A stretch of DNA of 64,000 nt from positions 84,149-148,148 of the forward strand of contig CAJJBY010000009.1 of the NCBI GenBank assembly GCA_905182545.1. Reading direction: 5' to 3'. The position numbers and the translations under genes are program-made. Origin of the DNA: an uncultured Candidatus Puniceispirillum sp. GTDB taxonomy: Bacteria > Pseudomonadota > Alphaproteobacteria > Puniceispirillales > Puniceispirillaceae. Every line of letters begins with the position of its first letter. The stretch's first letter is position 1. Positions 1-64,000 of this stretch are shown one piece after another. Below the pieces are notes generated by a model. The model did not search any database. It saw only the letters and a program-made list of their open reading frames with translations, and had not been told where the DNA came from.

Positions 1-1617
1 GCCCATAACGCTGGCAAAGGCACCTGACATTTTTGGCTGGATCGTATCGACTATACCGGCATAAACCTCGCCGCTAGTGCCATCAATGGTAATGACATCA
101 CCTTCGACCAGAACCTTATCGGCGATTAAGACCTTGCCGCTTACCTCGTCAAAGCGCACATCACTTGCACCCGAAACACACGCCCGCCCCATGCCACGAG
201 CAACCACCGCCGCATGGCTTGTCATGCCGCCACGCGCCGTCAGGATACCAGCGGCAGCATGCATACCGTGAATATCTTCAGGGCTGGTTTCAAGACGAAC
301 CAGGATCACCGCCTCGCCGCTAGCCGCCAATTCCTCGGCACGATCGGCACTCAGCACAATCTTGCCGCATGCAGCACCTGGTGATGCGGGCAGACCGCGT
401 GCCAGAATGACCTTATCAGCATTGGGATCAAGCGTTGGATGAAGCAGCTGGTCAAGCGAGTTTGGATCAACTCGGCATAAAGCCTCATCACGGGTGATCA
501 GCCCTTCATCAGCCATTTCAACAGCCATGCGAAGCGCGGCTTCGGCAGTGCGTTTTCCACTACGGGTTTGCAGCATATACAGCACGCCCTGCTGGACGGT
601 AAATTCAAGATCCTGCATATCGCGATAATGCGCCTCAAGCTTTTTGCGAACCGCATCAAGCTGATCAAAAGCCGCTGGCATGGCTTCTTGCATCGACAAA
701 GAATCGCCGCCGCCTTTTTCTCGGGCAGCCGCCGTTAATGGTAATGGCGTGCGAATACCGGCAACAACATCTTCGCCTTGCGCATTGATCAAAAACTCGC
801 CGTAAAAGCTGTTTTCACCGGTTGATGGATCGCGCGTAAACGCAACACCAGTTGCGCAATCATCACCCATATTGCCAAAAACCATGGCCTGAATATTGAC
901 CGCTGTTCCCCATGCCGCAGGAATGTTATTCAGCCGCCGGTAGGTGATGGCGCGGGTATTCATCCAACTGGTAAACACCGCTCCAATCGCACCCCAAAGC
1001 TGTCCCCACGGATCTTGCGGAAAGCCGGTGCCAGCCTCATCTTGAACGATGTCCTTGTAGCTGGCGACCAATGCTTTTAAATCATCACCGGTCAATTCAG
1101 TGTCTTCATGAACGCCGCGTTGAAGCTTCATATCCTCAAGCGCATCTTCAAACAGGCCGTGATCGACCCCCATCACAACATCGCTATACATCTGGATAAA
1201 CCGGCGATAGCTGTCATAGGCAAAACGCGCATCATTGGCGCGGCTAGCAAGGCCTTCGACCGTGACGTCATTCAGTCCAAGATTGAGAACCGTGTCCATC
1301 ATGCCCGGCATCGAGGCACGTGCACCTGACCGAACCGAAACAAGAAGCGGGTTAGCAGAATCGGCAAAACGGGTGCCGGTTTCATTTTCGATTTTCGCAA
1401 TGGCGTCACGCACCTGCTGATCTAATGTGTCAGGATAGGTTTTGTCATGGTCATAAAAATGCGTGCAAACATCTGTACTAAGGGTAAATCCGGGCGGAAC
1501 TGGCAGGCCAATACCACTCATTTCGGCGAGATTAGCACCCTTGCCACCAAGAAGATTGCGACGCGATGCATCGCCATCGGTTCCGGTTTTGCCAAAATTA
1601 TAAACCCATTGTGTCAT
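1..1617 (-). CDS. ppdK: pyruvate, phosphate dikinase, N-terminal part (runs off the window start)
   Basis: Minus-strand frame from ATG at 1617 reads MTQWVYNFGKTGTDGDASRRNLLGGKGANLAEMSGIGLPVPPGFTLSTDVC..., with the typical RGGMTSHAAVVARGMG swivel motif; no stop before the window edge. Confidence 0.95.
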   Translation of the reverse strand, partial: MTQWVYNFGKTGTDGDASRRNLLGGKGANLAEMSGIGLPVPPGFTLSTDVCTHFYDHDKTYPDTLDQQVRDAIAKIENETGTRFADSANPLLVSVRSGARASMPGMMDTVLNLGLNDVTVEGLASRANDARFAYDSYRRFIQMYSDVVMGVDHGLFEDALEDMKLQRGVHEDTELTGDDLKALVASYKDIVQDEAGTGFPQDPWGQLWGAIGAVFTSWMNTRAITYRRLNNIPAAWGTAVNIQAMVFGNMGDDCATGVAFTRDPSTGENSFYGEFLINAQGEDVVAGIRTPLPLTAAAREKGGGDSLSMQEAMPAAFDQLDAVRKKLEAHYRDMQDLEFTVQQGVLYMLQTRSGKRTAEAALRMAVEMADEGLITRDEALCRVDPNSLDQLLHPTLDPNADKVILARGLPASPGAACGKIVLSADRAEELAASGEAVILVRLETSPEDIHGMHAAAGILTARGGMTSHAAVVARGMGRACVSGASDVRFDEVSGKVLIADKVLVEGDVITIDGTSGEVYAGIVDTIQPKMSGAFASVMG

Positions 1618-1625
1618 GTTTCTAT

Positions 1626-3696
1626 CTAGCCTTCTATTTTCGTGAAATCGGCCACAGCCAACATTTTTTCACGAATCATTGCCAATAGCCCAAGTCGATT
1701 CAGGCGGATCGCCGAATCATCATCATTCACGACGATTTTTTCAAAAAATAAATCAATGGGGGAACGCAGCGCACCAAGCGCGGCAAGCTGCAACTCAATA
1801 TTGTCTTGATTCACAACCATTGTCGATAGAGGTTCAAAAAGTGCTTTTTCAGTTTCGGTAAATAGCGCCGGATCAGATATTGCAGCAAAGGCAGTTTTGG
1901 CCTTTTTTTCCTCGGCAGCAAGGATGCTGCTGACCCGCCGCCAACCAGCCATCAATCCAGTGCCATCGGCGGCGGCCAAAAAGCCAGCAAGCGCTGACGC
2001 GCGTGTCGCCATCAAGCAGATATCATCACCATCATCATCGGCCAAGGCCGCGGCAACCACATCATGCCGCATTTTCTGATCACGAAGATAGCCGCGAAGC
2101 CGGTCACGAATGAAGGGCAACAGATCAGCATCAACTTCGGCAAAGCCATAGCCGCTGGCACCCACCTGCAAAATCTTGCCAAGCGGGATGGTTAGCTGTC
2201 CATCAACAATGATGCGGATAACGCCCAAGGCCGCACGGCGAAGCGCAAACGGATCTTTTGATCCAGTTGGTTTGGCATCAATGCCAAAAAACCCGACAAG
2301 CGTGTCAATCTTGTCCGCCAGCGCAACAACCATGGCTTCGGGTGTTGCTGGCAAATCATCGGCTGGGCCTTGCGGCCGGTAATGCGCGGTGATGGCGTCA
2401 CAAACGGCTTTATCTTCGCCGCTAGCAGCCGCATAATAGCCACCCATGATGCCCTGCAATTCGGGAAATTCACCAACCATACCCGTGACAAGATCAGCCT
2501 TGGCAAGACGGGCGGCGCGTGATGCGGCTTTTTGGTTGGCAGATGGCATATGCGGCGCAATGGCGCTTGCCAGCGTTTCCATCCGGTTTGCCTTATCGTG
2601 GATCGAGCCAAGCCCCTCATAAAATGTGACATCGCCGAGCGCGGGAAGATAGCTTTCCAGTTGGCTTGCCTGATCCTGTTGCCAGAAAAATTCGGCATCA
2701 GCCAATCGCGCCCGCAACACACGCTGATTACCTGCGATAATCACCTTATCGCGCGCCGCATCTCCAAGCCGATTTGATAGAACGATGAAATTTGACGAGA
2801 ATTTTCCATCAGCATCACTAAGCGTGATGTATTTCTGATGCGTTGCGATTGTGGCCTGCAGCAATTCTGGCGGCAGCACCATGAACCGGTCTTCGATCTG
2901 CCCCATAAGCGGCGTTGGCCATTCGACCAAACCAGCAATATCGGCAAGATAGCTTCCGAGTTGAGCCTCATTAAGATGGCATGACTGGCTGGCGGCTAAT
3001 TTTTTAGCCTCGCTGATAATCGCATCATGGCGTTCATCTTGGTCAAGCATCACATAGCCAGCGCGTAATCTGGCCTTTACATCATCAAGGCTGGTAACGC
3101 CGGTAAGGTCAATATCGTCAGGTGCCTCAAAATAATGGCCACAGCTAGTCGCCCCAAAATTGAGTTGCATCGCCGCCACCCAGATCCAGCGCACCGGCAA
3201 GCGGCCTGCCATCAAACAGAATATTGATCCGGTAAAGCGGGCGCACCCAGCGGAATTTACCGCGACCCCATCGTTGGCTTTTTAGCCACGGAAAATGGTT
3301 TAAAATATCAACAATGATCGGCACCAACAGCTTGGCTGTATCACCGCCGGTGATTTCGCTTCGCGCAAACAAGAACCGGCCTTTTGGCGTATCTTCTTCA
3401 ACAAGTTCTTCGCGGCTGACCCCTGCCGAATTCAAAAAACCAGCAATCGCCGCCTCGGGTGCATCAACACGCGGCCCGCGTTTTTCGATAATACGATCCG
3501 GCTGCGATGCAGCAATATTGGTGGCATAGGCTAGTAAATGACGCGGCGCACAAAGGCCGGTTGCCACACTGTCATAATGCCAGACGCCAAGCGTTGTTAA
3601 GGCCGATTCAATCAGCCGCGCCAGATCACGGCCAGCACCAGCCTGCATGCGGGCAGGAATTTCTTCTGAGACAAATTCAATTACCAGATCAGCCAT
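1626..3696 (-). CDS. glyS: glycyl-tRNA synthetase beta subunit, interrupted by one frameshift near 3152-3160
   Basis: ORFs 3145..3696 ([18 protein letters not shown]...) and 1626..3215 (...[18 protein letters not shown]...) are the two parts of one GlyS; directly downstream of glyQ. Confidence 0.92.
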
Positions 3697-4603
3697 TGGT
3701 TGTGGTCTCCGTTATTTCCATCCATGCTTCGCAGCACCCTTTGGCCAAGTTCCGAACACGCCCGATATAGGCGGCGCGTTCAGTCACCGAAATCACCCCA
3801 CGCGCATCAAGCATATTAAACAGATGGCTGGCTTTCATACATTGATCATAGGCCGGCAATGCGAGTGGCGTTTCCAGCCCCAGCAAGCGGCCACATTCAA
3901 TTTCGGCATCACGGAAATGCCCAAGAAGCATATCCGTATCGGCATGTTCAAAATTCCAGCCAGAAAATTCAACCTCAGCGCGTTTGAAAATATCGCCGTA
4001 GGTTTTGCCGCCTTCGGCCGCTGGCACACCATCCCAATCAAGGTCATAGACATTTTCGACACCCTGAATATACATCGCCAGCCGTTCCAACCCATAGGTG
4101 AGTTCAAGCGGCACCGGATTACATTCAATCCCGCCAACCTGTTGGAAATAGGTGAATTGGGAAATTTCCATGCCATCACACCAGACTTCCCAACCAAGGC
4201 CCCATGCGCCAAGCGTTGGGGATTCCCAATCATCTTCGACAAATCGGATATCATGCTTGTCGGGGTCAAGCCCGATTGCCTTTAGCGAGTCTAGATACAG
4301 CGCCTGCGATTCCGCTGGTGATGGTTTGAAAATCACCTGAAACTGGTAAAAATGCTGCATCCGGTTTGGGTTTTCACCATAGCGCCCATCCGAAGGCCGC
4401 CGCGATGGCTGAACATAGGCCGCGCGCCAAATATCATCGGGGCCAAGCGAACGAAGCGTTGTTGCCGGGTGAAATGTACCCGCGCCAACCTCCATGTCAT
4501 AGGGCTGCAGGACAACCGCGCCCTGCTTTGCCCAATGGCGTTGTAAATTTAGAATAATCGACTGGAAATCGGTTCTAATTTCGTCGCTTTGTGATGTTGG
4601 CAT
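3689..4603 (-). CDS. glyQ: glycyl-tRNA synthetase alpha subunit
   Basis: 304 aa; [47 protein letters not shown] is a GlyQ signature. Confidence 0.97.
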
Positions 4604-4678
4604 CCGTCACGATTCCTATTGCAAAAGATGCACGGAAATTAGCCGGAAACCATATCAAAAGGCAAGCTGTTGCTGCCG

Positions 4679-4921
4679 CTAATAGGGACAGTTTTCCCGA
4701 TCACAGGTCTCGCCGCTTACCCATGCCCCGCAAATTGTGCATTCCTGCAAATCAACCGATGCGTCATTCTGGTCTTTTTTCGCCGCCCCCGCCGCGTCGC
4801 CATTTTTGTCTAATGGCTGATCAGCACGGTTTTTCTGGCGTGCCTCGATAAACCGAAATGCCATCCAGACAAGCCAGATCAGGGCAAAAAGACCAAGGAT
4901 TTTCGGAAGTGAGAGAACCAT
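4679..4921 (-). CDS. small hypothetical membrane protein with a C-terminal Cys cluster (zinc-ribbon-like)
   Basis: 80 aa; N-terminal TM helix, C-terminal CTICGAWVSGETCDRENC. Confidence 0.6.
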   Translation of the reverse strand: MVLSLPKILGLFALIWLVWMAFRFIEARQKNRADQPLDKNGDAAGAAKKDQNDASVDLQECTICGAWVSGETCDRENCPY

Positions 4922-5041
4922 TATTCAAGCGTCCTTTAAAGGCGTGATGCTACCGGCGTATGCTGGTTTTGCGTAAAGCCAGCCATTGGTCTGCCAGCAA
5001 GCAGCAAATATGGCGCTATCCTGACATAACCGGTTTGGCTT

Positions 5042-5872
5042 TTACAGCCCGAAACGCGAAAAATAAGCACGCTCAATCGCAAGATCGGCGGTTTCTTGAA
5101 CAAGATGGCTGCTCATTGCCGGAAGTCCAAGCGGCAGGAATTTGCGCTTTGGCTCAACAAACATCACGTCAGTGTCATCGCCAAAGCGTTGAAGCAATGT
5201 TTGGCGACATTCACCAAGCCCGTCAATCAATCCCAATTCAAGCGCACGTTGGCCTGTCCAGAACGCACCGCTGAATAATTCATCATGTGCGCCTTTCAGC
5301 CGTGATCCACGACGCTGTTCGATATGGCTGATAAATTGATTATGGATATCAGCCTGCAATCCTTTCAGCCGGTCAATTTCTTCATCGCGTTCAGGCTGAA
5401 ACGGATCAAGCGTCATTTTGGCCTCTCCAGCGGTGTAAACCCGCCGGTCAATGCCAAGCTTGGCAATGGCTTTATCAAAACCGAAACCAGCCGATATCAC
5501 CCCAATAGACCCAATCACCGATGCCGGATTGGCAAAAATTTCATCGGCTGATGCCGCCAGCCAATAGCCGCCACTCGCCGCCACATCCTCGCAAAAAGCC
5601 AAAACCGGCACATCGGCGCGGTTGGCAAGGTCACGAATTCGCTGGCCAATCAATGATGATTGCACCGGCGAGCCTCCAGGCGAGTTAATGATGATGGCTA
5701 CCGCCTTGGCACGCTTGATCGAAAAGGCCTTTTTCAATTGCGGCTCAACCGATTCAAGCGATAGGCCGCGCCGCCCAAGACTGCCCGATTGCGAGATCAC
5801 ACCGCTTAAGCGCACCACCGGCACAACCGACCTGCGCCGCCGCCAAAACATTATTTTGGACAAAAGTCCCAT
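5042..5872 (-). CDS. S49 family signal peptide peptidase (SppA-like)
   Basis: 276 aa; NSPGGSPVQSSLIGQRIR and CEDVAASGGYWLAASADEIFANPASVIGSIGVI motifs. Confidence 0.93.
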   Translation of the reverse strand: MGLLSKIMFWRRRRSVVPVVRLSGVISQSGSLGRRGLSLESVEPQLKKAFSIKRAKAVAIIINSPGGSPVQSSLIGQRIRDLANRADVPVLAFCEDVAASGGYWLAASADEIFANPASVIGSIGVISAGFGFDKAIAKLGIDRRVYTAGEAKMTLDPFQPERDEEIDRLKGLQADIHNQFISHIEQRRGSRLKGAHDELFSGAFWTGQRALELGLIDGLGECRQTLLQRFGDDTDVMFVEPKRKFLPLGLPAMSSHLVQETADLAIERAYFSRFGL

Positions 5873-5913
5873 TTCCCCTATTTCCCTTCATCTGGCATCA
5901 CTGCCGGTCACGC

Positions 5914-6732
5914 CTAAACCCTGCGGGCAGGATGCACCATATACAGGCCTTGACCATTCATAATGCGGCTAGCAGCTTCGGTAAAGCTGCCATCATCATT
6001 ATGCATGATAAGACCGGGTAAAATTGCGCCCGGGCCAGACACCGCCTTGCGCACCTGAATGATCACCCGCCCAGCCGGCACCATTGGCCGCGGCCAAAGC
6101 GGGAATTGTAGAACTTCTGAAGCACCTGCCACGGTAAAGAGATGGATCAATTCATCAGCCCGATCAGCCCGGCAAATAAAGCTGATCCGTCCACGCGGTT
6201 TTGCAGCCCACATTGCCGATGCAACCCAATCACCAAGCGCCAAACCTTCGCCAATGTGCGCCAAAGCCCGCCGTTTGTCGCGCGGCCTTGTGCCGGTTGC
6301 GTAATGATAGGGCGGGTTACTAACAACATGATCAAAACTGCCCGCCAGAACCGATGGCATTTTGACAATATCATCGCGCAGAATACGAAGCCGGTCATCA
6401 AAACCATTGGCCGCGACATTCCGCTGCGCCAGTGCCGCCATCACCGGATCAATCTCAATCGCGGTTATCTGCACCGCATCAAGCCGCCGTGCCAAGCACA
6501 GGCTGACCCCGCCAACCCCTGCTCCCATATCTAGAACACGGCCACGATTCACCCCAATCGCCGCCGCCAGAAGCACCGCATCAGTGCCAACACGAAACCC
6601 ACTTTTTGGCTGCATAACCGACACGGTTTTGCCAAGCAAATGATCATGCGTTACCGCCAGATCATCAAGGCCATCAGGCGGTGCGCCATCGCCTGTTTTG
6701 GCATCATTTCCGGTTGTCGGATCTTGGCTCAT
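5914..6732 (-). CDS. tRNA1(Val) adenine methyltransferase-like (TrmN6 family) SAM methyltransferase
   Basis: 272 aa; VLDMGAGVGGVSLCLARR motif I and VSNPPYH motif IV. Confidence 0.85.
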   Translation of the reverse strand: MSQDPTTGNDAKTGDGAPPDGLDDLAVTHDHLLGKTVSVMQPKSGFRVGTDAVLLAAAIGVNRGRVLDMGAGVGGVSLCLARRLDAVQITAIEIDPVMAALAQRNVAANGFDDRLRILRDDIVKMPSVLAGSFDHVVSNPPYHYATGTRPRDKRRALAHIGEGLALGDWVASAMWAAKPRGRISFICRADRADELIHLFTVAGASEVLQFPLWPRPMVPAGRVIIQVRKAVSGPGAILPGLIMHNDDGSFTEAASRIMNGQGLYMVHPARRV

Positions 6733-6801
6733 GTTTTTGTCACCCTTATCAGGGGCTGGAGCGTCTGGCTTTGCTGCCAGCCGCTGGACAAACGACCATG
6801 A

Positions 6802-7017
6802 TCAATCATCATAAAATTCATTTGCATCCTCAAGCAGCGTTTTTGCCGCCAAAAGCCGTTTCGCCGGTACCATGATCCGGCGCGGAAAAGCCCCAATGCC
6901 AGCCTCAAGCGCCGAAATATTTGCATCGAATACATGCGCCTTTATGCCTGCATCACGCAACAGCGCCAGCAAAAATGACAGGCGCACACTATCGGTTGTG
7001 CTAACAAGATGTTCCAT
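6802..7017 (-). CDS. DUF2007 domain protein
   Basis: 71 aa; MEHLVSTTDSVRLSFLLALLRDAGIKAHVFDANISALEAGIGAFPRRIMVPAKRL resembles DUF2007; conserved position between TrmN6 and polyprenyl synthetase. Confidence 0.75.
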   Translation of the reverse strand: MEHLVSTTDSVRLSFLLALLRDAGIKAHVFDANISALEAGIGAFPRRIMVPAKRLLAAKTLLEDANEFYDD

Positions 7018-7271
7018 GAAGCCGCATCATGCCGCATTTTTGGCGAATTACCAAGCGTTGCAACGACAAAAGTCGCCGTGGGTTGGCCTTTTTCCTTGCT
7101 AGGCGGTTATACGGCATCGTAATGAATGAGGAGAGATTTTAGACAGGTCATCTACGTGCGCCGCCAATGGCTAGCGCGATGAAGCTGTCGTCAAAAAGCC
7201 AAATGGCTTTAATTGCGCAAATACATATTTTCTTTAGGAAGATGGCAATAGCCATTTGGTGAGTTGAAAGA

Positions 7272-8297
7272 ATGAGTGCTAATCCTGTGATCTATAATCA
7301 CGGCGAACTGGTTTCGCTTGACCCATTGGTCAATCTGCTTGCCGATGATATGAAAGCCGTCAATGCAATGATTTTGCAGCGGCTTGCCAGCGATGTGCCG
7401 TTGATCCCCAAACTGGCCGGACATTTGATTGCCGCTGGCGGTAAACGCATCCGCCCGATGATGACACTGGCTGGAGCGCAAATTGCCGGTGGCAGCGCGC
7501 ATGCAGTGGGGCTGGCAACCGCCGTCGAATTCATCCATTCGGCAACGCTTCTTCATGATGATGTGATTGATGAATCAAATTTACGGCGTGGCCGCGATAC
7601 GGCAAATGCGCTTTGGGGAAATGAAGCCTCGGTTCTGGTCGGTGATTTTCTGTTTGCCCGCGCCTTTGAATTAATGGTTGAGGCTGGTGATATTACGGTT
7701 CTTGGCCAGTTGGCAAACGCGTCGGCGCGGATCACTGAAGGCGAAATCAAACAAATGACCATCGCTGGCATGCCCGACACGCCGCAAGATGCCTATTTCG
7801 ATGTGATCACAGGCAAAACAGCAATTTTATTCGCCGCCGCCGCCGCCGCTGGAGCCAAGCTGGCAGGCGCAAATGATGATGATGTTGCGGTGATGCATGA
7901 TTACGGGCTGCAGCTTGGGCTGGCATTCCAGATCATGGATGATGCAATGGATTATGGCGTCAGCAGCAGTGCGATGGGCAAAAATACCGGCGATGATTTC
8001 ATCGATCAGAAAATCACCCTTCCGATCATTCTGGCATGGCAGGATGGCGATGCAAATGACCGTGAATTCTGGCAACGCACAATGGGTGACGGCAATTTTG
8101 CCGATGACGATCTTGCCACCGCACAGGCCATTCTTGCCAGCCATGATGCCATTGACCGTTCGATTGCGATTGCTGGCGATTATGCCAATGCCGCCATTGC
8201 CGCGCTGTCGCGGCTGTCATCACCCGATCAAAGCCAGATGCCCATCATCGCCGCGCTTAAGGCCGCCGCTAGGTTTTCAGCAGCGCGGCAAAATTAG
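7272..8297 (+). CDS. ispB: polyprenyl (octaprenyl) diphosphate synthase
   Basis: 341 aa; two Asp-rich motifs, LLHDDVID and FQIMDDAMDY, and GGKRIRP. Confidence 0.92.
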   Translation: MSANPVIYNHGELVSLDPLVNLLADDMKAVNAMILQRLASDVPLIPKLAGHLIAAGGKRIRPMMTLAGAQIAGGSAHAVGLATAVEFIHSATLLHDDVIDESNLRRGRDTANALWGNEASVLVGDFLFARAFELMVEAGDITVLGQLANASARITEGEIKQMTIAGMPDTPQDAYFDVITGKTAILFAAAAAAGAKLAGANDDDVAVMHDYGLQLGLAFQIMDDAMDYGVSSSAMGKNTGDDFIDQKITLPIILAWQDGDANDREFWQRTMGDGNFADDDLATAQAILASHDAIDRSIAIAGDYANAAIAALSRLSSPDQSQMPIIAALKAAARFSAARQN

Positions 8298-8368
8298 TCA
8301 CCCAATCACCCGCGCCCAATGATCTGCGCCTGATAAGGGGCGTCTTTTAACGCCATTTGTTTTACGGC

Positions 8369-8809
8369 TTATGCAAGCCGCGAAGCCGTGCGAGCAATAT
8401 CGGTGGCGCGGTGCCGTGTTTGACGCGCCCAAAGGCTGTTTTCGGCTTCATTAGCCGCCCCATGCCAATTGCCACGATTAATCGCAGCGCGCATCCGCCT
8501 AAAACCGGCAAGACACGGCTTACCAAGATTAAATGTCATTGAAATAAGCGCTGCCTGCAGCGCCGGTGTTAAGCAGGCAAAACACGGATATAGATCATGG
8601 CAAATATTCAGCGTAATGATCAGATCATTGGCAAATAGATAGTCAATTTCATCATCAGCAAGGCCGCGATCGGTAAGATTGCGACCAACCGCGATGGTTA
8701 ATTTACCGCGCGTGTCGTAATAGGGGAATTGCCGCCACCCTTCATGGCGTTGCAACAGATCACGGCTGGCGTCAATGATATTCGACAGGGTTTCACGAGC
8801 TGCGGTCAT
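8369..8809 (-). CDS. phage-type lysozyme (GH24 family)
   Basis: 146 aa; HEGWRQFPYYDTRGKLTIAVGRNLTDRGL keeps the E...D...T catalytic arrangement of T4-type lysozymes. Confidence 0.8.
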   Translation of the reverse strand: MTAARETLSNIIDASRDLLQRHEGWRQFPYYDTRGKLTIAVGRNLTDRGLADDEIDYLFANDLIITLNICHDLYPCFACLTPALQAALISMTFNLGKPCLAGFRRMRAAINRGNWHGAANEAENSLWARQTRHRATDIARTASRLA

Positions 8810-8823
8810 GCGGCTGGACCCGT

Positions 8824-9108
8824 TTGCTATTCAGGCTGGATTTGATTTGCGGCGCGATTTTTTCCACCGACCGCCCAACAACATTACCGCCAAGACCAAT
8901 TTGCAGTCAGCCCCGCCCGCCACCGCCAGGTATTTTCATTCTTGATGATGGTATTGGCCTTGTTGCCAAACGCATTGAGATTATTCCCAGCACCACACCG
9001 CTAATGGTTCGTATTTCCTTAGAAAATTCGGCCTATGGCAGTTACCAGCGGCGGATTGATGAGGTACATATCATCGGGCGTATGGTATAGCTTGCGCGTC
9101 GCCTGTAA
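8824..9108 (+). pseudogene. C-terminal remnant of a LexA-like S24 peptidase / phage-type repressor, with an in-frame stop
   Basis: PPPGIFILDDGIGLVAKRIEIIPSTTPLMVRISLENSAYGSYQRRIDEVHIIGRMV then TAG (9088-9090), then LARRL-TAA in the same frame; the N-terminal HTH half is missing. Confidence 0.7.
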
Positions 9109-9201
9109 TTAAGCGTTTTTTAATTGAGCATTTTTAATTGGGTGTTTTCTTTCTTGCGCAAATGGCGCATGTCACATTTAACCAATAAGGGCGATCAGCA
9201 A

Positions 9202-10602
9202 ATGGCACGCCAATCCAACCGAAAGCCAAGCAAGAAACGGTCGGCAAAATCTAACCAGATGGCTGGCCGCCTGCCTCGCAATGCGCCGCCAATCGAGGTT
9301 ACAATCAGCCATATAGGTGGGCGCGGCGACGGCATTGCCAAAGCGCTTTATACCCATAATTACAGCGAGGCCGAACATGATGTATTTGTTCCGGCCAGCC
9401 TTCCGGGCGAACGCTTGTTAGTTCAGCCGCTTTCCCTGACTCCACAAGGAATCAAGGCGCGCATTATCGAGCTATATACGCCGTCACCCGATCGCCATAC
9501 ACCGCGCTGCGATGCTTTTCCGGCATGTGGTGGATGCCGGTTTCAGCATTGGGATGAAACCAAAATCGGCAGCTGGAAAAGCGCCCTTGTTGCCAATTTC
9601 CTCGATCGTGCCAAAATCAAAGCTGGCACGATAAGGCCGCTTTACAGCTCGCCGCTGAAAAGCCGCCGACGCGCCAACTTCCATCTGAAATGCATTGCTG
9701 ATGGGGCGATTGTCGGTTTTCGCGAACATATGGGTCAACATATTGTCAGCCCTGACGGCTGTGCTGTTCTTCACCCAAACCTGTTGGCACTGCAAGAAGC
9801 CTTGCAGGATTTTGCCAGCGCCCATCTTCCTGCTGGCTTTGCCGCAGATGCGCATGCCAACCTTCTTGACCGCAGCACCGGCAATGCAGAAGACAGCAAT
9901 ATCTGTCTCTATATTGAACCAATTTCAGGGGCGCGGCCTTGGAGTCCGGACATGCTTGCAAAATTGGGCAATTGGGCAGCAAGCATAAGATTGGCACGGC
10001 TATCAGTTACCGATCATGGCAGTCCGATGACGCTTTTCGCCCCTGAAATTCCTGTGGTTCAATTTGGCAAGATTGGCGTTTCACCTCCTCCGGGTGCTTT
10101 TTTACAAGCCACCCGTGATGGCGAAACGATTTTACAAAATGCCATTGCTGAAATCGCTGGATCAGCGCGCCAGATTGTCGATCTTTTTGCCGGATGCGGC
10201 ACGCTTAGCCTGCCGCTGCTAGATAATATTGCCAATCTTCTGGCCGTTGAGCAAAGCGAGGATGCCCTTGCTGCGTTGAAATTTGGCGTTGACGCCACAG
10301 GCATTGGCGGGCAGGTAAAGACCGCCAGCCGCAATTTGTTTGACGCGCCGTTAATGCCTGATGAGTTGGAAGGTTTTGACATGGCCATTCTTGACCCGCC
10401 TCGAAGCGGCGCTGCTGCACAATGCCAGATGCTGGCGCAATCCGGCATTGCAACAATCGCGATGGTGTCATGCAATCCGGCAAGCTTTGCGCGGGATGCG
10501 GCCATTTTGACAGAAAGCGGGTTTCAGCTTGAATGGGTTCAAGTCATTGATCAATTCTCATTTAGCAATCATCTTGAGCTGATTGGCGCTTTCCGCCGCT
10601 AG
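9202..10602 (+). CDS. class I SAM-dependent RNA methyltransferase (RlmD/TrmA family)
   Basis: TRAM-like N-terminus, CDAFPACGGCRFQHW, VDLFAGCGTLSLPL, ILDPPRSGA, MVSCNPASFARD; likely start MARQSNRK at 9202. Confidence 0.93.
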   Translation: MARQSNRKPSKKRSAKSNQMAGRLPRNAPPIEVTISHIGGRGDGIAKALYTHNYSEAEHDVFVPASLPGERLLVQPLSLTPQGIKARIIELYTPSPDRHTPRCDAFPACGGCRFQHWDETKIGSWKSALVANFLDRAKIKAGTIRPLYSSPLKSRRRANFHLKCIADGAIVGFREHMGQHIVSPDGCAVLHPNLLALQEALQDFASAHLPAGFAADAHANLLDRSTGNAEDSNICLYIEPISGARPWSPDMLAKLGNWAASIRLARLSVTDHGSPMTLFAPEIPVVQFGKIGVSPPPGAFLQATRDGETILQNAIAEIAGSARQIVDLFAGCGTLSLPLLDNIANLLAVEQSEDALAALKFGVDATGIGGQVKTASRNLFDAPLMPDELEGFDMAILDPPRSGAAAQCQMLAQSGIATIAMVSCNPASFARDAAILTESGFQLEWVQVIDQFSFSNHLELIGAFRR

Positions 10603-10724
10603 CACTGATCACTCGCACCGATCACCGGCACCGTCTCAAATCTTGGCCAAGCCACACCTTTGCCAAAGTTGATTTTGCCAAAAACGGGTTTGCCAAAATC
10701 GGCCTTAAAGCGCATGATATTACG

Positions 10725-10967
10725 ATGATGATCAAGCGATCCATGACCATTCACGGACACCGGACAAGCGTGTCATTGGAACAGCCTTTTTGGGACGTGC
10801 TGCAGGATATTGCAGCCAGTCGTGGGCAATCAATTGCCAGCCTTGTGCAAAATATTGACCGCAAACGTGATGGCGGGCTGTCATCGGCCTTGCGGCTATT
10901 CGTTCTGGCCGAATTAAAAAAAGAAACTGCCGCTGTTAAGACAGATATAAAGCCGCTGGATCACTAG
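10725..10967 (+). CDS. ribbon-helix-helix domain protein
   Basis: 80 aa; RSMTIHGHRTSVSLEQPFWDVLQDIAASRGQSIASLVQNID is typical of alphaproteobacterial RHH_4 proteins. Confidence 0.85.
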   Translation: MMIKRSMTIHGHRTSVSLEQPFWDVLQDIAASRGQSIASLVQNIDRKRDGGLSSALRLFVLAELKKETAAVKTDIKPLDH

Positions 10968-11051
10968 CCTTTTTGGGATTATAAGTCGTTTGGGTTGGCA
11001 TTTTAGTGCCGCAGATAAACGAGTCCTGCGAATAGATAGGAACCATCGCAT

Positions 11052-11774
11052 ATGCATATCGCAATTCTTTTGGCGGGTCATACCAACAAGGCGATGCCCC
11101 AGCGCTTTCATGATTATAATGATATGTTCAGCGATCTTTTTGCCAGCCTTCCAGTCGGCAAGAATTTCCGATTTACCACATTGGCAGTGGTCGATGACGT
11201 GTTTCCAGCGCAAATTGACGATTATGACGGCTATCTTGTTTCCGGTTCCGCCTATGGTGTTTATGACGATGCGCCATTCATTCTGAAATTAATGGATTTT
11301 CTGCGCCAGATCTATGCTGCCAAAAAGCCGCTTGCCGGCGTTTGTTTCGGTCATCAGATCATTGCTCATGCGCTTGGCGGCCATGCCCGCAAATGGGATA
11401 AAGGCTGGGGTCTTGGCGTCAAGGAACTGGCCTTAACCGACCTTCCAGATTGGATTGAAACCAGCCGTGACAAAATCAATCTGATTCATGTTCATCAAGA
11501 TCAGGTGACCAGCCTTCCCGATGGGGCACGGCGCATTGCCAGCGCCAACCATTGCGCAAATGCTGCTTTTGTTATCGGGGATGATGTTTTTGCCATTCAG
11601 GGTCATCCCGAATTTGACGCTGACTATACCGATGCGCTTTCCAACCTGCTTGTTGATAGGGCCGGTGCCGATTGCGTCAATGAAAGTCGTCAATCGCTTG
11701 CCACACCGCATGATGGCAAATTGGTTGCAAGCTGGATTTTAGCGTTTTTTGCCAAACATGCGCCAACAGGATAA
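11052..11774 (+). CDS. class I glutamine amidotransferase-like protein
   Basis: 240 aa; GVCFGHQIIAHALGG nucleophile elbow, IQGHPEFD. Confidence 0.92.
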   Translation: MHIAILLAGHTNKAMPQRFHDYNDMFSDLFASLPVGKNFRFTTLAVVDDVFPAQIDDYDGYLVSGSAYGVYDDAPFILKLMDFLRQIYAAKKPLAGVCFGHQIIAHALGGHARKWDKGWGLGVKELALTDLPDWIETSRDKINLIHVHQDQVTSLPDGARRIASANHCANAAFVIGDDVFAIQGHPEFDADYTDALSNLLVDRAGADCVNESRQSLATPHDGKLVASWILAFFAKHAPTG

Positions 11775-11835
11775 TCGCATTTGCGGGTGATCGGCGTAAT
11801 TTGCTACCTGGCACCAAACCAAAAGGAATAATCGC

Positions 11836-13838
11836 ATGTCACTTGTAATCGGCCTTGATACTGGCGGCACCTACACTGATGCGGCGCTTCTTGATGTTGA
11901 TCGCGGCGTTGTTTTAGCAACCGGCAAGGCGCTGACCACACGCGATGATTTGTCGGTTGGTCTTGGCGGTGCCATTGCCAAAGTTCTTGCCAATTTTGAC
12001 GGTACGCCAGATGATATCAAGATGGTGTCGCTGTCGACAACGCTTGCCACCAACGCTGTTGTTGAGGGTGTTGGCGGACGCGTTGGCTTGTTTTTGATCG
12101 GATTTGACGAGGCTGCGCTTGAACGCGCCGATCTGGCGCGCGCCCTTGGACAGGATCCGGTCTATTTCATCAATGGCGGCCATCGCCCCGATGGCGGCAT
12201 TCAAGCACCATTAGACATTGCCGCACTCGATGCTGCCGCGCATAAGCTGAAATCCGAAGTCTCGGCCTTTGCGGTTGCTGGTCATTTTGCCACGCGAAAC
12301 CCACTTCATGAGACTGAAACCCGCGATTTGCTTCGTGAAATAACCGGCCTTCCCATCACCTGCAGCCATGAATTATCTTCATCGCTTGGTGGGCCGCGAC
12401 GCGCCCTGACCGCGGTGTTGAATGCCCGCCTGATCAATCTTTTGGAACGGCTAATTACCGCCACGCAAAACATCATGTCACAACAAGGCCTGACTTGCCC
12501 GCTGATGGTGGTCAAGGGTGATGGCTCGCTGCTTCAGGCCGATTTTGCCCTGTCGCGTCCGGTTGAAACCGTTTTGTCGGGCCCAGCCGCCAGCCTTTCC
12601 GGCGCGGCGTTTCTGGCTGGTGCAAAATCAGCCTTGATTGCCGATATTGGCGGCACCACAACCGATATTGCCTTTTTGCATAATGGCACGCCACGCTTGA
12701 AAAAAGACGGTGCCTTTGTTGGCGGCTGGCAAACAATGGTCGAGGCCGCCGAGATACGAACCTACGGACTTGGTGGCGACAGCGAGGTCATGCCAATCTT
12801 GCGCGGCAGAACGGGCGGGCTTACCCTTGGCCCAAGACGGGCAACGCCGCTGTCCTTGCTGGCGCTGCGCTGGCCGACATTAAAGGACCTTCTTTCCCGC
12901 CAGCTTGATCTGGCCGTGCCAATGGCCACTGATGCGCGTTTCGTCTTTCCGATCATGCCTGATGGCGTTCCACAATGGCTTACGCGTTCGGAAATCAGGC
13001 TTGCCAAGAAAGCCATTGCCGTTGGCCCCGCGCCGGTTGCTGAACTGGCGGCAACGCAATTGGCGCTTGGCGCGGTTGACCGATTGATCAGCCGCGGGCT
13101 TCTTGGCCTGTCCAGCTTTACCCCGACCGATGCTGCGCATGTCTCGGGTGCCTTTACCGAATTTGACGATGAGGCTGCCATGCTTGGCGCAAAATTAATG
13201 GCACGCCAGCGCAATGGGGCCGGCATTGCAATTGCGACAACACCGCTAGATCTTGCCGAACTGGCTCTTGATGAATTGCACCGGCGATCGGCTTTGGCAC
13301 TGACGGATGCCGCCTTGGCGCATGAAGGCGGCGGCGAAGCGGCAATTTCCAGCAATCCGCTTCTGGCACAATCATTTCGCAAAACACCGGCAATAACGAC
13401 CAGCTTGTCTCGGTTGGGGTAAAATTAAATACTGATCTAATTGCGCTTGGCGCATCAGCCGCCACCCATTACCCTCCAATCGCCAACGCGATGGGGGTTG
13501 TGCTGACGGTTCCTAATCATGCCGATGTTGCTGGCGCGGTTGGCGCAGCGGCCGGATCGGTTCGCCAGCGGGTGATGGTTTCGATTACCCAGCCTGCCGA
13601 AACAAAATTCCGCATTCATCTTGCCGATGGCCCAATTGATAAATCCAGCCTTGATGACGCGCTTGCCACCGCACGGATTGCGGCAAAACAGCTTGCAGAA
13701 GCGCGCGCCAAAAGCGCCGGTGCCACCAAAATTGATCTTCATCTTGAAGAAGACATAAAGCTGGTGCCATTATCATCGAATAAGGACTTGTTTATCGAGG
13801 CGCTTATCTATGCCACCGCCAAAGGCCGCGCAATTTAG
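11836..13838 (+). CDS. hydantoinase/oxoprolinase family protein (HyuA-like), one frameshift near 13381-13395
   Basis: ORF 11836..13422 (MSLVIGLDTGGTYTDAALLD...IADIGGTTTDIAFL) continues in another frame as NNDQLVSVGVKLNTDLIALGASAATHYPPIANAMGVVLTVPNHADVAGAVGAAAG up to 13838. Confidence 0.88.
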
Positions 13839-13899
13839 GCCCCACGCGCGCTAGAGCAAACGCTGGCGCATCACATCACCACCATCAAGATCAACCGTT

Positions 13900-14058
13900 G
13901 CATATGTAGAGCAGTTGGTACCATTCACTGATCGTTGGCTGGCAACTGGCAAAGGCTACCATATCGTATCCGATGCATGCAGGCCACATCGAGAAGTAGA
14001 TGAGTTCGCAGGATGGTTGGCGGATGAGTTAGTATTTGAAGCTGCTTCATCTTCATAA
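13900..14058 (+). pseudogene. C-terminal remnant of a LysR-type (GcvA-like) transcriptional regulator
   Basis: + frame reads VAYVEQLVPFTDRWLATGKGYHIVSDACRPHREVDEFAGWLADELVFEAASSS*, typical of the end of a LysR substrate domain; no start codon or DNA-binding half. Confidence 0.65.
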
Positions 14059-14108
14059 ACGGCTGTGGCCACGCAATCTTCGTGACAGACGATCCAAAAT
14101 GCAAGGGT

Positions 14109-14185
14109 TGGTGGGCCCGGCAGGACTCGAACCTGCAACAACACGGTTATGAGCCGTGGGTTCTAACCAATTGAACTACAGGCCC
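14109..14185 (-). tRNA. tRNA-Ile2 (CAU anticodon, expected lysidine-modified) with encoded CCA
   Basis: Reverse complement GGGCCTGTAGTTCAATTGGTTAGAACCCACGGCTCATAACCGTGTTGTTGCAGGTTCGAGTCCTGCCGGGCCCACCA; full cloverleaf, GGTTCGAGTCC T-arm, CAT in the anticodon loop; acceptor resembles Ile2 rather than Met. Confidence 0.93.
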
Positions 14186-14281
14186 CACCCCTTTGGCGGG
14201 TCGATGACAAGCGCTAACGCCAGCCCCTTTCCCCGCAACAGATATATTCACGGCGCGCCCCATCAGGCATGCCGTATAAAC

Positions 14282-16322
14282 CTAGCTTTCGAGAAAGCTA
14301 CGCAATTTACGCGACCGTGACGGATGCTTTAGCTTGCGAAGCGCCTTGGCCTCGATTTGCCGGATACGTTCGCGCGTTACGCTAAATTGCTGGCCAACTT
14401 CTTCCAACGTGTGATCGGTATTCATGCCAATGCCAAACCGCATGCGCAAGACGCGTTCTTCACGCGCTGTCAGGCTGGCCAGAACACGCGTTGTGGTTTC
14501 GCGCAAATTGGCATGGATGGCGGCGTCAAGCGGTTGCACAGCATTTTTATCTTCGATGAAATCACCAAGATGGCTGTCTTCCTCATCACCAATTGGGGTT
14601 TCAAGACTGATTGGCTCTTTGGCAATCTTCAAAACCTTACGGACTTTATCAATCGGCATAGACAGTTTTTCAGCAAGCTCTTCGGGTGTTGGCTCACGAC
14701 CAATTTCATGCAGCATCTGGCGCGATGTACGAACCAGCTTGTTGATTGTTTCGATCATATGAACCGGAATCCGGATCGTGCGCGCCTGATCTGCAATCGA
14801 GCGCGTGATGGCCTGTCTAATCCACCATGTTGCATAGGTCGAAAATTTATAGCCACGCCGATATTCAAATTTATCAACCGCCTTCATCAGGCCGATGTTG
14901 CCCTCTTGAATAAGATCGAGAAATTGTAGGCCGCGATTGGTGTATTTCTTGGCAATCGAAATCACCAGCCGCAAATTGGCTTCGACCATTTCTTTTTTAG
15001 CGCGCGCTGCTTCGCGCTGGCCACGCTGGATGGTTTGGATCACTTCACGGAATTCAGGAACCGACAGACCAATATCATCAACAACAAGCTTGATTTTGTC
15101 GCGCAGTTCGGCAATTTCATCAGCACTATTGGTCAACAGCTTTTTCCAGGCCTTGTTGTTAAAGCCAGTGCCAGGCCAATCGTCACAAATCTCGCGGCCG
15201 TTCCATGCACCAATCATCTGAACGCGGGTTACGCCATTATCGGTGGCAAGGCGCATCAGGCGGCCTTCAACCTGGGTAACATGCCGGTTCAGGGTAAAGA
15301 CTTGCTCGCTCAAGGCTTCAATCCGGTTCGGGTTGAAAATCACCCCTTCCATCAATTCACACAGCTTGACTTTAATCTCAAAATGCGTGGTTTCGCTTTT
15401 TTGGACAAGCGGCTGTTCCTTGGCCATACGGGCAAGGCGACGATCCTGGCTTTTGACAAAGGCCTTATAGGTTGTGCCAACTTCGTCAAGAAGCGCCATC
15501 ACATCATCACGAACGGCATCTTCCAGCGCGGCAAGCGATAGGTTCAGATCGTCATTTTCATCATTATCATTGTGCGAGTCACGGGTTGATGTGTCGGTAT
15601 CGCTATCCCGACTTTCATCATCCTCATCTTCGTCTTCTTCTTCTTCTTCGTCTTCAATTTCTTCTTCTTCGTCTTCGAGGTCTATCCTCGAGGTCATTAT
15701 CAGGAATGTCATCGCCGAGAGGGTTGACGGTGTTCTGGTCGATCAGCGGGTTACCGTTAATTTTGGCGTAAGTGGCTTCAAGATCGATAATATCGCGAAG
15801 CGGAACAACGCCATCGGCAATCTGGTCACGCCAATGCATCAAGGCGCGAATGGTCAATGGTGATTCACAAATGCCACCAATCATCATTTCACGGCCAGCT
15901 TCGATCCGTTTGGCAATGGCAATTTCGCCCTCGCGCGATAACAGCTCGACACTACCCATTTCGCGGAGATACATCCGCACCGGATCATCGGTACCCGATA
16001 CATCACTATCGGACAGATTGCCTGCGGCGCGGCCTTCTTCGGTTGCCTCGTCATCACTGTCGCTTTCAGCGCTATCAATAACTGAAACGCCCATCTCGTT
16101 CAAAGATGACATCACATCATCAATCTGTTCGGATGTGTAATCTTCGGCAGGGAGCGCCGCGTTCAGCTCGTCATGCGTAACAAAACCGCGTTCCTTGCCA
16201 AGCTTCATCAAGGTTTTGATGGTTTGCTGAGCTGCGTCGAGGCTGGCCGCTTCGGCTGCTTCTGGCGTGTTCTGCTCAGGTTCGGCTTGTTTTTTTGCTT
16301 TACTGGCCATTTTGTTGCTCAT
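14282..16322 (-). CDS. rpoD: RNA polymerase sigma factor RpoD (sigma-70), one frameshift near 15677-15690
   Basis: ORFs 15654..16379 ([12 protein letters not shown]... [22 protein letters not shown]) and 14282..15712 ([74 protein letters not shown]...). Confidence 0.95.
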
Positions 16323-16432
16323 ATTCCTGTCCGGCTGCGCACCCAACCGAATGCGCTTGACCCGGTGTTGTTGCATCAAATGTCATTTACCTGCCATTTC
16401 GGCAAAGCCTGTGGGCAGAGGCCCGGTATTAT

Positions 16433-18117
16433 CTATTTTTTTGAGGTGCCAGCCTGCGAAAACAATCCGGACTTACCGCCAACAAGTTGAAGTAATTCAC
16501 CTAGATGCATCGCGGCTTTGTCGTTTGACAATGTGGCTCGGATCAAATGGCAGTCTGGCTTTCATGTCATCCCCCGTCACTGCCGCCAATACATCACCCA
16601 AATTCAGATCCCTGTAGATGATAGTTTATCGCTGCTGCGTCAAGGTCTGGATCGCGGATTACCGCGTCAATAAGTGCTTTTTTCAGGCTTTCGAGTGTTT
16701 GATCCCCCGAATCGAGCATCAACAAGGCCTCAAAATTGGCAGAAACCAAGGATGGATGCGCCAATAATATTGCCACAACCGCACGATGCCGATTAATCAG
16801 CCCTGTTTGCGGCCGAAACGCGCGCCGCGGTGCCACCATTGATGATATGCCACGAATTTGATTACGCATTGCGGCGATTCGGCTTTCGATTTCATCACCA
16901 TAGGCGCTTCGTACCTGATTATTGCCAATGCTGCGAACATGGCCGCGAACCGCCTGCCAGAATTGCGCCCGCGCCTCGGGCTGGCGAATATCAAATTCGG
17001 CCTGTGTCTGTTCCCACAGACTATCAACAAGTGACCGCGCCGTGCCAATCAATTTGCGAAACCCCTCAGGCCCGCTTGCCGCAATTAGATCGTCAGGATC
17101 CATGCCTTGAGGAAGCGCCGCCAGCCGCACCGATCGTCCGGGCTCGAGAAGCGGTAAAATCCGTTCAAGGGCGCGCGTTTGCGCCCGTTGTCCGGCAGCA
17201 TCACCGTCAAAGCACAAAACCGGTTCATCATGCAATTTCCACAACAGCGCAATCTGTTCAGGCGTCAAGGCCGTGCCAAGCGGTGCCACTGCCGCAGCAG
17301 CGCCGCTGCGATGAATGGCAATCACATCCATATAGCCCTCAGCAACAACAAGAGGCAGATTCCGGCGAAGCCCTTCACGCGCTTGAACCCATCCATAAAG
17401 AACGGCTTTTTTCGAAAAGGTCGGCCCCTCGCCCGAATTCAGATATTTTGGCTGGGCATCACCAAGCGCCCGCGCGCCAAAGGCAATCACCTTGCCTTGT
17501 CTGTTTTCGATCGGAAACATGACGCGGTCGCGAAAATAATCATAAAGACTGCCATCACGATCCGACTTACGGATCACACCCGCGGCAAGCATATCCTCAT
17601 CGGAAAAGCCCTTATCCTTTAACGCGGCACGCAGCCCCATTCGCGGCGAATAGCCAATCCGGTAGGTTTTCACAATCGCCGAATCGAGCCTGCGCTGCTT
17701 TAAATAGCGGGTTGCATTGCGGCCACCATCAAGCTGCATTGCGGCTTCGAAAAACAAGGTTGTCTCTTCCAGAATTTCAAGCGCGGCCTTGCGCTGACGT
17801 GATGTGGCCAGATCTTGTGGAACTGTGCTCGGCACGGCCAATCCGGCCATTTCGGCAAGACGTTCAACTGCTTCCATAAATTCCAAACCATCCATTTCAC
17901 GAAGAAACGAAATCGCATCTCCATGAACACCACATCCAAAACAATGGTAAAACCCATCATCATCAACAACGGAAAAAGACGGGGTTTTTTCGGCATGAAA
18001 CGGACATAGACCGCTGTGACGGCGGCCTTTGCGGATCAGCTTTACCCGCCGCCCAACAACATCGGAAAGCGGCACGCGTTGGCGAAGATCTTCGATAAAT
18101 TCGGGCGGCACCGCCAT
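16433..18117 (-). CDS. dnaG: DNA primase; C-terminus probably extended beyond the 16594 stop by frameshifts
   Basis: ORF 16594..18117: FIEDLRQRVPLSDVVGRRVKLIRKGRRHSGLCPFHAEKTPSFSV, CHC2 zinc finger, EGYMDVIA Toprim; adjacent frames continue coding-like sequence (DLNLGDVLAAVTGDDMKARLPF, then LIRATLSNDKAAMHLGELLQLVGG) to a stop at 16433. Confidence 0.85.
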
Positions 18118-18327
18118 AATTTAAAGCTCCGCTTGGCTGGTCAGCTAAAAGAGGTTTCAGTGATGGGGTCACTGTTGGCCAGCAACCATATTTATCGATA
18201 TCATAAACTGAGGCGTCAAAACCACCAAATTTGGCAAGGTCGATCAACTTGGCATCAGGCGGGCAGGATCAGAACGTCTTAAAACCGCGATAAATAACGA
18301 ACTTGTTAGGTACAGTGAAAAGGCTGA

Positions 18328-18789
18328 TCAGCTTTTTCCCATCAGGGCTGTCTTGACCGCCTGACTGGCAGCCGAAAAATCCATCTGGCCAGCGTAATTG
18401 CTTTTCAAAAAGCCCATCACCTGCCCCATATCCTTGACCGATGCTGCGCTTGTTTGTTCGATGGCAACGGCAATTGCCGACTTCATTTCGTCATCACTTA
18501 GCTGGGCTGGCAAAAATCCTTTGATGATGGTAATTTCGGCTTCTTCAGCGTCGGCCAGTTCGGGGCGCCCACCATCATTATACATTTTTGCTGATTCGGT
18601 GCGTTGCTTGATCATCGTCTGTAACAGGCCAAGGATATCATCATCGCTGATGCCATCAGGATTGCCATTGCCTCTTGCAGCGATGTCACGATCTTTCAGG
18701 GCAGCCATAATAAGCCGCATTGTGCCTAAAGCTGCCTGATCCTTATCCTTTAATGCCTGCTTCATTGCTGCTGCAATATTTTCGCGCAT
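18328..18789 (-). CDS. GatB/YqeY domain protein
   Basis: MRENIAAAMKQALKDKDQAALGTMRLIMAALKDRDIAARG ... MGQVMGFLKSNYAGQMD. Confidence 0.93.
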   Translation of the reverse strand: MRENIAAAMKQALKDKDQAALGTMRLIMAALKDRDIAARGNGNPDGISDDDILGLLQTMIKQRTESAKMYNDGGRPELADAEEAEITIIKGFLPAQLSDDEMKSAIAVAIEQTSAASVKDMGQVMGFLKSNYAGQMDFSAASQAVKTALMGKS

Positions 18790-18977
18790 GAGAATGTAAT
18801 CCTTTATGAAACCAATGAGGTGTCGCTCCAACTAAACGACGCGCTTTTACGTGACTAAAGCAAATGCTGCAAGCCCTCCTGCTTTGGCTTGACCAATTGC
18901 GTCTGCTCGGGTATCACAACATCCGTTTGGTAACATCGGTTTGCTAACGGGTTTCTTGTAGCAGGATATAGGATCAA

Positions 18978-20171
18978 ATGGGGCAGAAAATCAAGTCTGG
19001 CCAGTATTTTGCTGCGCTTCGCTCCAATCAGTACAATCCGACAGCAGCCCTCGTTCTTGAAGATGGATCTGTCTTCACCGGCTATGGATTCGGTGCCGCC
19101 ATCACCAATGTTGGCGAAATATGTTTCAACACATCAATGACTGGCTATCAGGAAATCCTGACCGACCCTTCCTATGCTGGACAGATCATCACTTTCACCT
19201 TTCCGCATATTGGCAATGTTGGCGCCAATAATCAGGATTTCGAGACCATAAAACCGGCCGCCTTGGGATTGATCGTTCGTCAAGCGGTCACCAATCCGGC
19301 AAGCTGGCGGGCAACAAGTGATCTTGATAGCTGGCTGAAAACGCATAATCTGCCCGGGATTAGCGGCATTGACACGCGCGCGCTGACCCGCCGCATTCGC
19401 GATCTTGGCGCACCGCGCGGCGCTTTGTGTCATGCGCCTGATGGCAATATTGACATTGACGCGCTTAAGGCACAGGCCGCCGCATGGCCTGGTCTGAAAA
19501 ACATGGATCTTGCGATTGATGTCACTTGTGACAATCCCCACGATTGGCATCAGGGAAGCTGGCAGATGGACAAATCAATCCACCTTGAAACGCCGTCCAA
19601 ATATAAAGTCGTGGCCATGGATTTTGGCTGCAAACACAATATTCTGCGCAGTCTTGAAGATGCTGGCTGCGCGGTTCACGTTGTGCCAGCGAATGCCACA
19701 GCTGACGAAATCATGGCCTTGCAGCCAGACGGCGTATTTTTATCAAATGGTCCCGGTGATCCGGCTGCAACCGCCGCTTATGCTGGCCCGCAGATTGCTA
19801 AGCTGATTGATCAAAATATGCCGGTATTTGGCATTTGTATCGGTCATCAGCTTATGGCCTGGGCGCTTGGTGCCAAAACCCACAAAATGGACCGCGGTCA
19901 TCGCGGCGCCAATCATCCGGTCAAAGACCTTGCCACTGGCAAGATCGAGATCACCAGCCAGAATCATGGTTTTGTGGTCGATCCGAACAGCCTGCCTGCC
20001 ACATTGGAAGTGTCGCATATTTCGCTTTTCGATCAATCGATCGAAGGGCTGCGTCACACCAGCAAACCTGCCTTTTGTGTTCAATATCACCCCGAATCAT
20101 CACCTGGACCACATGATTCGCGGTATCTGTTTGAACGATTTACCGACCTGATGGAAAAAACGAGAGCTTAA
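18978..20171 (+). CDS. carA: carbamoyl-phosphate synthase small subunit
   Basis: 397 aa; ALVLEDGSVFTGYGFG, FGICIGHQLMAWALG. Confidence 0.97.
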   Translation: MGQKIKSGQYFAALRSNQYNPTAALVLEDGSVFTGYGFGAAITNVGEICFNTSMTGYQEILTDPSYAGQIITFTFPHIGNVGANNQDFETIKPAALGLIVRQAVTNPASWRATSDLDSWLKTHNLPGISGIDTRALTRRIRDLGAPRGALCHAPDGNIDIDALKAQAAAWPGLKNMDLAIDVTCDNPHDWHQGSWQMDKSIHLETPSKYKVVAMDFGCKHNILRSLEDAGCAVHVVPANATADEIMALQPDGVFLSNGPGDPAATAAYAGPQIAKLIDQNMPVFGICIGHQLMAWALGAKTHKMDRGHRGANHPVKDLATGKIEITSQNHGFVVDPNSLPATLEVSHISLFDQSIEGLRHTSKPAFCVQYHPESSPGPHDSRYLFERFTDLMEKTRA

Positions 20172-20174
20172 GAT

Positions 20175-23100
20175 ATGCCGCGCCGCAACGATATCAAATC
20201 TATTCTCATCATCGGCGCTGGCCCCATTATTATTGGGCAGGCCTGCGAATTCGACTATTCTGGCGCACAGGCCTGTAAGGCACTCAAGGCCGATGGCTAT
20301 CGCATCATTCTGGTAAATTCCAATCCAGCAACGATCATGACCGATCCGGACATGGCCGATGCCACCTATATCGAGCCAATCACCCCGGGCACCGTTGCCA
20401 AAATCATCGAAGCTGAGCGCCCCGATGCACTGTTGCCGACAATGGGCGGCCAAACTGCGCTGAATACCGCGCTTTCGCTTTATCATGACGGCACTTTGGA
20501 AAAATACGGCGTCGAAATGATTGGCGCACGAACCGCCTCAATCGAAATGGCCGAAGACCGCGAATTATTCCGCCTGGCGATGGAACGGATCGGGCTTGAA
20601 TGCGCCCGCGCCAGCACGGTCAATAATTTTGCCGACGCACTGGCTGCCCTTGATAAGGTTGGTTTGCCAGCGATTATTCGCCCGTCTTTCACCCTTGGTG
20701 GTGAAGGTGGCGGCGTTGCCTATAACCGCGCCGAATTTGAGACCATCGTTGGCAATGGTCTTCGTCTGTCGCCGGTGTCCGAAGTGCTGATCGAAGAATC
20801 GCTTCTTGGCTGGAAAGAATTTGAGATGGAGGTTGTGCGCGACACGACCGATAATTGCATCATCATCTGTTCAATCGAAAATATTGATCCGATGGGTGTC
20901 CATACAGGGGATTCGGTTACCGTTGCCCCTGCCCTGACCCTTACCGACAAGGAATATCAGGTACTTCGTAATGCGTCATTGGCGGTGCTTCGTGAAATTG
21001 GCGTCGATACTGGCGGGTCAAATGTACAATTTGCCGTTTGCCCAAATACCGGCCGTGTCATTGTGATCGAGATGAACCCGCGCGTCAGCCGCTCATCAGC
21101 ACTTGCTTCAAAGGCAACCGGTTTTCCGATTGCCAAAGTCGCTGCCAAATTGGCAGTTGGGTATCGGCTTGACGAGCTGGTCAATGACATTACCGGCGTC
21201 ACCCCAGCCAGTTTTGAGCCAACCATCGATTATGTTGTGACCAAAATCCCGCGCTTTACCTTTGAAAAATTTGCTGGTGCCGAACAAAATCTTTCGACCT
21301 CGATGAAGTCGGTTGGTGAGGCCATGGCGGTTGGCCGGTCATTTGAAGAAAGCCTGCAAAAGGCGCTTCGGTCGATGGAAATTGGCCTGACAGGTTTGAA
21401 TAATGTCGATATGCCTGCACCTGACAGCGCGCTTGGCGAAGACCCGCTCCGCGGCTGGCTTGGCGAGCTGGTTCCAAACCGGATTTTGCGCATTGCGATG
21501 GCATTGCGAAGCGGCATGTCAATTGCCGAAGTGCATAGCGCAACAAGTTGGGATATCTGGTTTCTGGAACGGATTGCGGCCATCATTGAGGCTGAAAACG
21601 CCATTATCAATAATGGCTTGCCAGATGATGCGGTATCACTTCGCCATCTGAAAACGCTTGGCTTTGCCGATAGCCGCCTTGCCGAGCTTGCCAATCTTGA
21701 TGATGCCACCGTTCGGGCGATGCGCGTAACCGCAGGGGTCAAACCTGTCTATAAGCGGATCGATACCTGCGCTGCCGAATTTGCATCTGATACCGCCTAT
21801 ATGTATTCAACCTATGAAGTCACCGATCAGGCCGAATGTGAGTCTGATCCAAGTGACCGGAAAAAAATTGTCATCCTTGGTGGCGGGCCAAACCGCATTG
21901 GTCAGGGAATCGAATTTGACTATTGCTGTGTTCATGCTTGCTATGCGCTGTCCGAGGCTGGCTATGAAACCATCATGATCAATTGTAATCCGGAAACAGT
22001 TTCAACCGATTATGACACGTCCGACCGGCTGTATTTTGAGCCTTTGACCGACGAAGATGTGATTTCTGTCATCAAGCGCGAGGCCGAAAATGGCGATCTG
22101 CGCGGCGTTATCGTCCAGCTTGGCGGGCAAACTCCGCTGAAAATCGCCGCCGCTTTGGAAGCCGAAGGCATCCCCATCCTTGGTACCAGCCCAGATGCAA
22201 TCGACCTTGCCGAAGACCGCGAACGCTTTCAAAAACTATTGCAAAAGCTGGATCTGTTGCAGCCCGAAAATGGCATTGCCCATTCGGCCGAAGAAGCCCG
22301 CGCGATTGTTGACCGTATTGGCCTGCCGGTTGTCATCCGGCCATCCTATGTTCTTGGTGGGCGGGCGATGGAAGTCGTTCACCAAATCACCGATCTTGAA
22401 CGCTATATGCGTGATGCGGTTGTTGTATCGGGAGCCAACCCTGTGTTGATTGACCGCTTTCTCAATAATGCCATCGAAGTTGATGTTGATGCGCTATGCG
22501 ATGGCACTGATGTCTATATTGGTGGCATCATGGAACATATCGAAGAAGCTGGTATTCATTCTGGCGATTCTGCCTGTTCCTTACCGCCACAGCATTTATC
22601 CGACGAAATTCTTGCCGAAATCCGCCACCAAACCTCAGAGCTTGCCTTTGCGCTGAATGTTGTCGGTTTGATGAATATCCAATTCGCCATCCGCGAAGAT
22701 AAAATCTATCTTCTTGAAGTTAATCCGCGCGGCAGTCGCACGGTGCCGTTTGTCGCAAAAACCACCGGCGTTCCACTTGCCAAAATCGCCTCACGCGTGA
22801 TGGCTGGCGAAAAGCTGGCAAGCTTTAATCTCAAGGATTTTGATTTGCCGCATGTTGCGGTGAAAGAAGCGGTCTTCCCATTTGCCCGGTTCCCGGGTGT
22901 TGATGTGTTCCTTGGCCCTGAAATGAAATCAACTGGCGAGGTCATGGGCATTGACCGCAGCTTTGGCGCGGCATTTTCCAAAAGCCAGCAAGGTGCCGGT
23001 GTTGATTTGCCGCTATCGGGCACTGTCTTTATTTCGGTCAGGGATGAAGATAAACAAGCGTTTGTCGAAATTTGTCGAAGCCTTGTCAAAGATGGCTTTA

Positions 23101-23423
23101 AGGTTCTGGCAACAGGCGGCACCACCGATGCCTTGAATGAGGCTGGTGTTCCGGCAACACGGATCAATAAGGTGATGGAAGGCAGGCCGCATGCTGTTGA
23201 TGCGATGCTGTCTGGCGAGATTCAGCTTGTTTTCAACACCGCCAAGGGTGCTGGGGCTATCAAGGATTCTTTCTCGCTTCGGCATAACGCCCTTACCAAT
23301 AAAATCCCCTATTACACAACGGTTTCAGGAAGCCGCGCCGCGGCTGAAGCCATTCGCGCCCTTCGTCAAGGACAGCTTGGTGTCCGCACCTTGCAGGATT
23401 ATCTTGCAGATATTAAGCGTTAA
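20175..23423 (+). CDS. carB: carbamoyl-phosphate synthase large subunit
   Basis: 1082 aa; [37 protein letters not shown]; duplicated ATP-grasp halves and MGS-like C-terminus. Confidence 0.98.
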
Positions 23424-23491
23424 CCGTTAACCTACGGTAAGACTATTGGTTAACGCCGCTTTGCGGCTCGCGTAGATGGATTTGTAAAACG

Positions 23492-23980
23492 ATGGAAAAA
23501 ATACCTTTCACCCCACAGGGGCTCGATGTCATTAAAGAAGAGCTTGCGCATCTAAAAGGCACTGAGCGTCAGGCCGTGATTAATGCCATTGCCGTTGCCC
23601 GCGAGCATGGTGATCTGTCGGAAAATGCCGAATATCACGCTGCGCGTGAAAAACAATCATTCATCGAAGGTCGCATTTCTGAGCTTGAAGATGTGACAAG
23701 CCGCGCCGAAGTTATCGATGCGGAAAAATTAAATGGTGAAAAAGTGACATTTGGCACAAGCGTTGGTGTTGTTGACGAAGAAACCGACGAAGAATCGCTG
23801 TATCATATTGTCGGGCCTTACGAAACTGATATTTCCAAACGCATGATTTCAACATCATCACCCGTTGCGCGTGCCGTCATTGGCAAAAGCGTTGGCGACT
23901 CGGTTGAGGTGCAAACCCCGGGCGGCGTGCGGTCTTATGAGATATTGACGATTGCCTTATTTGACATCACCAAGGTCTAA
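23492..23980 (+). CDS. greA: transcription elongation factor GreA
   Basis: 162 aa; EKIPFTPQGLDVIKEELAHLKGTERQAVINAIAVAREHGDLSENAEYHAAREKQSFIEGRI. Confidence 0.97.
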   Translation: MEKIPFTPQGLDVIKEELAHLKGTERQAVINAIAVAREHGDLSENAEYHAAREKQSFIEGRISELEDVTSRAEVIDAEKLNGEKVTFGTSVGVVDEETDEESLYHIVGPYETDISKRMISTSSPVARAVIGKSVGDSVEVQTPGGVRSYEILTIALFDITKV

Positions 23981-24026
23981 TAAAACCAAACACGCATGAG
24001 CAAAACCAACCAAGGTTTGGCATTAG

Positions 24027-24506
24027 CTAGGCTTGGTTGATTGGCACGCCATCAAGCTGTTTTGCCGACCGGATCGACAAGGCGGTTTTCACATGGCTGA
24101 CATTTTTTGCTGGTGTCAGATAGCTTGTCAGGAATTTCTGGAAATCATCCCAATCATGCGCAACTATTTTCAATAGAAAATCGGTTTCGCCCATCAGCAT
24201 ATGGCATTCGCGCACTTGCGGCCATGTCGATACCAGCGTTTCAAAATCCTGCAAATCGGTTTCGGCCTGACTGGTCAGACCAACAAAGGCAAACACCTGA
24301 ACGCTATAGCCAAGCGCGTCCGAATCAATATCGGCATGATAGCCTTTGATAATACCAGCATCTTCTAATGCGCGAACCCGCCGAAGACATGGCGGTGCCG
24401 AAATACCGGCATTTTTGGCAAGATCGACATTCGTCATGCGCCCATGATCTTGCAAATCATGCAAAATCTGCCGATCAACCGAGTCCAGTTTGATTTTTTC
24501 AGCCAT
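24027..24506 (-). CDS. Lrp/AsnC family transcriptional regulator
   Basis: LDSVDRQILHDLQDHGRMTNVDLAKNAGISAPPCLRRVRALEDAGIIKGYHADID. Confidence 0.95.
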   Translation of the reverse strand: MAEKIKLDSVDRQILHDLQDHGRMTNVDLAKNAGISAPPCLRRVRALEDAGIIKGYHADIDSDALGYSVQVFAFVGLTSQAETDLQDFETLVSTWPQVRECHMLMGETDFLLKIVAHDWDDFQKFLTSYLTPAKNVSHVKTALSIRSAKQLDGVPINQA

Positions 24507-24598
24507 AAATACAGCGCCAGCATTAATAAAGCGTTACGATAAGATATGCATAATAGACGCGCCACGCATCATTCGACAAGCGATATTGCGTAATATTA

Positions 24599-25708
24599 TT
24601 GCCTGAAGACCGCGCCCAAGTTACTTATAGTTATCAAACCGACCAAGATGGAGACATCGCCTTGCCCGCATCCACCCCTTTGCCCTCCTCGGGCAAAACT
24701 AACGAAACCAACGGTGAAAATTCCCAGATTTGGGTGATTAGCGATGGCACGGCAGGCATGCGGCTGCAGGCAATTGCGCTTGGCGATGCGTTGATCGCTG
24801 CCGACATAACAAACCAGACCAGCCTTGCCGATATCATCAGTAAACCATCTTGGTGGCTTCGGCACTTGCCGCGGCTTGTTCCTTTCCTGCCGAAAACCTT
24901 GTTATCGTCTTGGCTTGGGTCAATTGCCGGTCGCCTAAGCAAGGACAAACCGGCAATCATCATCACTTGTGGTCGGCGTATGGCGGGAACTTCGATCGCC
25001 CTCAAACAGCTTTCAAAGGCACATGCGGTTGGCACACGCACAATCCATATTCAAGATCCGCGCTTGCCGCCACATTATTTTGATATTTTGATCGTGCCAC
25101 AGCATGATCCGGCACGCGGCGCAAATGTCCTAACAAACATGGCATCGTTAAACCGTCTTGATATGCCTAAGATCGCCGATGCGGCAAATCAGCTTGGCAA
25201 GAAATGGCGCGCCCTTCCCGCGCCGCGGGTGGCGGTGCTGCTTGGCGGGGCCAATCGGCGCTATGATATTTCGGCGATCATGGCAAAGGATATGGCGAGC
25301 CGGCTTGCCGATTTTGCCACCAAAACAGGGGCCAGCCTTGCGCTGATCCCATCACGGCGCACACCTGCCAATCTTGTTACCCAGCTTACAGCCGCGCTTG
25401 GGCCATTGCCCTATGCGGTCATGGATCAGGCCGAAAATAACCCCTATCCGGGGATTTTGGGGCTAGTTGATGCGGTGATTGTCACATCTGATTCGGTCAA
25501 TATGATTTCTGAGGCAACAATCACCAGCCTGCCAATTCTGATTGCCGAATGGAAAAGCGAAACCGGCCGGATTGGCGCGTTTCATGATGCAATGATGGCA
25601 GCGGGGCATATTGCGCCATTGCGCGAGAAGATTCCGCAAGACGGCTTTACCCCGCTTTTTGAAATGCCCGCTATTGTAAAATCGGTTTTGGCGCGGCTTA
25701 ACAGCTAG
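24599..25708 (+). CDS. mitochondrial fission ELM1 family protein
   Basis: 369 aa; WVISDGTAGMRLQAIALGDAL, IHIQDPRLPPHYFDILIVPQHD, LIVTSDSVNMISEA-like motifs. Confidence 0.85.
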   Translation: MPEDRAQVTYSYQTDQDGDIALPASTPLPSSGKTNETNGENSQIWVISDGTAGMRLQAIALGDALIAADITNQTSLADIISKPSWWLRHLPRLVPFLPKTLLSSWLGSIAGRLSKDKPAIIITCGRRMAGTSIALKQLSKAHAVGTRTIHIQDPRLPPHYFDILIVPQHDPARGANVLTNMASLNRLDMPKIADAANQLGKKWRALPAPRVAVLLGGANRRYDISAIMAKDMASRLADFATKTGASLALIPSRRTPANLVTQLTAALGPLPYAVMDQAENNPYPGILGLVDAVIVTSDSVNMISEATITSLPILIAEWKSETGRIGAFHDAMMAAGHIAPLREKIPQDGFTPLFEMPAIVKSVLARLNS

Positions 25709-25734
25709 AGTGCCGCCAGCCAAGCCAAGGGTAA

Positions 25735-26712
25735 TCAGTGAAATAATTTGCGGTCATCATTGGGGAACATGCCATCATAAAGACCGGCAACCTGTTCACC
25801 ATATCCGTTATAGATTTGCGTTCTCACATTCTTATTACTGCCAAGCAGCCGTTCGGTTTTTTGTGACCAACGCGGATGCGGCACATCAGGATTCACATTT
25901 GCCCAAAACCCATATTCACGCGCATTCAACTGTTCCCAAAAAGACACGGGCTGTTGGTCGGTAAAGGTAAAGCGCGTAATCGATTTGACCGATTTAAAAC
26001 CATATTTCCACGGTGTCACCAACCGGATTGGCGCACCGTTCTGCGCTGGCATTGGTTTACCATAAATGCCAGTTGCCAAAAAGGCCAATTCATTTGTGGC
26101 TTCGGCAAGGGTTAGCCCCTCAACATAGGGCCATGGATACCAGCTTTGCTTTTGTCCAGGGGCAATTGACGGGTCAAAAAAGGTTTCCATCTGCAAATAT
26201 TTAGCTTCGGGTTTTGGGTTTGCCAGCTTGACCAAATTGGCCAATGGCACGCCACTCCACGGCACAGCCATCGCCCATGCCTCAACACAGCGATGCCGGT
26301 AAAGTCGTTCTTCCAGCCCGCCCGCCTTGGCGATCATATCTTCGGCATCTAGCTGCATTTCAGTTTCAACCAAGCCGTCAATTGTGACCATCCACGGATC
26401 AGTAACCAGCTTTTGCGCCCGTTTCAAGATATTCTTTGATGATCCGAATTCGTAAAAATTCGTATAGGTTGTTGCATCATCTTCGGGCGTGATATCGCGG
26501 TCTAGCCGATAGGCCATATTGCGCGGCGCTGGATAACCTTCGATGGCAGCCGCCGCAGCCGCCGCAAACCCGCCAACGCCAGTCAAGGCAGTCGTCAGTC
26601 CAAGACCAGCAAAGCCTGCAGCGCGAAGCCATTCTCGGCGGTTTAGGTAAATATGCTCAGATGTCGCATCGGCTTCAGCCATAGCCCAGCTTGGGCATTT
26701 TTTGATCAGCAT
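25735..26712 (-). CDS. msrP: protein-methionine-sulfoxide reductase catalytic subunit MsrP (YedY, molybdopterin)
   Basis: Tat signal NRREWLRAAGFAGLG, RHRCVEAWAMAVPWSGVPLANLVK, PIRLVTPWKYGFKSVKSI. Confidence 0.95.
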   Translation of the reverse strand: MLIKKCPSWAMAEADATSEHIYLNRREWLRAAGFAGLGLTTALTGVGGFAAAAAAAIEGYPAPRNMAYRLDRDITPEDDATTYTNFYEFGSSKNILKRAQKLVTDPWMVTIDGLVETEMQLDAEDMIAKAGGLEERLYRHRCVEAWAMAVPWSGVPLANLVKLANPKPEAKYLQMETFFDPSIAPGQKQSWYPWPYVEGLTLAEATNELAFLATGIYGKPMPAQNGAPIRLVTPWKYGFKSVKSITRFTFTDQQPVSFWEQLNAREYGFWANVNPDVPHPRWSQKTERLLGSNKNVRTQIYNGYGEQVAGLYDGMFPNDDRKLFH

Positions 26713-26824
26713 TGGCTATCTCCTTCGGCGACAAGGCGTTGGTGATCTCTATCCCTACTGAGCCAATATGGCAACTATGCGGCATAATCTTGCGGCATCC
26801 GCACCAATCGCAACATCAGATGTT

Positions 26825-28029
26825 TCAAGATAGACTGGCAGTTACTTTGGCAATTCTTTGCATCGCATCGGCCAAAACATCATCCGCCGCGGCATAAGAG
26901 ATTCTGAAATAGGGCGACAGACCAAACGCAACTCCCGGCACCACCGCCACTTCACCCACCTCAAGAAGATAGCTGACAAAATCGCTATCGCTTTCGATGA
27001 TTTTACCATCAGGCTGCTTTTTCCCAATCAATTTGGCAATTGAGGGATAGACATAAAAAGCCCCTTCGGGGAGCGGGCAATCAATCCCGTCAATATTGTT
27101 CAGCGCATTACAAACAAGCTGGCGACGGCGGGCAAAGGCAGCGCAGTTTTCAGCCATGAAATCCAACGGCCCATCCAGTGCGGCAATCGCAGCATATTGC
27201 GCCATTGAATTCGGGCTTGATGTTGATTGCGATTGCACCTTTGCCATTGCCTTGATCAATGGCACTGGCCCACTGCCATAGCCAATGCGCCACCGGTCAT
27301 GCAATAGGATTTCGACACGCCATTTACGGTTAGAATACGGTCTTGCAGATCCGGCGTAATCGTTGCCATGGTCGTAAATTTGAAATCGTCATAGACCAGA
27401 TGTTCATAGATATCGTCACTGATCAAATGCAATTGCGGGTGGCGGCGCATGACCGCGGCAAACGCCATCAAATCATCTGCATCATAGCCAACCCCACCCG
27501 GGTTTGATGGGCTGTTCAAGATAAGCCATTTGCTATTTGGCGTGATGGCTGCTTCCAGATCTTCGGCGCTAATCTTCATGGGATTGGCACCGCTTCCCTT
27601 CACAAAGACCGGTTTTGCCTCGCAAATTTCGACAATGCCGGCAAAGCTAACCCAATAGGGTGTTGGGATAATCACCTCATCACTTGGGTTCAAACTGGCC
27701 ATTAACGCGTTAAACAAAACCTGCTTGCCACCGGTGCTAACCGTAATCATATCCGCCGTGCAGCTAACGTTGTTTTCACGCGCAAATTTCCGGCAGATCG
27801 CTTCTTTTAATTCAGGGATACCGTCAACTTGCGTATATTTCGTTTTGCCTGCCTTCATCGCTGCAATCGCAGCATCCTTAATATGCTGCGGCGTATCAAA
27901 ATCAGGCTCACCAGCAGCAAGCCCAATCACCTTGCGGCCTGCGGCTTTCATATTCAATGCCATGTCGGTAATCGACACTGTTGGTGATGGCGCGATGCGG
28001 TTTAGCCTGTCCGAAATAAGGCCCATTGA
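26825..28029 (-). CDS. aatA: aspartate aminotransferase-like PLP enzyme, one frameshift near 27288-27296
   Basis: ORF 27256..28122 (MGLISDRLNRIAPSPTVSITDMALNMKAAGRKVIGLAAGEPDFDTP...GVSKSYCMTG) is continued by 26825..27304 (WRIGYGSGPVPLIKAMAKVQSQSTSSPNS...). Confidence 0.92.
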
Positions 28030-28137
28030 TCCGGTCTCCTTTTCCCTTTCAAATTTATGGGGTGCTTTGTGGTTTAGGACAAGTGCTTTTCGCCGCGCCC
28101 CCTTTCTTCTTTGGTCGAACATGCCTATCTTAGGGGC

Positions 28138-30267
28138 ATGAACGAAACCAGTAACGACAACCTCATTATCACCCGATCAAGCGGCCCGGCAAATTTTGAC
28201 CTAAACTCAGAATTTAAACCAGCTGGTGATCAGCCAACCGCCATTGCCGAATTGATCGAAGGCATTCAAACCGGCGAACGCGATCAGGTTCTGCTTGGGG
28301 TGACAGGATCAGGCAAAACCTTTACCGCCGCGCATGTCATCCAGCAGATCAAGCGGCCAACGCTTATTCTGGCACCAAACAAAACATTGGCAGCCCAGCT
28401 ATATGGCGAGATGCGGTCGCTATTCCCCAATAATGCAGTCGAATTTTTCGTTTCCTATTATGATTATTACCAGCCCGAAGCCTATGTGCCTCGATCCGAT
28501 ACCTATATCGAAAAAGAGTCGTCAATCAATGAGCAGATTGACAGGATGCGCCATTCGGCAACCCGCTCCCTTCTTGAGCGTGACGATGTCATCATTGTCG
28601 CGTCGGTATCATGTATCTATGGCATTGGTTCGGTTGAAACCTATTCCAGCATGACGATGAAACTCACCACTGGTGAAACTGTTTCACGGCAAGATTTACT
28701 GCGCCAGCTGACCGAGCTTCAATATCGCCGCAATGATACAAATTTTGTGCGTGGCACATTTCGGGTTCGCGGTGACTCGGTTGAATTATTTCCAGCTCAC
28801 CTTGAAGATAGCGCATGGCGCATTTCGCTTTTTGGCGATGCGATCGAAGCCATTTTTGAATTTGACCCGCTAACCGGGTCAAAAAATGCGACATTGGATA
28901 GCATCACGATCTTTGCCAATTCGCATTATGTGACGCCGCGGCCAACCTTGCAGCAAGCCTGCAAACAGATCAAACAGGAACTCAAAGGCCGTATTGCCGA
29001 ATTCACCGCCAATAATCAGCTTCTCGAAGCCCAGCGCATCGAACAACGCACACAATTTGATGTTGAGATGATCGAGGCGACTGGTGCTTGTGCCGGTATT
29101 GAAAATTATTCGCGCTATCTTTCCGGTCGTGGGCCGGGCGAGCCGCCGCCAACGCTGTTTGAATATCTGCCAGAAAATGCGCTTTTGATCATTGATGAAA
29201 GCCATGTCACGGTTCCCCAGCTTGGCGCGATGTATAAAGGCGATTTTGCGCGCAAATCAACCTTGTCAAATTATGGCTTTAGGCTGCCATCATGCCTTGA
29301 TAACCGGCCTTTGAAATTCGAAGAATGGGAAGGATTCCGGCCACAAACCATTTTTGTTTCAGCCACCCCGGGCAAATGGGAGCTAGAGCGAACCGGCGGT
29401 GTCTTTAGCGAACAGGTGGTAAGGCCAACAGGGTTGATTGATCCGAATTGTGTTGTCCGGCCAACGGTCAATCAGGTTGATGATATCATTGCCGAATGCC
29501 GTGACGTTGCCGCCAAGGGTCAGCGGGCGCTAATTACGACCCTGACCAAAAAAATGGCCGAGGCCTTGTCCGAATATATGTATGAATCAGGATTGCGCGT
29601 TCGCTATCTCCATTCCGATATCGATACGCTGGAACGGATCGAAATCATGCGTGATCTGCGCCTTGGTGTGTTTGACGTGTTGATCGGCATTAACCTGCTT
29701 CGTGAGGGGCTTGATATCCCCGAATGTTCGCTTGTTGGCATTCTGGACGCTGACAAGGAAGGCTTCCTTCGGTCGCGAACATCACTTATCCAAACCATCG
29801 GGCGCGCCGCGCGAAATCTTGATGGCCGTGTTATCCTTTACGGCGACCGCGTGACCGATTCAATGCAATATGCGCTGGATGAAACCAACCGGCGGCGCGA
29901 ACGCCAAACAGCCTATAACATCGCCCATGGCATTACGCCTGAATCGGTTCGCAAAGAAATCGCTGATGTTCTGGATTCGGTTTATGAACGTGGTGATCAT
30001 CTAACGCCGCAAGCTGGTGCCAAATCAGGCGATCTGATCGGCAGTAACTTCAAAACCGTGCTTACTGATCTTGAAACCAATATGAAAGCCGCTGCCGCTA
30101 ATCTGGAATTTGAAGAAGCGGCGAGGTTGCGCGATGAAATTCGCCGCATGGAAGCCGCCCAGCTGGGCCTGTTTGAACCCGGGGTTCCATCCGCCATTGC
30201 CGAAAGGCATGGGTTTCCTGCTGGCACCCCCGGCGCGCCAATTAAAAAGCGTGGACGGCGACGCTAA
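28138..30267 (+). CDS. uvrB: excinuclease ABC subunit B
   Basis: [19 protein letters not shown] Walker [38 protein letters not shown]. Confidence 0.97.
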
Positions 30268-30848
30268 GGCTGATAAAGATCAAAGAACCAAGGCGTCACA
30301 CCGCTTTGCGCCAATCGCAAGAATCACCGTAAAACAGCCGCTAATCACCAGTGGTTTTGCACAAGTTCTGCAAAAATGCCTTGATTCGGTTAGGTGACTT
30401 TAAAATTTACGCCGATTGAACGTCTTTTTGCCCTTGAAATATATTAACTATCTGTAATAATTATGTTTTAATTTTATGCCTATTTTTTAGGCAAAGGGTA
30501 ATTTTTCGTAGAAAAACAGTACGCCATAAAAAAAATTAGAGGTTTTTCCACAGGTTTATCCACAGCAATCGGGGAAAACAATTTTTACCATTTCCGAAGA
30601 TGAAATCTAGCTGATTCGCAAATTCCACATTCGCGCAGCTAGACGGTAACCATATCCTTGTATTCGGGCGTAAATCATCGATTGATCATAGATCATTCTC
30701 GGTCGAGGATCATCGGCATGACTTGAAAATCGCCTCATTCCCGACTGCGGCAATGACTTTTCTTGGGAAATTTTTTATACTGAACCTTTCATACGCCCCG
30801 AACGCCGATCGCAATTCTTCACCCCGAAACGCCGCCAAACCCCAATAG
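30268..30848. other. long AT-rich intergenic region with DnaA-box-like sites (candidate replication origin or regulatory locus)
   Basis: About 580 bp without a supported gene; TTTTCCACA at 30544-30552, perfect TTATCCACA at 30556-30564, AT-rich block ~30400-30545, GATCAT x3 at 30684-30713, inverted repeats 30478-30492 and 30606-30643. Confidence 0.4.
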
Positions 30849-32744
30849 GTGAGACATAAAGTGGAAGACACACCAAACATGCCACCAAATTTGAAACGCG
30901 GCATTGCCTATTTGAAAACCGAGCTTAAGACCTTGCCAAGTCAGCCTGGGGTTTACCGCATGCAGAATGCGGCTGGTGAGGTGCTTTATGTTGGCAAGGC
31001 GCGCAATCTTGTTCGCCGTGTCACAAACTATACCCAACCAAATCGCCTATCCAACCGGATCATGCGCATGGTTGGCGAAACCCAAAAATTAGAAGTGATT
31101 GTCACAAAATCTGAAATCGAAGCGCTGCTTCTTGAGTCAAATCTGATCAAGAAAATGCAGCCACGATATAATATCCTGCTTCGTGACGACAAAAGCCTGC
31201 CGCAAATTCTGCTAACCGACGATCATGAATTTGGCCAATTGACCAAACATCGTGGCCGGAAAAACCGCAAAGGCGATTATTTTGGGCCATTTGCCTCGGC
31301 CGGATCGGTCAATCGCACCGTGGCCGACCTTGCCCGCGCTTTTATGCTTCGCACCTGTTCTGACAACGTGTTCGCAAGTCGCACACGCCCCTGTTTGCAA
31401 TATCAAATCAAACGCTGCTCAGGGCCTTGTGTTGGGCTTGTCACCCGCGAAGATTACGCCAAGCAAATGGCGCAAGCCCGCCGTTTCCTTAATGGCGAAT
31501 CTGCTGATGTGCAACGCGAATATGCCGCCCGCATGCATGCGGCGGCTGAAACGCTGGAATTTGAAACAGCCGCCATCTGGCGCAACCGCATTCGCGCCTT
31601 GACCGGCATTCAGGCCAATCAAGACATCAATCTGCCAAGTGTTAGTGATGCTGATATCATCGCTGTGGCGCGAAGTGGCGAGCGAAGCTGCATTCAGATT
31701 TTCTTTATTCGTGGCGGATCAAATTATGGCAACCGATCCTATTTTCTGACACATCTTGCTGATACCCCAGCCAATGAGGTGATTAGTGCCTTTATCGGCC
31801 AATTTTATGAAGATAAAGAACCGCCTGCCGAAATCATGCTTAGCGAAATGCCCGAAGATCACCGCCTTCTAAGCGAGGCATTGACCCGTAATGCAGGCCA
31901 TAAGGTCACGCTTAGCTGTCCCGTGCGCGGCAATCGGCGCAAAGTCACAACAATGGCGCTTAAAAATGCCGAAGAAGCGCTTGCCCGCCATCTTGCCAAT
32001 GCATCATCACAACGCCGTCTTTTGCGCGAACTGGCAGTGGCGCTTGATCTGGGTGAACCACCAACGCGCATTGAAATTTATGATAATTCGCATATTCAAG
32101 GCAAACATGCGGTTGGCGGCATGGTTGTTGCGGGGCCGGAAGGTTTCGAAAAAGGTGCCTATCGCCGCTTTAACATCAAGGATGAAGGCAAATTTGCAAC
32201 CGCCATTGGTGATGATTTTGCCATGATGCGGCAGGTCATTCATCGGCGATTTTCACGCGCCTTAAAAGAAGATGCCGACCGCCAGTCGGGAAATTGGCCT
32301 GATTTGCTGTTGATTGATGGCGGGGTTGGCCAGCTATCGGCCGTGCATGAGGCGCTTGATGATCTTGGGCTTGTTGATCTAAACGTCGTTGCCATCTCAA
32401 AAGGGCCTGACCGGCATGCTGGACGCGAACAATTTCATATCCGTGGCCGTGCCAGCTTTACCCTCGCACCCAACAGCGCAGCGATGCATTTTTTGCAACG
32501 GCTTCGCGACGAATCACATCGCTATGCCATCGGCACGCATCGCGCCAAACGAACCAAGACCGAGTTCACCAATCCATTGGACGCTGTTCCAGGCATTGGG
32601 CCAAAGCGCAAAAAGGCGCTTTTGGCGCATTTTGGCTCGGCGCGGGCGGTTTCTGCCGCTGGGCTTAGCGATTTAGAAGCGGTTGAGGGAATTTCGAAAA
32701 AATATGCTCAACAAATCTATGATTGGTTCTATAGTGGCTCTTAG
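30849..32744 (+). CDS. uvrC: excinuclease ABC subunit C (start could be GTG at 30861)
   Basis: LPSQPGVYRMQNAAGEVLYVGKARNLVRRVTNYTQ GIY-YIG domain; C-terminal HhH PGIGPKRKKALLAHFGS. Confidence 0.97.
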   Translation: MRHKVEDTPNMPPNLKRGIAYLKTELKTLPSQPGVYRMQNAAGEVLYVGKARNLVRRVTNYTQPNRLSNRIMRMVGETQKLEVIVTKSEIEALLLESNLIKKMQPRYNILLRDDKSLPQILLTDDHEFGQLTKHRGRKNRKGDYFGPFASAGSVNRTVADLARAFMLRTCSDNVFASRTRPCLQYQIKRCSGPCVGLVTREDYAKQMAQARRFLNGESADVQREYAARMHAAAETLEFETAAIWRNRIRALTGIQANQDINLPSVSDADIIAVARSGERSCIQIFFIRGGSNYGNRSYFLTHLADTPANEVISAFIGQFYEDKEPPAEIMLSEMPEDHRLLSEALTRNAGHKVTLSCPVRGNRRKVTTMALKNAEEALARHLANASSQRRLLRELAVALDLGEPPTRIEIYDNSHIQGKHAVGGMVVAGPEGFEKGAYRRFNIKDEGKFATAIGDDFAMMRQVIHRRFSRALKEDADRQSGNWPDLLLIDGGVGQLSAVHEALDDLGLVDLNVVAISKGPDRHAGREQFHIRGRASFTLAPNSAAMHFLQRLRDESHRYAIGTHRAKRTKTEFTNPLDAVPGIGPKRKKALLAHFGSARAVSAAGLSDLEAVEGISKKYAQQIYDWFYSGS

Positions 32745-32825
32745 ATAGTCCAGTTGGTTCACCTGAACCGTCTTAAAGGGCTAGATTATAAACAAGGCTT
32801 TTCGCAAAGGATCGCAGGCGCATTC

Positions 32826-33395
32826 ATGTTTACACTTGCTTCGCTTCCAAATTGGATGACCGTTATGCGCATTGCCATCACGCCGCTGATTGCGGTCTTG
32901 ATCTGGAGTGATGTAGCGCCCTTCTATTACCAATTGGCGCTGTATCTCTATACAATCGCCAGCGTCACTGATTATGTCGACGGCTATATTGCGCGGCGGC
33001 TTAAAGTTGAATCGCCGTTTGGCGAGATGCTGGATCCAATCGCCGATAAATTGCTAATCGCGGCGGTATTGCTGGCGCTTGCCAGTGTGCAAACAAGTGG
33101 ATGGCTGTTTTTAGTGCCAGCTTTGATAATTCTCATTCGTGAATTTATGATTTCGGGATTGCGCGAATATCTGGCCAAACAAAATGTATCAGCGCCAGTC
33201 ACCAAGCTTGCCAAATGGAAAACAACCGCGCAGATTCTGGCGCTAGGCTTTTTGATGGGCGCACCGGGCTTTCCGGGCTTTCCTTATGCGCATGAGATTG
33301 GGCTGATCCTTTTATGGATTGCCGCGATTCTGACCGTACAAACTGGGTCAGGCTATGTCAGGGGTGCCTTGGGGCATGTAAATAGCCTTCGCTAG
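32826..33395 (+). CDS. pgsA: CDP-diacylglycerol-glycerol-3-phosphate 3-phosphatidyltransferase
   Basis: LASLPNWMTVMRIAITPLIAVLI ... DYVDGYIARRLKVESPFGEMLDPIADK (CDP-alcohol phosphotransferase motif). Confidence 0.95.
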   Translation: MFTLASLPNWMTVMRIAITPLIAVLIWSDVAPFYYQLALYLYTIASVTDYVDGYIARRLKVESPFGEMLDPIADKLLIAAVLLALASVQTSGWLFLVPALIILIREFMISGLREYLAKQNVSAPVTKLAKWKTTAQILALGFLMGAPGFPGFPYAHEIGLILLWIAAILTVQTGSGYVRGALGHVNSLR

Positions 33396-33523
33396 GCTGC
33401 ATCATTGCCGCAAAATCACGATTAGGCCTTGATTGACAGCATCGGCTGTTGAATCATAGCTAGGCACAATTGGCAGCTGCGTCATCAGCGGCTGCCCAAC
33501 AATGATAAATGAGACCATAGATA

Positions 33524-33775
33524 ATGAAAATTATGTATTTTGCATGGCTAAAGGAACATACCGGCTGTTCATTTGAAGATATGCCCATCCCGGATGGCGT
33601 TGATACAGTTGGCGCCTTGATCCCGCATATCACATGCAAATCAGCTGGTCACAAAACCGCTTTACAAAACCTTGATGCAGTTCGGGTTGCGGTAAACCGT
33701 GTTTATGGTGATCTTGCTACACCGATTAGCGATCGTGACGAAATTGCCTTTTTCCCACCAGTTACAGGCGGCTAA
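33524..33775 (+). CDS. moaD: molybdopterin synthase sulfur carrier subunit MoaD
   Basis: 83 aa ubiquitin-like fold protein ending FFPPVTGG. Confidence 0.9.
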   Translation: MKIMYFAWLKEHTGCSFEDMPIPDGVDTVGALIPHITCKSAGHKTALQNLDAVRVAVNRVYGDLATPISDRDEIAFFPPVTGG

Positions 33776-33844
33776 CAAAAAGCCACCAACCGCATACGGT
33801 TCGTGGCTATTGCAATCTTCAGATCATTTCGGATGCTTGTTCTA

Positions 33845-34720
33845 TCAGGCGTGAACCAATGCGCTATAGCCTTCAACCATCTTGCGGCAAACATCACCTG
33901 GGGTGAATTGATAGTCACCGACCCTAGAAACTGGCGTGACCTCGGCTGCCGTGCCAGTTAAGAAACATTCCTGCATCGAGCCTAATTCTTCTGGCTTGAT
34001 ATGCCGTTCGACCACTTCAATTTGCATTGATTTTGCCATGGCAATCACGCTTTGGCGAGTGATGCCATTCAAGAAACAATCGGCAATCGGCGTATGAAGC
34101 GTGCCTGCATCATCAACAAAAAACACATTGGCACCGGTGGCTTCGGCAATATAGCCACGATAATCCATCATCAACGCATCTTGAAAGCCCTTGCGCTCGG
34201 CCTCATGTTTCGACAGCGTACAAATCATATAAAGACCGGCTGCCTTGGCATGAACAGGTGCTGATTCGGGCGATGGCCGTTTCCAGCTAGCAATATCAAG
34301 CGTAATGCCCTTCATCTTGGTTTCAGGGTCAAAATAGCTTGGCCATTCCCATGCAGCAATCGCCAGATGCGCGGTTGTTTGCTGCGCCGAAATCGCCATC
34401 ATTTCGGAACCGCGCCAACAATAGGCCCGCACATAACCATCAACAATATTATTGGCTTCGATAACCGCCTGTTTGGCAGCATCCAACGCATCATCTGAAA
34501 TTGGCAGATCAAAATCCAGCAATTTGCTTGATTGCCGAAGCCGAACAGTATGTTCACGCTCTTTAAAGATTTTACCGGCATAGACGCGCTCGCCTTCAAA
34601 CACCAGACTGGCGTAATGCAGCCCGTGGCTTAGCGTATGCGCTTTTGCATCGCGCCATGGCACAATCTCGCCATCCATCCAAATGCTACCATCGCGATCA
34701 TCAAACGGAATCAATGCCAT
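33845..34720 (-). CDS. ilvE: branched-chain amino acid aminotransferase
   Basis: 291 aa; IPFDDRDGSIWMDGEIVPWRDAKAHTLSHGLHYASLVFEGERVY, EATGANVFFV, GITRQSVI. Confidence 0.95.
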   Translation of the reverse strand: MALIPFDDRDGSIWMDGEIVPWRDAKAHTLSHGLHYASLVFEGERVYAGKIFKEREHTVRLRQSSKLLDFDLPISDDALDAAKQAVIEANNIVDGYVRAYCWRGSEMMAISAQQTTAHLAIAAWEWPSYFDPETKMKGITLDIASWKRPSPESAPVHAKAAGLYMICTLSKHEAERKGFQDALMMDYRGYIAEATGANVFFVDDAGTLHTPIADCFLNGITRQSVIAMAKSMQIEVVERHIKPEELGSMQECFLTGTAAEVTPVSRVGDYQFTPGDVCRKMVEGYSALVHA

Positions 34721-34838
34721 ATCATGCTCTCCCTAAAAACAGCCAAAGCTTTTATCTCACGAATTTAAATGGTTCCATTTCGGCCATTTCATGCTAAAGA
34801 CTAGAGATTTTTACCACTCACATTCTATATTGGTCAAC

Positions 34839-35372
34839 ATGGCTGACGTAAAACCAATTGGCAAGGCTCTTTTTCTCCGCGAAGAAGAATTGCGCCGCGG
34901 CATTGAATTAATGTTTTTCGCTTACCGCGATTTCACCGGTGAAGCCGACTCAATTCTTGCTGAGCAGAATATGGGGCGTGCGCATCATCGGGCAATCTAT
35001 TTTATTGGCCGCAACCCCGGAATCACGGTCAGTGATCTTTTGACCATTCTTTGCATCACCAAACAAAGCCTGTCGCGTGTTCTGTCTGGATTAATGCAAG
35101 ATGGCTATGTCATTCAAAAACCAGGGGCAACTGACCGCCGCCAGCGTTTGCTATATCTTACCGAAACCGGCATCGCGCTTGAATCACGCCTAACCTCATT
35201 ACAGGGGCGCCGTTTTGCCGCTGCCTATCGTGAAGCCGGTGTTGATGCGGTTGATGGGTTCCAACGGGTATTGCAGGGATTGCTCGACAGCGATACGATT
35301 GACCAGATCGCGCAACAAGATCAGAACAAGCGATATCTGATTGCGATGATTGCGCCAGTCGAATCGAAATGA
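34839..35372 (+). CDS. MarR family transcriptional regulator
   Basis: MGRAHHRAIYFIGRNPGITVSDLLTILCITKQSLSRVLSGLMQDGYVIQKPGATDRRQRLLYLTETG winged helix. Confidence 0.94.
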   Translation: MADVKPIGKALFLREEELRRGIELMFFAYRDFTGEADSILAEQNMGRAHHRAIYFIGRNPGITVSDLLTILCITKQSLSRVLSGLMQDGYVIQKPGATDRRQRLLYLTETGIALESRLTSLQGRRFAAAYREAGVDAVDGFQRVLQGLLDSDTIDQIAQQDQNKRYLIAMIAPVESK

Positions 35373-35444
35373 CCAAAATTACGCTAAATTGAATTGACGG
35401 GCCTTAAATTCACTTAACCCAGCATTCAATCATAGAGGGGCTTT

Positions 35445-36140
35445 ATGTCAGAGCATCACATCCTTGTCATCGATGATGATGAACGGCTTCGCGTTCTGCT
35501 TCGCCGGTTTCTCGAAGAAAGCGGCTTTCGCGTCACTGATGCTGGCAATGCCAGCGAAGCACGCAAAATTCTGCAAGGCATTGCCTTTGACCTTTTGGTT
35601 GTCGATATCATGATGCCTGGTGAAACGGGGCTTGAATTTCTAGCTGATATTCGCAAAGACAATGCAGTTCCTGCGCTGTTTCTGACAGCAATGTCCGATA
35701 CGGAAAATCGCATTGAAGGGCTAGAGGCTGGTGCTGATGATTATATGTCAAAGCCATTTGAGCCGCGCGAACTTGTGCTGCGGATCAAACGTATTCTCCA
35801 GCGCAATCGCAGCAATGACCATTTTGACATGCAAATCAATTTTGGCCCCTTTCTGTTTGATCCCGATACCGGCATGTTATCAAAATCAGGCGACCGGCTG
35901 CATATCACAACAGCTGAGCAGCAGCTTTTGACCAGTTTTGGCAAACGCCCAAATCAAATCCTATCGCGTGATGATCTTGGCGCGGCGCTTGATGGACGTA
36001 TGGAAGGCCGGTCAATTGATGTGGCTGTTGCCCGACTTCGCCGCAAGCTAGAGCCTGACCCGCGCCATCCTGTTTACCTGCAAACTGTGCGGAACCGTGG
36101 CTGGATGCTGCGCACCGACACTGCTGCACCAAAACGTTAG
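35445..36140 (+). CDS. OmpR-family response regulator
   Basis: ILVIDDDERLRVLLRRFLEESGF receiver; LTAMSDTENRIEGLEAGADDYMSKPFEPRELVLRIKR; C-terminal trans_reg_C. Confidence 0.96.
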   Translation: MSEHHILVIDDDERLRVLLRRFLEESGFRVTDAGNASEARKILQGIAFDLLVVDIMMPGETGLEFLADIRKDNAVPALFLTAMSDTENRIEGLEAGADDYMSKPFEPRELVLRIKRILQRNRSNDHFDMQINFGPFLFDPDTGMLSKSGDRLHITTAEQQLLTSFGKRPNQILSRDDLGAALDGRMEGRSIDVAVARLRRKLEPDPRHPVYLQTVRNRGWMLRTDTAAPKR

Positions 36141-36152
36141 GCAGGGCTGATC

Positions 36153-37472
36153 ATGCAATTGCGCGAATTTCTTCCCAAAACCCTGTTTGGCCGAATGCTG
36201 TCGATCATCTTGATGCCGATGATTTTTGTGCAGGTCATTACCGTTTTCATTTTCTATGAACGTCACTGGGATACTGTCACCCGCCATATGGCGCAAAATC
36301 TAGCTGGCGAAATGGCCTTGCTGGTCAGTGATATCGGCACAAATCCGGATCCGGCCAGCATCGCGGCTATTACCGAAAAAGGCTGGCAATATTTCAGCTT
36401 TCCGATCGATTTTCAAGCGGGCGCGGTTTTGCCTGCCACCTCAATTGACCCGCCAGAAACCTATGCCGAAACCATGCTTCGGCGTGAATTGAAACGACAG
36501 ATCAAACTGCCTTGGATTCTTGATATCAGCACTGATCCAAATCTGATTTTCATTGATCTGCAAATGGAAAATGGCGTTTTGCGGATTTACGCAAGTCGCA
36601 AACGAATCTTTAGCTCAACAAGCTGGACCTTTATTGGCTGGACAGTTGGCAGCTCGATCATTCTGTTTGGCATCGCCTTGATGTTCCTTCGCGGACAGGT
36701 GCGCCCGATCCACCGTTTGGCTGCAGCGGCGCGCCAGCTTGGGCTTGGACGCGCTGCCCCCGATTACCGGCTTGAAGGCGCGCGCGAGGTTCGGCTTGCT
36801 GGCCGTGCGTTTCAGGCGATGCGCTATCGCATCATGCGGCAATTGAATGAACGCACCGAAATGCTTGCCGGTGTTAGCCATGATTTGCGCACCCCACTGA
36901 CCCGCATGCGTCTTCAACTGGCCTTGATGACCGATAATGAAGACACCAAAGCCATCAGCAGCGATATCAGCGAGATGGAAGAAATGATTGACGGCTATCT
37001 TGCTTTTGCCGCTGGCGAGGGTGATGAGACCCCGCAAGAGCTGGCGGTTGATGACCTTTTGAACCGGCTGGTTATACAAGCGCACAAAAGCCACAAATTT
37101 GATATCACCCTATCGCCGGTCAAAGATGAGATTCCGGCGTTCCCGATGCGGCGCAATGCCATCCAGCGCGCCTTTTCCAACATCATTTCCAATGCCATTC
37201 GCTATTCAACCAAAACAATTGTGGCAGTCCGCATGCGCAATGATGAGGTGATCATCACCTTTGATGATAATGGCGCTGGCATTCCGCAAGAACGCCGCGC
37301 CGACGCAATCCGCCCCTTTATCCGGCTTGAAAAGTCACGCAACCGACGCACCGGCGGTGCCGGTCTTGGCCTGTCGATTACCAGTGATGTGATCCTAAGC
37401 CATGGCGGCGAGCTAACGCTTGGTGACTCGCCGCTTGGCGGGCTTCGTGTTGCGGTCAAATTACCCGTCTAG
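36153..37472 (+). CDS. sensor histidine kinase (EnvZ-like: HAMP, HisKA, HATPase)
   Basis: LAGVSHDLRTPLTRMRLQLAL H-box; RTGGAGLGLSITSDVILSHGG G-box. Confidence 0.96.
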   Translation: MQLREFLPKTLFGRMLSIILMPMIFVQVITVFIFYERHWDTVTRHMAQNLAGEMALLVSDIGTNPDPASIAAITEKGWQYFSFPIDFQAGAVLPATSIDPPETYAETMLRRELKRQIKLPWILDISTDPNLIFIDLQMENGVLRIYASRKRIFSSTSWTFIGWTVGSSIILFGIALMFLRGQVRPIHRLAAAARQLGLGRAAPDYRLEGAREVRLAGRAFQAMRYRIMRQLNERTEMLAGVSHDLRTPLTRMRLQLALMTDNEDTKAISSDISEMEEMIDGYLAFAAGEGDETPQELAVDDLLNRLVIQAHKSHKFDITLSPVKDEIPAFPMRRNAIQRAFSNIISNAIRYSTKTIVAVRMRNDEVIITFDDNGAGIPQERRADAIRPFIRLEKSRNRRTGGAGLGLSITSDVILSHGGELTLGDSPLGGLRVAVKLPV

Positions 37473-37807
37473 AATAGTTTCCCGCCATCTGGAACCGGCT
37501 GATCTGGCGTGACCAACACAACCTCGCCTGTGGCATCCGGCACACCAAGCGTCAACACTTCTGACATAAATGGCCCAATCTGGCGCGGCGGAAAATTAAC
37601 CACTGCCATGACTTTTTTGCCAATCAATTCATCTAGCTGGTAATGGGTGGTGATTTGCGCTGATGATTTGCGCGTTCCAAGCGGCGCGCCAAAATCAATC
37701 TCCAGCTTATAGGCGGGTTTGCGCGCTTCGGGAAAGGACGTGGCCGCAACAATCGTTCCGCATCTGATATCGAGTTTCAGAAAATCTTCAAATGACACCT
37801 CAGTCAT
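37469..37807 (-). CDS. CsaA-like tRNA-binding protein
   Basis: MTEVSFEDFLKLDIRCGTIVAATSFPEARKPAYKLEIDFG...VLTLGVPDATGEVVLVTPDQPVPDGGKLF. Confidence 0.93.
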   Translation of the reverse strand: MTEVSFEDFLKLDIRCGTIVAATSFPEARKPAYKLEIDFGAPLGTRKSSAQITTHYQLDELIGKKVMAVVNFPPRQIGPFMSEVLTLGVPDATGEVVLVTPDQPVPDGGKLF

Positions 37808-37809
37808 TA

Positions 37810-38481
37810 TCAACACCATACCGCCCGCTGACGCGTCATCATGATGATCTTGATCGGCTGATCGCCATGCTTGCCACCAAACAGGCGAAGGCTGACACCC
37901 CATTCTTCGGCTTTCACCATCCGTTGATCGAGCATTTTCATCGTTGCTGCAAGATCAGGGCTGTCATCTTTCATCCAAACGCGTGCTGTTGCCAAAAATA
38001 CCGCAACAACCCCCTTGACCCGCAACATGCCTTTTAACCCATGCGCAGGATCACCGGCCATCACAAGAACACGCCGAACCACGGCTTCCAGCCCATCAAG
38101 CAAGCACAACGCCAATTCAGGATGGCGGCGTGCCGACCGGTTCAACTGATCAATCTGCGCGCGATATGGGGCATAGGTCTCAAACCGGTGAAGCAAGCCT
38201 TCGATGATTTTCTCACGGATAGATACCTCGCCAGCATCTTCAATATCGTCAAAGCTCTCCATGACTGATTGGTGATCCAGCGCGGCCATCTTGGCCAGAA
38301 CCAACCGTTGCACACTGCCGCCAAGCGCTCCTGCCAAACCATGTTCAATACCTCCCATATCGGCAACCATATCAAGGCCAATCTTATCGATATCATGCGT
38401 GGCCAAAAGCGCCCATGCCGCATCGGCAAGCACGGCGCGTTTTTCATCATTTGAGTGCGGCGAGGCAGAATCCTGCAACAT
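37810..38481 (-). CDS. COQ9 / TetR-like family protein
   Basis: TetR-like N-terminus, COQ9-like C-terminus (FETYAPYRAQIDQLNRSARRHPELAL...). Confidence 0.7.
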   Translation of the reverse strand: MLQDSASPHSNDEKRAVLADAAWALLATHDIDKIGLDMVADMGGIEHGLAGALGGSVQRLVLAKMAALDHQSVMESFDDIEDAGEVSIREKIIEGLLHRFETYAPYRAQIDQLNRSARRHPELALCLLDGLEAVVRRVLVMAGDPAHGLKGMLRVKGVVAVFLATARVWMKDDSPDLAATMKMLDQRMVKAEEWGVSLRLFGGKHGDQPIKIIMMTRQRAVWC

Positions 38482-38607
38482 CAGACATCCTTTTCATAAA
38501 ATTTTAAAACAGTCTGAACAGATGATGGCACCGTCCAGCAGGTGCAACGAACATAGCACAGATTCGGCACGAAATCTAAATAGAGGATATTTTGGCTGTC
38601 TTTTGGC

Positions 38608-39450
38608 CTATTCGCCAAGTTCGATTGACCGCGCTTTTGCCGCGGCAACCGCCTTTGTCATCAGGCTGGCCAACCCATCATCGGCCATCAAAACCGCCAG
38701 TGCTGCCGCCGTTGTGCCGCCTTTGCTTGTCACATTTTCGCGCAGAATAGCAGGCGCTGTATCGACCGCCGCCATCAGCGCGCCAGCTCCGCAAACCGTT
38801 GCCTTTGCTAATTCACCCGCCAAATCATCGGGAAGCCCTGCTTTGATGCCTGCTTCGGTCATGGCTTCGACCAGTAAAAACACATAGGCAGGCCCCGATC
38901 CAGACAAAGCGGTAACGCCATCCATCAGGGCTTCATCTTGAACATGCACAACCTGCCCAACAGCCGCCAAAAGCTGGCCTGCCAGATCACGCGCCCGATT
39001 GGGTGCCTGATTTGATGCATGATTTGGCGCATCGGCATAAAGCGCGGTGATACCTTTGCCAATCGCCGCCGGTGTATTCGGCATCGCCCTGATGACAATC
39101 GCATCATCACCAAGCCGTTGTTTCAACCAGCCTGTTGAAATGCCAGCAGCGATCGAAAGATAGGCGCAATCAGCATGTTTCATCACGCCAAGACCGGCGA
39201 TGGCGTCATCCATCATTTGTGGTTTAACGGCAAGTACGATCATTGTGCTGACCGGTGCGCCATCGGCAATCGCCGCCGCACAATCGGCATAAAGCCGAAC
39301 AGTTTTTTGCCCTTCCAGCCAGCCAAGATGGGTTTGATGCGGTTCGATAATGGTAAAATTGGCGTCAAGGTTGGTGTCGGCAAGCCAGCCTTGCAGCATT
39401 GCGCTTCCCATTTTGCCACACCCCAACAGCGTGATCTGCTGCTGCGCCAT
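38608..39450 (-). CDS. proC: pyrroline-5-carboxylate reductase
   Basis: LLGCGKMGSAMLQGWL, VIRAMPNTPAAIGKGITALYA, DGVTALSGSGPAYVFLLVEAMTEAGIKAGLP. Confidence 0.96.
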   Translation of the reverse strand: MAQQQITLLGCGKMGSAMLQGWLADTNLDANFTIIEPHQTHLGWLEGQKTVRLYADCAAAIADGAPVSTMIVLAVKPQMMDDAIAGLGVMKHADCAYLSIAAGISTGWLKQRLGDDAIVIRAMPNTPAAIGKGITALYADAPNHASNQAPNRARDLAGQLLAAVGQVVHVQDEALMDGVTALSGSGPAYVFLLVEAMTEAGIKAGLPDDLAGELAKATVCGAGALMAAVDTAPAILRENVTSKGGTTAAALAVLMADDGLASLMTKAVAAAKARSIELGE

Positions 39451-39455
39451 GATAA

Positions 39456-39959
39456 TTAGGCCTCACCCTCGGTGGTAAATAATGCCGCCGCTGCCGCATC
39501 ACTTGCCGACAGCTGGTTACTCGCCACCTGAAAAATTGCTGGAAAACAATGTTCACATTCGCCAAGCATGATATCGACAACATCTTCAATCTGTTCAGGT
39601 GTTGCCCCGCCAGCTCCGCGAAGCGGCAAAGTATGTCGCAATTCCAGTTCACCAGTGCCAATATCCAATGCCAGATGCCCCATGAATATCTGCTGGTTCA
39701 ATAATGCGGCAAGAAGGGCAATCTCGCCAAGACGATCATTTTCACATTGAACATCAATGCGGCAGGTGACCTGCATCGCTTCTTCATTATGCTGCCAAGT
39801 CACCGCCAATTGGTAATCACACCATTTGCCAGGCACCTCGACAAGAACCGCATTTTCGGCACGTCGTTGCAACAACCAGTCCTGATTGGTGACAAAACGC
39901 GTGACCAATTCGATGGGATCGCCAAGAAGGATATCATGCTGATTTTGGCTAGGTGCCAT
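39456..39959 (-). CDS. YbjN domain-containing protein
   Basis: 167 aa; sequence style and proC-adjacent position typical of alphaproteobacterial YbjN proteins. Confidence 0.8.
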   Translation of the reverse strand: MAPSQNQHDILLGDPIELVTRFVTNQDWLLQRRAENAVLVEVPGKWCDYQLAVTWQHNEEAMQVTCRIDVQCENDRLGEIALLAALLNQQIFMGHLALDIGTGELELRHTLPLRGAGGATPEQIEDVVDIMLGECEHCFPAIFQVASNQLSASDAAAAALFTTEGEA

Positions 39960-40140
39960 GCGATGCGTTCCGAAACTCTGGGTTCGGCTTCATTGCCGAC
40001 TACCATCCTAAAATGCCAAATTCGGATCGCGCATTCAATCTAATTCAATACAATATTTTGTGGTTCAAACAGGCATGACCCACATCAAATTGTGTTTTTT
40101 CCGCCTTTTCCGCTGATTCGCGGTGGGTTCAAACCGCTGA

Positions 40141-40452
40141 TTATTTTCCGGTCTTTTTTGCCGCTGACTTGGCTTTTGCCGCTGGTTTAGCAGCCGCAGC
40201 AGCCTTGCCCGCCGACTCGGCCGGTGATGCCATTGTCGATTCGAAAAATGCCAACCGTGCCGCAAGCGCCTCATGACGGGTGCGAAGCGCGTCAAATTCT
40301 TCGCGCGTAACAAGGCCACGGGCATTCAAGCTTCGTTCCATACGTTGGCGAATCAGATTATCCACTTCTTCGCGCATCCCGCCAAAGGCTGACGCCGCAC
40401 CATTTGCCATTTGCGCAATATCGGCCATGAAATTTGAACGCGGTGCCATCAT
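40141..40452 (-). CDS. membrane fusogenic / UbiK-like accessory factor (BMFP domain)
   Basis: MMAPRSNFMADIAQMANGAASAFGGMREEVDNLIRQRMERSLNARGLVTREEFDALRTRHEALAARLAFFE plus Ala/Lys-rich tail. Confidence 0.85.
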   Translation of the reverse strand: MMAPRSNFMADIAQMANGAASAFGGMREEVDNLIRQRMERSLNARGLVTREEFDALRTRHEALAARLAFFESTMASPAESAGKAAAAAKPAAKAKSAAKKTGK

Positions 40453-40649
40453 AAATCTCCTGTTACGATCCTGCCGGTTTATGCCTCCGGTGATTGTCGC
40501 GATCTTTTCGCGTGACTGATGTTTCTTATCATAGATAATGCCGCTAGAGTAGCGTTGCAATCGTTGTTGATGGCGACAAATCGTGTCGCAGATGCATATT
40601 TTGATGACAAATGCCATTGCGGCGCTGCCAAAAGACCGAAAGACACGAT

Positions 40650-41495
40650 ATGACAATCCAGCCGAAACCTGTTGAATTTCTCCATGGCGCCATCACGCTT
40701 CCTGAATTTAATGTCTTTGCCATTGAATTTGGGGGGGTTGGCATTCGCTGGTATGCGCTTGCCTATATCGCTGGGTTGCTTATCGGCATTTATATTCTGC
40801 GCCGTGAAACACGATCACCCCATGCGGTTATGACAGCCGACCAGACGGATTGGCTGCTCAATTATCTATTGATAGGTATCATTCTTGGTGGGCGGCTTGG
40901 TTATGTGTTTTTCTATAATGCTGCCTATTATTTGGAAAACCCGCTTTCGATCCTGCATGTCTGGCAAGGCGGCATGTCCTTTCACGGCGCGTTGATCGGC
41001 GTTGGGCTTGCGCTTTTCACGATGGCAAAACGGCATAATATTGCGTTTCTGGCCTTAAGCGACAGGGTGGCGATGGTCACACCAATTGGCCTGTTTTTGG
41101 GGCGCTTGTCCAATTTCATCAATGGCGAGCTTTATGGCCGCGTTACCGATGTGCCTTGGGCGATGATCTTTCCGCATAGTGATGGCCTGCCGCGCCACCC
41201 AAGCCAGCTTTATGAGGCTGGGCTTGAAGGGATTCTGCTTGGGCTTGCCATGTATCTATGCTGGCGCCGGGGCTGGCTAAAAGCAGCCGGACGGCTGACC
41301 GGCCTGTTCTTATTTGGCTATGGTCTGGCACGGTTTCTTGTCGAACTGGTGCGCCAACCCGATGCGCATATCGGCCTTCTTGCAGGCGGGCTTAGCATGG
41401 GGCAGATATTGTCATTGCCGATGATGCTTTTGGGATTATATCTGCTTCGTCATGCCTTGCGGCCAAGCCGTGATCAAGGGCGTGATCATGAATGA
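40650..41495 (+). CDS. lgt: prolipoprotein diacylglyceryl transferase
   Basis: IRWYALAYIAGLLIG; GRLGYVFFYN; GGMSFHGALIGV; RLSNFINGELYGRVTDVPWAMIFP. Confidence 0.96.
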   Translation: MTIQPKPVEFLHGAITLPEFNVFAIEFGGVGIRWYALAYIAGLLIGIYILRRETRSPHAVMTADQTDWLLNYLLIGIILGGRLGYVFFYNAAYYLENPLSILHVWQGGMSFHGALIGVGLALFTMAKRHNIAFLALSDRVAMVTPIGLFLGRLSNFINGELYGRVTDVPWAMIFPHSDGLPRHPSQLYEAGLEGILLGLAMYLCWRRGWLKAAGRLTGLFLFGYGLARFLVELVRQPDAHIGLLAGGLSMGQILSLPMMLLGLYLLRHALRPSRDQGRDHE

Positions 41496-42636
41496 GCCGC
41501 ATCTTTCGCAAACCGCACAAGGCACCGCCCTATTTGAGACAATCACCAGCCAGATTGAACATGACGGGCCAATATCACTGGCAAATTATATCGGCCTTGC
41601 GCTTGGTGATGCGGATCACGGCTTTTATCACAAACAAGACCCGTTTGGGGCAGATGGCGATTTTACCACTGCACCTGAAATTTCCGGCCTGTTTGGCGAG
41701 ATGTGCGGGCTTTATCTTGCGTATATGGCCGATCTGTCAGGCCTCAAACAACCGGCTATTCTAGAGCTTGGCCCGGGCCGCGGCAGTCTGATGGCCGATA
41801 TGCGGCATGTCTGGTCACAAATCATGCCGCAACTGGCCGAGGCACCTGTGCATCTTGTCGAAACCAGCCCCGCGCTTCGCCAACGGCAAAAAGACCGGTT
41901 AGCGCCAGCCGATCTTTATTGGCATATAGGTCTTGACGATTTACCAGCCACGCCGGTTTTTGGCATTGCCAATGAATTTTTCGATGCCTTGCCAATTGAC
42001 CAAGCCATTTGGCGCGACGGTCAAAATGGCACCACCGGCTCATGGCGGCACCGGCCTGTCGGACTTATTGATGGGCGGCTTGGCTTTGTTGATGGCGCGC
42101 CGCTTAGCAAAGCCGAAATCGACATTTGGCATTTGGCGTCACTAGCCGCACCAGCCGATGGCAGCATTGCCGAATATTGCGCGATGGCTGATGCCTATGC
42201 AGCCAAGCTGGCAACACATATTGCATCTTATGGCGGGGCTTGCTTAATTATTGATTATGGGCGTGACGGGCCAAGTGGCGACAGCCTGCAAGCCGTTGCC
42301 AATCACCAGCCCGTTGACGTGTTTCACCAGCCAGGAGATGCCGATTTGTCGCATTGGGTTGATTTCAGTGCTTTACGCCAATCCGCGGTAAATAACGGTG
42401 CCCGCCTTGTGGGGCCCGTGACGCAGGGTGATTTTCTGCAAGCCATTGGCATTGCCCAACGAACCGAAGCGGTCGCAAAACTTGCCGATGCCGAAACAAG
42501 GCGCGGCCTGTTTGCCGCGGTTGACCGGCTTGTTAGCAGCCAACAAATGGGATCGGCTTTCAAAGTTGCCATGATGCTTCCATCTGGAACTGGCCTGCCG
42601 CCCGGCTTTGCAGATGATCAAGGGTCAACAGCATGA
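41488..42636 (+). CDS. class I SAM methyltransferase, NDUFAF7/MidA family
   Basis: GPISLANYIGLALGDADHGFYHKQDPFGADGDFTTAPEISGLFGEMCGLYLA; ILELGPGRGSLMADM; GIANEFFDALPIDQ. Confidence 0.94.
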   Translation: MNEPHLSQTAQGTALFETITSQIEHDGPISLANYIGLALGDADHGFYHKQDPFGADGDFTTAPEISGLFGEMCGLYLAYMADLSGLKQPAILELGPGRGSLMADMRHVWSQIMPQLAEAPVHLVETSPALRQRQKDRLAPADLYWHIGLDDLPATPVFGIANEFFDALPIDQAIWRDGQNGTTGSWRHRPVGLIDGRLGFVDGAPLSKAEIDIWHLASLAAPADGSIAEYCAMADAYAAKLATHIASYGGACLIIDYGRDGPSGDSLQAVANHQPVDVFHQPGDADLSHWVDFSALRQSAVNNGARLVGPVTQGDFLQAIGIAQRTEAVAKLADAETRRGLFAAVDRLVSSQQMGSAFKVAMMLPSGTGLPPGFADDQGSTA

Positions 42637-43484
42637 CCGCCACGGTGCCAGTCAATCTTGAAGGTGGACCACAATGTTATCAGCATGCTGGCTGGCAGGA
42701 TGGCGCGGCGCAGAAATGTCACATAAGACATGGGTTTTTCACCGCCAATGGCGGGGTAAGCACCGGTCTTTATCAAAGTTTGAATTGCGGTTTTGGATCA
42801 AATGATGATCCGGCACTAATTGCCGAGAACCGGCGGCGCGTTGCCAACAGCCTTGGGTTTCGGCCTGACCAGATGTTTGGCCTTCGCCAAACTCACTCGG
42901 CATGCGTTGTGAAGATTGATTTGACCAGCGACGCCAGCATTGATGTCCGCGCCAACGCCGATGCCCTGATCACAAACAACAGCGGTCATGCGCTTGCAAT
43001 CCTAACCGCCGATTGCGTTCCAGTGCTGTTTGCCGCACCGGGAATGGGGGTGATCGGTGCCGCGCATGCGGGATGGCGCGGTGCGGTTGATGGTGTTTTG
43101 GAAGCAACCATTGCCATGATGGCCAAACAAGGGATCACACCAGATCAAATTGAAGCCGTCATCGGCCCCGCCATTCAACAGGCCAATTATCAGGTTGGTG
43201 ATGATCTTCGCCATGCCGTTCTTGCAGCGCATGATGATGCTTACGGTTTTTTTGATCCGGATCAGGACATGGACGGGAAATACCGGTTTGATCTTCCCGG
43301 ATTTGTCCAATCGCGCCTTCGCAAGGCAGGGTTGGTTAATGTGACCGATCTTGGCATTGATACTTATGGCGAATCATCTGACCTGTTTTCGCATCGTCAC
43401 GCAACACATGCGGCTTTGCCCGATTCAGGCCGCCAAATTTCAGTGATCGGCCTTGTGCAAAACCCAACCCCAAAAATGACATAA
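42633..43484 (+). CDS. polyphenol oxidase / laccase-domain protein (PgeF/YfiH family)
   Basis: NRRRVANSLGF, LRQTHSACVV, TADCVPVLFAAPGMGVIGAAHAGWRGAVDGVLE. Confidence 0.95.
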   Translation: MTATVPVNLEGGPQCYQHAGWQDGAAQKCHIRHGFFTANGGVSTGLYQSLNCGFGSNDDPALIAENRRRVANSLGFRPDQMFGLRQTHSACVVKIDLTSDASIDVRANADALITNNSGHALAILTADCVPVLFAAPGMGVIGAAHAGWRGAVDGVLEATIAMMAKQGITPDQIEAVIGPAIQQANYQVGDDLRHAVLAAHDDAYGFFDPDQDMDGKYRFDLPGFVQSRLRKAGLVNVTDLGIDTYGESSDLFSHRHATHAALPDSGRQISVIGLVQNPTPKMT

Positions 43485-43498
43485 AAGAGACAGTAACC

Positions 43499-43567
43499 AT
43501 GCCGCATCTCTATATTTTCCTTGGATTGATGTTTCTTGCATTGATGGCATCTTGCTTTATTTCCTAG
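43499..43567 (+). CDS. candidate 22-aa hydrophobic small protein
   Basis: ATG..TAG reads MPHLYIFLGLMFLALMASCFIS*; purine-rich AAAGAGACAG just upstream. Confidence 0.3.
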   Translation: MPHLYIFLGLMFLALMASCFIS

Positions 43568-43682
43568 TCATGATCAGACAGTTTTTAACAAAATTCTGGC
43601 ATATCTTCTTGCCCCGTCCGACCGTGATTGCTATAGCAAGCTTCCGAGACAAAGCGGATCGTCCTACACAGGGTTTTGACGC

Positions 43683-44612
43683 ATGAAGATTTTATCCTGC
43701 AATAGCAACCGACCGCTGGCTGAGGCTATCGCCGCCTATTTGGATGTTTCCCTTACCAAAGCCGATGTAAAACGCTTTGCCGATATGGAAGTTTTTGTCG
43801 AGATTGGCGAAAATGTCCGCGGCGAAGATGTGTTTGTTGTGCAATCAACATGTTTTCCGGCAAATGACAATGTGATGGAACTTTTGGTGGCACTTGATGC
43901 GCTTCGGCGTGGATCTGCACGCCGGATTACTGCTGTTGTCCCTTATTACGGCTATGCACGCCAAGACCGTAAATCGGGCCCGCGTACGCCAATTTCGGCT
44001 AAATTGCTGGCCAATCTTATCACCTCGGCGGGGGCTGACCGCGTTTTGACGATTGATCTTCACGCTGGGCAGATACAGGGCTTTTTCGATATTCCAACCG
44101 ATAATCTGTTTGCCGCACCGGTTTTTGTAAGGGATATCAAAGAACGTTATGACGGCTCGAAACTGATGATCGTATCGCCTGATGTTGGTGGTGTTGTGCG
44201 TGCGCGGTCATTGGCGCGCCGCCTCGAAGCCGATCTTGCCATTATTGATAAACGCCGGCCAAAAGCAGGGGTTTCTGAAGTGATGAATATCATTGGCGAT
44301 GTCGAAGACCGCCATTGCATCATGGTTGATGATATTGTCGACTCCGGCGGCACTTTATGCAACGCTGCGGTCGCGTTGATGAAAGCTGGTGCGCTTTCGG
44401 TTGATGCCTATGTGACACATGGTGTTTTGTCTGGTGGTGCGGTTAGCCGTGTTGCCGCTTCACCGCTGAATTCGCTTGTCACAACCGACTCGATTCCGGC
44501 CACCGAAGCGGTTCGGGTTGCGCGGAATATTCGGCAATTGTCGATTGCACCGCTTCTTGGCGAAGCCATGCTTCGGATCAATGAAGAACGGTCAGTTTCG
44601 ACGCTGTTCTAG
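43683..44612 (+). CDS. prs: ribose-phosphate pyrophosphokinase
   Basis: [60 protein letters not shown]. Confidence 0.97.
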
Positions 44613-44733
44613 GCGGCTTTGTGAATCACCGCTGAAAACGCAAAAATGCTTGTATTTTCCCGATAATAAGCCTACTAATCCGCTGCTGCGCACCCCTGGA
44701 GGCGCGGTGCATTGTTTTTTAAAGGAGTTAGCA

Positions 44734-45387
44734 ATGTCTGACAATACAACCATTAGCGCAGAACAGCGCGAACGGGTCGGTAAGGGGTCCGCCCGTGCGG
44801 TACGCCGTGCAGGTCGAGTCCCTGCCGTCATTTATGGCGACAAAAAGGACCCATTGGGCATCACCCTAGAGACACGTGAGATCACTAAGATTGTTCATCA
44901 GCCCGGCATTTATGGTCGGCTTTTAGATATTCAGGTTGGCGGCGGTAAACATACTGTTCTAACCCGTGATATTCAGTTTCATCCGGTGTCCGATAATGTC
45001 CTTCATCTGGATTTCCTCCGCATATCAGGCTCGGCCAAAGTGGCTGTTGCTGTTGCTGTTGAATTCATCAATGAAGATGAATGCCCTGGAATCAAGGTTG
45101 GCGGCGTATTGAACGTTGTTCGTTACGAAGTTGAACTGCTATGTCCAGCAACGACAATTCCGGAAAAAATCACGGTTGACCTCAGCGGCTTGAAGATTGG
45201 TGATTCGGTTCATATCAGCACCATCGAATTGCCGGATAGCGTTACCCCGACAATTACCGATCGTGACTTCACCGTTGCGACCATCGCCTCACCTGGCGGC
45301 GGGGTGAAGAATGAAGATGAAGAAGATGCCGAAGCTGGTGAAGGCGAAGACGCCAATGCCGCAGAAGATAGCGCCTCTGACGACTAG
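44734..45387 (+). CDS. rplY: 50S ribosomal protein L25 (CTC form)
   Basis: QRERVGKGSARAVRRAGRVPAVIYGDKKDPLGITL; acidic C-terminal tail. Confidence 0.96.
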   Translation: MSDNTTISAEQRERVGKGSARAVRRAGRVPAVIYGDKKDPLGITLETREITKIVHQPGIYGRLLDIQVGGGKHTVLTRDIQFHPVSDNVLHLDFLRISGSAKVAVAVAVEFINEDECPGIKVGGVLNVVRYEVELLCPATTIPEKITVDLSGLKIGDSVHISTIELPDSVTPTITDRDFTVATIASPGGGVKNEDEEDAEAGEGEDANAAEDSASDD

Positions 45388-45419
45388 GCTTTTGCCTATC
45401 CAACCCGAACGGGACAATC

Positions 45420-46055
45420 ATGCGTCTATTTGCAGGACTGGGAAACCCCGGATCAAACTATGCCATGAATCGGCACAATGTCGGTTTTTTGGCTGTTGAT
45501 CGTCTTGCCGACCGGCACGGATGTTCACCGTGGAAAAAAAGGGGGCCATCGCTGATTAGTGATGGCCGCATCGGGTCAGAGAAAATCATCCTTGTGAAAC
45601 CGCAAAGCTTTATGAACAAATCTGGCCAACCAATTGCCGAGATTGCGCGGTTTCACAAGATTGATACCAATGATATTTTTGTGTTCCATGACGAGCTTGA
45701 TCTTGCAGCAGGAAAGCTGCGTGTCAAAACCGGTGGCGGCCATGGCGGTCATAATGGGCTTCGTGATACTGACCGGCATATTGGTGTTGATTATTGGCGC
45801 GTCAGAATTGGCATTGGCCGGCCGCCGCATGAGGCAATGGATGTCAAATCATGGGTTTTAGCTGATTTCGGCCGCGACGAACAAACGGGCTGGCTGCCAA
45901 CGCTTTTGGATGCAATGGCGGATGAAGCCGACCGGCTTGTTGAGCATGATAATGACGGCTTTATGAGCCGTGTTTCCTATCTCGCACCGGCACCCCAGCC
46001 AAAAGGCGATAACGGCAAAGACAAACCCGCTAGCGCCGTATCAAAACAAAATTAA
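45420..46055 (+). CDS. pth: peptidyl-tRNA hydrolase
   Basis: MRLFAGLGNPGSNYAMNRHNVGFLAVD; LVKPQSFMNKSGQPI; HDELDLAAGKLRVKTGGGHGGHNGLR. Confidence 0.97.
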   Translation: MRLFAGLGNPGSNYAMNRHNVGFLAVDRLADRHGCSPWKKRGPSLISDGRIGSEKIILVKPQSFMNKSGQPIAEIARFHKIDTNDIFVFHDELDLAAGKLRVKTGGGHGGHNGLRDTDRHIGVDYWRVRIGIGRPPHEAMDVKSWVLADFGRDEQTGWLPTLLDAMADEADRLVEHDNDGFMSRVSYLAPAPQPKGDNGKDKPASAVSKQN

Positions 46056-46077
46056 CCAAAGACAGGATTTACCGGAT

Positions 46078-47178
46078 ATGGGATTTAATTGTGGTATTGT
46101 TGGCCTGCCAAATGTTGGAAAATCGACCCTGTTCAACGCTTTGACCCAAACAGCGGCGGCCGAAGCGGCCAATTATCCGTTCTGTACAATCGAGCCTAAT
46201 ACCGGACGTGTTGCGGTACCAGATATCCGGCTTACTGCATTGGCCGAGCTTGCAAATTCAAAAACTGTCATTCCAACTCATCTCGAATTTGTTGATATTG
46301 CCGGCCTTGTTCGCGGCGCATCCAAAGGCGAAGGACTTGGCAATCAGTTTCTTGGCAATATCCGCGAAGTCGATGCGATTGCGCATGTTTTGCGCTGTTT
46401 TGAAGATGGCGAAATCACGCATGTTGATGGTGATGTTGATCCGGTTCGCGATGCTGCCACTGTTGAAACCGAATTGATGCTTGCCGATATTGATTCGCTT
46501 GAACGCCGGATGACCGCGCTGGTGAAAAAATCGCGGGGCGGTGACAAGGACTCAAAGGCCAATCTGGCCATTATGGAAAAGATCTTTGCCCATCTATCAG
46601 ATGGCCAGCCTGCCCACAGCACCCCCAGCCTGACCAACGACGAGACCGCCCGCCTTCCGCATTTACAGCTATTGACCGCAAAGCCAGTTCTTTATGTCTG
46701 TAACGTTGCTGAAAGCGATGCAGCAACCGGCAATGCCTTTTGCCAGCTTGTTGCCGATAAAGCCGCTGCAGAAGGCGCCGCCTATGTGATTGTTTCGGCC
46801 GCGATTGAATCTGAAATTGCCCAGCTTGACGAGACGGACAAAACCGAATTTTTGGGCGAGCTTGGGCTTGAAGAAGCCGGATTGGCGCGGCTTATTCGTG
46901 CTGGTTACAGCTTGCTTGATCTTTTGACCTTTTTCACCGTTGGCCCAAAAGAGGCACGCGCATGGACGGTTGCCAAAGGCGCAAGCGCACCACAAGCAGC
47001 AGGCGCAATCCACACTGATTTCCAACGTGGCTTCATTCGAGCGGAAACAATCGCCTATGCTGATTATCTGGCCTGTAAGGGCGAAAACGGCGCCAAGGAA
47101 GCTGGCAAATTACGCATCGAAGGAAGCGACTATAAAGTCGTTGATGGCGATGTGTTCCATTTCCGCTTTAACGTCTAG
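46078..47178 (+). CDS. ychF: redox-regulated ATPase YchF
   Basis: MGFNCGIVGLPNVGKSTLFNALTQTAAAEAANYPFCTIEPNTGRVAVPD. Confidence 0.97.
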   Translation: MGFNCGIVGLPNVGKSTLFNALTQTAAAEAANYPFCTIEPNTGRVAVPDIRLTALAELANSKTVIPTHLEFVDIAGLVRGASKGEGLGNQFLGNIREVDAIAHVLRCFEDGEITHVDGDVDPVRDAATVETELMLADIDSLERRMTALVKKSRGGDKDSKANLAIMEKIFAHLSDGQPAHSTPSLTNDETARLPHLQLLTAKPVLYVCNVAESDAATGNAFCQLVADKAAAEGAAYVIVSAAIESEIAQLDETDKTEFLGELGLEEAGLARLIRAGYSLLDLLTFFTVGPKEARAWTVAKGASAPQAAGAIHTDFQRGFIRAETIAYADYLACKGENGAKEAGKLRIEGSDYKVVDGDVFHFRFNV

Positions 47179-47186
47179 CCCGCCAC

Positions 47187-47234
47187 TTAAGCTAACAGTT
47201 AAGCTGCCTTTTAAGCCGCTAGTTAAGCCAAGAT
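47187..47234. repeat. four-unit degenerate tandem repeat, period 12 bp (TTAAGC core)
   Basis: TTAAGC at 47187, 47199, 47211 and 47223, exactly 12 bp apart, just after the ychF stop. Confidence 0.7.
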
Positions 47235-47330
47235 CGAAAAACCCTAAACCAAATAATGCGGCTCAAATAATTGCCCCCAAAACTCGTCTCGAAAACGCAT
47301 TTCGGAAACGTGCCGCTGAAAACCGGCAAG

Positions 47331-47366
47331 AAAAAACCCCGCCACAAAGATGGGGGGTTTTCTTTT
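47331..47366. terminator. bidirectional rho-independent terminator between ychF and petC
   Basis: AAAAAACCCC GCCACAAAGAT GGGGGGTTTTCTTTTC. Confidence 0.75.
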
Positions 47367-47397
47367 CAATATCTAGCCTTTTGATGGGGCTTGTTCC

Positions 47398-48153
47398 TTA
47401 ATGGACGTCAGCCCATACACGGCGTTTTGCCATATATGACACCACCACAAAAACCCCAAGGAAGAACACAGCAGCAACACCAATGCGTTTTCGGACTTCC
47501 ATCTTTGGTTCGGCAGCCCACATCAAGAACTGCACCAAATCACTGGAAATACCCTCAATCGAATCATCAGCGCCACCGCTATAGGTCACATCTTCGCCAT
47601 AAAGTGGCTGTGGCATCGCAATCAGATGGCCGGGATAAGCCGCGTTATAATACATGCCATCTGGCACTGCTGTGCCTTCAGGTGCGTCTTTATAACCGGC
47701 AAGAAGGCTAAACAGATAATCTGGGCCGTTACCACGCGCCTTGGCGATCAACGACAAGTCGGGTGGCAAGGCACCGTTATTGCTCGCACGGGCGGCATTG
47801 TCATTGGCATAGGGTAATGGAATACGGTCGGCAGCAATACCGGGACGCATAAACATTTCGCCATCGTCATTTGGGCCATCCTGCACTTCATATTCGGCGG
47901 CAATGGCCTTGATCTCGTCATTGTTATAACCAAGATCAGCAAAATTACGGAATGCAATCAACTTCATTCCATGACAGCCAGCACAAACTTCACGATAGGC
48001 CTGAAATCCACGCTGCATGGCGGCTTTGTCAAAGGTACCGAACGGGCCAGAAAAGCTCCAGTCAAGCTTCTGCAATTCAACATCGCTACCAGCGGCCATT
48101 GCCGGAGTGGTCAGAAATAGAGCGATCATAACTACTGAAAAATGTTTGATCAT
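47398..48153 (-). CDS. petC: cytochrome c1 (bc1 complex)
   Basis: [20 protein letters not shown] heme site; [33 protein letters not shown]. Confidence 0.96.
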
Positions 48154-49410
48154 TCTGCTGGCTCCAATCCAGCCCCCAGTGGGGGTGCACGCTTCAAGGT
48201 TTCTTTTAAAACCGGTTCCGAAATTGATTTCGGCAAAGGTTTTGTTGTTTCAAACATGCTCAATAGCGGCAGGATGGCAAGGAAATGCAGGAAGTACCAA
48301 GCTGTCGCAACTCTTGACAAAATAACGTATATTCCTTCAGCAGGTTTGCCGCCAAGATAGCCAAGCGCGATGGCATCGACAAAGAATAGCCAGAAGAAAA
48401 TACGGAACAAAGGCCTGAACCGTGCCGAGCGAACAGGCGATCTGTCAAGCCAGGGCAGGATAAACAGAACGGCAATCGCACCAAACATCAACAAGACACC
48501 GCCAAGCTTGTCAGGCACCGCCCGCAAGATCGCATAGAACGGCAAGAAGTACCATTCAGGAACGATATGCGCCGGAGTTTGCATTGCATTTGCTGGAATA
48601 TAATTGTCTGGGTGGCCCATTGCATTCGGGAAGAAAAACACAACCATGGCCAACAAAAGCAAGAAGACGGCAATGCCAAACACATCTTTGATTGTGTAAT
48701 AAGGGTGGAATGAAATCGTGTCTTGCGGGCCTTTTGTGTCAATGCCGATTGGGTTGTTTGACCCAAATCTGTGCAAGGCAACGATATGAAGAACCACAAC
48801 ACCGGCAATGATAAATGGCATCAAATAATGCAAGGAGAAGAACCGATTTAATGTTGCATTATCTACCGAGAACCCGCCCCACAATAAGGTAACGATGCTT
48901 TCACCAACATAAGGAATGGCCGAAAACAAGGTTGGTAATAACGGTCGCACCCCAAAAGCTCATCTGGCCCCAAGGTAGAACATAGCCCATGAAAGCAGTT
49001 GCCATCATTAGCAAGAAAATAACCACCCCAAGCATCCACAACAACTCACGCGGTGCTTTGTAGGAGCCATAGTAAAGCCCCCGGAACATATGAAGATAAA
49101 TGACAATGAAGAAGAAGCTCGCCGTATTCATATGAATATAGCGGATCATCCATCCATGGTTAACATCGCGCATGATTCGTTCGACTGAGTCGAATGCGTA
49201 ATCAACATGAGCCGTGTAGCTCATGGCAAGCACGATACCTGTAACAATCATGATGGCCAGCGATAGGCCTGCAAGGCTGCCAAAATTCCACATGTAATTG
49301 AGGTTTTTGGGCGTTGGATAATCATGCGCTGTATGATGCAACATTGAAAAAACAGGTAGCCTATGATCAATCCATCTTACGACCGGGCTTTTAAACTGGT
49401 GGGCAGACAT
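48150..49410 (-). CDS. petB: cytochrome b (bc1 complex), one frameshift near 48922-48931
   Basis: ORF 48901..49410 ([19 protein letters not shown]...[20 protein letters not shown]) continues as 48150..48950 ([38 protein letters not shown]...[14 protein letters not shown]). Confidence 0.96.
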
Positions 49411-49450
49411 CGTTTTTGCACCTTCAATTTTGAGTGATTAGATAAATTAT

Positions 49451-50011
49451 TTAGCCGATACGGACTACCGTATCGGATAAGAAACTATAAGGCGGAACTT
49501 CTAGGTTTGTCGGCGCAGGACCTTTACGGATCCTGCCTGATGTATCATAGTGTGATCCATGGCAAGGGCAGAACCAACCATCATAGTCACCCCGCACTTC
49601 GCCAGTTTTTTGACCAAGTGGAACGCAACCAAGATGCGTACAAACCCCAACCAAGACCAGATATTCCGGCTTTTCAGCGCGTGCTGTATCAACTTGCGGG
49701 TCGCGCAGGTTATCTAGATTCGTGGCATTTGCACGAACTATTTCATCAGCGGTACGATGCCGGATAAAGACCGGCTTGCCGCGCCATTTCACAGTGATCG
49801 ACTGGCCAACAGAGATTTTCGAGATATCAACTTCGATATTAGCAAGCGCCAAAGTATCGGCAGCTGGGTTCAACTGATCAATCAGTGGCCAAGCAACCGC
49901 AGCAGCGCCAAGGCCTGCCATGGCATAGGTTGCCACAACGATAAAATCTCGACGTCCCGGTTCTTGATCACCGCCTTTAGCGGAATTTTTGTTTGTGTCC
50001 GATTTAGCCAT
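49451..50011 (-). CDS. petA: ubiquinol-cytochrome c reductase Rieske iron-sulfur subunit
   Basis: [10 protein letters not shown] and [20 protein letters not shown] Rieske motifs. Confidence 0.97.
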
Positions 50012-50218
50012 CTTGTCCTCTTTAACGCTGTTTTCCGAACATGTTATTCGACATTGATAAAAGTCGATTCGATCTTGTTGGATCAAACATGCTGGGTGGC
50101 AAAATTTATTGATGATTTCCTAGCATGGTCGTGTCCTGTTTTCCTACCCTAATTTGCATGATTCGCGCAAAAATTTGCTGAAAATAAGCCAGTCCAGTGA
50201 TTTTAAATGCCAATACCA

Positions 50219-51085
50219 TCACGGCCAGCGCACTTCAGGCGGTAAACTCATCAAAATCGCTTCGATATTTCCGCCGGTTTTCAAACCAAATAACGTACCA
50301 CGGTCATAGAGCAAATTGAATTCAACATAACGGCCGCGGCGCACAAGCTGGGCATGACGATCTTCGTCAGTCCAGGGTAAATCCATGCGGCTTTTGACAA
50401 TCTCGGCATAGCCATTTTTAAATGCGGTTCCAACGTCACGGGTAAAGGCAAAATCCTTGGCCCAATCGCCGCTACTCAAATTATCATAAAAAATCCCACC
50501 AGCGCCGCGCGGCTCGTCACGATGTGGTAAATAGAAATATTCATCACACCATTTTTTATATTTTGGGTAATAATCAGGATTATGGCTGTCACAGGCCGCT
50601 TTTAACGCTGCATGAAATTCAGCACCCGCCGCCGCATCTGGCAAAAGCGGGGTCAAATCACCGCCGCCGCCAAACCAATTTTTCGAAGTCGCGATAAATC
50701 TTGTATTCATATGGGCAGCCGGCACATGCGGATTGCGCATGTGCGCCACCAATGAAATGCCGGACGCCCAGAACTGGCCATCCTCTTCGGCACCACTGAT
50801 CTGGCCTTTAAAATCATCTGAAAATGTGCCGAACACGGTAGAGATATTCACCCCAACCTTTTCAAATACGCGGCCATGCATGAGGCTGATCTCGCCGCCA
50901 CCACCGCCATCGCGTTGCCAGTCCTTGCGCGCGAAACGGCCAGCCGGAACATCATCATCTCGGCCTGCATCTTCAATCGCTTCAAAAACCGCACAAATCT
51001 CATCGCGAAGTGTTCGAAACCAGTCGCTTGCGTCAGTCTTTCTTTGCGCAATTGATGGCGTGGTTTGGCTTGCTGTTGCGGCCAT
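50219..51085 (-). CDS. hemF: oxygen-dependent coproporphyrinogen III oxidase
   Basis: [73 protein letters not shown]. Confidence 0.97.
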
Positions 51086-51177
51086 GATTACCTTCACCTA
51101 ATTTCCAAAAAGCCATTCCAGCAACGTCGCTTTTCCAAGCGTGAAATTTGACGTTACCCACCGCCGTTCGGCTTCGT

Positions 51178-52332
51178 TTAACATCTTGCCCAGACCGGGC
51201 CATTGTCAACGCCATGCGACAATAAGTCTGCCCCGCAGATTGGGTTTTGTGGTGGCGTCCATGAGGTGAATTCGGCAAGGCGTGACGCATCTAGCGCATG
51301 GCCATTGCGCCATGATTGAACGGCAAAAAGCAGTGCCGCCATATCGCCGAGATAATAGGCAACTTGCCGCCATCTTGCGCCGCTTAGCATCGTCATGTCA
51401 TCATCGCCAAGACCAAGATCAAGCCGGGTAAGACAACGTTCTTCAGCGCGGCTTAGCCGCAACCGCTTTGCCAAAAGCGCGGCTGATCCAGACGGCATGG
51501 CCACAGCAAGATTTACCAGCCATGCAAAATCGACATTCGCGCCAAGACCAGCGATCATTGACGCGATTTCATCATCATTTGCCAGTCGCGATGGATCAAA
51601 CGATAGGCCAAGCGCGGCTTGGTCTATTTTGGTGTCTTGCATCAAGCCAATGACATCTTTTAAGCGGCCACCAACCATAATGCGTCGCATTTCATTGGCA
51701 ATACGCTCACCAGACAAACCGGCGCATTTGCTGGCATGTTTGCGCAACGCCGTTTGGGCCTGCGGGTCAATACCCGTTGCAGCAAAGCGCGGCAAAAACC
51801 GGCAATAGCGAATGATGCGCAATGCATCTTCTTGCACACGCAGGCCGGCATCACCAGCAAAGCGTAACCGGCCAGCCTGCAAATCTGCCTTGCCGTCAAG
51901 CGGATCAAAAATGCCGCCAGATGAATCAAGATATAAGGCATTAATGGTAAAATCGCGCCGCGCCGCATCACGAACCCAATCCTGATCATGCGCCACAATT
52001 GCATGGCGCCCATCGGTTTCCAGATCGACGCGTGTTTGGGTCAATTCGATTTGGTCATCATTGTCATAAAGCGTGATTGTGCCATGTTTCATGCCAGTTT
52101 CAGCAACGCACATATCGCATGCCATCATATGGCTTGCCACGGTTTCGATTGGCAAATTAATCGCCATATCAATATCACCAACCGGATAACCGGCAAGCCA
52201 ATCACGAACCGCCCCACCAACGATGCGCGCCTCACCGCCTAGCGCAAGAGCTTGGGCAAAAATCTGCATGACAAGCGGCCGCTGCGCCCAATCGGGTAAG
52301 CCGCCAAAATCACGGTCACTTCTGCTGCTCAA
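51178..52332 (-). CDS. cca: CCA tRNA nucleotidyltransferase / poly(A) polymerase family
   Basis: ARIVGGAVRDWLAGYPVGDIDMAINLPIE; RRDFTINALYLD; GERIANEMRRI. Confidence 0.93.
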   Translation of the reverse strand: MSSRSDRDFGGLPDWAQRPLVMQIFAQALALGGEARIVGGAVRDWLAGYPVGDIDMAINLPIETVASHMMACDMCVAETGMKHGTITLYDNDDQIELTQTRVDLETDGRHAIVAHDQDWVRDAARRDFTINALYLDSSGGIFDPLDGKADLQAGRLRFAGDAGLRVQEDALRIIRYCRFLPRFAATGIDPQAQTALRKHASKCAGLSGERIANEMRRIMVGGRLKDVIGLMQDTKIDQAALGLSFDPSRLANDDEIASMIAGLGANVDFAWLVNLAVAMPSGSAALLAKRLRLSRAEERCLTRLDLGLGDDDMTMLSGARWRQVAYYLGDMAALLFAVQSWRNGHALDASRLAEFTSWTPPQNPICGADLLSHGVDNGPVWARC

Positions 52333-52591
52333 AGCCGCCCCCAGTCACTGTTCCACTCTCAATTTTAGCAGGAGAATAAGTTGCATTCGCCGGTGCGCTA
52401 TCTGATTCCAGCCACCATGCGCCAAGCGCAAACACGACGATCCCGACAAGCGCCCCCAAAATGTAATTATTATTGATCGCTTCACGTGGCTTACCGGTTT
52501 TAATGGCCTTTCGCATCTGCCAGCTTCGTACATATCCCATAACCAGCAATGCCGCACCAAGGGCGGACAAAATCACCAATAAGGCTCGCAT
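52316..52591 (-). CDS. small membrane protein (DUF6111-like)
   Basis: 91 aa, two TM segments, between cca and NUDIX as is usual in alphaproteobacteria. Confidence 0.65.
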   Translation of the reverse strand: MRALLVILSALGAALLVMGYVRSWQMRKAIKTGKPREAINNNYILGALVGIVVFALGAWWLESDSAPANATYSPAKIESGTVTGGGFEQQK

Positions 52592-52688
52592 CTTAAATCC
52601 ACTCCAATGTTGTTTTTGTTTCGTGTCACCATTTTGGTGATCACCTTACCGCTAACCTCTCTATATATGGGGTTTGCCTGCGGCAAGA

Positions 52689-53339
52689 TCAAACGGTCAT
52701 GCCAATGCGCCGATGAAGATCGTTCAATACGCGCGCCGAAAGCCCCCAAATCAGATGATTATCATGGTCAACAACCCAATAATCATTGCGCCGACCATCG
52801 GTTTCGCGCGGCACCAAACGGAAATTGCTGGGATTGATGACATGCGACAGGGGAAGGGTAAAAATTAAATCAACTTCGGCCGGATCAGCCACCAAACCAT
52901 CCAGACCATCATCACCGCCAACAATACCAACAATTGGCTGGACGATAAATCCCGCCGGACTGCGCACCGCGTCAAGCCCGCCAGCAATGCTTACCGATTG
53001 TGGCATCAGGCGCACTTCTTCAAAAGCCTCACGAAGCGCCGCCGAAACCGGCCCATCATCATCAGGTTCGACCTTGCCACCGGGAAAGCTGATCTGTCCT
53101 GCATGATGCGCCAGATGTTCGGCACGCTTGGTCATCAGAACATGCCATTGACCCGCCGATCGCAACAAAGGAACCAGAATGGCGGCAGGCCGATCAGGCA
53201 CTGGCGCCGCTTCAAGCCCCATTGCCGCCATATCGGCAAGCGGGTTCAAACAGGAACCAAGACGCTGTTGCAAATCCAGATGGGTGATTTGCAAAGTGGT
53301 GGCTGTTGTTATGGCTGGATTATCAGACAAACGGGACAT
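52689..53339 (-). CDS. NUDIX hydrolase, CoA pyrophosphatase type
   Basis: HHAGQISFPGGKVEPDDDGPVSAALREAFEEVRL NUDIX box; likely start at the second Met (MSRLSDNPAI, 53339). Confidence 0.93.
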   Translation of the reverse strand: MSRLSDNPAITTATTLQITHLDLQQRLGSCLNPLADMAAMGLEAAPVPDRPAAILVPLLRSAGQWHVLMTKRAEHLAHHAGQISFPGGKVEPDDDGPVSAALREAFEEVRLMPQSVSIAGGLDAVRSPAGFIVQPIVGIVGGDDGLDGLVADPAEVDLIFTLPLSHVINPSNFRLVPRETDGRRNDYWVVDHDNHLIWGLSARVLNDLHRRIGMTV

Positions 53340-53858
53340 CAGGCCTCTAAAGCAAAAAATTGATTGTGGCTCCATACACCAAGTCGGCCATCTGGCCCAA
53401 CCTCGGCATAATCAGCAAGCTGGTAATAGACCGGCCGTGATAATTTAGCCAGCAAGCCGTCGCGCACCTCAATATAGGGGCGAAGGTCGGGCGATTGCGC
53501 GGCAGCGCGCAATTGCAGCGGATGCTTTATGTCCAGCAAAACCGTTTCATCAATGTTAGCTTTGAAAGCATATTTCATTTTGCTGGGATCGGGCGCCGGT
53601 TTTTACCGTCATATCACGAATGATAAAAGGCGCGTCATCAACCGTAATTCGTCCCTTTTCAGCAGGCGTTGCCAGCCAGTAATCACCCTTATCATCTCGA
53701 ACCAGAATTGAGGCAAATAATTTGACCAGCTCGATACGCCGAATTTCATCACCGTCATGAAACCAACGGCCATCACTGGCAATCCGAATATCAAATTGCT
53801 GCGCGGCAACATGGCGCAAACGTTCAAGGCTAATTTTAGGTGAAATTGGTGTTTTCAT
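53339..53858 (-). CDS. DUF1285 domain protein, one frameshift near 53590-53606
   Basis: ORF 53556..53858 (RIASDGRWFHDGDEIRRIELVKLFASILVRDDKGDYWLATPAEKGRITVDDAPF) continues as 53339..53578 (MKYAFKANIDETVLLDIKHPLQL...YIEVRDGLLAKLSRPVYYQL). Confidence 0.85.
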
Positions 53859-54153
53859 AAACCCAGTTTAGCAACTCTTGTTCTCATACCAACAAGATTT
53901 TAAAAAAACACAGCCAAGAAACGCATGACTCACCGCATGGCGCGCAAAATTTTGTCATGGGCATAAACCTTTTATAAACCCTTTTCTGTCATGGTTTGTT
54001 TCGGGGCTGGCGAGAAGCAGACCAAAGAAGTGGATTGCCCTTGCATCGAATGGCACTCTATGCGACACCGAGCTAGCAAAACGGTCTCATGTTTTTTGGG
54101 TTTTCACCGACCTGCCCTTTTGCGTCAATTCCACATTCGTGATGCTGGCATCA

Positions 54154-55068
54154 ATGTATATTTATTTACCTATTGCTGAAATTTCGATGCATATCGGCAT
54201 CATCATCGGCCTTGGCGGCGGTGTTGGTTTCCTATCGGGGCTTTTTGGCGTTGGTGGCGGCTTCTTAATGACGCCATTATTGATCTTTTTTGGCATTCCA
54301 CCAGCAGTTGCGGTTGCGACTGAGGCCAATCAGATCGTGGCATCATCAGTATCGGGCGGATTGGCGCATATGCGGCGCGGCAATGTCGATTTCAAAATGG
54401 GCGGTATTTTGCTGCTTGGTGGTGTCGTCGGATCATCCTTTGGCGTGATGCTGTTTGCCTCGCTTCGTGAAATGGGTCAGATTGATCTTGTGATCAAGCT
54501 GTCATATGTCGTGTTTCTTGGCATCATTGGGTTTTTGATGCTTTTGGAGAGTGTGCGAACCATTTTGCGCACGCGCCGCCCGGGCGGGCGCAAAACCAAA
54601 TTGCATCAGCATAATTGGCTTCACGGCTTACCGTTAAAGATGCGGTTCCGCCGATCAAAGCTATATATCAGCGCACTTTTGCCGCTTGCGATTGGCGCCT
54701 TTGTTGGTGTTTTGGCGGCGATCATGGGTGTCGGTGGCGGCTTTATCATGGTGCCAGCAATGATCTATCTTCTTGGCATGCCAACCTCGATTGTTGTTGG
54801 CACATCTTTGTTCCAGATTATTTTCGTGACAGCAAACGTCACTTTCCTGCAATCGGTACAAACCCAGACGGTTGATTTCATGCTTGCCGGTTTGCTGTTG
54901 TTTGGCGCAGTTATTGGCGCGCAGTTCGGCACAAGGGCAAGCGCATTATTGCGCGGCGAACAGCTTCGCGGGCTATTGGCGCTGATGGTGCTGGCGGTCT
55001 GTATCAAGCTTGGGTTTGATCTCGCCCTTCGGCCTGATCATTTGTTTAGCGTGGAACTGTTGAAATGA
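54154..55068 (+). CDS. TSUP family sulfite exporter TauE/SafE-type permease
   Basis: MYIYLPIAEISMHIGIIIGLGGGVGFLSGLFGVGGGFLMTPLLIFFGIPPAVAVATEANQI. Confidence 0.94.
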   Translation: MYIYLPIAEISMHIGIIIGLGGGVGFLSGLFGVGGGFLMTPLLIFFGIPPAVAVATEANQIVASSVSGGLAHMRRGNVDFKMGGILLLGGVVGSSFGVMLFASLREMGQIDLVIKLSYVVFLGIIGFLMLLESVRTILRTRRPGGRKTKLHQHNWLHGLPLKMRFRRSKLYISALLPLAIGAFVGVLAAIMGVGGGFIMVPAMIYLLGMPTSIVVGTSLFQIIFVTANVTFLQSVQTQTVDFMLAGLLLFGAVIGAQFGTRASALLRGEQLRGLLALMVLAVCIKLGFDLALRPDHLFSVELLK

Positions 55069-55835
55069 TCCGCGCACGCCAACTTATTCTTGGCTTTATT
55101 CTGCTGCTTGGCATGACCAGTCTTGCCGCTGCAAATTCCGGCCGCTTGGTTGCTGATCTATCAAAATCAAATATCGCCATTACCAGTGGGTTCCACGGTA
55201 CCGATTTATTGTTATTCGGTGCGGTTGATGGCGCGGCTGGAGATGATATTCTGGTCGTGATTAGCGGCCCGCCAACCGATATCGCCCAGCGGCGAAAAGC
55301 AAACCGTGCTGGCATTTGGATTAATGTCGAAACCAATATTTGGCAAAAAGTACCAAGCCTTTACACCATTCTTGCCACCAGCCCGATCGACAAGATTGCC
55401 AGCCCCAAAACGCTTGCCTCGCTTGCGATTGGTACAAATAATATTGGGTTGGAAATCGCGGCCAAGACGCCCATTGCTGGCCAGTCGAAACCAACGGCAA
55501 ATGAATTTATTGCTGCGCTTCAGACCAATATGGCAAACATTGATCTATGGCCAGATCAAACTGGCAATGTCACCTTGACCGAAAACGCCCTGTTCCGCGC
55601 TGAGGTGAAATTGCCAGCAAATATTCTGTCTGGTACTTATGATGTTCGGGTTCTGCAATTCCGCAATGGTGTTGCAATCAGTGAGGACATTACCAATCTC
55701 TATATCAATAAAGGGGGGTTGAGTGCTGGCATTTACAATTTCGCACATAATTATTCAGCGTTGTATGGAATATTTGCAATCCTATTTGCGGTTGCTGCTG
55801 GTTGGTTGGCCGCAGCGGCATTCCGGCGCAGCTAA
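55065..55835 (+). CDS. TIGR02186 family membrane-associated protein
   Basis: 256 aa; signal peptide, C-terminal TM; overlaps the TSUP gene stop by 4 bp. Confidence 0.85.
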   Translation: MIRARQLILGFILLLGMTSLAAANSGRLVADLSKSNIAITSGFHGTDLLLFGAVDGAAGDDILVVISGPPTDIAQRRKANRAGIWINVETNIWQKVPSLYTILATSPIDKIASPKTLASLAIGTNNIGLEIAAKTPIAGQSKPTANEFIAALQTNMANIDLWPDQTGNVTLTENALFRAEVKLPANILSGTYDVRVLQFRNGVAISEDITNLYINKGGLSAGIYNFAHNYSALYGIFAILFAVAAGWLAAAAFRRS

Positions 55836-55873
55836 GCCTTCATGCCCCCGATGATAGTGGAGATCTAGATATT

Positions 55874-56359
55874 ATGGCAAAAGCAACGGCGAAACCAAAA
55901 CAACCAGTCTTTCTTGTTGTTGTTGATGATAGCGAGGAAATGCATCAGGCATTGCAATTTGCTTGTGGACGCGCCCGATCTGTAGGTGGTCGTGTGGCAT
56001 TGATGTATTGCATTGTTCCTGCTGAATTCGAATATTGGGCCGGTGTCGGTGAATTAATGCGCGAAGAAGCGCGTGTAGAAGCCGAAGCCAAGATGGCCAT
56101 CCATGCCGATTATGCGAAAAAGCTGACCAACGGAACACCAATCCTCTATGTCCGCGAAGGTGATATCCGTGACGAATTGTTGGAATTGATTGATCAGGAA
56201 CATGAGATTAGCCTTCTTGTTCTTGGTGCCGATACGCAGTCGGAAACGGCTGGCCCTTTGATTACGTTCCTGATGGCAAACGGCGCATCTCGTTGCCGTG
56301 TTCCCATTACTGTTGTTCCCGGGAATCTGACAGACGAACAGCTTGACGCTCTGTTCTAG
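55874..56359 (+). CDS. universal stress protein family
   Basis: VFLVVVDDSEEMHQALQFACGRARSVGGRVALMYCIVP...VLGADT...RCRVPITVVPGNL. Confidence 0.92.
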   Translation: MAKATAKPKQPVFLVVVDDSEEMHQALQFACGRARSVGGRVALMYCIVPAEFEYWAGVGELMREEARVEAEAKMAIHADYAKKLTNGTPILYVREGDIRDELLELIDQEHEISLLVLGADTQSETAGPLITFLMANGASRCRVPITVVPGNLTDEQLDALF

Positions 56360-56389
56360 TCACATTGCCTTTTCTGTAAGGATTTTGGT

Positions 56390-56905
56390 ATGAAGTCTTT
56401 TCTATTACGCCTGCTAGGAGTTGGATTTTTAATCATGAGTGAAACAAGCGTGGCCGCGACCGGGTCAAACCTTCTACTTGAAACAAGTCAGGGACAGATT
56501 GAAATCAAACTGCTTCCCGACATTGCCCCGAACCATGTTGCCCGCATTTCCGAACTGGCAGCGTCTGGATTTTATGACGGCATTATTTTCCATCGTGTCA
56601 TTCCAGGATTTATGGCGCAAACAGGCGATCCAACAGGCACCGGCATGGGCGGATCAGGAAGCAAATTAACAGCCGAATTTAGCGATTACGAATATCGCAA
56701 TGGCACTGTTGGTATGGCACGTTCGTCGAGCCCTGATAGCGGTGACAGCCAGTTCTTTATCTGCTTTGATGGCTGCGGCCACCTAACTGGTCAATATACT
56801 GTTTGGGGACAGGTTGAAAATGGCATGGATACAGTTCAAAAGCTGGCTGTTGGTGAGCCGCCTGCCGAACCCGATCAAATCATTTCAGCAAAATTAATCG
56901 ATTAG
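56390..56905 (+). CDS. peptidyl-prolyl cis-trans isomerase (cyclophilin), exported
   Basis: FYDGIIFHRVIPGFMAQTGDPTGTGMGGSG; MARSSSPDSGDSQFFICF; N-terminal signal peptide. Confidence 0.96.
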   Translation: MKSFLLRLLGVGFLIMSETSVAATGSNLLLETSQGQIEIKLLPDIAPNHVARISELAASGFYDGIIFHRVIPGFMAQTGDPTGTGMGGSGSKLTAEFSDYEYRNGTVGMARSSSPDSGDSQFFICFDGCGHLTGQYTVWGQVENGMDTVQKLAVGEPPAEPDQIISAKLID

Positions 56906-56933
56906 GCAAACGCCAATCGCATGATCGCAAAAC

Positions 56934-56962
56934 AAAAGCCGGACATTTGTCTGGCTTTTTTG
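56934..56962 (+). terminator. rho-independent terminator after the cyclophilin gene
   Basis: AAAAGCCGGACATTTGTCTGGCTTTTTT. Confidence 0.75.
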
Positions 56963-57002
56963 TACCCCACTTCAAAACGCCCCGCATCAAGACACCCAAA
57001 TT

Positions 57003-57905
57003 TTACTGCGCCGGAACGGCAAGCCGCGCCGCCCGCGCCCGTGTTGTAAAATAAACCGCAATCCCGATCCATATCAGCCCAAAGGCCAGTAAATCACGCG
57101 GCATAAATTCTTCGGAAAAAACCACCACACCAAGCAAAAGCTGCATGGTGGGATTGCTGTAAAACAATAGGCTTGCCATCGTCATATTCAGCGCACGATT
57201 ACCCTTTAAAAACAGCACAAGCGGCAGAACCGTAATGCCACCAGCCAGCAGCGCCAGCGCAACATTGACCGCACCACCGCCAAAAAATGGCACTTGTCCA
57301 TTTGCCGCCATCCAAAATAGAAAGCCAATGGCAAAAGGCAGTAAAAATAGGGTCTCGACAAACAGCCCTTGCAAAGGATCTATATCCATCCGTTTGCGAA
57401 TGACGGCATAAAGCGAAAAGCTGCCAGCCAGCGCCAAAGAAATCCATGGCACATCCATAATCATCATCGCCTTTGCCATCACGCCAAGACAAACAAGCCC
57501 AATGGCAAGCCACGCCCATTTATCAAGCCGTTCGCCAAGCACAAGAATGCTAAGCAACACCGAGCAAAGCGGATAAATGAAATAGCCAAGCGCCGCCGAC
57601 ACCACCTGTCCGGTTTGCACGGCATAGACATAAACACCCCAATTCAGGGATAAAAAGAATGTTGTGATAAAAAAAATTAACAAATTCTTGCGCTGTTTGA
57701 TCGTTACCCAAATCTTGCCAAGCTGACCCGAAATCCAGCAAATGATAAACAGCAACACAGCCGACCAAAGCGATCGATGCGCGACAATTTCATAAGGATC
57801 GTCAACATCAATGAATTTGATATAAAGAGGAACAATTCCCCATAAAATTCCGGCACTTAGTGAGAAACAAATGCCAGCTGTACTGTTTTTCTTGGGATTT
57901 TCCAT
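57003..57905 (-). CDS. rarD: RarD-type EamA family transporter
   Basis: GICFSLSAGILWGIVPLYIKFID...YEIVAHRSLWSAVLL; LNWGVYVYAVQTGQVVSAALGYFIYPL. Confidence 0.94.
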   Translation of the reverse strand: MENPKKNSTAGICFSLSAGILWGIVPLYIKFIDVDDPYEIVAHRSLWSAVLLFIICWISGQLGKIWVTIKQRKNLLIFFITTFFLSLNWGVYVYAVQTGQVVSAALGYFIYPLCSVLLSILVLGERLDKWAWLAIGLVCLGVMAKAMMIMDVPWISLALAGSFSLYAVIRKRMDIDPLQGLFVETLFLLPFAIGFLFWMAANGQVPFFGGGAVNVALALLAGGITVLPLVLFLKGNRALNMTMASLLFYSNPTMQLLLGVVVFSEEFMPRDLLAFGLIWIGIAVYFTTRARAARLAVPAQ

Positions 57906-58100
57906 AAATCGCCATCCACCACCAAATTGCGACATTCATTGATCATTTAGATTGAAATCAGGCCATCGCTTTAGGCGTTACGACCCCTTCATTTTTACGC
58001 AGACAAACAGTCCCGACGCCAGCACTCAAGCCATCGAAGATCATTTATTGTTTGACATTATATATTGCTGTTCCCATATGTATTCTGCCGAAAAGGCTTT

Positions 58101-58202
58101 ATGAGACTAGAATCCAACGAAGGATCGATGCCACATAGAAGTCGTGTTAAAAAGATAATGGGCTTGGATCACCGGCAGATCAAGGCTGAAGTTGGAGACT
58201 AG
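58101..58202 (+). CDS. candidate 33-aa upstream ORF in the cspA leader
   Basis: MRLESNEGSMPHRSRVKKIMGLDHRQIKAEVGD*, ending 6 nt before the cspA ATG. Confidence 0.25.
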   Translation: MRLESNEGSMPHRSRVKKIMGLDHRQIKAEVGD

Positions 58203-58207
58203 ATAAT

Positions 58208-58417
58208 ATGGCACAGGGTACTGTGAAGTGGTTTAACACCCAAAAAGGTTATGGCTTTATCAATCCAGATGATGACGGCAATGATGTATTTGTACATATC
58301 ACTGCTGTCCAGAATTCAGGCCTGAACGGTTTGAACGAAGGTCAGAAGGTATCTTACGAACTCGAAGAACAGCGTAACGGCAAAATGGCCGCCGTTGGTC
58401 TTTCAGTCGTCGAGTAA
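58208..58417 (+). CDS. cspA: cold-shock protein
   Basis: MAQGTVKWFNTQKGYGFINPDDDGNDVFVHITAVQNSGL. Confidence 0.98.
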   Translation: MAQGTVKWFNTQKGYGFINPDDDGNDVFVHITAVQNSGLNGLNEGQKVSYELEEQRNGKMAAVGLSVVE

Positions 58418-58459
58418 GCTATCGCCTTATGCGATAAAACAAATTGTACTTTGGCCATG

Positions 58460-58741
58460 TTAATCATGGACTAAATGCAGGTAGGTCGCCCGATGATGTG
58501 GGGCGACCTTTTTTTGGCTGTTCAGGCTCGGCTTGATTGGGCGGCAGCGCAACAGGATCATGAATTCGATAGCGAAGCACCAGATAATGAAGCACCTACT
58601 CCATAAGGGTGATAAAAACTGGCTAGCCGCAATCGCCACCAGCAGGGAATCTGCTTCAAAACTCGAGAAAATGTCTGATGCGACCCCGCTTGTTGTCAGA
58701 ATAAAGCTGAACTCGCCAATTTGTGGCGCGACCATTTGCAT
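58460..58741 (-). pseudogene. C-terminal fragment of a KefB-type cation/proton antiporter
   Basis: APQIGEFSFILTTSGVASDIFSSFEADSLLVAIAASQFLSPLWSR matches the AQIGEFSFIL.. motif of CPA2 antiporters; truncated at both ends. Confidence 0.55.
58483..58515 (+). terminator. rho-independent terminator after cspA
   Basis: Perfect 9-bp stem AGGTCGCCC / GGGCGACCT, followed by a T tract. Confidence 0.88.
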
Positions 58742-58773
58742 GACCGCCCCTCACGCAACCCTCCGCGCAATCC

Positions 58774-59883
58774 CTAAAGAAAAGGAAGCGGCACGATTCT
58801 GGCTGACCGCGGGCCATCATCCATATAGATTGTTACCGTTTGCCCCTTGTCAATCGGGGCGGTTGACACCATACCAACGCCAATATTTTCACCAACGCGC
58901 GGTGAGTAAACACAAGCACTAACATAGCCAGCATTTTCCCCGTCAAAGCTGACCAAAAGCCGGTCTTCATTTGTTGCGGCAAGGGTTGGACCATCAATGA
59001 TGAACCCCATGAACCTGCGGCTGATACCCACCTTTTTCATGGCGATCAGCGCATCCTTGCCAATAAAATCATGTGGCTGGTCGAGCGCGATGAATTTATC
59101 CATGCCAAGTTCAAATGGGTTGGTTCTGGAATCAGTATCAGCACCATAGGAAATCAGGCCACTTTCAATCCGTTCAATGTAATTTGGCGCACCCGGCCCA
59201 ATATTATAAGGCTTGCCAGCTTCGGCAACACGCGCCCACAAATCATCGCCGCGGTTAAAATCACGAAGATATAGCTCATAGCCGCCTTGCTTTGACCAGC
59301 CAGAGCGCGCCACAACCAGCGGAATGCCATCAAGTTCAGTGGCGCGAAATCCAAAATATTTCAATTCACGAACCCAATCACCGAACAAGTCAGACACGAC
59401 ATCAACTGCCTTTGGCCCTTGAATGCCAAGCGGCGAGACATCCGGCTCATAAACATCGACATCGAGCTTTAACGTGCCAGCAACAGCGCTTGCCCATAAT
59501 TGAATATCGCTATCGGCAATTGACAGCCAGATTTCATCTTCAGCCACTTGCATCAATACCGGATCATTGATGATTGCGCCGCTGTGATTGCAGATTGGTA
59601 CATATTTTCCCTGCCCAATGACCAAACCATCAAGATTGCGCGGGGTCAGCAACCGCGCCAATGCCAGCGCGTCCGGCCCTTTCAGCGCAACCTGCCGCTC
59701 AACCGCAACATCCCACATGGCGACATCACTGATCAGCCGGTGATATTCAGCCTCCGGATCGCCATAGCTTGTTGGCATATACATATGATTATAGACACTA
59801 GCCGCGGTCAGACCGGCCTTACAGCTCGCCTGAAAAAACGGGCTTTTGCGAACCCGCGCACCAATTGATAATTGTACCGCCAT
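58774..59883 (-). CDS. dmdA: aminomethyltransferase-family protein, putative dimethylsulfoniopropionate demethylase (DmdA-like)
   Basis: YNHMYMPTSYGDPEAEYHRL, WDVAVERQVALKGPDA, SIADSDIQLWA, EPDVSPLGIQGPKA, RSGWSKQGGYELYL, GPGAPNYIERIESGLISYGADTDSRTNPFELGMDKFI; resembles DmdA rather than GcvT. Confidence 0.65.
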   Translation of the reverse strand: MAVQLSIGARVRKSPFFQASCKAGLTAASVYNHMYMPTSYGDPEAEYHRLISDVAMWDVAVERQVALKGPDALALARLLTPRNLDGLVIGQGKYVPICNHSGAIINDPVLMQVAEDEIWLSIADSDIQLWASAVAGTLKLDVDVYEPDVSPLGIQGPKAVDVVSDLFGDWVRELKYFGFRATELDGIPLVVARSGWSKQGGYELYLRDFNRGDDLWARVAEAGKPYNIGPGAPNYIERIESGLISYGADTDSRTNPFELGMDKFIALDQPHDFIGKDALIAMKKVGISRRFMGFIIDGPTLAATNEDRLLVSFDGENAGYVSACVYSPRVGENIGVGMVSTAPIDKGQTVTIYMDDGPRSARIVPLPFL

Positions 59884-60003
59884 GACAGCCTTTCAAAAAC
59901 AGACAACTAACCACTCTAAACCGGCATGATGCATGCCATAAGTTAGGCCGAAGCAATTATTCCCTTTACGCCATCTTATCGGCTGTTTTTGTTCAAATGC
60001 GCC

Positions 60004-61053
60004 CTATTGAAAAAAATTAGCAAGTTCAGCAGCAAATTGATCAGCCGCTTTCACATCAATATCAAGATGGGTAACAAGCCGGATCACGCGATCACCACCA
60101 CCAAGTAAAATGCCACGCGACGCTAAATGCGTCCGAAGCGGGTCTGCCGCCCCTTCGGGAACCGCCATAAACAACATATTTGTTTCAACCAGATCAGCAT
60201 CAACCGCGATTGGCCCAATTTCATTCAACTGATCGGCAAGTCGCCGCGCCATCGCATGATCATCGGCAAGCCGGTCAACATGGTGATTAAGCGCATAAAT
60301 ACCAGCCGCCGCTAGAATACCAACCTGACGCATGCCACCGCCAACCAATTTGCGCATCCGGCGCGCCCGTGCAATAAAATCATGAGAGCCAACAAGAACC
60401 GATCCCGCCGGTGTGCCAAGCCCCTTTGAGAGGCATAGGGACACACTATCAACCGGATCAACAATCTGCTTGGCAGGCACACCAAGCTTGACCGCCGCAT
60501 TCATCAACCTTGCCCCATCAAGGTGCACGCCAAGCCCACTATCTTTTCCAGCTTTGGCAAGACTCGCAATAACCTCCACATCATGGACATGACCAGATAT
60601 GGTATTTTCAAGACATAGCAAACGGCTAATCGGGCAATGCGGATCGTCCGGCTTGACGGCCTTGGTGATTTGCGATGGTGTCATCAAACCACGATGGTCG
60701 GTTCCAATCGCCTCCATCATCACGCCGCCAAGAACCGAAACACCGCCAGCCTCATAGCGATGAACATGATAGCAATCACCGACCAGCAATTCATCACCGC
60801 GTTGGCAATGTGATAATAGCGCGACAAGATTAGACTGGGTACCACTCGCAACAAATAGACCAGCCTGTTTGCCAAGAAGCGTAGCAACCCTGTCCTGAAG
60901 TTCATTGACCGTGGGGTCATCCCCATAAACATCATCACCCACATCGGCTGTTGCCATGGCTTGGCGCATTGCCGCTGTTGGTTTTGTTACAGTGTCGCTT
61001 CTAAGATCGATAAGCGCCGGTTTATTATGCAAGGCCGCGTCGTGATAATTCAT
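60004..61053 (-). CDS. ltaE: low-specificity L-threonine aldolase
   Basis: IDLRSDTVTKPTAAMRQAMATADVGDDVYGDDPTVNELQDRVA; VHLDGARLMNA. Confidence 0.96.
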   Translation of the reverse strand: MNYHDAALHNKPALIDLRSDTVTKPTAAMRQAMATADVGDDVYGDDPTVNELQDRVATLLGKQAGLFVASGTQSNLVALLSHCQRGDELLVGDCYHVHRYEAGGVSVLGGVMMEAIGTDHRGLMTPSQITKAVKPDDPHCPISRLLCLENTISGHVHDVEVIASLAKAGKDSGLGVHLDGARLMNAAVKLGVPAKQIVDPVDSVSLCLSKGLGTPAGSVLVGSHDFIARARRMRKLVGGGMRQVGILAAAGIYALNHHVDRLADDHAMARRLADQLNEIGPIAVDADLVETNMLFMAVPEGAADPLRTHLASRGILLGGGDRVIRLVTHLDIDVKAADQFAAELANFFQ

Positions 61054-62286
61054 TTTTTATTACCTGCCGCAATAAAGGCCTTGAGATCAAAATCGCAATT
61101 GCCAATATCGTCAGGATCAGGCGACAGCGCAAGATCAAGGCATTTCTTGCCAAGCATATAGCCTGCCGGGTCACGAACAGCCTCAACCGCGGCCAATTGC
61201 CCTTTATCACCATAGCTCCAGACGGAAAAACCACCTTCGCGTTTCCCCGGCCGCATCTGATGGCGCAGATCGGGCGATGCCAGCGGCACAATACCTGCCG
61301 ATTGTAGGCGAACATCAAATTGTTCTGACCAGAACCACGGCGCTGCAATTGCTGGTTGGGCAAGGCCGCAAATTGCAGCCGCAGCCCGTACCGCGGTCAT
61401 TTGAGCATTATCAACCGATTCGATACGCAAAGCCGAACCATCAATCAGCGCCACATCACCAATCGCAAAAATATCCTGAACCGAGCTTTGCATCATTGCA
61501 TCAACCAGAATGCCATTGCCCGTCATAATTCCCCGCTGACTCTGCCAGATCCAGATCAGGTAGAACGCCAATACCGACAAGCAATAATTCAGCCACAATT
61601 TGGCTGCCATCATCAAGCTGCACACCGATAAAGGCACCGTCTTTTTGCAAAATTTCCTGACAATTTGCACCAATATGCAGCCCAACATCATGACTTTGAT
61701 GCAATTCGGCAAAAAACGCCGAAATCTGCGGGCTTGCCACCCGCGCTAACAGCCGGTCAGCCATTTCAATCACATCAACGCGAAGTCCAAGCTTGGTCAA
61801 GCTTGCCGCAACTTCCAGTCCGATATAACCGCCGCCAATCACCACAGCATGCTGGCGACCCGAAACCGCCTCGCGCAAAGCATGTGCATCATCAGGATGG
61901 CGAAGCACAAACACCCCATCAAGACTAGCCGCCGCCGCAAGCTGTCGCGGCACCGCGCCAGTTGCAAGCACCAGCTTGTCATAGCAATGCTGACTGCCAT
62001 CATCGAGATTTAGTTTTTTTTGCAGCGGATCAATCGACAACGCATCCCGCCCATCAAGCAACTCAATATCATGTGCGGCAAACCAATCGGGTCGCCGTAA
62101 AAGAAATTTGGCATCATCATGACCATCCGCCTGCAAAAAAGCCTTTGATAATGGCGGGCGTTCAAGCGGCGCACCAACCAGCCGGTCTATGATGCAGATT
62201 CGGCCAGCATAACCATTTGCCCGCAATTGTTCAGCGCAGGAAATCCCTGCATGACTGGCACCAACAATATTGATTTGATCTGCCAT
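61050..62286 (-). CDS. FAD-dependent ferredoxin/rubredoxin-type reductase, one frameshift near 61529-61534
   Basis: ORF 61501..62286 (INIVGASHAGISCAEQLRANGYAGRICIIDR...HAVVIGGGYIGLEVAASLTKLG) continues in frame of 61050..61712 (GNGILVDAMMQSSVQDIFAIGDVALID...). Confidence 0.9.
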
Positions 62287-62312
62287 GATAATCCTATCCG
62301 CAAATTCCAGAG

Positions 62313-63057
62313 TTAGCGCAAAGACCGCTGCGCCATTAAGGCAGGCAATTGGTTAATCCTGCCAATAACATTCTCGTGATGAATATCTTGATGTGGGCGG
62401 TTGTCAACGCTGTCGGCAACACAGATGAAATCACCTGCCTTTGCCGCAATGGCCGCGCCATAATCAGCCATCGTATCACCGACCATAATGCTTGCCGCTG
62501 GCGTCACACCGGCAATCTGACAACAATGCAAAAATCCGTGCGGCTCAGGTTTTGACCCAAAGCCACTATCCGCACCAACTACTGTACAAAATAAATCCAG
62601 AACGCCAATATCCTGCATGCTTCTTTTGGCGCTGCTTTCGCTGTCGTTGGTCAGAATCGCAAGCCGATAGCCAACCTTGTGAAGCTGGCGAAGTGGCGCT
62701 TCAACCTCGCCTTTTGGCACGGTTTGATTGCGCCCATGCCGATCGACCAATATCTGCACATCCTGTTGATAGCGATCATCTTGATCAAGCTTGATCATAT
62801 GGCTTGGCAGCATTTTCTGCCAACAGCTGCGAATATCAGCAAAAGAACCCGCGGCAAAAATACCGCGTGAGTCAATTTGGCCGGCAGCTTCATCAACGCC
62901 AATTGCCGACAGCAATTCATCACCCGCCAATATCGCCATCCCAATCATCGGGAATACGGCTTGCTGTATAATGCGCCACAGCCCGCGCAACCGGCAGCCA
63001 TGTCGCCTCCAGATCAAGGATCACCCCATCTTTATCAAACACGATTAAATCAGTCAT
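62313..63057 (-). CDS. HAD-superfamily phosphatase, one frameshift near 62935-62960
   Basis: ATG at 63057: MTDLIVFDKDGVILDLEATWLPVARAVAHYTASRIP, then frame of 62313..63017: AGDELLSAIGVDEAAGQIDSRGIFAAGS...LAILTNDSE...SIMVGDTMADYGAAIAA. Confidence 0.85.
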
Positions 63058-63183
63058 CAATATCCACAGCCCATAAACGGGGCTCAAAAAGTGCGGCCCA
63101 ATAAAATGGACGGGAAATATCTTGCCTGATAGAATGACCTATCTTGCCGCCATAACCAAGCCGCTTTTGCAAAATACCGCCGG

Positions 63184-64000
63184 TCATTCACTGGCAATAA
63201 TAAAGCTTCGCCCTGCAAGCCGCGCATAGGCGGTCATGATCTGCCCATCATCACACATCTGACGAGCAAGGCAAGCGCCAGCGGCAAGCGCATGATCAAT
63301 TTCACCTGCGCTCAAAGGGCCAACATCAACGGTAATAAGCTGGTCTTTTAAATCACTATCGGGCACAAGGCTGGCCGCAGGCTGGCGTGTAATTGCCGGT
63401 GACGATATGGTGATCGCATTGGCAATCAAACTGGCGGCAACATCAGCAGCAGCCGCATTTTGCGCCAACACCGTAACGGAATCTGCAATCCCAAGTGATA
63501 GGCTTCGCCCCCGCCAACCGCTTGTCGCAATACCGCCAATGCGATCATGATCATGCAGCCTGATCCGGCCATGAAGGGGCATGCGCCCGCCATCACCACC
63601 CGAAGCCGCCATTGCTAAATCGCTAAGATGCGTGTCACGGTCATCGGCAATGCCTATATCGAAAAAGGCCTCCTCGCCAAGATATAGCGCGATATCGCCG
63701 CCATTATTGACCGAAGCCCGATAGAGCTGATCGCCCATTGCCAGCAAAATTTCATCGGCAACGCTTCCCGCCACGGCAATCATTGGGGTGATGAAATCAG
63801 CCTTGTCATGGCGCGGCAAATGCGGGTTGATCGCCACCACCATGCGTTTGGCAACTGGCCCTTTTAGGCTGTTGATAATGGTGGGGTCGGCTGGCAATCG
63901 CAGCATCGTCAATTCATCGACCAACAGATCAAGAAGGCCGCAAAACGCATCTGCTGCGCGGGCATAGGCGGCGGCGACTTCGGCTTTGTCGCCTTCAGCA
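63184..64000 (-). CDS. UPF0280 family (ApbE-like) protein, N-terminus beyond the window
   Basis: ADFITPMIAVAGSVADEILLAM, VNNGGDIALYL, IATSGWRGRSLSLGIADSVTVLA; frame stays open to 64000. Confidence 0.88.
   Translation of the reverse strand, partial: AEGDKAEVAAAYARAADAFCGLLDLLVDELTMLRLPADPTIINSLKGPVAKRMVVAINPHLPRHDKADFITPMIAVAGSVADEILLAMGDQLYRASVNNGGDIALYLGEEAFFDIGIADDRDTHLSDLAMAASGGDGGRMPLHGRIRLHDHDRIGGIATSGWRGRSLSLGIADSVTVLAQNAAAADVAASLIANAITISSPAITRQPAASLVPDSDLKDQLITVDVGPLSAGEIDHALAAGACLARQMCDDGQIMTAYARLAGRSFIIASE

Follow-up and report, generated by a model that had tools for sequence, protein, structure and literature searches.

The window, a 64,000-nucleotide stretch of a 2.0-Mb genome assembled in 13 contigs, carries uvrB and uvrC on one strand, separated by a spacer in which a search for convincing open reading frames, small ones included, found none (Table 1). 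As an earlier note on this DNA had described, the spacer holds an AT-rich block (approximately 30395–30540; 146 bp, 73% AT) that exceeds every other segment of that length in the window, followed by TTTTCCACA and TTATCCACA, the sole exact TTWTCCACA matches in the 64 kb. A 15-mer that the note had read as a hairpin, GCCTATTTTTTAGGC, is also present, as are the inverted repeat TCTAGCTG (30606)/CAGCTAGA (30636) and all three GATCAT copies (30684, 30691 and 30708). Conservation across the order and class extends to the boxes, the 15-mer and the AT-rich region. The inverted repeat and the GATCAT triplet are broken or gone already in the nearest relatives and look incidental.

Table 1 Features of the uvrB–uvrC region in the window
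Feature	Position	Strand	Observation
uvrB	28111..30267	+	NCBIfam NF003673, 1056.7 bits
IHF-type site TAACTATCTGTAA, degenerate	30445..30457	+	TAAnnnnTTGATW with 3 mismatches; box III lies 99 bp downstream
Fis-type palindrome GCCTATTTTTTAGGC	30478..30492		Perfect fit to GnnYAnnnnnTRnnC; 66 bp upstream of box III
DnaA box III TTTTCCACA	30544..30552	+	Exact match; 18/19 random loci have a direct box 3 bp from box II
DnaA box II TTATCCACA	30556..30564	+	Exact match; perfect box on uvrC strand in 19/29 random loci, on other strand in 0
DnaA box I CGGGGAAAA (TTTTCCCCG on minus), inverted, degenerate	30570..30578	-	Inverted box at gap 5 in 16/19 random loci
GATTC, CcrM-type GANTC site after core	30613..30617		Conserved in order relatives
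Promoter-like hexamers TGACTT-16-TATACT before uvrC	30754..30781	+	Read by eye; present in nearest relatives
uvrC	30849..32744	+	NCBIfam TIGR00194, 551.8 bits; gene linked to module across class

The earlier note did not include a third box (CGGGGAAAA), which is inverted and, in this genus, degenerate. Together the boxes form a core with the layout III–3 bp–II–5 bp–inverted I, contiguous within 35 bp. The 15-mer is a Fis-type palindrome upstream of this core, and the AT-rich block contains an IHF-type site that is weak in this genus but conserved in position, with relatives showing 0–2 mismatches at 95–100 bp (for example, TAAAATATTGATT at locus L025 and TAACTTATTGATT at locus L315). In 23 of 27 order relatives, compared with 7.1 expected, a GANTC site follows the core at a distance of no more than 90 bp, and its offset is mostly constant within the genus of the window; the enrichment was weaker in the class sample (11/22 versus 5.7 expected). 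It is possible that methylation controls the module. The hexamers before uvrC may represent its promoter. Two other candidates for the spacer were set aside: the window's single Rfam match is a tRNA, and the 15-mer, with its fixed spacing to the boxes, fits a protein-site palindrome better than an RNA element; a CtrA-type TTAA-N7-TTAA site seen by eye in the AT-rich block was inconsistent across relatives.

Elsewhere in the window, two overlapping minus-strand open reading frames in different frames (26825–28122) match one class I/II aminotransferase (Pfam PF00155 226–353, the C-terminal part, and 2–232, the N-terminal part), and they may be either a frameshifted gene or a sequence error. A 369-aa open reading frame at 24599–25708 had no NCBIfam hit and matched Pfam 'Mitochondrial fission ELM1' along its length. 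The rest of this genome (G000) contains no second copy of the module comparable to the one before uvrC, the next match scoring 18 bits versus 110. A perfect TTATCCACA lies just upstream of dnaA (G000:C7:309310-309318), as for DnaA autoregulation. Two perfect TTATCCACA boxes also occur on the same strand at G000:C8:36983-37058 (L264), but their 67-bp separation does not fit a DARS-like arrangement.

Comparison of uvrC-upstream spacers from order relatives revealed one conserved stretch, which comprises an AT-rich motif, TGCCTA...TAGGCA, two boxes and then cGgGGAt. This stretch was missing from the one family f4 spacer that was read (L039), and in family f3 the boxes were present and the palindrome was lost. 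A sequence profile built from 18 order-relative spacers (R1) was run on a class-wide sample of 241 genomes, of which 172 gave a match (E ≤ 0.01). In 24 of the 27 distant loci examined, uvrC adjoined the element, with different genes on the opposite side. For a random test independent of this profile, uvrC was found by protein search in 39 class genomes, drawn evenly and nearly all from different families, and 29 uvrC-upstream regions were analysed. The full triple (no more than 7 mismatches in 27) was found within 700 bp upstream of uvrC in 22 of these 29 regions, always on the uvrC strand, leaving about a quarter of the random loci in which the core was missing. Shuffled uvrC-upstream regions gave no triple at six or fewer mismatches (0/580), and the uvrC bodies contained none comparable.

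When a perfect box II was taken as the anchor (19/29 loci), an inverted box with up to three mismatches lay at gap 5 in 16 loci, and 18 loci had a direct box at gap 3, with other gaps between 0 and 20 almost empty. GnnYAnnnnnTRnnC was found 65–67 bp upstream of box III in 15 of the 19 perfect-box-II loci, and nowhere else between 15 and 124 bp. The IHF consensus was looser: the random class sample gave only a mild cluster near 97–103 bp, and an IHF-type site at 95–100 bp is carried by many copies from the order and from other classes. The distance between the core and uvrC varied from about 100 to over 400 bp. One alphaproteobacterial core (L123) reads TTACCCACA-AAG-TTATCCACA-GAAAT-AGTGGATAA.

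The module extends beyond the class. Matches were present in 177 of 299 genomes of a phylum sample (E ≤ 1e-4), other classes included, and of twenty loci taken from matching genomes, most had the same layout; the Fis-type motif upstream of the core is also found in other classes. In family f155, which belongs to another class, there are up to nine near-identical copies per genome of 2–3 Mb (L300–L308 of G311 and related genomes). These copies consist of the whole IHF-type, Fis-type and three-box module, and they are intergenic and dispersed beside unrelated genes, with none of those examined lying next to uvrC, uvrB or mutH. Module copies that occur without uvrC in other classes speak for a function of the DNA site itself. 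A scan of named genomes for the box II plus box I pattern identified loci upstream of uvrB in Photobacterium and Gilliamella, which is the DARS1 position, and a locus upstream of uvrC in a Rickettsiales genome.

The earlier note had proposed a replication origin or a DnaA-bound locus. The second part of this proposal holds up: boxes that recur across the class in a fixed geometry strongly support the view that the locus upstream of uvrC is a putative DnaA-bound site. The first part does not survive the analysis of GC skew. In the window, negative skew predominates to either side of the spacer, with no switch. We also examined four closed relatives from the same genus, family and order, using stretches sampled around their genomes. 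The skew minimum was near 1.45–1.50 Mb in G004 (uvrC locus at 0.73 Mb), at 1.9–2.03 Mb in G020, a family-level relative with a closed genome of 2,753,527 bp (locus at 2.42 Mb), at 2.43–2.57 Mb in G025 (locus at 0.40 Mb) and at 0.81–0.93 Mb in G031 (locus at 0.64 Mb). In all four genomes, the uvrC locus is 0.2–0.75 Mb from the minimum, intergenic and inside a replichore, and no sign change occurs there. In the stretches read near the G004 minimum (approximately 1.45–1.50 Mb, with 1490–1495 kb left out), there was no strong cluster of exact boxes. Although an AT-rich block next to tandem DnaA boxes, an IHF-type site and GANTC would be in keeping with a chromosomal replication origin, the core has three boxes only and occurs in as many as nine copies per genome in another class, and together with the skew this leaves an origin with next to no probability. 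The spacer is not oriC. The tandem boxes and AT-rich block are better explained by the geometry of a DARS (DnaA-reactivating sequence), because the 'hairpin' is a Fis-type palindrome and the AT-rich block holds an IHF-type site.

We propose that the spacer upstream of uvrC carries a DARS-type module of the Alphaproteobacteria, at which DnaA would be stimulated to release ADP, a reading to which we assign a probability of roughly two in three. The direct results behind it are the box geometry, the fixed spacing of the sites, the deep conservation upstream of uvrC and the position away from the origin; the nucleotide exchange, the binding proteins and the role in the cell cycle we infer from the literature on E. 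coli DARSs. In the proposed mechanism, the arrangement III–3 bp–II–5 bp–inverted I would hold a small oligomer of ADP-DnaA, with a head-to-head contact between its protomers at boxes II and I. The two upstream sites, the Fis-type palindrome at 66 bp and the IHF-type site at approximately 99 bp, would then drive the oligomer, through bending or contacts, to release ADP, and the resulting apo-DnaA could rebind ATP, such that the initiator is recharged away from oriC. DnaA bound to the module may also affect uvrC transcription. This genome encodes IHF alpha, and our search of it found no stand-alone Fis. Fis-type helix-turn-helix (HTH) proteins in the genome are encoded by open frames of 490 and 446 aa and by a 168-aa response regulator beside a sensor kinase. 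The response regulator (G000:C7:317136-317642; L270 1114-1620), which by eye is RegBA/PrrBA-like, is a candidate binder of the palindrome.

Some observations weigh against the DARS reading. Box I, which is treated as crucial in E. coli DARS work (PMC4585315), is degenerate in this genus, the IHF-type site in the window is weak, and the order of the Fis-type and IHF-type sites is unlike that of E. coli DARS2. Geometry alone is insufficient, as E. coli has 52 box pairs with a comparable arrangement and only two of these proved to be DARSs (PMC5835720). The stand-alone Fis that our search of this genome did not find, and the quarter or so of random loci without the core, count against the reading as well. 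The presence of the same element before uvrC across the class suggests that Alphaproteobacteria, too, may recharge their initiator on a dedicated DNA site. A broader version of this proposal, the odds of which we judge to be even, is that a class-wide DARS fixed upstream of uvrC is a branch of an ancient Pseudomonadota module, with an IHF site, a Fis-type site and a core at set distances, that it works without canonical Fis through another protein on the palindrome, and that it ties initiator recharging to replication of the repair locus.

The main rival to the DARS reading is a DnaA-regulated uvrC promoter. According to this explanation, the element is a regulatory region through which DnaA, IHF and a Fis-type protein tune nucleotide-excision repair to the replication cycle, without reactivation of DnaA. 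Across the class the element stays linked to uvrC and on the same strand, as such control would predict, and DnaA has been reported to repress uvrB in E. coli (PMC11317965). However, a core whose distance from uvrC ranges from about 100 to over 400 bp would be unusual for a promoter operator, the module is found away from uvrC in other classes, dispersed beside unrelated genes, and the spacing of the three boxes is that of a DARS. We consider uvrC regulation unlikely as the whole explanation, but the promoter region of uvrB is where E. coli DARS1 itself is located (PMC5835720), and we therefore keep the note's alternative, a DnaA-responsive uvrC promoter, as a possible second role of the module in addition to acting as a DARS. 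Still less probable, in our judgement, is a site that delays initiation, either as a passive decoy that titrates DnaA with high affinity or through a datA-like stimulation of ATP hydrolysis. A conserved cluster of DnaA boxes with an IHF-type site outside oriC, present in several copies per genome in one family, could serve such a purpose, yet titration alone could do without exact gaps of 3 and 5 bp and without an inverted box. In E. coli datA, moreover, the required IHF site lies between the required boxes (PMC5835720), whereas here it is outside the contiguous core.

In the open literature that we searched, DARSs are described in E. coli and other Gammaproteobacteria (PMC4451416, PMC4245941 and PMC6090056), and E. 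coli-proximal beta-proteobacteria are mentioned once (PMC5742627). This search found nothing on point about DARSs in Alphaproteobacteria or Caulobacter, or about uvrC with DnaA boxes. One review states that DARS1- and DARS2-like sequences are conserved in many proteobacterial species, without naming classes (PMC10380432), and the alphaproteobacterial element may therefore have been noticed before. For the model alphaproteobacterium Caulobacter, this review cites a replication-linked DnaA inactivator, HdaA (PMC10380432). A conserved candidate before uvrC makes the recycling of ADP-DnaA testable in alphaproteobacteria, as it offers a single 35-bp target that can be deleted in laboratory species, and it points to a missing Fis-type partner. 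Why initiation control should be linked repeatedly to the DNA repair genes uvrB, uvrC and mutH is a general puzzle.

Among known systems, datA resembles the window in having DnaA boxes and an IHF site outside oriC, but it differs in its box arrangement and in its opposite effect, which is ATP hydrolysis (PMC5835720). The two E. coli DARSs are closer. DARS1 and DARS2 share a common box spacing, with box I opposite to boxes II and III, and lie inside a replichore (PMC5742627), in the promoter regions of uvrB and mutH, respectively (PMC5835720); in the window, too, there are three boxes with box I opposite and gaps of 3 and 5 bp. The E. coli bioD–uvrB spacer, the site of DARS1, reads TAATACACA-TGG-TTATCCACA-GGAAT-AGTGGATAA. 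Like the window, DARS1 has three DnaA boxes in identical orientation with these gaps, and it too precedes a UvrABC gene in an intergenic position that is not close to oriC (PMC5835720). It differs in adjoining uvrB rather than uvrC, in having neither a Fis-type nor an IHF-type site where the conserved upstream spacing would place one, and in its less degenerate box I.

The region upstream of E. coli mutH reads TTCTTCACA-ACT-CTATCCACA-GAAAA-GGTGAATAA. On the side of box III it has a pair of IHF sites separated by 3 bp and, farther out, a Fis consensus. These sites fit the published IBS1-2 and FBS2-3 (PMC4245941), and we therefore took this triple as the DARS2 core. A second triple with identical 3-bp and 5-bp spacing occurs nearer mutH in the rppH–mutH region of E. 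coli K-12 (L262). DARS2 resembles the window in its core spacing and in the repair gene downstream, and possibly in having sites for IHF and Fis next to box III (PMC4245941). DARS2 has its IHF site closer to the core, at 87 bp, with the required Fis sites farther out, whereas in the window this order is reversed, with the perfect Fis-type site nearer (66 bp) and the weak IHF-type match beyond (approximately 99 bp). DARS2 also has extra DnaA boxes IV–VI. ColE1-type origins contain TTATCCACA-GAATC-AGGGGATAA, a sequence present in 830 plasmid records that we take to be the ColE1 DARS. This plasmid DARS differs from the window in being located on a plasmid origin, but it shares the combination of box II and an inverted box I across a 5-bp gap, with a box I of the GGGGATAA type that deviates similarly to that of the genus studied here.
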